A stretch of DNA of 33,599 nucleotides from Actinomycetota bacterium (GTDB lineage Bacteria; Actinomycetota; Acidimicrobiia; Acidimicrobiales; Ilumatobacteraceae): NCBI GenBank assembly GCA_009927665.1, contig RFMM01000083.1, positions 1-33,599 on the forward strand, written 5' to 3'. The notes under the pieces were generated by a model that was not told the DNA's origin, searched no databases, and was given only the letters and a program-made list of their open reading frames with translations. Position 1 is the stretch's first letter. Each line of letters begins with the position of its first letter. Below are positions 1 to 33,599 of the stretch, in pieces. Made by a program: the position numbers and the translations under genes.

Positions 1-1
1 C

Positions 2-925
2 GGCAGCAACTACGCGCGCTGGGTGTTACGTAACACCGACCACAGCGTCACGGTGTACGACGCGCTTACGTATGCGGGCAACCTGTCAACGATGCGCGAC
101 CTCGACGACAACCCGCGCTTTTCGTTCGTGAAGGGCAACATTTGTCACCCAGGTGACATTGAGGCTGCGATGGCGGGTCACGACTGGGTCGTGCACTTCG
201 CCGCCGAAAGCCACGTCGACCGTTCGATTGCCAGCGGTGAAGACTTCATTCTCACGAACTGTTTCGGCACCAATGTGGTCGTCGACACTGCGCGACGTCT
301 CGGCATGCAGAGAGTGGTGCACATCGGCACCGACGAGGTGTATGGCAGCGTTGAAGTCGGCTCATCGAAAGAGACCGACCCGCTCGAGCCGCGCTCGCCG
401 TATTCCGCCTCGAAAGCTGGCAGCGATCTGATTGCGCTGTCGTATCACTCGACACATGGCACACCGGTGCTCGTCACCCGCTGCACCAACAACTTCGGGC
501 CCTGGCAATACCCCGAGAAGGCGATACCACTCTTTACGACGAATCTGCTCGACGGCAAGAAGATTCCGCTTTATGGCGATGGCCTAAACGAGCGTGACTG
601 GTTGTTCGTTGACGATCACTGCAGCGGTGTGCATCTCGTGCTCGAACAGGGCGTTGTCGGTGAGATCTACAACATTGGTGCAGGCAACGAAACCCCGAAT
701 CGTGTGCTCGTCGACAAGTTGCTGGCGTTGCACGGCAAAGACGAGTCGAGCGTGCAGTACGTGCAAGACCGCAAGGGGCATGATCGTCGCTATTCGGTTG
801 ATATCTCAAAGATCACCAAACTGGGTTGGAAGCGTCAGCGCTCACTCGACGAAGCACTCGACGAGACGGTGCGTTGGTATCGCGACAACCGTTGGTGGTG
901 GGAGCCGCTCAAGGCCAAGCCGTGA
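2..925 (+). CDS. rmlB: dTDP-glucose 4,6-dehydratase, 5'-truncated by window edge
   Basis: Converts dTDP-glucose to dTDP-4-keto-6-deoxyglucose, the second step of dTDP-L-rhamnose synthesis, in the cytoplasm. The reading frame is open from base 2 (GSNYARWVLRNTDHS), so the GTG at 23 given by the ORF track is not the true start; about a dozen residues with the first part of the Rossmann glycine motif lie upstream of the window. Visible family features are HFAAESHVDRSI, the TDEVYGS block, the catalytic YSASKAGSD (YxxxK), NNFGPWQYPEK and the RDWLFVDDHC sugar-nucleotide segment. It overlaps rmlD by 4 nt (GTGA), so the two are translationally coupled. Identification is secure from these family-specific motifs. 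Confidence 0.95.
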   Translation, partial: GSNYARWVLRNTDHSVTVYDALTYAGNLSTMRDLDDNPRFSFVKGNICHPGDIEAAMAGHDWVVHFAAESHVDRSIASGEDFILTNCFGTNVVVDTARRLGMQRVVHIGTDEVYGSVEVGSSKETDPLEPRSPYSASKAGSDLIALSYHSTHGTPVLVTRCTNNFGPWQYPEKAIPLFTTNLLDGKKIPLYGDGLNERDWLFVDDHCSGVHLVLEQGVVGEIYNIGAGNETPNRVLVDKLLALHGKDESSVQYVQDRKGHDRRYSVDISKITKLGWKRQRSLDEALDETVRWYRDNRWWWEPLKAKP

Positions 926-1776
926 ACATTCTCGTCACGGGTGCGGCGGGGCAGTTGGGTCGCGAACTCGTCGACGTGGCAACTGCCGCTGGGCACGAGG
1001 TGTTCGCAGCATCGCGCGCTGAACTCGACGTCACCAAGCCCGAGGCCGTGCGTGCCGTGGTGATGCGCGAACGACCCGAGGTGATCGTGCATGCCGCAGC
1101 ATGGACAGCCGTCGATGCGTGCGAGGGCGACCGCGACAAGGCGATGCTGCACAATGGGGCAGCGACACGATTCGTGGTTGATGCAGCGCGAGAAGTCGGC
1201 GCACGAGTGGTGTACATCTCGACCGACTATGTGTTTGACGGCACCAAACCCACGCCCTATGTCGAGACCGACACCCCAAACCCACAGTCGGTGTACGGCG
1301 CATCGAAACTGGCGGGCGAGCAAGCCGTCGACACCTCAATCGACATGGTGGTGCGAATCTCATGGGTGTGCGGTTTCCACGGTGCCAACATGGTGAAAAC
1401 GATCTTGCGAATCGCTGCCCAGCAAGACACGCTCACCTTCGTCGACGATCAGATTGGCTACCCGACGTTTGCCGACGACGCGGCGAAGATGATCACTCGC
1501 CTCGCCACCGAGGCGCGCACCGGCATCTGGCACGTGACGAATCAAGGGGCAGTCAGCTGGTATGAGTTCACTCGCGAAGTGCTGCGTGCCGCCGGTCACG
1601 ACACGGCACGGGTCAAACCGGTGCGTACGCGCGACTTGACACCTCCACGACCCGCACCGCGGCCCGCCAACTCGGTGCTCGACAATGCAGCATTGCGCTC
1701 GGCGGGCATCGCGCTGCTCGATGACTTTCGACTTCCGCTCGCACGGTTAGTCAAGCGCCTTGTGGTGCACAACTAG
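922..1776 (+). CDS. rmlD: dTDP-4-dehydrorhamnose reductase
   Basis: Last step of dTDP-L-rhamnose synthesis: NADPH-dependent reduction of dTDP-4-keto-rhamnose. The ORF track starts at 826, but the domain begins at VNILVTGAAGQLG, and the GTG at 922 overlaps the rmlB stop (GTGA), so I use 922, giving 284 aa, the normal size. The N-terminal GAAGQLGREL nucleotide-binding loop, STDYVFDG and YGASKLAGE (YxxxK) are all present. The C-terminal DLTPPRPAPRPANSVLDN is the usual RmlD substrate-side segment. RmlB-RmlD adjacency suggests rmlA/rmlC lie upstream. The product would feed cell-wall or exopolysaccharide rhamnosylation. Confidence 0.94.
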   Translation: MNILVTGAAGQLGRELVDVATAAGHEVFAASRAELDVTKPEAVRAVVMRERPEVIVHAAAWTAVDACEGDRDKAMLHNGAATRFVVDAAREVGARVVYISTDYVFDGTKPTPYVETDTPNPQSVYGASKLAGEQAVDTSIDMVVRISWVCGFHGANMVKTILRIAAQQDTLTFVDDQIGYPTFADDAAKMITRLATEARTGIWHVTNQGAVSWYEFTREVLRAAGHDTARVKPVRTRDLTPPRPAPRPANSVLDNAALRSAGIALLDDFRLPLARLVKRLVVHN

Positions 1777-1779
1777 GGT
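1774..1779 (+). promoter_or_regulatory. Candidate -10 box for a leaderless desaturase transcript
   Basis: TAGGGT ends 6 nt before the ATG at 1786, so transcription would begin at or next to the A of the start codon. The first three bases are also the stop codon of rmlD. There is no Shine-Dalgarno sequence. It fits the TAnnnT-6/7 nt-start pattern seen at about ten genes here. Confidence 0.5.
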
Positions 1780-1785
1780 GAACTT

Positions 1786-2700
1786 ATGACGCCCGTTGAA
1801 TTGCTCGCTCTGCTCGAGCCCACCGCGGCGAAGCTGTACGACCGACACATGGGTGTGGCCAAAGAGTGGTTTCCGCACGAATACGTGCCGTGGAGCCGTG
1901 GCCGCGACTTCGACCCTGAGCGACCCTGGAGCCCCGACGATTCAGATTTTGGCGAGGGCGGTTGGAAACTGCCCGATGCGGTGCGTGCCTCACTCTTCGT
2001 CAACCTTCTCACCGAAGACAACCTGCCGTACTACACGCGCGACATTCACGGAATCTTCGGCGGTGACAGCGCTTATGGCGCCTGGGCACGCAACTGGACC
2101 GCCGAAGAAGGTCGACACGCCATCGTGATTCGCGACTATCTCACGGTGACACGCGCACTCGACCCTGTGGCACTCGAGCGAGCGCGCATGCATCAGGTGC
2201 GGGGTGCGCAGGTTCCGGCACCCGACGACCTCTACGAAGCGCTCGCGTATCTTTCGATGCAAGAACTCGCCACTCGCATCGCCCACCGCAACACCGGAAA
2301 ACTGATCGAAGATCAGGCCGGCCAAGACGTGATGCTTCGCGTTGGCAACGACGAAAATCTGCACTACCTGTTTTACCGCGACCTTGCGACGGCTGCGCTC
2401 GAAGTCGACCCGTCGAGCATGATGATTGGCATCGAGCGAGCGGTGCGCAACTTCGCGATGCCAGGAACCGGAATCGAAAACTTCGACGCCCTCGCCAAAG
2501 AGATTGCGAAGGCTGGCATCTACGACTTCAAGATTCACCACGAGCAGATCTTGGTGCCGGTGGTCTTGCGCCACTGGAAGGTCACCGACGTAACGGGCCT
2601 CTCTGCCGAAGGCGAGAAGGCTCGTGACGCCGTTGTAAAGCGCATCGACAAGATCGGCAAGGTCGCCGGTCGTTTGTCGCGCGAGCCCGAAACGGTGTAG
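1786..2700 (+). CDS. Acyl-ACP desaturase (fatty acid desaturase type 2, di-iron)
   Basis: Soluble di-iron enzyme of the plant stearoyl-ACP / mycobacterial DesA family, expected to introduce a cis double bond into an acyl chain carried on ACP. At 304 aa it has typical length. Iron-ligand helices are visible: TEDNLPYYTR (first Glu), WTAEEGRHA (ExxRH), SMQELATR and NDENLHYLFYRD (second ExxH). The N-terminal WFPHEYVPWSRGRDF segment is also family-typical. It sits 9 nt after rmlD and 9 nt before a kinase-like gene, so it may be cotranscribed, but a possible leaderless promoter lies just upstream. Which double-bond position it makes cannot be read from sequence. Substrate as acyl-ACP is established for the family and inferred here. 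Confidence 0.88.
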   Translation: MTPVELLALLEPTAAKLYDRHMGVAKEWFPHEYVPWSRGRDFDPERPWSPDDSDFGEGGWKLPDAVRASLFVNLLTEDNLPYYTRDIHGIFGGDSAYGAWARNWTAEEGRHAIVIRDYLTVTRALDPVALERARMHQVRGAQVPAPDDLYEALAYLSMQELATRIAHRNTGKLIEDQAGQDVMLRVGNDENLHYLFYRDLATAALEVDPSSMMIGIERAVRNFAMPGTGIENFDALAKEIAKAGIYDFKIHHEQILVPVVLRHWKVTDVTGLSAEGEKARDAVVKRIDKIGKVAGRLSREPETV

Positions 2701-2709
2701 ACCAAGGCG

Positions 2710-3810
2710 GTGGGCACCGCCGAGCCGCAGCCGAGTGGCGCACCTGCCAGCTCGCCACCGCCGACTGGCGCACCATCCATCGAGCAACTGAACCGCGTGC
2801 TCGCCCCGCGGCTCGGTGCGGCACGAGTCATCGCCGCTGCCGAAGAAACCATCGGCACGGGGCAGATGTCAGAGAGTCGTCGGCTTCGACTCACCTACAG
2901 CGCGCCGTGCGATCTGCCGGCGACGATGATTGCGAAGTTTCCGAGCAACGACCCCAAGAGCCGTGCCACCGGCAAGGCGACTCGCTGTTACGAAGTGGAA
3001 ACGTCGTTCTATCGCGACTTGCGTGACGCGCTCGATGTCGCCGCACCGCAGTGCTACTTCGTGGAGCGAGACGAAGCCACCGACGACTTCTTGTTGCTGC
3101 TCGAAGACTTTGCACCGTGTCGCCAGGGTGATCAGATTGCCGGCTGTGCACTCGACGAAGCCGAAGCGTGCGTCGATGAATTGGTGCGTCTGCATGGCCC
3201 GCTGTGGAACTCGCCATTTTTGGCAACCTTGCCGTGGTTGAATCGCAGCACCGACAGCGATCGATCGGGCAGCCAGGCGTTGATGCAACAGGTGTTCCCG
3301 GGGTTTCTTGCACGATATGCCGATCGACTCAACCCACAGGCGCGCCGAGTGGGTGAAGAATTCGTTCGCGATTCTGGCAACTACTTTCGACGCACATTGC
3401 CACACCGCTCGGTGGTGCACGGCGACTTTCGGCTCGACAACTTGCTGTTTCGCGCTGCGGGCGGTGTGGGTGTCGTCGACTTTCAGACCGTCACCCATGC
3501 CTGCGCACCACAAGACGTCGCCTACTTCATTGGCGCTGGTCTCGAGACCGAAGCGCGGCGCACACATGAGCGCGCTCTGGTTGGTCGCTGGACAGAAGGA
3601 TTGCGAAGTTACGGTGTTCAACTCACGACTGACGACGCGTGGCTTGAATATCGCCGCTACACCTTCGCGGGTTTCGTGATGGCAGTGGTGGCGTCGATGA
3701 TTGTGAAGCAGACGCCGCGTGGTGACGAGATGTTCCTGGCGATGGCGAATCGTCATGGTGTGCATGCCGCCGACTTGAATTCATTGTCGGCGGTGCGGGG
3801 CGAGGCGTGA
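2710..3810 (+). CDS. Phosphotransferase, aminoglycoside/choline-kinase fold
   Basis: Small-molecule kinase of the APH/EcKinase-like superfamily. The catalytic loop VVHGDFRLDNLLF (His 237, Asp 239, Asn 244) and the metal-binding VVDFQT (Asp 257) are intact, and IAKF supplies a candidate ATP-binding Lys near residue 76. The first ~25 residues are Pro/Ala/Ser-rich and probably disordered. The GTG at 2710 is used; it lies 9 nt after the desaturase stop. The genes downstream (AttH-like, PhyH) suggest a role in modifying a lipid or secondary metabolite rather than drug resistance, but the substrate is unknown. In actinobacteria this superfamily is expanded and mostly uncharacterised. Confidence 0.82.
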   Translation: MGTAEPQPSGAPASSPPPTGAPSIEQLNRVLAPRLGAARVIAAAEETIGTGQMSESRRLRLTYSAPCDLPATMIAKFPSNDPKSRATGKATRCYEVETSFYRDLRDALDVAAPQCYFVERDEATDDFLLLLEDFAPCRQGDQIAGCALDEAEACVDELVRLHGPLWNSPFLATLPWLNRSTDSDRSGSQALMQQVFPGFLARYADRLNPQARRVGEEFVRDSGNYFRRTLPHRSVVHGDFRLDNLLFRAAGGVGVVDFQTVTHACAPQDVAYFIGAGLETEARRTHERALVGRWTEGLRSYGVQLTTDDAWLEYRRYTFAGFVMAVVASMIVKQTPRGDEMFLAMANRHGVHAADLNSLSAVRGEA

Positions 3811-3838
3811 CTCGTTCGGCTATGCGAGACTGATAATC

Positions 3839-4924
3839 GTGGGTCGCTACGACGCAGCCGACGAACGCTTCGGCCACCAACTGCCCGAACCGTTCCGCAA
3901 TACCGTGCTGCATCACCACGACTGGCGCGAGAGTTTGTTCTTCGTGATGCACCCGACCGATCAGTTGGGTGACGTCTACATTCTCACGCTTGCCAACTTT
4001 CCGGCGCGCAACGAGATGGACTCGCTGCAGCTCGGGCGGCACGGCGACTCGCCGATCTTTGCACGCCACGCCCGCCATGTGAACGGCGACCATGATGAGT
4101 GGCAGGTCGGCCCGGTGCAGATTGACGTTCTTGAACCACGCAAGAAAGTGCGCCTGCGTGTCGCGGGCGGCGATTTGCCCTCGGGCAGCTTTGCCGCTGG
4201 CGGCAAAGTGCCGCTTGCGATGGACATCACCTACACCGCACGCGTGCAGCCATATCAACTGCGACGCGGCACGATGAAGGCTGGCAGCGAAGTGGTGTGG
4301 GACCAGTCGCACATGTTTCAAAGCGGTTGGTACGACGGAACCGTCACCCACAACGGTGAAACTCGCACGATCACCAAGTGGTGGGGTCAACGCGATCACT
4401 CGTGGGGTATTCGCACGCACTATCGCTGCCCGATGTGGATGTGGCTCGCAATTCATGTTCCTGAAGGAATGCTCGCCGTGTGGTGTTGGGAGTTGCCGAA
4501 TGGCGCGCGCATCTACACCGACGGCTGCCTGTCGCCAAGTGACGGCGGCGACCCGATTGCCGTGCGCGAGTTTCGCCACGACCTCGCATGGCTTGACGCC
4601 GCCGACAACCACGTGTCATACGAACGACACGGCGAAAACGTAACTGGCCTCGCTGGTGACGTCACCTTCGTGCTTGAGAACGGTCGCCACATCGACGTGC
4701 GAGCTTCAGGTCGCTGGGCGCAGCGGTATGACGCGTTCAACCCCGGCAAGCAGAATTCACTTGGCGGCGGCCTCAGTGAAATGTTGGTAGAAACCAACGA
4801 CGGTCAGCGCGGCACCGCGATTTATGAAGTGACAGGTGCATGGCACCACAAGTATTTTCCGCTCGCACGCGGCGAGCGACTGCCGCCCGACGGTCGTACG
4901 CCGGGGGAGCATGAGCGAGCATGA
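3839..4924 (+). CDS. Conserved hypothetical protein, AttH/CrtC-like beta-rich fold
   Basis: 361-aa soluble protein without signal peptide or membrane segment. It is rich in Trp, His and alternating hydrophobic strands (GRHGDSPIFARHAR, WGQRDHSWGIR, MWMWLAIHVPEG), which recalls the AttH/hydroxyneurosporene-synthase (CrtC) lipocalin-like family and related actinobacterial DUFs; that family call is by resemblance only. The HSWG motif after a W-rich loop is typical of that group. The GTG at 3839 follows the kinase stop by 28 nt; GAGACT seven nt before the start may be a weak -10. Its stop overlaps the next start (ATGA), so it is coupled to the PhyH gene. Function unknown; the neighbourhood suggests a small hydrophobic substrate. 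Confidence 0.7.
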   Translation: MGRYDAADERFGHQLPEPFRNTVLHHHDWRESLFFVMHPTDQLGDVYILTLANFPARNEMDSLQLGRHGDSPIFARHARHVNGDHDEWQVGPVQIDVLEPRKKVRLRVAGGDLPSGSFAAGGKVPLAMDITYTARVQPYQLRRGTMKAGSEVVWDQSHMFQSGWYDGTVTHNGETRTITKWWGQRDHSWGIRTHYRCPMWMWLAIHVPEGMLAVWCWELPNGARIYTDGCLSPSDGGDPIAVREFRHDLAWLDAADNHVSYERHGENVTGLAGDVTFVLENGRHIDVRASGRWAQRYDAFNPGKQNSLGGGLSEMLVETNDGQRGTAIYEVTGAWHHKYFPLARGERLPPDGRTPGEHERA

Positions 4925-5775
4925 CGCAGGCAACACCCGCCCAAGCTGCGGTGGGTTGTGACGGCAGCGCACGCCGCCTCGGAGATGACTACATCGTGTC
5001 GGCCGAGGAAGTTGCTCGTTTCAAGCGCGACGGATACGTGCACCTACGCGGCGTGATGTCGGAGTCGGAGATGAAGGTGATCGACGATGCCTACGACGCG
5101 TTTCTCGAACGCCGTATCTTGGTCGAGGGTCGTGATTTCAACGACATGACAACCGGCGAGTTCGGTACTGACCCGGCGAACTACGCGATCGTCAACGTGA
5201 TGTTGCCGCGCAAGTATCTGCCGTCACTACAGGGCAACCTGTTCGAGCGTCGGGCAGCATCGATTGCAAAGCAGTTGTGCGGCGACGGCATGGTGATCGA
5301 CTTCGACCAACTGCTCGCCAAGCAGCCTTTTCGCAACGATGCGGTGTTCGCCTGGCACCAAGATCAGGCCTATTGGATTGACACCCCCGATCGTCGCACC
5401 GCCACATGCTGGCTTGCAGTCGATGACTCCACGCTTGCGAATGGCTGCATGCAGTTCCTGCCGGGCTCGCAAAGAGAACCCGTGCGACCGCATCGCCCTC
5501 TGCATGGCGACCGCGACGCCAGCCACACGCTCGTCACCGATTTGCGCCCCGGTGAAACCACGACGCCGGCGGAAATCTCGCGAGGCGACATCACGGTGCA
5601 CTGCGAAGGAGTGTTGCACGGCTCTGGCGGCAACTCATCGGCGTCGCGACGACGCGCCTACATCGTGGCGTTTCGCTCGAGTGACACCGTGGCGAAAGAG
5701 CGCAGTCTCGGTTTCACCCACTCGCACAACGACGACAAAGGCGTCAAGGATTCTGTCGACGGGCTGCAGGTCTAG
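4921..5775 (+). CDS. Phytanoyl-CoA dioxygenase (PhyH) family Fe(II)/2-oxoglutarate oxygenase, copy 1
   Basis: Non-haem Fe(II), 2-oxoglutarate-dependent hydroxylase of 284 aa. The iron-binding HxD is in FAWHQDQAYW (His 146, Asp 148), and the distal His is in VLHGSGGNSS (His 233). Arginines in SRRRAY would bind the 2-oxoglutarate carboxylate. The N-terminal VARFKRDGYVHLRGV is the usual PhyH opening. The ATG overlaps the preceding stop as ATGA. Its stop codon shares CTAG with the convergent PfkB gene. PhyH-family proteins act on phytanoyl-CoA, on natural products such as ectoine, or on phosphonates, so substrate is open. It is a different subtype from the copy at 6755. Confidence 0.88.
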   Translation: MTQATPAQAAVGCDGSARRLGDDYIVSAEEVARFKRDGYVHLRGVMSESEMKVIDDAYDAFLERRILVEGRDFNDMTTGEFGTDPANYAIVNVMLPRKYLPSLQGNLFERRAASIAKQLCGDGMVIDFDQLLAKQPFRNDAVFAWHQDQAYWIDTPDRRTATCWLAVDDSTLANGCMQFLPGSQREPVRPHRPLHGDRDASHTLVTDLRPGETTTPAEISRGDITVHCEGVLHGSGGNSSASRRRAYIVAFRSSDTVAKERSLGFTHSHNDDKGVKDSVDGLQV

Positions 5776-6698
5776 ATCGCGTTGATGACGCGCGCGAGCC
5801 GTGCGTCGGCGGCCGGGCGAGCACCAAGGTGCTCAATCACCCATGCGGCGATCACCGTGGCGAATCGGGCGGCATCGACGGGTGAGCCGTAACGCGAGAA
5901 GTGGGCTAGGTAGGCACCGGCGAACGAGTCTCCGGCGCCGGTTGCATCGACGAGGTTGTTGGTGGCAGGTGGAACAATCGTCTGCACGCCGTCGTGGTGC
6001 ACCAGCGCACCGTCGGCATCGAGCTTCACGATGATGGTTGCATTCGGCAACTGCTCGGCAAGTGCTGAAGCGATATCGGCTGGTTCGTAAAGGCCGGTGA
6101 GCGCGCGGCCCTCTTCGTAGTTGGGCAGAAATACCTTGATGCCGAGATCTTTCACATACGACCAGAACGTCGGCACGCCCATGTCTTCGATCATCTGAAA
6201 CGATGCTGGGTCAAAAGAGATCGTCGTGTCACCGGCACGAGCGATTTCGGCGGCAAACCGGGCGGCGGTGCGAGGCGGGTCGGTGAAGAACGACCACGCA
6301 GTGAGGTGCAAGAACGTCGACCGATTGATGACCGACTTCGGAAGTTCCTGCGGCAGCAAGAAAAAGTCGGCGCCACGTCCAGACACCATGCTGCGCTCGC
6401 CGGTCGGGTCAACGAACACGGCGACGCTGCCGGTGAGTTGAGCGTCGGTCTGAATGAAGTGGTGCACCACGCCTTCGCGCTCGAGGTCTTCACGCGCGAG
6501 GTCGCCGAGGCGGTCGCGGCCGATTTTGCCGATGAAGTGTGTGTCGAGGCCACAGCGTCGTGCCCATACGGCGACATTTGCGGCACTGCCGCCCGGGGTC
6601 AGCATCACTTCGCCGAACGAGTCGCCGCCCTTCAGCACGTCGTTGTTGGTGCGAATGAGAACATCCCACGCGAAGTCGCCAACGACGCACAAACTCAT
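5772..6698 (-). CDS. PfkB/ribokinase-family sugar kinase
   Basis: ATP-dependent carbohydrate or nucleoside kinase, 308 aa. The N-terminal PGGSAANVAVWARRCG and the C-terminal signature DATGAGDSFAGAYL with catalytic Asp are intact. The ATG at 6698 begins MSLCVVGDFAWDV, right at the first strand of the fold. TAGCGT lies 6 nt upstream, consistent with a leaderless transcript. The gene is divergent from PhyH copy 2 and convergent with copy 1, with which it shares the 4-bp palindromic stop CTAG. The substrate sugar cannot be told; ribokinase/adenosine-kinase-like or 2-keto-3-deoxygluconate-kinase-like roles are all possible. Confidence 0.87.
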   Translation of the reverse strand: MSLCVVGDFAWDVLIRTNNDVLKGGDSFGEVMLTPGGSAANVAVWARRCGLDTHFIGKIGRDRLGDLAREDLEREGVVHHFIQTDAQLTGSVAVFVDPTGERSMVSGRGADFFLLPQELPKSVINRSTFLHLTAWSFFTDPPRTAARFAAEIARAGDTTISFDPASFQMIEDMGVPTFWSYVKDLGIKVFLPNYEEGRALTGLYEPADIASALAEQLPNATIIVKLDADGALVHHDGVQTIVPPATNNLVDATGAGDSFAGAYLAHFSRYGSPVDAARFATVIAAWVIEHLGARPAADARLARVINAI

Positions 6699-6704
6699 GC
6701 ATTC

Positions 6705-6710
6705 ACGCTA
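6705..6710 (-). promoter_or_regulatory. Candidate -10 box for PfkB kinase (leaderless)
   Basis: On the minus strand TAGCGT is followed by 6 nt and the ATG at 6698. No Shine-Dalgarno sequence is seen. The same hexamer precedes the PerR-like gene and queG. Confidence 0.5.
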
Positions 6711-6742
6711 CCGATGCAGGCTTAGGTGGCTATCGGTGTCAT

Positions 6743-6748
6743 TACTCT
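6743..6748 (+). promoter_or_regulatory. Candidate -10 box for PhyH copy 2 (leaderless)
   Basis: TACTCT is followed by GGTGTC and the GTG at 6755, so the start codon coincides with the expected +1. The 56-bp gap to the divergent PfkB gene also holds that gene's -10 box. Confidence 0.55.
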
Positions 6749-6754
6749 GGTGTC

Positions 6755-7576
6755 GTGAGTCTGGCTGCAGGCACGGCGTTGCATGACGTACATGAAGTTG
6801 GTCGCGACGCGATTGACGACTATCGCACCAAGGGTCACACGGTCTTGCGTGGGCTCGCCTCGCAGTCAGAGATTGACGCGTATCTGCCGGCCATTTCTGA
6901 CGCAACTTTTCGCATTCGTGGTGACGAGCGGCCGCTTGCCGAACGCGACACGTATGGCAAGGCCTTTATTCAGTCGATGAACTTGTGGACCATCGATGAC
7001 ACCGTGCGACGATTCGTCTTTGCGCGGCGTTTCGCTCGCGTGGCTGCTGAACTCATGGGTGTGTCTGGTGTGCGGCTATACCACGATCAGGCGTTGTTCA
7101 AAGAGCCGGGTGGCGGTCTCACACCGTGGCACCAAGACCAGGTCTATTGGCCCCTAGATACTGACAACACCATCACGATGTGGATGCCGCTCGTTGACGT
7201 GCCTAGCGATGTGGGCTCAGTGGAATTCGTGTCGGGCAGCCATCGCAGCGGTGACCTGGGCGGGACGGCAATCGGCGACGACTCGCAGCGATTCTTCAAT
7301 CGACTCATCGCTGAGCAGCGCTACACCACTCAGTCGTATGCACCGATGCGCGCTGGAGATGCCACGTTTCACTCGGGCTGGACACTGCACGGCGCACCAG
7401 CCAACGAAACGCAGACGATGCGCTGCGTGATGACGATCATCTATTTCGCCGATGGCACACGAGTCGGTGCGCTCGACAACCCGATGCGCGAAGACGACGC
7501 ACGCCAGTGGCTGGGGTCACGACGCACCGGCGAGTTGGCAGACGGACCGCTCAACCCGCTGCTCTGGTCGGTGTAG
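6755..7576 (+). CDS. Phytanoyl-CoA dioxygenase (PhyH) family oxygenase, copy 2
   Basis: 273-aa Fe(II)/2-oxoglutarate oxygenase. HxD is in TPWHQDQVYW (His 126, Asp 128), the distal His in WTLHGAPANETQ (His 212), and an Arg follows in TMRCVMT. The N-terminal DDYRTKGHTVLRGL is typical. MWMPLVDVPSDVGSVEFVSGSH matches the PhyH core strands better than copy 1 does, and the two copies look like distinct subfamilies rather than a recent duplication. The GTG start is supported by the -10 box 6 nt upstream. Its stop is 7 nt from the stop of the convergent SDR gene. Confidence 0.88.
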   Translation: MSLAAGTALHDVHEVGRDAIDDYRTKGHTVLRGLASQSEIDAYLPAISDATFRIRGDERPLAERDTYGKAFIQSMNLWTIDDTVRRFVFARRFARVAAELMGVSGVRLYHDQALFKEPGGGLTPWHQDQVYWPLDTDNTITMWMPLVDVPSDVGSVEFVSGSHRSGDLGGTAIGDDSQRFFNRLIAEQRYTTQSYAPMRAGDATFHSGWTLHGAPANETQTMRCVMTIIYFADGTRVGALDNPMREDDARQWLGSRRTGELADGPLNPLLWSV

Positions 7577-7583
7577 ATGCCCT

Positions 7584-8369
7584 TCAGCGTTTGATGTCGA
7601 ACGTCAACGCATTGACAATGCGTTGCGGCAGCCCGACGAGCACCGGATACACCTTGGCCCGCTTCGGTAGGCAGACGTTTGCGGTGTTGTGTTCGATTGC
7701 GTTGCATACGGCATCAGCGACACGCTCGCGCGGCACCTCAGGAAGCAGTTGCATGCGGCGCAGGCGCGCGAACATTCGCTCGGCGGCGCGCAGACCTTTG
7801 ACACTCGCCAACATGTCGGTGGGTATCGGGCCGATCTCGACCAAGGTCATGCCGACGTAAGAGCCCTTCAGTTCGTGGCGCAACACACGGTGGAAGCCCG
7901 AGAGCCCCGCCTTTGACGAGCAATACAGGGACATGCCAGCGAAACCACCAGCAGCCGCCAGAGACGAGATGTTCACGACGTGACCGCGGTTGCGCGACTG
8001 CATTCGAGGTAGTGCCTGACGCATGAGTTCAATGGGCGCAATCTGGTTCAGTGTGATTACTCGCTCGACATCTAGCGACGATGCCTGCGCGAACATTCGC
8101 GTGTCGTCAACGCCCGCATTGTTGATGAGCACGTCGATGGGGCCGTGCACAGCCTCGAGTCGCTCGACGAGTGAAGCACGCTCGTTGTCAACCGTCAAGT
8201 CGCACGAATAGGCGACGCCGCCAATCGACTGCATCACCGCGTTGAGTGCAGTGGCGCCACGGGCGACCCCGATCACCTTCGCGCCTCGTCGCACCGCCTC
8301 ACGGGCAATTGCCTCGCCGATTCCACGCGATGCGCCGGTGACCAGCACCCGAGCACCGTTGAGGTCCAC
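7584..8369 (-). CDS. Short-chain dehydrogenase/reductase (SDR)
   Basis: Classical NAD(P)-dependent SDR of 261 aa. The ORF track runs far upstream to 8693, but the fold begins at VVDLNGARVLVTGASRGIGEA and the GTG at 8369 has TACTCT 6 nt before it, so I take 8369. TGASRGIGEA (cofactor loop), NNAG, the Ser of VNISSLAAAGG and YCSSK (YxxxK) are present. The C-terminal region, with FHRVLRHELKG and VEIGPIPTDML, resembles actinobacterial SDRs of lipid metabolism. It is divergent from the cupin with only 33 bp between the start codons. Confidence 0.88.
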   Translation of the reverse strand: MDLNGARVLVTGASRGIGEAIAREAVRRGAKVIGVARGATALNAVMQSIGGVAYSCDLTVDNERASLVERLEAVHGPIDVLINNAGVDDTRMFAQASSLDVERVITLNQIAPIELMRQALPRMQSRNRGHVVNISSLAAAGGFAGMSLYCSSKAGLSGFHRVLRHELKGSYVGMTLVEIGPIPTDMLASVKGLRAAERMFARLRRMQLLPEVPRERVADAVCNAIEHNTANVCLPKRAKVYPVLVGLPQRIVNALTFDIKR

Positions 8370-8375
8370 GACCTG

Positions 8376-8395
8376 AGAGTAGTAGCGCCTATCGT
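8376..8395. promoter_or_regulatory. Back-to-back leaderless -10 boxes for SDR (minus) and cupin (plus)
   Basis: Minus strand TACTCT (8381-8376) lies 6 nt before the SDR GTG. Plus strand TATCGT (8390-8395) lies 7 nt before the cupin GTG. Only 8 bp separate the two boxes, so each polymerase would cover the other's -10 and start site; transcription of the two genes should be mutually exclusive. Confidence 0.5.
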
Positions 8396-8402
8396 TGCGC
8401 TC

Positions 8403-8864
8403 GTGACAGCGAGCGATGCGGCCCACGATCGTGCGCCTGGTTCGCCGCTGCGTGCGGTCATCACTCGTGTAGGTCAAGTGCCGCAGCACGAGTGGTCGAG
8501 TGCTACACGAGGCAGTGTGCGCTGGTGGGAACTTATCGGCGGCGACACGATGCCGACGACCGAGTTGGTGGTCGGTGTCGCTGAGATACCGGTCGGAGCT
8601 GGTCGACCACCACGCGGTCACACTCACGCACCAGCCGAGGTGTACTTCATTATCTCTGGGCGCGGAGAAGTGATGATCGATGGCGCCACGCACTCGCTCG
8701 AGTCAGGTGACGCGGTGTGGATTCCGCCGAATGCCGAACATGTCGCCTACAACGTGGGCGATGAGCCACTGCGTCTCGTGTACGCATTCGCAAGAGACAA
8801 GTTCAGCGAGATCACGTATTGCTTTCCAGGTGAACCGGCGATGGGCGGAACCGCGAACGGCTGA
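8403..8864 (+). CDS. Cupin-domain protein
   Basis: Single-domain cupin of 153 aa. Motif 1 is PRGHTHAPAEVYFIISGRGEV (His-x-His, Glu) and motif 2 is GDAVWIPPNAEHVAYNVGD (His), so the four metal ligands are present. The GTG at 8403 is supported by TATCGT 7 nt upstream. Cupins range from metal-dependent dioxygenases and isomerases to simple ligand-binding sensors, and nothing here fixes the reaction. It is divergently paired with the SDR, a common arrangement for small catabolic units. The stop codon lies inside a 24-bp tandem duplication. Confidence 0.85.
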   Translation: MTASDAAHDRAPGSPLRAVITRVGQVPQHEWSSATRGSVRWWELIGGDTMPTTELVVGVAEIPVGAGRPPRGHTHAPAEVYFIISGRGEVMIDGATHSLESGDAVWIPPNAEHVAYNVGDEPLRLVYAFARDKFSEITYCFPGEPAMGGTANG

Positions 8865-8900
8865 TCCGGTGAGCGCGCGAACGGCTGATCTGGCGAGCGC
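8853..8900 (+). repeat. 24-bp tandem duplication across the cupin stop codon
   Basis: Two adjacent 24-nt copies beginning GCGAACGGCTGATC differ at two positions. Each contains AACGGCTGA, so the TGA stop is duplicated (8862-8864 and 8886-8888). This looks like a slippage or short tandem duplication event at the gene end. Confidence 0.8.
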
Positions 8901-8965
8901 GTGATTGTCGACCGGCGTAGTAGGCAAACCGCTGAAGGGCGATGTAAGGCGTGGCTAACTCGGCG

Positions 8966-8990
8966 TTGGCGAGCCCTGAGGGCTCGCCAA
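8966..8990. promoter_or_regulatory. Perfect 11-bp-arm palindrome just upstream of a -10 box
   Basis: TTGGCGAGCCC and its exact reverse complement are separated by 3 nt. Relative to the inferred start site at 9004 it spans about -38 to -14, i.e. the -35 region up to the -10 box. No T-run follows on either strand. It may be an operator for the beta-propeller gene or a U-poor terminator for the cupin gene. Confidence 0.7.
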
Positions 8991-8991
8991 G

Positions 8992-8997
8992 TATCAT
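8992..8997 (+). promoter_or_regulatory. Candidate -10 box for beta-propeller gene (leaderless)
   Basis: TATCAT is followed by 6 nt and the ATG at 9004. The 25-bp palindrome ends 1 nt before it. Confidence 0.55.
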
Positions 8998-9003
8998 CGT
9001 GAC

Positions 9004-10371
9004 ATGCTCAGAAAAATAACCGCGGTCATTTTCGTCGCCAGCTTTGGAATAGCAAGTATTCACGGCTCAGCTCAAGCCGTATTCCTTGATGCCCAACAGC
9101 GGGCGTGCATCACGAAGAAATATGGAGCCAAGGCGGCTGCGGCAATTGTCTCCGCAAAAAAGTTGACCGCAGCGCAGATCAAGCAAGTCAAAGCATGCCC
9201 AGTCACGTCGTCGGCGGGCTCGTCGGGTGGCACGGGCTCGACGGGTAGTGCTGGTTCGTCGGGTGGCACGGGCTCGACAGGTGGTGCTGGTTCGTCGTCG
9301 CTGACTCCCTTGACATGGGGTCTGATGTGGTCGGCGGGCTCAAATCAGTCGGGTCTCGGCAACGTGAGCGACCCTGCGCTGTTACGGCTCGCAGACGGCA
9401 CACTGCGCATGTTCTTCAAGAACGGCAATGAGCCTCAGATTCCGATCAGCGGATTCGACAACAAGATTCACTCGTATGTCTCGAGCGACGACGGAGCCTC
9501 GTGGACGCTTGAGAGCGGGGTTCGTATCGACGTTGGTTCACCTGTCACTGTTCGAGTGGCGGAGGCCGGTGGTTACGAAGCCTGGGGCTGGGCTCCTGGC
9601 AGTGGCGGGGTAGATCGAATGGTGAGATTCACATCAACAACAGGCAGAGACTTCACGTCCGGCAGTGGCTCGCTCGTGCCGACGACTTCCTGCAAGAACG
9701 CTGACGGAAAGAGCGCGGGTTTCTTGGGCGACCCGCAAGTCGAGAAGGTTGCAGGCGGGTATCTCGCCTATGCACACGACCTCGCCGCTGGACAGTCGCC
9801 CCCGTTCAAACGGCAGGCGTGCAAAATCACCTCGTCGGATGGGACGAACTGGACCATCGATTCCGGTGGAACGTTCGCGTTGAGCCACGACATCCAGACG
9901 AACCCAGAGTTGTATCGCAATTCTTCGGGTCAGCTGGAACTGTGGTTTCCATCCGACAAGGGAGGCATCAAGACCACAGAAATTCGAACATCGACCAATG
10001 ACGGCGTGACATGGAGTGCGGCGACGACCTTGTCGTGGATTGCGCCCGACCCAGATCGCCTTGACTTGCCGAACGGCACGTCGCTACTCGCCTTTGGCGG
10101 TTTCGACTCTCGCATCGGTGGACTGCTAGCAGTCTCGAAGAAAATCGCGGGCACCTATTCCGCGAGTCGCGACGAAAAAGTTGATCAAGTCACGTGGGTC
10201 GTTTCGGGTGCAACGCGGAGTGAGATCAAGGTGAAAAATCTCTGCCGCGGTCGTGACGAAACAGCGAACGCGACGTTCGGCACCAGTGGTTCGAATGTGA
10301 CCGTCACCTTCAAAGACTCCACCGTTGGGTGCGCGTTCATCGTGGTGGGTGCTTCGCAGGCACTTAGCTAA
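9004..10371 (+). CDS. Secreted Asp-box (BNR) beta-propeller protein, sialidase-like fold
   Basis: 455-aa exported protein. Residues 1-25 form a signal peptide (MLRK, hydrophobic core, cleavage near SAQA). A short Ala/Lys-rich module with two Cys follows, then a Gly/Ser/Thr linker (~70-97) made of GSSGGTGSTG-type repeats. The remainder is a beta-propeller with Asp-box motifs (SxDxGxxW): SSDDGASWT, TSSDGTNWT and STNDGVTWS. No sialidase catalytic set can be confirmed, so binding or another glycan role is equally possible. The start is supported by TATCAT 6 nt upstream. By eye the first third is less GC-biased at third positions than its neighbours. It stands alone as a transcription unit. Function unassigned. 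Confidence 0.75.
   Translation: MLRKITAVIFVASFGIASIHGSAQAVFLDAQQRACITKKYGAKAAAAIVSAKKLTAAQIKQVKACPVTSSAGSSGGTGSTGSAGSSGGTGSTGGAGSSSLTPLTWGLMWSAGSNQSGLGNVSDPALLRLADGTLRMFFKNGNEPQIPISGFDNKIHSYVSSDDGASWTLESGVRIDVGSPVTVRVAEAGGYEAWGWAPGSGGVDRMVRFTSTTGRDFTSGSGSLVPTTSCKNADGKSAGFLGDPQVEKVAGGYLAYAHDLAAGQSPPFKRQACKITSSDGTNWTIDSGGTFALSHDIQTNPELYRNSSGQLELWFPSDKGGIKTTEIRTSTNDGVTWSAATTLSWIAPDPDRLDLPNGTSLLAFGGFDSRIGGLLAVSKKIAGTYSASRDEKVDQVTWVVSGATRSEIKVKNLCRGRDETANATFGTSGSNVTVTFKDSTVGCAFIVVGASQALS
9220..9291 (+). repeat. Two 36-nt in-frame direct repeats coding the Gly/Ser/Thr linker
   Basis: Copies at 9220-9255 and 9256-9291 differ at two bases and are followed by a partial third (TCGTCG). Each encodes 12 residues of flexible linker. 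The near identity suggests recent expansion, so linker length may vary between strains. Confidence 0.85.
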
Positions 10372-10516
10372 CCAAGCGCCGCGTGCTCAGGCAGGCGGAG
10401 ACCTGACCCAAGACCCTGGGCGGTTATGCGCATTCGCACGAGCGGGGTTGGCCACCTCGGTAGCCTGAGGGTGCTCGGGTGCCACCGCATCCGCCGTCTG
10501 TTAGGAACCCCCACCC

Positions 10517-11809
10517 GTGAGCCGCATTCTCGTCGTCGGAGCCGGCGGAGTCGGGGCCAGCATGGCATCCATTGCCGAAACGCGGTCGTTCTTCGACCAC
10601 TTCGTGCTCGCCGACATCAACGAGCAGCGCTGCATTGACGCCCTGAAGGCCCTCGACAACTCGGCGCGTTTCGCAACCGCCAAAGTTGACGCCAGCAACA
10701 AGGCCGACATCGTCGCCCTCGCTCAGGCGCACAAGATCAACATCATCGTCAACGCCTGCGACCCCCGCCTGAATGATCCCATTTTTGAGGCGGCTTTCGA
10801 GGCGGGCTGCACCTATGTCGACATGGCGATGAACCTCTCGAAACCGCACCCGACGAACCCGTACAACGAAGTCGGTGAGCCCCTCGGCGCGGCCCAGTTG
10901 GCGGCCGACCCGCACTGGCGCGACAAGGGTCTGTTGGCGCTCGTCGGCATGGGCGTCGAGCCGGGCTTGTCGAACGTGTTCGCCCGCTACGCCGCCGACC
11001 ACCTCTTTGACACGATCGACGAGATCGGTGTGCGCGACGGCTCGAACCTGTCGATCGATGGCTTCGACTTCGCGCCTACCTTCTCGATCTGGACCACCAT
11101 CGAAGAATGTCTGAACCCGCCAATCGTGTGGGAAAAGTCGCGTGGCCTCTTCACCACCGAGTGTTTCAGCGAGCCTGAGGTGTTTCATTTTCCCGCTGGT
11201 ATCGGTGCCTATGAGTGCGTGAACGTCGAGCACGAAGAGGTGCTGCTGATCCCGCGTGAGATTGAGTGCAACCGCGTGACGTTCAAATACTCGCTTGGCG
11301 CCGAGTTCATCGACTGGTTGAAGACGTTCGCCTACCTCGGCCTCGACTCGACGGAAAAGATTCGCGTTGGTGACACATCAGTCGCACCGCGCGATGTGCT
11401 CGCCGCCGTGTTGCCGAACCCGGCGAAGCTCGGTCACCTCATGCATGGCCGCACGTGCGCAGGCACCTGGGTGAAGGGCACGTCGTATGGCGAACCCCGC
11501 GAGGTGTATCTGTATCACGTGGCCGACAACGAGACCACGATGCGCGAATACGGCGCGCAGGCAGTCTTGTGGCAAACCGCGATTTGCCCGGTGGTGGCGC
11601 TTGAGTTGTTGGCGACGGGCGCGTGGAAGGGTGTGGGTGTGCGTGGCGCTGACGCCTTCGACGCCGTGCCGTTTCTCAACTTGCTTGGTGACTACAACAC
11701 GCACCACGGCATGGTCGAGATGGGGCCGCGGTTGTGGCCGAGCCCGAAGTCGACTGGTCAGCGCGGTTGGGATCGCCCGATTCGTCGCGCGATCGTGCCG
11801 AGCGCATAG
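10517..11809 (+). CDS. Saccharopine dehydrogenase-like NAD(P)-binding protein
   Basis: 430-aa cytoplasmic oxidoreductase of the saccharopine dehydrogenase/carboxynorspermidine dehydrogenase superfamily. The N-terminal RILVVGAGGVGASMA dinucleotide loop, the ADINEQRC ribose-binding acidic residue and INIIVNACDPRLNDPIFEAAFEAGCTYVDMAMN are family-typical, followed by GMGVEPGLSNVFARYA. Bacterial members form or oxidise amino-acid/polyamine secondary amines, but substrate cannot be assigned. The GTG at 10517 places the glycine loop at the N-terminus. The 145 bp upstream hold no gene; TTAGGA about 10 nt before the start is a possible -10. Neighbours are not obviously linked. Confidence 0.85.
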   Translation: MSRILVVGAGGVGASMASIAETRSFFDHFVLADINEQRCIDALKALDNSARFATAKVDASNKADIVALAQAHKINIIVNACDPRLNDPIFEAAFEAGCTYVDMAMNLSKPHPTNPYNEVGEPLGAAQLAADPHWRDKGLLALVGMGVEPGLSNVFARYAADHLFDTIDEIGVRDGSNLSIDGFDFAPTFSIWTTIEECLNPPIVWEKSRGLFTTECFSEPEVFHFPAGIGAYECVNVEHEEVLLIPREIECNRVTFKYSLGAEFIDWLKTFAYLGLDSTEKIRVGDTSVAPRDVLAAVLPNPAKLGHLMHGRTCAGTWVKGTSYGEPREVYLYHVADNETTMREYGAQAVLWQTAICPVVALELLATGAWKGVGVRGADAFDAVPFLNLLGDYNTHHGMVEMGPRLWPSPKSTGQRGWDRPIRRAIVPSA

Positions 11810-11846
11810 CGCAGCTACGCCGCGCCGCGCCGCGCCGAGCGCAGAA

Positions 11847-12785
11847 CTATTTTCCGGCGAGTGCTGCCACCACCGGAGCAAACGACTCGACGTCGTCGCC
11901 GCCGACGATCACGTACGACAGCCCGAATTGTTCGCGGCGGCGCTGCAACGTTTCGATGAGTTCGTTCGGCGGGCCGATGAGCGCGAACGGCGAATCATGA
12001 ATGAGCGCCGCATCAACCCCCATGCCTTTGGCGAGTTTCTCGCGCGCACCGAGGCCATCGTCGGTGACGTTCACCAGAAACGTGCGAATGTTGAGCTCAA
12101 TGTCACTGAACCGATCGCCGGCTTTCTCTTTGACGACCGCGATCTTTTGGGCGACTGAGGCCGACGACATGTCGGCGATCACTTCGGGGCCGACGAAGCC
12201 AGGGGTAAGCGACGGGTTGATGCCCACGATGTCGGCTTCGCGCGCGGCAATGCCCAGCATGCGCTTGCCGCCGGCACCGATGAGCACGGGCGGGCACGGC
12301 TTCTGCAGCGGCTTGGGAAGACCGTTGTAGTCGGTGATCTTGTAGTGCGAGCCGGTGAACGAGAACGCCCCGTCGGCCATGCAGCCGCGAATCACTTTCA
12401 AGCCCTCGACGAAGCGGTCGATGCGCACACCCGGCGTGTCGTATTGCATTCCGGCTTGGTCGTAGTCACTGCGCATCCACCCCGCGCCGAGGCCGATGTC
12501 GACGCGGCCATCAGACAACACGTCCATCGTGGCGAGTTCTTTGGCGAGCACGACGGGGTGCTTGTAGTCGTTGTCGAACACGAGTGCACAGACGCGCAGC
12601 GTCGTGGTCACGCTTGCGGCAACCGTCATCGCTGGCACCGGTGCGAGTTGATCGGTGAAATGGTCGGGCATCGTCAGCACCGCATAGCCGAGGTCTTCAG
12701 TGCGGCGAGCGAGGTCGGCCCACGCTGAGCCTGAAGGTGCGGTGGATGCTTGCACGCCGAAACGGAATGGTCGAGGTTTGGTCAC
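11847..12785 (-). CDS. LLM-class F420-dependent oxidoreductase
   Basis: Luciferase-like flavin/F420 TIM-barrel enzyme, 312 aa. The ORF track starts at 12872, but the domain starts at VTKPRPFRFGVQ and a TACTCT box sits 7 nt upstream of the GTG at 12785, so I use that. Family features: RRTEDLGYAVLTMPDHF, ATMDVLSDGRVDIGLGAGW, and PVLIGAGGKRMLGIAAREADIVGI. It resembles the MSMEG_2516-type F420 subfamily; that sub-assignment is by recollection of the pattern. Substrate unknown. It is divergent from the penicillin-binding protein gene and convergent with the saccharopine-dehydrogenase-like gene, with a (GCGCC)-rich 37-bp gap between stops. Confidence 0.86.
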   Translation of the reverse strand: MTKPRPFRFGVQASTAPSGSAWADLARRTEDLGYAVLTMPDHFTDQLAPVPAMTVAASVTTTLRVCALVFDNDYKHPVVLAKELATMDVLSDGRVDIGLGAGWMRSDYDQAGMQYDTPGVRIDRFVEGLKVIRGCMADGAFSFTGSHYKITDYNGLPKPLQKPCPPVLIGAGGKRMLGIAAREADIVGINPSLTPGFVGPEVIADMSSASVAQKIAVVKEKAGDRFSDIELNIRTFLVNVTDDGLGAREKLAKGMGVDAALIHDSPFALIGPPNELIETLQRRREQFGLSYVIVGGDDVESFAPVVAALAGK

Positions 12786-12792
12786 CCGCGCG

Positions 12793-12798
12793 AGAGTA
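12793..12798 (-). promoter_or_regulatory. Candidate -10 box for F420 oxidoreductase (leaderless)
   Basis: Minus-strand TACTCT is followed by 7 nt and the GTG at 12785. The same hexamer serves PhyH copy 2 and the SDR. It decides the start over the upstream ATG at 12872. Confidence 0.55.
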
Positions 12799-12859
12799 GC
12801 AATCGGCACCACGTGTTGGCGTGTTGCGGCGCGGTGCATGCAAGTAGCGTCGTAGGCAC

Positions 12860-15172
12860 GTGCGTCTAGCAATGTGGTCGTTGCGACTCGTCGTCGCCGT
12901 TTTGTTGTCTGCTTTGCTGGTATCAGCGCTCGTAGTGGGTATGGCTCCGCAGGTGTGGGGAATGCTCAATGCCCACGAAGAGACCCCGATTTCGCTCTAT
13001 GAGGTAGGTGGCTTCACCGGGCTTGCCGAGCGCAGCGTGGTGTACGACGTGAAGGGTCGTCAGATCGGCGTCTTTCAGGCCGAGAACAGCCAGCAAGCGT
13101 TGATTTCTGAGATTCCTGATCACGTGGTTGATGCACTGCTGGCTGTGGAAGATCGCAACTTCTTCCAACATCGCGGGGTTGATCTGCGGGCAGTGGGTCG
13201 TCAGGTGCTGGCAAACGTCAACGATGGTGCGTCGGGTGGTGCATCGACCATCACCCAGCAGGTGGTGAAGAACGAACTGCTCGCCACGCTGCCGCGCGAC
13301 GGTCGTTACAAGTTGTTGCAGATGCGCTATGCCGTGCTGCTCGAGCGCGAACTGAGCAAAGAGCAGATTCTCGAGCGGTGGTTCAACACCAACTTCTACG
13401 GCTACAACGCCTACGGCATCAAGGCGGCGGCCGAGGTGTATTTCGGCAAAGACGTGAACGACCTCACCATCGAAGAAGGCACGTTCTTGGTTGGTCTCGT
13501 GCGGGCACCTTCGGCGTATGACCCGATCAATAATCGCACGCTCTCGCTGCAGCGGTTCATCGTCGCCCTGCGGCGGGTACGCGACGAGGGGCATCTTTCG
13601 CTCACCGATGAGGAAATTGTGCGGCGTGCGGCCGAGGTGCTGCCGAGCGGTGTGCGCAGTCGCCCCGACGAACCCGTGCAGCGCACGCACTTCACCGAGA
13701 CCGTGAAGGACTACTTGCTCAACCAGACGACGATTCTTGGCGCGACCTATCAAGAGCGGTACGCCAACTTGTTTCGTGGAGGCTTGCGTATCTACACCAC
13801 ACTCGACCGTGACGTGCAGGCCAGCGCCGACGAAGCCGTGAAACTGCTGCCAGACAACAGCGTGAACGCGCAAGCCGCCCTCGTGACGCTCGACAATGCA
13901 ACGGGCGCGATTCGCGCGATGGTGGGCGGCAAGCCGTTCAAGGCAGGGGAGAACGAGGTGAACCTCGCGCTGCGCCGCCGACAGACGGGCTCAAGCGTGA
14001 AGATGTTCATTCTCGCTGCTGCGCTCGAAGCAGGGGTTGAAAGTGACGACCTCATCGACGGCACATTGCCGTGCACGTTGCCCAACCCTGAGAACCCCGA
14101 CGAGCCGTTCGTCATTGAAGACGGTGTGAGCGAACCGGTCGGCTCACTACGTCGCATGACGTGGTTGTCGATCAACTGTGCGTATGCGAAGTTGTCGCAG
14201 ATCGTCGGGCTCAACCGCGTGGTTGATCGCATCTATGCGATGTCGGCGAGTGAATGGCTGACACCTGAGAAGCATCCGGTGTATGCGTACGCGTCGCTGG
14301 CGACCGGTGCCAACGAACTCAGCGTGGTTGACATGGCGGCAGGCGCCCAGAGCATCGCGAACCTCGGCGTGCACCACGAGCCGTTCTTTCTCGAGAAGAT
14401 TCTCGAGCGTGACAACTCAACGCTGGTCTGGGAGCGTGCCGTCAGCGTCGAAGGTACCGAGGCCCTCACGCGTGCGACGGCTGCAAAAACCGTCGACATC
14501 ATGCGCGGAGTTTTGCGAAGCGGCACCGCGCGTCGTACGCCGCTGGCCGATGACCGACCTGCTGCTGGCAAGACGGGCACGCAATTCAAGAACACCAACG
14601 CATGGTTCGTTGGGTTCACACCGCAGTATTCAACCGTGGTGTGGGTGGGCGACCCGCGCGGCTACACGCCGATGCGTGGCGTACCCGAGTTTCGCGACCA
14701 GATTGTTGGGCAGTGGAAGTTCGCGCGCAACACCGTGACGGGTGCGACGTACCCCGCGCACATCTGGAAGCTGCACATGGACAAGATTCACGAAAGTCTC
14801 GACATCGTCGACTGGGGCACGAAGAAAGACGACGAAGAGTGGAAACTGCTCGTTGCACCAGCGCGACCCGTTGCTCGTCTGTATCTGCCGGGTGTTGAGT
14901 GTGTGGCGCAGGTGATCTCGGGTACTCCACCCGCCCCATCAACGACGATCGCCCCAGGCAAGACCACGACGACCACGATTGCCGACCCTGCTACCTCGAC
15001 GACGGTGGCAGGGCCCGTGGTGGTGTCGGTGTTGCCGACGAGCACCACGATTGATCCGACCGAGAAGAACCCATTTGCGCCGGTGCCGTCGATACCTGCT
15101 GGTGGCAACATCGTGTACGACTGCGCGACTGGGTTGCCGAAGTGGGCGACGCCGTCGGGCGTGGGAGGCTGA
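12860..15172 (+). CDS. Class A penicillin-binding protein (transglycosylase/transpeptidase)
   Basis: Bifunctional peptidoglycan synthase of 770 aa. Residues ~9-30 are one membrane anchor. The GT51 glycosyltransferase domain follows, with AVEDRNFFQHRGVD (catalytic Glu 97), GGASTITQQVVKN and the ERWFNTNFYGYNAYGIKAAA block. The transpeptidase domain has the active-site SSVK (Ser 378, Lys 381), SINCAYAK (SxN) and AGKTGTQF (KTG). Near the C-terminus is a Thr/Pro-rich extracellular tail (~675-755) that could carry glycans or span the wall. The GTG at 12860 is used; TAGCGT lies 9 nt upstream. The next gene starts 4 nt after its stop behind a good Shine-Dalgarno, so they are likely cotranscribed. Confidence 0.94.
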   Translation: MRLAMWSLRLVVAVLLSALLVSALVVGMAPQVWGMLNAHEETPISLYEVGGFTGLAERSVVYDVKGRQIGVFQAENSQQALISEIPDHVVDALLAVEDRNFFQHRGVDLRAVGRQVLANVNDGASGGASTITQQVVKNELLATLPRDGRYKLLQMRYAVLLERELSKEQILERWFNTNFYGYNAYGIKAAAEVYFGKDVNDLTIEEGTFLVGLVRAPSAYDPINNRTLSLQRFIVALRRVRDEGHLSLTDEEIVRRAAEVLPSGVRSRPDEPVQRTHFTETVKDYLLNQTTILGATYQERYANLFRGGLRIYTTLDRDVQASADEAVKLLPDNSVNAQAALVTLDNATGAIRAMVGGKPFKAGENEVNLALRRRQTGSSVKMFILAAALEAGVESDDLIDGTLPCTLPNPENPDEPFVIEDGVSEPVGSLRRMTWLSINCAYAKLSQIVGLNRVVDRIYAMSASEWLTPEKHPVYAYASLATGANELSVVDMAAGAQSIANLGVHHEPFFLEKILERDNSTLVWERAVSVEGTEALTRATAAKTVDIMRGVLRSGTARRTPLADDRPAAGKTGTQFKNTNAWFVGFTPQYSTVVWVGDPRGYTPMRGVPEFRDQIVGQWKFARNTVTGATYPAHIWKLHMDKIHESLDIVDWGTKKDDEEWKLLVAPARPVARLYLPGVECVAQVISGTPPAPSTTIAPGKTTTTTIADPATSTTVAGPVVVSVLPTSTTIDPTEKNPFAPVPSIPAGGNIVYDCATGLPKWATPSGVGG

Positions 15173-15176
15173 CGAG

Positions 15177-15881
15177 GTGGACTTTCGTGCGCTGCTGCCG
15201 ATTCAGGCGGTTGACCAGCGCATTGCGCAACTGCAACACAAGCGCGCACAGTTGCCCGAGCACGCCGCCGCAGCATCGGCACAACGCGCGCTCGATGCGG
15301 CGCGGGCAGAGGCGAATCGACTTGCCAAGCGCCAGGGTGACATCACCGGCGAGATCGACAGGCTCGAGATGCAAGGCAAAGACCTCGATGCGAAGAAAAA
15401 GAAGTACGAGACGCAATTGAAAAACGTCGTAGTGATGCGCGAAGTTGAGGCGCTGCAACATGAGATTGCCACCATCAACGCACAGCACTCGAGCCTTGAT
15501 GACAGCGAGTTGGCGCTCATCACCGAAGACGAGACACTCGAGGCGTCACTCGCCGCGTTGAACGCATCACTGCCGGGGCTCGAAGCCGCAGCGGCTCAAG
15601 CGGCCAGTGCACTTGCTGCAGTGCTCGACGTCGTCGACCGTGACCTCGCGGCTGCCGGCGACGAACGGGCGAAGTTCGTGGCGGCAGCCGACGCAACGGC
15701 AGTCGAGTTGTATGAATCAACCCGCAAACGTCTGACTGGCCCGGCGGTCGCTGAGTTGCAGAAAGGTGCATGCGGTGGGTGTCGCACGCCGATCACCGCC
15801 AAAGAGCAGGCGGAGATCAAGAAGTCGGCGAACACCACCGACGCGCGCTGCCCATATTGCGGTTGTCTGCTCGCGGTTTGA
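15177..15881 (+). CDS. Coiled-coil protein with C-terminal C4 zinc ribbon (CT398-like)
   Basis: 234-aa cytoplasmic protein. The first ~190 residues are an Ala/Glu/Leu/Lys-rich antiparallel coiled coil (IQAVDQRIAQLQHKRAQL onward). The end is a four-Cys zinc ribbon, GACGGCRTPI and CPYCGCLL. This is the architecture of the CT398/HP0958-like family, in which some members bind RNA or flagellar/secretion partners; role here unknown. The ORF track begins inside the upstream gene; GTG 15177 is preceded by GGGAGG with 8-nt spacing and starts VDFRALLPIQAVD, so it is preferred. Cotranscribed with the PBP gene. Confidence 0.85.
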   Translation: MDFRALLPIQAVDQRIAQLQHKRAQLPEHAAAASAQRALDAARAEANRLAKRQGDITGEIDRLEMQGKDLDAKKKKYETQLKNVVVMREVEALQHEIATINAQHSSLDDSELALITEDETLEASLAALNASLPGLEAAAAQAASALAAVLDVVDRDLAAAGDERAKFVAAADATAVELYESTRKRLTGPAVAELQKGACGGCRTPITAKEQAEIKKSANTTDARCPYCGCLLAV

Positions 15882-15933
15882 GCACGACATGAGCGGTCTG
15901 AGCGCGATATGAGCAAGGTCTGAGCGCGACATG
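15879..15933 (+). repeat. Three copies of TGAGCRCGAYATG between two genes
   Basis: Copies at 15879-15891, 15899-15911 and 15921-15933 are spaced 20 and 22 nt. The first supplies the stop of the zinc-ribbon gene (TGA) and the last the ATG of the membrane protein. Each copy therefore carries a stop and a start in different frames, suggesting local duplication of the gene junction. Confidence 0.75.
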
Positions 15934-16356
15934 TTCTTCTGGTTTCTTGCCACCGCGATTCTGACCATCGCCTGGGTGTTCAAAGATCCCCGTTTTGACT
16001 ACCGACTCCTTGCCGTTGGTGCGGTCCTTCCCGACGTCATTGACTGGCCAACCGGCTGGCGCGTGATGCACTCGGTGGTCACGAGCATCGCGGTGCTGGC
16101 CCTCGTGATGCTCGTGTCGCTCGGGCGCAAGCCGTATCGAAAGCTGTTGCTCGGCTTGCCAATCGGCATGTTCTTGCATCTCGTGTTCGACGGTGCGTTT
16201 ACCTCGGCCGAGATGTTCTGGTGGCCGATTGGTGGCTGGCAGTTTTCTGCCGACGACTTACCGGTGGTCGCGCGCGGATGGTGGAATGTGCCGCTCGAAC
16301 TTGTCGGTGCGTTCGCACTTTGGCTGTGGTGGCGACGCCGACGCGCCACCGCCTGA
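15931..16356 (+). CDS. Small integral membrane protein, YdjM/DUF457-like
   Basis: 141-aa protein with about four membrane segments (FFWFLATAILTIAWVF; SVVTSIAVLALVMLVSL; LLGLPIGMFLHLVF; ELVGAFALWLWW). GAVLPDVID and HLVFDG resemble the sparse polar motifs of the membrane-bound putative metal-dependent hydrolases (YdjM/DUF457), but the match is partial. The ATG at 15931 is the last repeat copy; a methionine-free alternative is not visible. The arginine-rich C-terminus WRRRRATA should be cytoplasmic. Function unknown. Confidence 0.7.
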   Translation: MFFWFLATAILTIAWVFKDPRFDYRLLAVGAVLPDVIDWPTGWRVMHSVVTSIAVLALVMLVSLGRKPYRKLLLGLPIGMFLHLVFDGAFTSAEMFWWPIGGWQFSADDLPVVARGWWNVPLELVGAFALWLWWRRRRATA

Positions 16357-16382
16357 TTCACCGCCGACGCATGGCGGAATGT

Positions 16383-16758
<376 letters not shown>

Positions 16759-16763
16759 GTTTA

Positions 16764-16769
16764 AGGCTA
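16764..16769 (-). promoter_or_regulatory. Candidate -10 box for rnpB
   Basis: Minus-strand TAGCCT ends 6-7 nt before the predicted 5' end of the RNA at about 16758. No clear -35 hexamer is visible, as at the protein genes here. Confidence 0.5.
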
Positions 16770-16808
16770 CGGGCGTCGACGCAACTTGTGGCCCGCGGAG
16801 CTCTTCTC

Positions 16809-18281
16809 GTGGCTCATAGCCTGCGGGGCGTGCCGCAGACCGTGCTCGTGACCGGCGCGACCGGATACGTCGGTGGTCGACTCGCGCCGCAATTGGTTGA
16901 CGAAGGTTTCACCGTGCGTGTCTTGGTGCGTAGTGCGGCGAAAGTTGCCAAGACCCCGTGGGCGAACCGCGCTCGGGTGATCGAGGGCGACGCACTCGAC
17001 CCCAAGGCACTCGACATTGCGCTCGCTGGAGTGCAGACCGCGTTCTACTTGTTGCACTCGATCAGCACGGGGGCGAAGTTTGACGACCTCGAGTCGTCGA
17101 TGGCCCGCACATTTGCTGAGGCGGCCGCGCGCAACGGCGTGCAGCGCATCGTGTATCTCGGCGGCATCGCCAACGACGAAAACCTGAGCAAGCATCTTGA
17201 GTCGAGGCGGTCTGTTGGCAAGGTGCTGGCGAGCACCGGCGTGCAGGTCATCGAGTTGCGTGCGGGCATCATCATCGGGTCGGGCTCGGCATCGTTCGAA
17301 ATGCTGCGGTACCTCACCGAACACCTGCCGGCGATGGTCACCCCGCGGTGGGTCGACAACCCCACGCAACCCGTCGCAATCGTCAACATGTTGCACTTTT
17401 TGGTGGCGGCTGCGCGCGCACCTCGCGACGTGCAAGGGGTGTTCGATGTGGGAGGTGCCGAGACCCTCACGTATCGCGAGATGATGATGCGGTTCGCCAA
17501 GGCGTCGGGGCTGCGTCGGAGGTTCATCGTGAAGGTTCCGCTGCTGACGCCGCGCATCTCGAGCATGTGGGTTGGTCTCGTTACACCTGTGCCTGCGTCA
17601 ATTGCTCGGCCGCTCATCGATTCGCTGATCAACAAAGTGGTGGTCGACCCCGAGAAATCGGTGTTGAAGGTGCTGCCACCGCCACCCGAAGGCCTGCTTA
17701 CCTTCGATCAGGCCGTAAAGCGGGCGATCGAACGAACCAATGCTCCGACTCGCTGGACTGATGCCTCGCGCCCGTGGGTCGCGTGGGACGTCGCGGTGAC
17801 CGACCCATCATGGACCGGCGGTTCACTCTTCGTCGATGAACGCGAACGAACAACGACAGCATCGCGCGAGCAGGTGTGGAAGACACTCTCGTCACTTGGC
17901 GGCACCACTGGTTGGTATGGCTTCGAGTGGCTGTGGCGGCTGCGTGGCCGCATCGACTCGGTGTTCGGCGGCGTCGGCATGCGCGCGGGTCGCACCGACC
18001 CCAACGTGTTGCGGGTCGGTGATCCGCTCGACTTCTGGCGTATCGCCGACGTGAGTGAAGGCCAGATGGTGCTGTTGCGTGCCGAGATGCGCGTGCCCGG
18101 TCAAGCCTGGCTCGAGTTTCGGGTGCAGCCCGTCAGCGGCGGCACGCACGTGGTGCAACGCGCCATCTTTCGCCCGCGCGGGCTAGCGGGGCGACTGTAT
18201 TGGTGGGTGTTGATTCCGTTTCATACGTTCATCTTCCCGGGCATGTTGCGCAATGCGTTGAAGCACGCCGAGCGCAGCTGA
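16809..18281 (+). CDS. SDR-type NAD(P)-binding protein with C-terminal DUF2867
   Basis: 490-aa two-domain protein. Residues ~10-300 are an atypical/extended SDR (TVLVTGATGYVGGRLAPQLV, VIEGDALDPKALDIALAGVQTAFYLLHSI, RIVYLGGIA). Residues ~330-490 match the DUF2867 pattern (WKTLSSLGGTTGWYGFEWLWRLRG, then RPRGLAGRLYWWVLIPFHTFIFPGML). Similar fusions are common in actinobacteria; function uncharacterised, possibly on a membrane quinone or lipid. The track start at 16611 lies inside rnpB and is rejected. GTG 16809 has GGAG 8 nt upstream; GTG 16830 is an alternative. It is divergent from rnpB. Confidence 0.86.
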   Translation: MAHSLRGVPQTVLVTGATGYVGGRLAPQLVDEGFTVRVLVRSAAKVAKTPWANRARVIEGDALDPKALDIALAGVQTAFYLLHSISTGAKFDDLESSMARTFAEAAARNGVQRIVYLGGIANDENLSKHLESRRSVGKVLASTGVQVIELRAGIIIGSGSASFEMLRYLTEHLPAMVTPRWVDNPTQPVAIVNMLHFLVAAARAPRDVQGVFDVGGAETLTYREMMMRFAKASGLRRRFIVKVPLLTPRISSMWVGLVTPVPASIARPLIDSLINKVVVDPEKSVLKVLPPPPEGLLTFDQAVKRAIERTNAPTRWTDASRPWVAWDVAVTDPSWTGGSLFVDERERTTTASREQVWKTLSSLGGTTGWYGFEWLWRLRGRIDSVFGGVGMRAGRTDPNVLRVGDPLDFWRIADVSEGQMVLLRAEMRVPGQAWLEFRVQPVSGGTHVVQRAIFRPRGLAGRLYWWVLIPFHTFIFPGMLRNALKHAERS

Positions 18282-18342
18282 ACTCGCCGAAGCCGCGGCA
18301 GGGTTGCACGACCCCGCCCGCCACGACGTACCGTAGAACGCC

Positions 18343-19875
18343 ATGTTGCACATCAAGCCCGGCACCGCGTGGGCTGACTTCTACGCCCGCGCTATGGCCG
18401 CCGCACCCGAGGCGTTTGACACTCAGTCGATTCGCAATCTGATTGGCGGCGAGTGGGTTGCTGGCAGTGCGGTGAAACCACACATCGTGCCCGTGGATGA
18501 CACGCAGATTCCGGGTGCGCCGATGATTTCCTCAGATGAGGCGAAGAAAGCGATGTCGCTTGCCGTTAAGCACGACCGCGAGTGGTCGCTCGTGCCGCTC
18601 GACGAACGCATGCGTCGTGTGTCGAAGGCGGTCGAGTTGCTGCGCGAACATCGCGACACCATCGCCGGCTTATTGATGTGGGAAATCGGCAAGCCGTGGA
18701 AGGTTGCCTGCGACGACGTCGACCGCTGCGTCGACGGCGTGGCGTGGTACCTCACGCAGATCGAGCGGCAGATGGCCGACCGCGAACCACTGCACGGCCC
18801 GGTGTCGAACATCGCATCGTGGAACTACCCGCTCAGCGTGCTGGTGCACGCAGAGTTGGTGCAGCTCTTGGCGGGCAACGCGGTGGTCGCCAAGACGCCG
18901 TCGCAGGGAGGCTTTCATGCCCTCACCTTGTCGCACGCGTTGATGGCCCGCGCCGGGCTGCCGGCGACGCTCGTGTCAGGCAGCGGAGCAGAGCTCAGCG
19001 AAGCGCTGATCTCGACCCCCGACCTCGGTGCACTTGTTTTTGTTGGTGGTCGCACCAACGGCCGCAAGATCGCCACGCGTCTCGCCGACTTGCGCCGCCG
19101 CCACGTGCTCGAACAAGAAGGTCTCAACGCATGGGGAGTGTGGAACTTCTCGCAGTGGAGTGATCTCGCCGGCCACCTGAAGAAAGGGTTCGCCTACGCC
19201 AAGCAACGTTGCACGGCCTACCCGCGCTACGTAGTGCAGCGCCGATTGCTCCCTGAGTTTCTCGAGGCGTACTACCCAGTGGTGTCTTCGCTCAAGTTTG
19301 GTCACCCGTGCGCGGTGGAAAACGACGGTGATGCGTTGCCAGATCTCGACTTCGGCCCGGTCATTCAGCGCGCCAAGGCGGCCACGCTCGCCGCGCAGTT
19401 TGACGAAGCCATTGAAACCGGTGGCATACCTCTCTTGCATGCGCGATTATCGAACGGCAGATTCATTGACGGGCAAGACACCTCGGCATATTCTGCGCCG
19501 GCATGCGTGCTTGAGCCGCCGTCGGCATGGTCGCTGCACCACGCTGAGCCGTTTGGGCCGCTTGACTCGATCGTCGTGGTTGACACAGAAGCCGAATTCT
19601 TGTCGGCAATGAATGTCTCCAACGGTTCACTCGTCGCTTCGATTGCCACCGACGACCTTGAGTTCGCCGAGCGTGTCGGCGAAGACGTGTTGTCGTTCAA
19701 GTTAGGAATCAACAAGCCGCGTTCACGCGGTGACCGCGAAGAAGTGTTCGGCGGTCGCGGCGGTTCGTGGAAGGGTGCGTTCGTCGGCGGAGACTTGCTT
19801 GTCGATGCCGTTACCAACGGCGAGCGGCCGCTGTTCGGAAACTTCCCCGACGGCTCGCGTTACCCAAAAACCTGA
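18343..19875 (+). CDS. Aldehyde dehydrogenase superfamily protein
   Basis: 510-aa NAD(P)-dependent aldehyde dehydrogenase-like enzyme. Visible elements are ASWNYPLSVLVHAELVQLLAGNAVVAKTPSQ (cofactor region), LVFVGGRTNGRKIA (GxTxxG variant), VLEQEGLNAWGV (catalytic Glu, in place of the usual ELGGKN), KQRCTAYPRY (catalytic Cys) and EPFGPLDSIVVVD. Both catalytic residues are kept although the motifs deviate, so it is probably active on an unusual substrate or as a divergent subfamily. ATG 18343; TACCGT lies 8 nt upstream. Its stop is 8 nt from the stop of the convergent ferritin-like gene. Confidence 0.87.
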   Translation: MLHIKPGTAWADFYARAMAAAPEAFDTQSIRNLIGGEWVAGSAVKPHIVPVDDTQIPGAPMISSDEAKKAMSLAVKHDREWSLVPLDERMRRVSKAVELLREHRDTIAGLLMWEIGKPWKVACDDVDRCVDGVAWYLTQIERQMADREPLHGPVSNIASWNYPLSVLVHAELVQLLAGNAVVAKTPSQGGFHALTLSHALMARAGLPATLVSGSGAELSEALISTPDLGALVFVGGRTNGRKIATRLADLRRRHVLEQEGLNAWGVWNFSQWSDLAGHLKKGFAYAKQRCTAYPRYVVQRRLLPEFLEAYYPVVSSLKFGHPCAVENDGDALPDLDFGPVIQRAKAATLAAQFDEAIETGGIPLLHARLSNGRFIDGQDTSAYSAPACVLEPPSAWSLHHAEPFGPLDSIVVVDTEAEFLSAMNVSNGSLVASIATDDLEFAERVGEDVLSFKLGINKPRSRGDREEVFGGRGGSWKGAFVGGDLLVDAVTNGERPLFGNFPDGSRYPKT

Positions 19876-19883
19876 CGCCGCGC

Positions 19884-20687
19884 TCAGCTGCAGCTGACGC
19901 TGTCGTAGGCCAGCGAGTTGAGGCTCGGCGTCTCAAGAATAAGCGACACGCGCGAACCATCGGCTTGCACTGGCCCGACCGTCACGTTGATCGGCGTGAG
20001 CGGCCCGAACGCACTCGGCACGGCAGCCACGTTGGCCTTGCCCGTGTCGGGGTTGACGCTCGGCAAGATTCCACCAAGACCTGGGTTCAGGGCTTGTGCG
20101 AGCACGACGGCATGACGGGCTTCGTCTTGACCGATTCCGATCGCAGCTTGACGCAACGACTTGTCACTCAGCATCGTGACCACACCTTGGTAGGTCTGCG
20201 CGGCGAGATTTTCCAACGCGTGAGCGAGCACGACGACGTCAAGGGCTGGGTTCTCGTTGTCGGTGGCGGTGATCAATTCGAGTGCCGGTGCGATGTACAC
20301 CTCAGTGATGCGCGGGTTGCCGCACGTAAAGGGTGTGCCACCCAGTTTGGTGATGAGACCGTTGATTGCCTCAGCGTGACCCTTGTGGTCGTCACGCAAC
20401 CGCTTGGCGATATCACCAGCGGCAGCGAACGCACCGGTGAACACACCGAGACCCAGCGCTGCGTCATAGGTATCGATGGCGTTGAACTCGAGCGATGCAG
20501 CGGTGCGCAACAACACCACGTCGTTGACTTCGACGTTGGGCAACGTCACCTTCGACGGTGCGGGTCCGACCGACACCACGTTCTCACTCTCTGGAACCTT
20601 CGCCTGCTTGCCACATGCTGCGAGCACGACGCCAGCAACACCGACACCGCCGAAACGCAGCACCTGACGACGCGAGTAGCGGTTCAT
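19884..20687 (-). CDS. Ferritin-like domain Tat lipoprotein
   Basis: 267-aa exported protein. The N-terminus SRRQVLRFGGVGVAGVVLAACG combines a twin-arginine motif with a lipobox (LAAC), so it should be folded before export and anchored to the outer face of the membrane. The body is a four-helix ferritin-like domain: LEFNAIDTYDAAL, DDHKGHAEAINGL, LAHALENLAAQTYQG and GQDEARHAVVLAQAL contain Glu/ExxH pairs consistent with a di-metal site. The C-terminal 60 residues are beta-rich and unassigned. It overlaps the upstream ferritin-like gene by one base. Iron handling or oxidative defence outside the membrane is inferred. Confidence 0.82.
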   Translation of the reverse strand: MNRYSRRQVLRFGGVGVAGVVLAACGKQAKVPESENVVSVGPAPSKVTLPNVEVNDVVLLRTAASLEFNAIDTYDAALGLGVFTGAFAAAGDIAKRLRDDHKGHAEAINGLITKLGGTPFTCGNPRITEVYIAPALELITATDNENPALDVVVLAHALENLAAQTYQGVVTMLSDKSLRQAAIGIGQDEARHAVVLAQALNPGLGGILPSVNPDTGKANVAAVPSAFGPLTPINVTVGPVQADGSRVSLILETPSLNSLAYDSVSCS

Positions 20688-21181
20688 CAGTTGGCGCCGG
20701 GAGTCAGAGCGGTGGCCGAGTTGACGAGGGCGTCGTTGAGCGCGCGACCCGCGACGAGGGCGAGTACCGCGGCATGACGAGCCTGCGTGGTGATGACCGA
20801 TGCGATGAGTGCCGACCCGGCAGTGCCGTCAAGCGTGCCGACGAGCGTGGTGTGAGTGGCAACGAGCGTGTTCTCGAGTTCGCGCAGCGCGTCGTAGATT
20901 GCGCTCTTGTCAGTGCCCTCGAGCCGTGAACGAAACGCGTTGTACACCGCGTCTTCGCGCACGTTTGGCGCGTCTGAGCCAACGAGACCAGCCAACGCTT
21001 GTGCGGCTGCGCGGTGATGATCGTGGAACCCGACAAGCACGGCCTGTTCTTCGTCGCTGAAGGCGCTCAGCCCAGCAGCCACCGCATACAGATCGCGGGC
21101 GGCAAGTTCGGCGCCGTTGCCAAAAGCGAGCAGGGCTACATCGGCGGTGCTTGGCGGGGTGGTGGCGGAAGGATTCATCAT
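20687..21181 (-). CDS. Small ferritin-like protein
   Basis: 164 aa with no signal peptide. The helical pattern resembles the domain of the downstream Tat lipoprotein: GAELAARDLYAVAAGL, FHDHHRAAAQALAGLVG, LRELENTLVATHTTLVG and TTQARHAAVLALVAG. Several metal-ligand positions that carry Glu in the neighbour are Gln or other residues here, so the di-metal site may be incomplete. It is the first gene of the pair and overlaps the second at TGATG. The two probably act together, perhaps as a heteromer across folding or export. ATG 21181 or the next ATG 3 nt later can start it. Confidence 0.7.
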   Translation of the reverse strand: MMNPSATTPPSTADVALLAFGNGAELAARDLYAVAAGLSAFSDEEQAVLVGFHDHHRAAAQALAGLVGSDAPNVREDAVYNAFRSRLEGTDKSAIYDALRELENTLVATHTTLVGTLDGTAGSALIASVITTQARHAAVLALVAGRALNDALVNSATALTPGAN

Positions 21182-21208
21182 CAGATCAATGGCGCGAGTG
21201 CCCCGCTC

Positions 21209-21236
21209 AGAATAGTCGGCACGAGGGAACCGCCAA
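21209..21236 (-). promoter_or_regulatory. Promoter of the ferritin-like pair
   Basis: On the minus strand TTGGCG (21236-21231) and TATTCT (21214-21209) are separated by 16 bp. This is the clearest two-box promoter in the window, with a leader of about 20 nt before the ATG at 21181. Confidence 0.5.
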
Positions 21237-21253
21237 CGCCTAAACGTGCCGAC
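21215..21253. repeat. 9-bp inverted repeat around the ferritin-like promoter
   Basis: GTCGGCACG (21215-21223) and CGTGCCGAC (21245-21253) flank 21 nt. One arm lies in the -10/-35 spacer of the ferritin promoter and the other just upstream of the -35. It also directly follows the FGGY kinase stop, so it could be a terminator for that operon or an operator for the next. Confidence 0.55.
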
Positions 21254-21255
21254 GC

Positions 21256-22725
21256 TTAAAAGTCAAGGGCCGAGAGTTCGGGAATCCAGCCGCGCGCCCG
21301 GCGCACTGCTTCGTGCCATTGTGCCCGCGAGATCCGTGCGTGCGGCGCCGATGATCGTGGCTCTGCCGTGCGCAACGGGGCAACGAGTGAGGTCGCTTCG
21401 TCGAGGGTGTTCCAGACACCCGTCGCAACCCCCGCCAAGAATGCGGATCCGAGTGTCGTGGCCTCGGTCTCGCGACAGATGTCGATTGGTCGGCCTGTTG
21501 CATCGGCCAGCGCCTGGGTGAACACGCGGTTGCGACTCATGCCGCCGTCAACCTTTAAGCGCTCGACACGCAAACCCGTGTCGCGTTCGGTGGCGTCGAG
21601 CAAGTCGGCACCACGGTGGGCGATGCCTTCGAGCACGGCACGCACGATGTGGGCGCGCGTCGTGCCACGCGTGATGCCCAGCAGTGTGCCACGCGCGCCG
21701 TAATCCCAATGAGGTGTCGCGAGACCGATGAGGGCGGGCACGTACACCACGCCGTCGCTTGATTCGACTGATGATGCAACAACATCGCTCGTTGCTGCAT
21801 CGGTAAGCACGCCGAGATCGCTCACGAGCCACTCGACGTTCGAGCCGGCAGTGAGCATGATTGCCTCAGAACCCCAGTGCAACGTGTCGCCTTGTGAGTA
21901 CACCACGATTGGGAAGGTGCCGTTCTTCGTGCGTGCCAGATGTTGCGGCGTTGCCGTGCCGGCATACACGTCGAGCATGCCGCCCGTGCCAAAGGTGGCC
22001 TTCGCCGCACCAGCGACGATGCCGCCCTGACCGATGAGCGACGATTGTTGGTCGCCGACGAGTGCGGCAATCGGCGGAGCACCCGGCAGCGCGTGCGCCT
22101 CACCCACCACACCGATGGTCGGCACGATGCGCGGCAACATCGCAGGGTCGATGTCGAGCGCTTGCACGATGTCGTTCGACCATTCATGACGGGCGAGTGC
22201 GGCGTGGTCAGCAAGCCCGGTAACGGCAGCGTTAGATGTGTCGGTCGCGTGCACAGTGAAATTGCTCAGCACCGCGGCCACCCAGGTGTCGACGGTGCCG
22301 GCGCGCGCATGGGGCGATCGAGCTGCTTCGATGTTCTTGCACAGCCACTCGAGTTTGGTGGCGGTTTGATTCGGTGCGAAAATGAGGTTGCGATCTTGTT
22401 TCCAGCGAATGCATTCGCCAACCGTGCGCAGGTCTTGCCAACCGAGCCCATGCGCGACGGGTGTGCCGTCGCGAGAATCCCACACGATGGTTGACGCACG
22501 TTGTGCCGTGATGCCGACCGCGCGCACCGGCCCGCCCACAGCGAGTGCTGTATGAGCAACACGCAACACCGCGTCGCGCATCGCGACACCGTCAAACTCG
22601 ACGAGGCCAGCAAATGGGCTCGTTGGTGGCAGTGGTTCGTAGGTAAAACCCACGATGGTGGTGTCAGGGCGCACCACCGCGGCGCGCAGACCCGTGGTGC
22701 CGACGTCGACAACGAGCACGCTCAT
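21256..22725 (-). CDS. FGGY-family kinase, glycerol-kinase-like with altered substrate site
   Basis: 489-aa ATP-dependent polyol/sugar kinase. The FGGY fold is clear: VVDVGTTGLRAAVV, GITAQRASTIVWD, LGWQDLRT, VGDQQSSLIGQ, TFGTGGMLDV and VDGGMSRNRVFTQ. Compared with E. coli GlpK, Arg 83, Trp 103 and Asp 245-Gln 246 equivalents are kept, but Glu 84 is Ala (QRAS for QRET) and the Tyr 135 region (PYFSGTK) reads PNQTATK. Glycerol contacts are thus partly lost, so I do not assign glpK. It is the last gene of a minus-strand operon with glpD, 35 nt after the flavoprotein. A related polyol is a reasonable guess. Confidence 0.87.
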   Translation of the reverse strand: MSVLVVDVGTTGLRAAVVRPDTTIVGFTYEPLPPTSPFAGLVEFDGVAMRDAVLRVAHTALAVGGPVRAVGITAQRASTIVWDSRDGTPVAHGLGWQDLRTVGECIRWKQDRNLIFAPNQTATKLEWLCKNIEAARSPHARAGTVDTWVAAVLSNFTVHATDTSNAAVTGLADHAALARHEWSNDIVQALDIDPAMLPRIVPTIGVVGEAHALPGAPPIAALVGDQQSSLIGQGGIVAGAAKATFGTGGMLDVYAGTATPQHLARTKNGTFPIVVYSQGDTLHWGSEAIMLTAGSNVEWLVSDLGVLTDAATSDVVASSVESSDGVVYVPALIGLATPHWDYGARGTLLGITRGTTRAHIVRAVLEGIAHRGADLLDATERDTGLRVERLKVDGGMSRNRVFTQALADATGRPIDICRETEATTLGSAFLAGVATGVWNTLDEATSLVAPLRTAEPRSSAPHARISRAQWHEAVRRARGWIPELSALDF

Positions 22726-22760
22726 GGTCTCACTCTGTCATGCGGCTCGGTGGGGCGACG

Positions 22761-24304
22761 TCAGTCGAGGCCGTGCTCGGCGGCAGTGTCGCCGGTGCCC
22801 CACGGCATCGTGCCGCGACGCGTCGGCAAGCCCAACTTGCCAGGGTTGAAGATGTCAAGCGGGTCGAGCGATTGTTTCATTGCGACGAGCACAGCGAAGG
22901 CATCGCCCATCGCTTCGCGCATGAAGCGGCCGCGGTTGAGCCCCACACCGTGATGGTGGGCAAGGTTCGCGCCGGCAGAGAGTGCGGCACGTTGCGCGGC
23001 ATTCCACATCGCGAGATAGAGCCGCTCGTGTTCAGCCGTGGTCGCATCAGTGATGTCGCGCGACGAGAGTTGCCCCACGAAGGTGAAGTAGATGCAGGCA
23101 CCGTCGAGATAACTGTGCGAGACGTGCGCGCTCACGCTGCGCGCCCCGCTGACCGCCGAGGTCGCGGCAGCAACACTGGCATACGCATCGGTGAGTTTCG
23201 ACCACGGTGCAGCGACTTCCATCGTGTCGATGACGAAGCCTTTTTTGGTGAGTGCTTGCAGACCGCTCGTGTCGTTGCGATGGGCGAGCCAGTGGTCGAC
23301 ACGTTCGTCAGGCGCACGCACTGCGCCGTGGGCAAGCGCAAAACGATCGACAACGGCCAACGTCGCGGCGACGATTTCAGGCTCGCCATCATCGAGCACT
23401 ATCAGGGTGCTGTTGCTGCCGTCGCCACCATGACTGCGTTGCGCTTCGACTGCGTCGTAGAGCCGCAAGACGGCGGGTGTTGCGTGCGCGCGAATTGCTT
23501 CACGCATTGCGGCAATTCCATCGGCGAACGATGCGAAGAAGTACGCGGCCTTTCGTCGCACCGGTGCCACGTCGTGAGCACGCAGCCACACTCGGGTGAT
23601 GACGCCGAGAGTTCCCTCGCTGCCGATGAATATCGACGTCACGTCGGGGCCGTGGGCGGCGGCCGGTGCTCCGCCTGTGCGAATCACGCTGCCGTCGGCG
23701 AGCACCACCTCGAGGCCGACCACCATGTCGTGAATTTTTCCGTAACGAGTAGAGAACTGACCCGCGCCATGGCAGGCGACCCATCCGCCAACGGTGGAGA
23801 TGTCGAACGACTGTGGAAAGTGCCCGACCGTCAGCCCGTGTTCGTTTACCGCACGCTCGAGATCGGGGCCGAAGGTGCCGGGCAAACTTCGACGACGCCG
23901 GAAGTGCGGTCGACTGACACCACGCCCTGCAAGTGAGTCGTGTCGAGCACGACGCCGCCGAAGAGCGGCACCGATGCACCACTCACACCGCTGCGACCCG
24001 CCGTAACGGTGAGTGGTGTGTCGTGTCGCGCACAGGCGAGCACGATTCGTCGCACTTCGTCGGTGATGGAAGGTGTTGCGACAACTGATGGCAGTTGCGG
24101 CACCTGCGCCTGCAGCGCCCAACGCATGGCAAGCGGCCACCAGTCGCGGGCATGTTCGGCGAGGTCGGCCGCCGCGGTGCTGATCGGGCAGATAGAGCGC
24201 AGTTCGTCGACGAGTGCCGACGTGGGGCCAGCCTGCTTGGGCCCAGCCCAGCGCGAGCCAATCCGCCCTGCGCCGAAGTCGATCGGCGGTGTCGGCTGCG
24301 TCAC
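22761..24304 (-). pseudogene. FAD-linked oxidase, alkyl-DHAP-synthase-like, broken by a 1-nt frameshift
   Basis: Two ORFs in different frames together make one ~510-aa flavoprotein of the AgpS/GlcD type. The N-terminal part (start GTG 24304, VTQPTPPIDFGAGRIGS) carries the FAD loop LTVTAGRSGVSGASVPLFGGVVLD and runs to GVVEVC. The C-terminal part resumes at GTFGPDLERAVNEHGLTVGHFPQSFDIS and keeps the signature HHHGVGLNRG near its end. The break is at 23878-23883 (CCC on the coding strand); adding one base gives EVCAGTFGPDLE, the expected sequence. The rest shows no decay, so a sequencing error or very recent mutation is likely. It lies 32 nt after glpD. Similar flavoproteins sit near glpD in mycobacteria. 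Confidence 0.85.
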
Positions 24305-24336
24305 GCCACTTACTCTGTCACGCGCGGCCAGCGAGA

Positions 24337-25953
24337 TCAGCGGGCGGCGGCAACCTCGCGCTGGCAAATCTCTGAAAAATGCTGCACCTCGCGCGCGACG
24401 CGCTCGGCATTCCACCCAAGCTCGGGGGCGATGAGTTCGGCTACCTCAGCCGCAGCCCGCAAGGTGGCGTCACGGTCGTACAGCAACCCGCGGGTGCGAC
24501 GTGAGAGCACATCGTCGAGGGTGACCACCATCTCGTGGCGTGCCGAGTAGACCGCTTCAGCGCGCACGTAGGGAAGCCCAGCTACCAGCGGCGCGCCCAG
24601 CGACGGGTCGGCCGCGATAAGCGCACGAACTGCCTCCGCCTCGGTGCCGAATCGCGACACAAGATGCTCGTCACGGTTGCGCGAGGTGGCGCCAAACAAC
24701 TGCAGGCGCTTGGTCGAGCACCGACCGCGATGACTGAGCGCCTTCTGCACTTCATCGACCGTGTGTTCAGCCATCTTGCGATAGGTGGTGAGTTTTCCGC
24801 CGGTGATGGTGATCATGCCTGAATCGCTGACCATCACCTTGTGACGGCGCGACAAGTCGGCGGTGCGCCCTTTCGCCGCTGCTCCATCAGCCGAGACAAC
24901 GAGCGGGCGCAGACCCGCCCACGTGCCGACCACGTCGTCGCGCGTGATTGTGCGACCGCCGCCCGCGATTGCCTTGTTGAGCGCGCGCAGGCAGTAGTCG
25001 ATGTCTTCGGTGGTGCACTGTGGGTCGTCAATGCCGCCTTGGTAATCGGTGTCGGTGGTGCCAACGTAGGTGTAGCGGAACGTGCCGTCACCATTCGGCA
25101 TGTGTGGCACCACGAAGAGCGAACGCTTGTCACCCGGCACAGGGATGACGGCCGCAATGTCATTGCGCACGAGTTGCCACGGCACCGTGATGTGAATGCC
25201 CTTGGCGGGGCGAATCGTCACCGAGTCGCCACCAACATCCATGCGACGTAGCGCATCGCCCCACACGCCGGTGGCGTTCACCACGACGCGTGCCGAGATG
25301 TCGAAAGCTTCACCGTCGCGCGTCGCAACACTCGCGCCGACAATGTGGCCAGCGTCGTCTTTGCGCATCGCGGTGACGCCGCAATAGTTGGCGACGATTG
25401 CACCTCGTTCGATGGCCGAGCGAATGATGGCGAGGGTGAGGCGAGCGTCGTCGGCCTCGGCGTCGAAATAGAGGTATGCCGACGAGAGCTTGGTGGCATC
25501 CATCGTGGGCATATGTGCGAGGGCGGCCTTGGCGCGCAACCGGCGATGCAACTTGCCGACGCGCCAACCGCCCGTGAGGTCATACATCCACAACGCAGAG
25601 CCGAGCGCGCGGGCGATCTTGCGCGACACCACACCATCGCGGGTCATGACGGGGATCATGAACGGCAACGTCTTCACGAGATGTGGCGCGTTGCGCAAGA
25701 GTCGCTGGCGTTCGTAGAGAGCTTCATACACGAGCGCGATGTCGCCCTGCTGCAGGTAGCGCAGCCCACCGTGAATGAGCTTGCTGCTCTTCGATGACGT
25801 GCCAGATGCGAAGTCGGATTGGTCGACGAGCGCAACGCGCAAACCGCGGGCGGCGGCATCGAGCGCGACACCAGCCCCGGTGATACCACCGCCAACGACG
25901 AGCAGGTCGAAGGGCTCGCTGCGCAGTCGGCTGAGCATGGCGGCGCGCTTCAC
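24337..25953 (-). CDS. glpD: Glycerol-3-phosphate dehydrogenase, FAD-dependent
   Basis: Oxidises sn-glycerol-3-phosphate to DHAP and passes electrons to quinone at the membrane. 538 aa. LLVVGGGITGAGVALDAAARGL (FAD loop), SSKSSKLIHGGLRYLQQGD, FVVPHMPNGDGTFRYTYVGTTDTDY and ITGGKLTTYRKMAEHTVDE are family hallmarks, and DDVLSRRTRGLLYDRDA is the normal C-terminal segment. The track start at 26229 would cross the divergent fur gene. GTG 25953 has TAGGCT 7 nt upstream; the ATG at 25938 is the alternative. It heads an operon with the flavoprotein and FGGY kinase and is divergent from the PerR-like gene. Confidence 0.95.
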   Translation of the reverse strand: MKRAAMLSRLRSEPFDLLVVGGGITGAGVALDAAARGLRVALVDQSDFASGTSSKSSKLIHGGLRYLQQGDIALVYEALYERQRLLRNAPHLVKTLPFMIPVMTRDGVVSRKIARALGSALWMYDLTGGWRVGKLHRRLRAKAALAHMPTMDATKLSSAYLYFDAEADDARLTLAIIRSAIERGAIVANYCGVTAMRKDDAGHIVGASVATRDGEAFDISARVVVNATGVWGDALRRMDVGGDSVTIRPAKGIHITVPWQLVRNDIAAVIPVPGDKRSLFVVPHMPNGDGTFRYTYVGTTDTDYQGGIDDPQCTTEDIDYCLRALNKAIAGGGRTITRDDVVGTWAGLRPLVVSADGAAAKGRTADLSRRHKVMVSDSGMITITGGKLTTYRKMAEHTVDEVQKALSHRGRCSTKRLQLFGATSRNRDEHLVSRFGTEAEAVRALIAADPSLGAPLVAGLPYVRAEAVYSARHEMVVTLDDVLSRRTRGLLYDRDATLRAAAEVAELIAPELGWNAERVAREVQHFSEICQREVAAAR

Positions 25954-25960
25954 CGCGCAG

Positions 25961-25966
25961 AGCCTA
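25961..25966 (-). promoter_or_regulatory. Candidate -10 box for glpD (leaderless)
   Basis: Minus-strand TAGGCT is followed by 7 nt and the GTG at 25953, favouring that start over the ATG at 25938. Confidence 0.5.
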
Positions 25967-26025
25967 GAAGTGCGGGCCTGACGGTGCGGTGTGACGGCTG
26001 ACCGCCTCGACCTTGTCTGCATGAC

Positions 26026-26039
26026 TTGCAAATAAGCAA
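26026..26039. promoter_or_regulatory. AT-rich dyad, candidate Fur/PerR operator
   Basis: TTGCAAATAAGCAA is an imperfect palindrome (10 of 14 positions symmetric) inside an AT-rich patch that stands out in this GC-rich sequence. It spans about -37 to -24 from the inferred fur start site, where a repressor would block polymerase. No second copy was seen before rubrerythrin, which fits read-through from fur. Confidence 0.45.
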
Positions 26040-26049
26040 AACCAGCGAA

Positions 26050-26055
26050 TAGCGT
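26050..26055 (+). promoter_or_regulatory. Candidate -10 box for the PerR-like gene (leaderless)
   Basis: TAGCGT is followed by 7 nt and a GTG at 26063. The GTG at 26054 proposed by the ORF track lies inside this box and is therefore unlikely. Confidence 0.5.
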
Positions 26056-26062
26056 GCCCGGT

Positions 26063-26578
26063 GTGCAAGCCCCCGAACTCGTCGCCGCCAAGTATCGCGC
26101 GCAAGGTCGTCGCCTCACGCCGCAGCGACAACTGATTTTTTCGCTGTTGCACGACAACGCCACCCACCCGACCGCTGATGCACTGTTTGCGGTGGCGAGC
26201 AAACGAATGCCCGGCATCTCGCTGCGCACGGTGTATCAAACGCTCGATGAACTCTCGGAGATGGGCGAAATTCAGCTCATGCGCTGCGACGGTGGCGCAC
26301 TACGGTTCGACCCGAACGTCGATGATCACCATCATGCGCTTGATGCCGCGACGGGGGAGGTGTTCGACGTGTACGTCGACAATCTCGATGCATTGCGTGC
26401 GCAACTGCCCGAGGGTTTCGAGGTCGAAAACGTGAGCATCGTCTTTCACGGTCGAGTCGCTAAGGGCAACTCGGCGCGCAGCACAAGTTCAACCAAGTCT
26501 CCCGCTCGGCAGCAAACCGGGCGGGCGAAGTCCACGAAGCGCGCGCCACGGCGCACGAGTCGCGGATCATCCCAATAA
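26063..26578 (+). CDS. Fur-family regulator, PerR-like, without structural zinc cysteines
   Basis: DNA-binding metalloregulator, 171 aa from GTG 26063. The winged helix is RLTPQRQLIFSLLHDN ... GISLRTVYQTLDELSEMGEIQ. Residues matching the B. subtilis PerR regulatory site are present: His in ATHPTAD, Asp in LRFDP, HHH, and Asp in EVFDVYV; Asp rather than Glu at the last position is the PerR-type feature. Both CxxC zinc motifs are missing (HHHALDAATGEVFD; FHGRVAKGN). The last ~35 residues are a Lys/Arg/Ser/Thr-rich basic tail, which may add DNA binding. It is followed 24 nt later by rubrerythrin, a classic PerR target. Peroxide-responsive repression is inferred. Confidence 0.85.
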   Translation: MQAPELVAAKYRAQGRRLTPQRQLIFSLLHDNATHPTADALFAVASKRMPGISLRTVYQTLDELSEMGEIQLMRCDGGALRFDPNVDDHHHALDAATGEVFDVYVDNLDALRAQLPEGFEVENVSIVFHGRVAKGNSARSTSSTKSPARQQTGRAKSTKRAPRRTSRGSSQ

Positions 26579-26602
26579 CCCACCAACCAAGGAGAAACAC
26601 TC

Positions 26603-27022
26603 ATGGCCAAGTTGCACGGCACCAAGACACATGAGAACCTCAAGGAAGCGTTTGCTGGCGAGAGCCAGGCCAACCGCCGCTACTTGTGGTTCGCCCAGAA
26701 GGCCGACGTCGAGGGCTACCCCGACGCCGCTGCATTGTTCCGTTCAGTCGCCGAAGGCGAAACCGGACACGCACACGGCCACCTCGATTACCTGGCCGAA
26801 GTTGGCGACCCCGCCAGCGGCGAGCCGATCGGTGACACCGAGCAGAACCTGAAGGCGTCGATCGCCGGCGAGACCTACGAGTACACCCAGATGTACCCGG
26901 GCTTTGCCAAGACCGCACGCGACGAAGGCTTCGCCGAAATCGCCGACTGGTTCGAGACGCTCGCACGCGCCGAAAAGAGCCACGCCGGACGCTTCACCGA
27001 GGGTCTCAAGACCGTCGGCTGA
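26603..27022 (+). CDS. Rubrerythrin, short form without rubredoxin domain
   Basis: Di-iron peroxidase of the ferritin-like superfamily, 139 aa. Two half-repeats each carry Glu and ExxH ligands: [18 protein letters not shown] with [12 protein letters not shown], and [15 protein letters not shown] with [11 protein letters not shown]. The C-terminal rubredoxin FeS4 domain of classical rubrerythrins is absent, as in sulerythrin-type proteins, so electrons must come from a separate donor. AAGGAG lies 8 nt before the ATG. Lying behind a PerR-like gene and ahead of an Fe-S protein, it is probably the peroxide-reducing member of the module, with the Fe-S protein a candidate partner. Confidence 0.93.
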
Positions 27023-27061
27023 TTCGCCCAGCGAATCTCACCGCAATAACCTCCGCGGGTA

Positions 27062-27113
27062 GCGGCCCGGGCGATTGTTGACCGAGATGGTTGACGACAT
27101 CGACCCGGGTCGC
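27062..27113 (+). other. Intercistronic GC stem between rubrerythrin and the Fe-S gene
   Basis: GCGGCCCGGG can pair over 10 bp (one G-U) with CCCGGGTCGC across a 32-nt loop. There is no T-run. It may lower read-through, protect the upstream message, or be incidental in this GC-rich gap of 123 nt. Confidence 0.35.
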
Positions 27114-27145
27114 GCCCCGGAAACCTGCATGAACACGGAAACGAA

Positions 27146-28447
27146 ATGACCACTACCTACGATCCACATCACCCGCTGTATCTCGACGAAGCCGACACAC
27201 GCGCCGAGCTAGAGCGCGTCTACGACTTGTGCCACGGGTGTCGCCTGTGCTTCAAATTTTGTCCGTCGTTTCCGACCCTTTTTGACTACATCGACCAGCA
27301 CGACGATCAAGACGCGGGCAAGATGACGCCCGCACAGCAAGACCACGTGATTGACGAATGCTTCCAGTGCAAGTTGTGTTACATCAACTGCCCGTACATT
27401 CCGGGTCAGCACGAATGGGCGCTCGATTTTCCGCGACTGATGCTGCGCGCCGACGCGATGCGTCGCGCCAACGGTCAAGTGACGTTGCGAGACAAGGTGA
27501 CCACGACGGTGATGGGCAACACTGACGCAATCGGCAAGGTGTCGGTGGCGACGGTGAAACTCACCAACAAGGTGATGGGCGCCAAGCCTGGCTCGCTCAT
27601 TCGCAAAGTGGTGGAAAAGACCGCCGGCATCTCGAGTGTGCGACTCTTGCCGAAGTTTGCGCGTACGCGATTCTCGTCGTGGTTCAAGCAACGGCCCAAG
27701 GTGCGCGTCGGCAAGAAGCAGGGCAGTGTCACCGTGTTCCCGACCTGCCTCGTCGAATACCAAGAGCCGGCCATTGGCAAAGCGCTGGTCAAGGTCTATG
27801 AACACAACGGCATCGAGTGCTCGCTGACCGACGCCGGTTGCTGTGGTGCTCCGTTCTTGCACAGTGGCGACATGGCGGCATTCACCAAGGTGGCGGTCGA
27901 CAACGTGGCGATGCTTGCCGCCGAAGTGCGCAAAGGCAACGACATCGTGGTGCCCCAGCCCACGTGCAGCTACGTGCTGAAAAAGGACTATCTCGACTAC
28001 GTCGGTGGCCCAGATGCGCAACTCGTGTCAGAGCACACCTTCGACGCAGCCGAATACCTCATGAAGGTGCACAAGACCGAGGGTTCGTCACTCGACACGC
28101 AGTTCCCCGGTGAAGTGCCCGAGACGATCACGTATCACACGCCGTGCCACTTGCGCGCGCAGAACATCGGCTTGAAGAGCCGCGACCTCATGAAGTTGAC
28201 CGGTGCAAAGATCAAGCTCGTGCAGCAATGCTCGGGCATCGACGGAATGTGGGGCTTGCGCGCCGAAAACGCCGAGCTCAGTATTCCGATCGGCAAGAAA
28301 CTCGGTGAGATGGTGCAGGCCGCCGACGGCGACGTCGTGGCGGGCGACTGCCACCTGGCAAACACCGCAATCACCGAGCAAACCGGCGATTCACCACTGC
28401 ACCCGCTGCAGGTGGTCGCCAAGGCCTACGGGCTCGATACCGAGTAA
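27146..28447 (+). CDS. Fe-S oxidoreductase, GlpC/HdrB-like (two 4Fe-4S plus CCG domains)
   Basis: 433-aa electron-transfer subunit. The N-terminus has two 4Fe-4S motifs, CHGCRLCFKFCP and CFQCKLCYINCP. The C-terminal half has two cysteine-rich CCG-type modules: FPTCLVEYQEP with DAGCCGAPF, and YHTPCHLRAQNIG with QQCSGIDGMWG, where one Cys of the usual CCG is Ser. No membrane segment is seen. Related proteins pass electrons in glycerol-3-phosphate, glycolate and heterodisulfide systems. Its place between rubrerythrin and DUF3501 matches a recurring three-gene cluster, so a role as electron donor in peroxide reduction is inferred. A 6-codon ORF (MNTETK) overlaps its ATG. Confidence 0.9.
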   Translation: MTTTYDPHHPLYLDEADTRAELERVYDLCHGCRLCFKFCPSFPTLFDYIDQHDDQDAGKMTPAQQDHVIDECFQCKLCYINCPYIPGQHEWALDFPRLMLRADAMRRANGQVTLRDKVTTTVMGNTDAIGKVSVATVKLTNKVMGAKPGSLIRKVVEKTAGISSVRLLPKFARTRFSSWFKQRPKVRVGKKQGSVTVFPTCLVEYQEPAIGKALVKVYEHNGIECSLTDAGCCGAPFLHSGDMAAFTKVAVDNVAMLAAEVRKGNDIVVPQPTCSYVLKKDYLDYVGGPDAQLVSEHTFDAAEYLMKVHKTEGSSLDTQFPGEVPETITYHTPCHLRAQNIGLKSRDLMKLTGAKIKLVQQCSGIDGMWGLRAENAELSIPIGKKLGEMVQAADGDVVAGDCHLANTAITEQTGDSPLHPLQVVAKAYGLDTE

Positions 28448-28502
28448 TCACCCCAGCAAGTACAACCCCCAACAACACCCCAACAACAAGGAGACACCCC
28501 CG

Positions 28503-29114
28503 ATGTCGACCATGACCAGCAAACGCAAGCTCACCCTCAACGACATTCTCGACCACCGCGCATATGAGCGTGTGCGCGAAGAGCGTCGCAACGAGATCAT
28601 CGAAGTGAAGCGTCGCCGTCGCCTGCACCTCGGCACCGTCGTGACGGTTGCCTTCGAGAATCGCGCGACGATGCACAACCAGATTCAAGAGATGCTGCGC
28701 GTCGAGCGCACCGTCACCGACGAAGGCGTGATGGAAGAACTGCGCGCCTACAACCCGATGATTCCCGAGCCCGGTCAGTTGTGCGCGACGCTCTTCATCG
28801 AGTTGACCAGTGAAGATCAGATGCGCGAGTGGCTGCCCAAATTGGTCGGCATCGAGAAGTCGCTCGTCATCGTGCTCGCCGACGGAAGCAGCGTTCGTTG
28901 CACCGTCGACGAACAGCACGCCGAAGGCCTCACTCGCGAGACGGTGACGGCAGCGGTGCATTACGTGCGATTCGACTTCACTGCTGCCCAGATCGAAACG
29001 TTCGCGAAGGGCGGCGTGCAGTTGCGCTGCGACTTGTCGAATTATCTCGAGGCGATCGAATTGCCAGACTTCACTGTGACCGAGCTGCTCACCGACCTGC
29101 GCGACGACGCGTAG
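28503..29114 (+). CDS. DUF3501 family protein
   Basis: 203-aa cytoplasmic protein of unknown function. The family pattern is clear: KLTLNDILDHRAYERVREERRNEIIEVKRRRRLHLG, then FENRATMHNQIQEMLRVERT, EELRAYNPMIPEPGQLCATLFIEL. There is no cysteine cluster or membrane segment. The track start at 28203 runs inside the Fe-S gene in another frame; ATG 28503 has AAGGAG 9 nt upstream, preceded by an almost G-free CA-rich leader. Families named DUF3501 commonly sit beside rubrerythrin and this type of Fe-S protein, so it is likely the third partner of a redox module. Its reaction is not known. Confidence 0.9.
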   Translation: MSTMTSKRKLTLNDILDHRAYERVREERRNEIIEVKRRRRLHLGTVVTVAFENRATMHNQIQEMLRVERTVTDEGVMEELRAYNPMIPEPGQLCATLFIELTSEDQMREWLPKLVGIEKSLVIVLADGSSVRCTVDEQHAEGLTRETVTAAVHYVRFDFTAAQIETFAKGGVQLRCDLSNYLEAIELPDFTVTELLTDLRDDA

Positions 29115-29237
29115 TTCGCCGAGTTGTCGAGCATCAACGAAGACACCGACAATCCGTCGGCCATCGAAGTGATCACGCGTCTGGTCGATGGTCAAGACGC
29201 GGTAGTTCGTACCGCGCGTTCGCTCTCTGCCAGAGTT
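29115..29237 (+). pseudogene. Possible Dps/ferritin-like remnant
   Basis: Directly after the DUF3501 stop and in the same frame, about 40 codons read FAELSSINEDTDNP and then IEVITRLVDGQDAVVRTARS, with coding-like third positions. The pattern resembles the middle helices of Dps-type ferritins. The typical end of the family (heK.aWMLr) does not follow in any frame I checked, and base composition drops after about 29235. No start other than TTG 29124. A decayed internal fragment is my best reading; the match is weak. Confidence 0.35.
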
Positions 29238-29316
29238 GGCGACGTCTCGGTGGTGTTCGTGACGCCTGTCGCACCACTTGCGAGCCTGTTCGGCTTTGAG
29301 CTGATTTCGTGTCAAA

Positions 29317-29334
29317 TGCGGTCGTTCGACCGCA
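29317..29334. promoter_or_regulatory. 8-bp-arm palindrome upstream of the fasciclin gene
   Basis: TGCGGTCG and CGACCGCA are separated by TT and end 27 nt before the ATG. The 2-nt centre is too short for an RNA hairpin loop without opening the stem, so a DNA operator is more likely than a terminator. No clear -10 box was found nearby. Confidence 0.45.
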
Positions 29335-29361
29335 ACTACCCCTCAACAAAATGGATACAGC

Positions 29362-29925
29362 ATGAAAAAGAAACTGATTGCAATCGCTGCAGCGTCAGCA
29401 CTCGTGCTCGCCGCCTGCGGTGGTGACGACGAAGCGACCGAAGACACCGCTGCTGAGGTCACTGAAGACACGATGGCCGAAGAGGCCATGCCAGCCGAAG
29501 CCGGTGACATCGTCGCCGTTGCAAGCGGCAACCCCGACTTCTCGACCTTGGTAGCGGCGATTCAGGCCGCCGGTCTCGTCGAGACACTGCAAGGTGCGGG
29601 CCCATTCACCGTTTTCGCCCCGACCAACGCGGCTTTCGAAGCTCTGCCTGCGGGCTTGCTCGAGAAGCTGCTGTTGCCTGAGAACGTGGCAGCGCTGACG
29701 GCAATCTTGACCTATCACGTCGTATCTGGCCAAGTGATGTCAACCGACGTCACGGCCGGTGATGTCGCGACGGTAGAAGGTTCGACGATCGCTATCACCA
29801 CCGACGGTGGAGTCAAGGTCAACGGAGCGAACGTGGTTGCAGTTGACGTGGCCGCCAGCAACGGCGTGATTCACGTGATCGACCAGGTCATCGTGCCGCC
29901 GACTGTCGACGTCGCCAGCCTCTAA
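29362..29925 (+). CDS. Fasciclin-domain lipoprotein
   Basis: 187-aa exported lipoprotein. [21 protein letters not shown] has a basic N-end, hydrophobic core and LAAC lipobox. An acidic, Thr/Ala-rich spacer ([15 protein letters not shown]) leads to one FAS1 domain: [40 protein letters not shown], then [10 protein letters not shown] and [17 protein letters not shown]1 domains serve in adhesion or matrix binding; the bacterial roles are mostly unknown. No Shine-Dalgarno is evident. It is a single-gene unit ended by a strong terminator. Confidence 0.93.
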
Positions 29926-29942
29926 TTCGAAGTCACACGGAT

Positions 29943-29986
29943 CACCGGCGGGCCCGCGCAAGCGAGCCCGCCGGTGTTTCCTTTAT
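29943..29986 (+). terminator. Rho-independent terminator after the fasciclin gene
   Basis: CACCGGCGGGC pairs perfectly with GCCCGCCGGTG over 11 bp around a 12-nt loop, followed by TTTCCTTTAT. It starts 17 nt after the stop codon. Confidence 0.88.
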
Positions 29987-30077
29987 GGGCATGTACCTTT
30001 TGCGACGTGGCAGTGAACCTGCCGCGATGCTGTGAGCACCTGCCGACTAGCGGCAAGCTTTCCGCCAGACTGAACGA

Positions 30078-31082
30078 GTGACTACTGCACATTCGGCGCT
30101 GACGCACCACGAGGCTGCGACAGTGATGGGCAGCCTCTTGCGTGGCGAGCAGTCGCCCGAACAGATCAAGCAGTTCTTGCTCGGCTACAACGCCCGCGAG
30201 GCAACACCCGATGAGCTTGGCGGTTTTCTCTCGGCGGTGCGAGAAGCGGCGACTCGAGTCGAGTTGCCCGACGCAATTGCTTCACAATCAATTGACATCG
30301 TTGGCACGGGTGGTGACCACAGTGGCTCGGTGAACGTATCGACCATGACCTCTCTGGTGGTTGCAGGTGCCGGAGTGCCCGTATGCAAGCACGGCAATCG
30401 TTCGGCGAGCAGCAAGTGTGGCACCGCCGATGTGCTCGAGGCGCTCGGTGCGCGCATCGAACTGACTCCAGAGCAGGTGTCTCGTTGCGTGAGCGCCGCG
30501 GGTTTCGGTTTCATCTTCGCGCCGAAGTTTCACCCCGCGTTTCGTCATGTGGGGCCGGTGCGTCGCGAGTTGGGTGTGCCAACCATCTTCAACTTGCTCG
30601 GGCCGATGGCCAACCCGGCACCCGTTGCTTACATGCTGGTGGGGGTCGCCAACTCGGCGCGCATGGGCACGATGGCAACGGTGCTCGCGAAACGCACTAC
30701 GGCGTCGCTCGTGGTGCACGGCCACGGTGGGCTCGATGAACTGTCGCTTGCGGGCGCCAATCGGGTTATCGCTACTCGCGACGGTGCCGTGCAAGGTGAA
30801 AGTGTGATTGTCGCGAGCGATCTTGGGCTTGCCGCGGCGCCCAACGACCAACTTCGAGGCGGCGATGCAACGCACAACGCACGAATCGTGCGTGAGGTGC
30901 TTGCGAATCGACTCGCAGGCCCGATTCGCGATGTGGTGGTGTTGAATGCGGCAGTCGCGCTGCACCTGGTTGGGGCAGCAGTGTCACTCTCGCAAGGGGT
31001 ATCGCTGGCCGACCAATCAATCAGCAGCGGGGGCGGCGCTGCAGCGCTCGATGCGTTCGTCGCCGAGTCGCAGCGCGACTAG
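30078..31082 (+). CDS. trpD: Anthranilate phosphoribosyltransferase
   Basis: Transfers phosphoribose from PRPP to anthranilate, second step of tryptophan synthesis. 334 aa, normal length. PRPP and anthranilate-site motifs are intact: DIVGTGGDHSGSVNVST, CKHGNRSASSKCGTADVLEALG, FAPKFHPAFRHVGPVRRELGVPTIFNLLGPMANP and HGHGGLDELSLAG. The GTG at 30078 is used; CAGACT lies 6 nt upstream as a weak -10. It is not next to other trp genes in this window, as often in actinobacteria. Confidence 0.95.
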   Translation: MTTAHSALTHHEAATVMGSLLRGEQSPEQIKQFLLGYNAREATPDELGGFLSAVREAATRVELPDAIASQSIDIVGTGGDHSGSVNVSTMTSLVVAGAGVPVCKHGNRSASSKCGTADVLEALGARIELTPEQVSRCVSAAGFGFIFAPKFHPAFRHVGPVRRELGVPTIFNLLGPMANPAPVAYMLVGVANSARMGTMATVLAKRTTASLVVHGHGGLDELSLAGANRVIATRDGAVQGESVIVASDLGLAAAPNDQLRGGDATHNARIVREVLANRLAGPIRDVVVLNAAVALHLVGAAVSLSQGVSLADQSISSGGGAAALDAFVAESQRD

Positions 31083-31090
31083 CAACTCGC

Positions 31091-31345
31091 AACTACCGTT
31101 ACAGCATCGGCGAACACGGTTTCTCACGCGAACTCGGCTTGCGCGAGACGCTGCGGCTCGTGCGAAAACTCGAACGGAAGCCGGTGAGTCGCTTTTGGTT
31201 CGGTTCGCCATGTCGGTTCGTGCGCCAGCTCGACATCATCGTGCATATCGTGCTGCCCGAGCTGATCGAAGACCGCCACCCACGCTTGGCTGCCTACTTG
31301 CGGCGCACCTCACCACGCTGGGGTCGCAGTTGGCGGTCGTGGTAG
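31091..31345 (+). pseudogene. Headless gene remnant of unknown family
   Basis: An open frame with typical local codon use encodes about 84 residues (NYRYSIGEHGFSRELGLRE, then KLERKPVSRFWFGSP, ending RWGRSWRSW) before a TAG at 31343. No ATG or GTG exists at a sensible place; the frame simply continues back into the trpD end in a different frame, and only TTG 31139 could start it, in mid-helix. It looks like the C-terminal end of a longer protein cut by a deletion joined to trpD. I do not recognise the family. It fills most of the 294-nt trpD-thrB gap. Confidence 0.5.
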
Positions 31346-31367
31346 TCGGCGCCAGCGCTAGCGAAAC

Positions 31368-31373
31368 TACGCT
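31368..31373 (+). promoter_or_regulatory. Candidate -10 box for thrB (leaderless)
   Basis: TACGCT is followed by 6 nt and a GTG at 31380, the codon after the ATG proposed by the track. With the usual spacing, transcription would begin at that GTG. Confidence 0.45.
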
Positions 31374-31379
31374 GAAATG

Positions 31380-32213
31380 GTGATTCGCGTCTCGGTGCCG
31401 GCGAGCACTGCCAATCTCGGCGCTGGGTTTGACTCGCTTGGCCTCGCATTGTCGCTGCACCTCGAAGCGGGGCTCATCGGCGACGGCCAGCCGAGCACGG
31501 CGCGGGTCTGCGACGCTCATCATCCGACACATGTTGCGTTTCGCACGGCCGGCGGGGCGGGCGAGGTCTGGTCGAACGGAGGAATCCCGATGGGTCGCGG
31601 GCTTGGTTTTAGCGGGGCGGCACGGGTGGCGGGTGCCCTGTTGGCGATAGCGCAGCGCGACGGTGTGGTGGCTGCCAACTCGCATGATGCGCGAATGTCG
31701 GCATTTCGCACCGCGGCAGAACTTGAAGGTCACCCCGACAACGTGGCGGCATCGGCACTCGGTGGCTTCACCGTTGCAGCGGCAGGTCGTGCCATTCGTG
31801 TACCTGTGGCGGTGCATGGAGAAGTGGTCGTGTGGGTGCCCGAGAACACGACGAGCACCAAAGAATCGCGCACCAAGTTGTTGCCGACGGTGTCGCTCAC
31901 CGATGCAGTGTGGAACATCTCGCGATCATCGCTGCTCGTGGCAGCACTAGCAACCGGCGATGTTGCTGCGTTGCACGATGCGACGCAAGATCGTCTGCAT
32001 CAAGACGTGCGCCTGGCGATGGTTCCAGAGACGAAGCGAGCAATGCGTGCAGCACTCGATGCAGGCGCATGGGCAGCGTGGCTGTCAGGTTCTGGGCCGA
32101 CGATGGCATGCCTCTGTGATTCGAGCCAGGTCGACAACGTCGCAAAAGCGTTGCCGCGCAGCGGTCAAGTGCACCGCCTGCGCATCGACGCGAACGGCCC
32201 GGTCGTCAGCTAA
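31380..32213 (+). CDS. thrB: Homoserine kinase
   Basis: GHMP-family kinase that phosphorylates homoserine in threonine synthesis. 277 aa from GTG 31380 (278 from ATG 31377). RVSVPASTANLGAGFDSLGLAL and ELEGHPDNVAAS are diagnostic, and AWLSGSGPTMACL is GHMP motif 3. The phosphate-binding loop reads MGRGLGFSGAARVAGA where most members have GLGSSAA, so one Ser is Phe. The protein is slightly short of the ~300-aa norm. thrA/thrC are not in view. Identification as homoserine kinase rests on PASTANLGAGFD. Confidence 0.88.
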   Translation: MIRVSVPASTANLGAGFDSLGLALSLHLEAGLIGDGQPSTARVCDAHHPTHVAFRTAGGAGEVWSNGGIPMGRGLGFSGAARVAGALLAIAQRDGVVAANSHDARMSAFRTAAELEGHPDNVAASALGGFTVAAAGRAIRVPVAVHGEVVVWVPENTTSTKESRTKLLPTVSLTDAVWNISRSSLLVAALATGDVAALHDATQDRLHQDVRLAMVPETKRAMRAALDAGAWAAWLSGSGPTMACLCDSSQVDNVAKALPRSGQVHRLRIDANGPVVS

Positions 32214-32261
32214 CTGCGCAGCGCCGCCTTCGGCACCCCGCAGTTTCGCACGCCGCGTGGG

Positions 32262-32795
32262 TCAGTTCGCGCGGTCGAGAATGCGTCGCAGCGTGCCGGG
32301 TTGAAGTTCGAACAACGACTCGAGGTGCGTCACGATCAACCGATTCGGAATGAACGGTCGCGGGTCGCGCAGAGCAATGCGGTTGCCACCTGAACGCCAC
32401 GCGAAGTGCGTTTCGACCGGGTGGTTGTTTTTCAGAAGATCGAACGCCTCTTGCGGGTCGAACCCGTTGGCAATTGCGATGCCCCACGCCGTCGACGTCG
32501 ATCGCGACATACCCGCATGACAGTGCACGAGCAGGTCGATGCGACCTTCGCCCCAGCGCACCATTTCTTCGACCTGGTCGAAGGTGGGTGGGGTGTAGCC
32601 CGAGTATGCCGAGGTGACGTCATCGAACTCGACCACCTTGTGCTCGGGGTGCGCAAAGTCGCACACCTCGTCGAGCGAGGGGCCCGCGGTCAGCACGCTT
32701 GCGAAGTCGTGGCATCGCTCGCGCGCCTCGTCGAGGTTGACGATGGTCGGAAGAAGGTTGGAACTGATGGATGTGGGAGGTGTCAGTGTGGTCAT
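32262..32795 (-). CDS. Dual-specificity/tyrosine protein phosphatase-like protein
   Basis: 177 aa from ATG 32795 (MTTLTPPTS). The P-loop VHCHAGMSRSTSTAWGIAI matches HCxxGxxRS with catalytic Cys and Arg, and an Asp-rich FDDVTSAY stretch upstream may supply the general acid. EAFDLLKNNHPVETHF follows, as in dual-specificity phosphatases. The track start at 32816 adds seven residues and is less convincing. Substrate could be phosphoprotein, phosphoinositide or another phosphoester. Convergent with thrB, 48 bp apart. Confidence 0.82.
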   Translation of the reverse strand: MTTLTPPTSISSNLLPTIVNLDEARERCHDFASVLTAGPSLDEVCDFAHPEHKVVEFDDVTSAYSGYTPPTFDQVEEMVRWGEGRIDLLVHCHAGMSRSTSTAWGIAIANGFDPQEAFDLLKNNHPVETHFAWRSGGNRIALRDPRPFIPNRLIVTHLESLFELQPGTLRRILDRAN

Positions 32796-32853
32796 GCAAG
32801 TACTACGCACGCGCACGAGGCACGTGTGACCGTGTCAGGCTCGTGCGGCGGTG

Positions 32854-33018
32854 TCAGAGCAGATTGTCGGGCCGATCGCCGGGGTGCTCGCCGGTGTAGT
32901 CCATATTCCAATATTCGGCGCCACACTCGGGGCAGATCACGAAGTCATCGTCGAAGAACTGAATGAGTGTGCCGCAATAGTCGCACGGCATGTTGTCTTC
33001 GATGATGTCGATGCTCAC
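32854..33018 (-). CDS. 54-aa zinc-ribbon protein (not in ORF track)
   Basis: Minus-strand frame GTG 33018 to TGA 32854 encodes MSIDIIEDNMPCDYCGT, then DDDFVICPECGAEYWN. Two CxxC pairs (Cys 12/15 and 29/32) form a rubredoxin/zinc-ribbon knuckle pair with an acidic intervening segment. Codon use matches neighbours. AAAACT lies 6 nt upstream of the GTG. It is too short for the track but looks real. The function is unknown; such proteins often bind zinc and other proteins. It is upstream of and codirectional with the phosphatase gene. Confidence 0.72.
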   Translation of the reverse strand: MSIDIIEDNMPCDYCGTLIQFFDDDFVICPECGAEYWNMDYTGEHPGDRPDNLL

Positions 33019-33083
33019 GACACAAGTTTTGCACGGGGGTGTGTCGTCGTTTCTTCGTCACACCCCATCGCCACGGTTGATGC

Positions 33084-33302
33084 ATGCGTATTCACCCCGA
33101 AGTTCCCGACAACACGCTGCTCATCACCTGTGACTCGTGCGTTATGCGTAACACCGACGCATGCAGCGACTGTCTCGTCACCGCACTTTGCGGCGAGCCA
33201 GAGCCTGAGGCCGTGATCTTTGACTACGAAGAACTGCGCACCCTGGCCGTGATGGCCAAGGCGGGCTTGGTGCCGAGGTTGCGCCACCAACGCAGCGCCT
33301 AA
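33084..33302 (+). CDS. Small Cys-rich conserved protein
   Basis: 72 aa. ITCDSCVMRNTDACSDCLVTALCG gives CxxC, CxxC and a further Cys within 23 residues, a likely metal-binding cluster, followed by an acidic helix (FDYEELRTLAVMAKAG). No signal peptide. It is 42 nt upstream of queG and may be cotranscribed with it. Such short proteins recur in actinobacterial genomes without known function. ATG 33084 is the only early start. Confidence 0.7.
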   Translation: MRIHPEVPDNTLLITCDSCVMRNTDACSDCLVTALCGEPEPEAVIFDYEELRTLAVMAKAGLVPRLRHQRSA

Positions 33303-33330
33303 CGGCCAAGGCCCATCGCAGCGCGATGCG

Positions 33331-33336
33331 TAGCGT
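33331..33336 (+). promoter_or_regulatory. Candidate -10 box for queG
   Basis: TAGCGT lies 8 nt before the ATG at 33345, so the transcript would have almost no leader. Confidence 0.35.
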
Positions 33337-33344
33337 TGAGCGAG

Positions 33345-33599
33345 ATGTTGGGCGACAACTACACCGCCGAGTTGATGCGCCTCGTGCGCGAGGCGGGCGC
33401 TGACCGTGTTGGCGTCACCACTGCTGAGCCGTTGCACAGGGCCCGCACGGCAATTGAATCGCGCATCGCAAGGGGACTGGTTGACACGATGCAGTTCACC
33501 TTTCGCAACCCAGAGCGCTCGACAACGCCGACGATGTCGGTGCCCGGCGCGCGCAGCATCATCGTGGCGGCGCGGTCGTATTACTCGGCTGACGCGGGC
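33345..33599 (+). CDS. queG: Epoxyqueuosine reductase, 3'-truncated by window edge
   Basis: Cobalamin- and Fe-S-dependent enzyme making queuosine in tRNA. 85 codons are visible and the frame is open to the end, so the ORF track missed it. LMRLVREAGADRVGVTTAEPL, ARGLVDTMQFTFRNPERST and SVPGARSIIVAARSYY match the QueG N-terminal domain (DUF1730 type), with the VPGARSII strand especially clear. Fe-S cysteines lie beyond the window. ATG 33345 has no clear Shine-Dalgarno. Confidence 0.85.
   Translation, partial: MLGDNYTAELMRLVREAGADRVGVTTAEPLHRARTAIESRIARGLVDTMQFTFRNPERSTTPTMSVPGARSIIVAARSYYSADAG

What the first reader, a model, noticed from the sequence alone, without database searches (positions are those of the whole stretch)
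26026..29114. PerR-like/rubrerythrin/Fe-S/DUF3501 block as a peroxide-defence module with an uncharacterised member
A Fur-family regulator with PerR-type site residues leads a rubrerythrin lacking its rubredoxin domain, a GlpC/HdrB-like Fe-S protein and a DUF3501 protein. A rubredoxin-less rubrerythrin needs an electron donor, and the Fe-S protein is the natural candidate, with DUF3501 as adaptor or catalytic partner. The trio recurs in other genomes to my knowledge, but its mechanism is not established. This is the best candidate for an undescribed system here.
Basis: partly seen in the sequence, partly recalled or inferred. Interest (0 to 1): 0.75.

Follow-up and report, generated by a model that had tools for sequence, protein, structure and literature searches.

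The report
Peroxide-sensing rubrerythrin operon with DUF3501
This is a peroxide-defence operon of a kind already described in 2016 (rubrerythrin plus an Fe-S protein plus the unknown protein DUF3501), here led by a PerR-like peroxide switch; comparing relatives shows that DUF3501 usually stays with the rubrerythrin even when the Fe-S protein is lost, which changes the likely division of labour.

Summary
Window 26054-29114 encodes a PerR-like Fur protein, a rubrerythrin without rubredoxin domain, a GlpC/HdrB-like Fe-S protein and DUF3501, in an Acidimicrobiia genome with no other Fur protein and no rubredoxin found. It is not an undescribed system. It is the 'aerobic-type rubrerythrin' cluster (RBR-RFO-DUF3501) of Cardenas et al. 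2016 (PMC5114695). The Sulfolobus cluster is H2O2-induced (PMC2739297).

New here: (1) DUF3501 goes with RBR in 47 of 47 DUF3501+ genomes of the class. (2) RFO presence changed at least five times (up to 16) on the DUF3501 tree, most likely by loss, while RBR and DUF3501 stayed; 13 such genomes have no RFO anywhere. RFO is therefore not an obligatory donor, nor DUF3501 merely its adaptor. (3) The Fur proteins keep all five PerR metal ligands, and a 7-1-7 palindrome sits before fur. (4) A strong RNA hairpin follows rbr, but not the other gaps. (5) DUF3501 has one solved relative (3FJV), no other fold match and no conserved cysteine. Solo paralogues sit beside malate synthase in Burkholderiales.

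Best reading: peroxide-induced RBR peroxidase; RFO an optional electron feed; DUF3501 a non-redox RBR partner of unproven function.

The parts
26017..26031 (+). candidate PerR-type operator, 7-1-7 inverted repeat CTGCATGACTTGCAA, ending 22 bases before the fur start codon
   Evidence: 10 of 14 matches to TTGCAATNATTGCAA; in 71 upstream regions 19 reach 10 or more matches against 2.9 in shuffles (the pattern was drawn from some of the same sequences). Model-free: perfect 7-1-7 palindromes in 12 of 71 in the bin next to fur, against 1, 0, 0, 0 in four other bins. The window's own copy is imperfect (5 of 7 pairs).
26054..26578 (+). Fur-family regulator, PerR-like (GTG start)
   Evidence: PF01475 73 bits; ligands HDHHD conserved in 74-76 of 76 cluster-linked Fur proteins; nearest solved structures 5nl9 and B. 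subtilis PerR 2fe3; only Fur-family gene found in the genome
26603..27022 (+). single-domain (aerobic-type) rubrerythrin, no rubredoxin domain
   Evidence: PF02915; E20, E53, H56, E90, E93, E124, H127 invariant in the survey apart from one gapped row; closest solved: 4di0 (E 3e-64) and sulerythrin 1j30 (4e-57), against 1b71 two-domain rubrerythrin 4e-25
27023..27145 (+). strong RNA hairpin after rubrerythrin, candidate attenuator or 3'-end stabiliser
   Evidence: window gap z = -5.7, -60 kcal/mol; post-RBR gaps median z -3.0 (33 of 69 below -3), against 0.3 and 0.2 in the other two gaps
27146..28447 (+). RFO: GlpC/HdrB-like Fe-S protein (two 4Fe-4S ferredoxin motifs, two CCG-type regions, the second one cysteine short)
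   Evidence: PF02754, Fer4; conserved Cys 29/32/35/39, 72/75/78/82, 201/232/233/274, 334/362/402; fold of a relative matches LutA, mycobacterial EtfD, HdrB; below the GlpC cut-off (238 of 278 bits)
28503..29114 (+). DUF3501 protein
   Evidence: PF12007 196 bits; model pLDDT 94.5, only fold match 3FJV, TM 0.86-0.90

Best explanation
A peroxide-induced operon. The Fur protein works as PerR: with Fe(II) bound at its His/Asp site it represses its own operon at the palindrome before fur, and peroxide oxidation releases it. The operon makes much rubrerythrin and, past a hairpin, smaller amounts of RFO and DUF3501. Rubrerythrin reduces H2O2 to water at its di-iron site. Where RFO is present, as here, it feeds electrons to rubrerythrin, most likely from the quinol pool or a flavoprotein, as its LutA/EtfD/HdrB-type fold suggests. 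Where RFO is absent, another donor such as FNR or ferredoxin must serve. DUF3501 carries no redox centre of its own; it is a rubrerythrin-specific helper (assembly or repair of the di-iron site, or a docking surface that more than one donor can use). Shown here: gene content, conservation, co-inheritance, repeated changes in RFO presence, palindrome and hairpin. Inferred: peroxide sensing, electron route, DUF3501 role, lower expression of RFO and DUF3501.
For: Five PerR ligands near-invariant in 76 linked Fur proteins; positional palindrome; di-iron ligands invariant; no rubredoxin in 8 genomes tested, control positive in 7 of 14; 47 of 47 DUF3501+ genomes of the class have rubrerythrin; 114 of 122 loci have RBR beside DUF3501 and the other 8 end at contig ends; RFO missing with RBR and DUF3501 kept, including a 50-aa RFO remnant in place (L086); Fur retained in 21 of 24 RFO-less loci; hairpin only after rbr; H2O2 induction of the Sulfolobus cluster with its glpC-like gene (5.2-fold); loss of a rubrerythrin of this lineage abolishes aerobic growth and raises H2O2 sensitivity in Hydrogenobacter.
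Against: No experiment on this operon or on any DUF3501. One genome of the window's own family (G039, 98% complete) has RBR and RFO but no DUF3501, so DUF3501 is not absolutely required. Solo DUF3501 paralogues exist away from rubrerythrin. The RFO-DUF3501 fusion (L189) argues for some functional tie between those two. The Fur protein falls below every NCBIfam PerR cut-off and lacks the PerR structural-zinc cysteines.
Confidence: 0.6

Rival explanations
1. The first reader's and Cardenas et al.'s model: RFO is the dedicated electron donor replacing the rubredoxin domain, and DUF3501 is its adaptor to rubrerythrin.
For: RFO beside RBR in 89 of 115 loci of the tree and all 29 Burkholderiales trio loci examined; natural RFO-DUF3501 fusion (L189; also Nitrosomonas); redox-protein fold; no rubredoxin found in the genome.
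Against: RFO state changed at least 5 and up to 16 times with DUF3501 kept, and RFO is absent genome-wide in 13 such genomes; Thermoproteales have RBR and DUF3501 without RFO; FNR alone serves a homologous RBR in vitro; the fusion model gives no confident domain packing (pTM 0.69).
Confidence: 0.25
2. The Fe-S protein is a GlpC serving the neighbouring glycerol-3-phosphate dehydrogenase (divergent gene at 24337-26145), and only happens to lie next to rubrerythrin.
For: GlpC is the closest named family; a glycerol-3-phosphate dehydrogenase-like gene is the divergent neighbour in 38 loci.
Against: Below the GlpC cut-off; the dehydrogenase stays in 11 RFO-less loci; RFO lies next to rubrerythrin in phyla without that neighbour, and inside an H2O2-induced cluster in Sulfolobus.
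Confidence: 0.04
3. The module handles iron (ferroxidase or iron storage under a Fur-type iron sensor) rather than peroxide.
For: Regulator is of the Fur family; rubrerythrins belong to the ferritin-like superfamily; IrrA is the best-scoring NCBIfam Fur model, far below its cut-off.
Against: PerR-type Asp at position 105 invariant in 76 of 76; rubrerythrin of this lineage is a peroxidase in vitro and protects against H2O2 in vivo; cluster induced by H2O2 in Sulfolobus.
Confidence: 0.1

Closest known systems
Aerobic-type rubrerythrin system RBR-RFO-DUF3501 (Cardenas, Quatrini and Holmes 2016, PMC5114695)
   Same: Same three genes, same lack of a rubredoxin domain, same co-localisation; Actinobacteria (Acidithrix, Ferrimicrobium) were already in their tree.
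   Different: The sections read do not mention the PerR-like leader, the palindrome, the hairpin after rbr, repeated RFO loss in Acidimicrobiia, or solo DUF3501 by malate synthase (one solo gene, in Azoarcus, is reported).
Ferriperoxin of Hydrogenobacter thermophilus (PMC3317640) and sulerythrin of Sulfolobus tokodaii (1J30)
   Same: Single-domain rubrerythrins of the same lineage; ferriperoxin is a peroxidase needed for aerobic growth.
   Different: Ferriperoxin was driven by NADPH and FNR in vitro; no test of RFO or DUF3501 was seen in the passages read.
PerR of Bacillus subtilis (2FE3) and Fur-family regulator 5NL9
   Same: Aligns along the whole domain with both; all five regulatory metal ligands of B. 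subtilis PerR are kept.
   Different: Only one cysteine (Cys78), so no four-cysteine structural zinc site of the B. subtilis type.
GlpC, LutA, EtfD, HdrB (CCG-domain Fe-S proteins)
   Same: Ferredoxin motifs and CCG-type domains; fold match to LutA, EtfD and HdrB.
   Different: Second CCG motif is CSG (one cysteine short); linked to rubrerythrin instead of a dehydrogenase or reductase complex.
PDB 3FJV, Burkholderia pseudomallei protein of unknown function
   Same: DUF3501 fold, TM 0.86-0.90 to the window model.
   Different: No function known; nothing else in the PDB resembles it convincingly.

Membership tests
Aerobic-type rubrerythrin system (RBR-RFO-DUF3501) | Rubrerythrin without rubredoxin domain, nearer to sulerythrin and B. 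pseudomallei RBR than to two-domain forms | tested here: met
   139 aa, PF02915; 4di0 3e-64 and 1j30 4e-57 against 1b71 4e-25
Aerobic-type rubrerythrin system (RBR-RFO-DUF3501) | Co-localised DUF3501 (PF12007) | tested here: met
   196 bits, 28503-29114
Aerobic-type rubrerythrin system (RBR-RFO-DUF3501) | Co-localised COG0247-type Fe-S protein with CCG domain | tested here: met
   PF02754 and Fer4, conserved cysteines
Aerobic-type rubrerythrin system (RBR-RFO-DUF3501) | Peroxidase activity in vivo or in vitro | not testable with these tools
   Known for the relative ferriperoxin
PerR (peroxide-sensing Fur family) | Five regulatory metal ligands H37, D85, H91, H93, D104 | tested here: met
   H38, D86, H92, H94, D105; 74-76 of 76 relatives
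PerR (peroxide-sensing Fur family) | Structural zinc site of four cysteines (B. subtilis type) | tested here: not met
   Single Cys at 78
PerR (peroxide-sensing Fur family) | Score above an NCBIfam PerR equivalog cut-off | tested here: not met
   69.6 bits against a cut-off of 180; hence 'PerR-like', not filed as PerR
PerR (peroxide-sensing Fur family) | 7-1-7 operator before a target gene | tested here: inconclusive
   Enriched by position across relatives, but the window's own site is imperfect
GlpC (anaerobic glycerol-3-phosphate dehydrogenase subunit C) | Score above the GlpC cut-off | tested here: not met
   237.9 of 278 and 166.4 of 279.9 bits
Classical two-domain rubrerythrin | C-terminal rubredoxin domain / RuberyRbr equivalog cut-off | tested here: not met
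   128.9 of 200 bits, profile matched only to position 142 of 194

The most novel reading that the evidence does not exclude
DUF3501 is the near-obligate, non-redox partner of single-domain rubrerythrins (di-iron assembly or repair factor, or universal docking surface), while the Fe-S electron donor is an exchangeable add-on. This differs from the published emphasis on the Fe-S protein as the replacement for the rubredoxin domain.
Probability: 0.45. Interest if true: 0.55.

Novelty: new member of a known kind. Interest (0 to 1): 0.38.

Why it matters
Rubrerythrins without rubredoxin protect many aerobes and, in some protists, apparently mitochondria (PMC7050145), yet how they get electrons and what DUF3501 does are open questions. 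The repeated natural absence of the Fe-S gene with rubrerythrin and DUF3501 kept turns these into a direct test: compare closely related organisms with and without RFO, and reconstitute rubrerythrin with DUF3501 alone.

Tried and rejected
(1) Residue changes in DUF3501, RBR and Fur that follow RFO loss: the best hits (RBR K8 to Q) look clade-bound; no contact surface claimed. (2) RFO-DUF3501 interface from the natural fusion L189, aligned with same-frame neighbouring genes read through their stops: the domains fold well (pLDDT 89) but pTM 0.69 and no error matrix give no evidence on packing. An earlier alignment was discarded because DUF3501 rows aligned to the RFO N-terminus. (3) Fold search of DUF3501 for a functional analogue: only 3FJV; the next best has TM about 0.25. 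(4) A replacement donor gene in RFO-less loci: no neighbour family convincingly enriched (smallest p 0.003 among many families tested). (5) RFO as partner of the divergent glycerol-3-phosphate dehydrogenase: rejected. (6) Apparent RBR genomes without DUF3501: G021 and G131 end at contig ends in or just after RFO, and the G096 cluster is split over two contigs; only G039 is real.
Full report
WHAT IS THERE. Four co-directional genes: Fur family (26054-26578), rubrerythrin without rubredoxin domain (26603-27022), GlpC/HdrB-like Fe-S protein (27146-28447), DUF3501 (28503-29114). The window is contig C255 of a 1.77 Mb, 91% complete genome. Its nearest DUF3501 relatives are Ilumatobacteraceae and other Acidimicrobiia. 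The Fur gene is the only one found in the genome. No rubredoxin was found in this genome or in seven relatives, while the same search rang in 7 of 14 control genomes.

IT IS A KNOWN SYSTEM. Cardenas, Quatrini and Holmes (2016, PMC5114695) described exactly this trio as the 'aerobic-type' rubrerythrin lineage, named the Fe-S protein RFO, reported triple co-occurrence in 185 genomes and an RFO-DUF3501 fusion in Nitrosomonas, and proposed RFO as the electron-transfer replacement for the rubredoxin domain. The trio also occurs in eukaryotes with predicted mitochondrial targeting (PMC7050145). In Sulfolobus solfataricus the glpC-like gene SSO2643 (5.2-fold) and its neighbours SSO2644 and SSO2645 are H2O2-induced, and rubrerythrin SSO2642 is reported as up-regulated too (PMC2739297). 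A relative, ferriperoxin, is an NADPH-FNR-dependent peroxidase; its disruption abolishes growth at 10% O2 and sensitises to H2O2 (PMC3317640). No paper found assigns DUF3501 a function.

In the class, 47 of 148 genomes carry DUF3501 and all 47 carry this rubrerythrin. Of 50 genomes with a rubrerythrin above 200 bits, three lack DUF3501: two are contigs ending within or just after RFO, and one (G039) is real. In the wider phylum it is rare (9 of 247). In the order of a Burkholderiales genome 100 of 200 have it. Of 122 loci from the class, genome contigs and plasmids, 114 have rubrerythrin on the same strand next to DUF3501; the other eight end at contig ends. All 29 trio-type Burkholderiales loci inspected read RBR-RFO-DUF3501.

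RFO IS OPTIONAL. 26 of 115 classified loci have rubrerythrin and DUF3501 without RFO. In 13 such genomes a whole-genome search with the window RFO finds only remote CCG proteins (88 bits or less), whereas RFO+ controls score 614-1012. On a DUF3501 tree the RFO state needs 16 changes, at least 5 forced by well-supported branches, with RFO+ and RFO- sisters such as L095/L105 and L065/L060 (quick tree, SH-aLRT support only). Locus L086 still has the first 50 or so codons of RFO, ferredoxin motif included, between rubrerythrin and DUF3501 (a misassembly cannot be excluded for one locus). The parsimony count cannot itself tell loss from gain, but the conserved order with RFO between the other two, and the L086 remnant, favour loss. 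The reverse, RFO kept and DUF3501 missing, was seen once.

THE REGULATOR. The Fur proteins linked to the cluster keep the PerR ligands H, D, H, H, D in 76, 74, 76, 76 and 76 of 76, including Nitrospira, Nitrospinota, Rokubacteria and a proteobacterium. Fur leads 45 of 53 RFO+ and 21 of 24 RFO- non-redundant Acidimicrobiia loci, so it goes with rubrerythrin and not with RFO. A 7-1-7 palindrome, CAACAATNATTGTTG or a GCA/TGC variant, lies just before fur: perfect palindromes in 12 of 71 in that bin, against 1, 0, 0, 0 elsewhere. The window copy (CTGCATGACTTGCAA, 26017-26031) is of the second type and imperfect.

THE HAIRPIN. The gap after rubrerythrin folds unusually well: median z -3.0 (n = 69) before RFO and -2.3 (n = 23) before DUF3501 in RFO-less loci, against 0.3 (RFO-DUF3501 gap) and 0.2 (fur-rbr gap); the window gap has z = -5.7. 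Sequences differ between species. This looks like a 3'-end or attenuation element that would make rubrerythrin in excess over RFO and DUF3501. That is inference.

THE PARTS. Rubrerythrin: E20, E53, H56, E90, E93, E124 and H127 are invariant apart from one row with a gap at the last four. RFO: eight cysteines for two ferredoxin-type clusters, four (C201, C232, C233, C274) in the first CCG region and three (C334, C362, C402) in the second, where CCG reads CSG; the fold resembles LutA, mycobacterial EtfD and HdrB, proteins that pass electrons to or from quinones, flavins or disulfides (own knowledge), hence the proposed quinol or flavoprotein source. DUF3501: confident model (pLDDT 94.5), only 3FJV similar, invariant Y21, R39, F51, Q60, E63, V152, D198, and no cysteine among the conserved positions, so it is unlikely to carry electrons itself.

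SOLO DUF3501. Five Burkholderiales genomes with the trio also hold a second, solitary DUF3501 gene. Four of these lie between malate synthase and an aminotransferase (L192, L194, L196, L198) and one elsewhere (L200). The conserved core is kept. This is the main hint that DUF3501 may act on something besides rubrerythrin.

VERDICT. Real, coherent, and already described as a gene cluster; the mechanism remains open. The evidence moves DUF3501 from 'adaptor of the Fe-S donor' towards 'partner of rubrerythrin', and the Fe-S protein towards 'optional donor'. All of this is comparative; nothing here measures activity.

Noticed in passing
L192:5048-5710, L194:4920-5582, L196:5031-5702, L198:4550-5158: Solitary DUF3501 paralogue between malate synthase and a class I/II aminotransferase, conserved in four Burkholderiales genomes that also have the full trio; no rubrerythrin or RFO nearby.
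   Followed up: partly
window 27023-27145 and the same gap in relatives: Strong RNA hairpin directly after rubrerythrin, conserved in position but not sequence, absent from the other two gaps of the operon.
   Followed up: yes
L086:1329-1487: Truncated RFO (about 50 codons including the first ferredoxin motif) between intact rubrerythrin and DUF3501, apparently a recent in-place deletion.
   Followed up: partly
L201:5084-6804 (genome G039, same family as the window): Rubrerythrin and RFO present but no DUF3501 and no linked Fur: the only clear exception in the class sample.
   Followed up: partly
window 22761-26145, minus strand: Divergent glycerol-3-phosphate dehydrogenase-like gene followed by a FAD-linked oxidase gene; the dehydrogenase is the conserved divergent neighbour in 38 loci, with or without RFO.
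   Followed up: partly
L079, L080, L085: Contigs titled 'Bifidobacterium breve' carry Acidimicrobiia-type clusters; the record titles look wrong.
   Followed up: no
L189:3627-5603: RFO and DUF3501 fused in one 659-residue frame in a Burkholderiales-order genome.
   Followed up: partly
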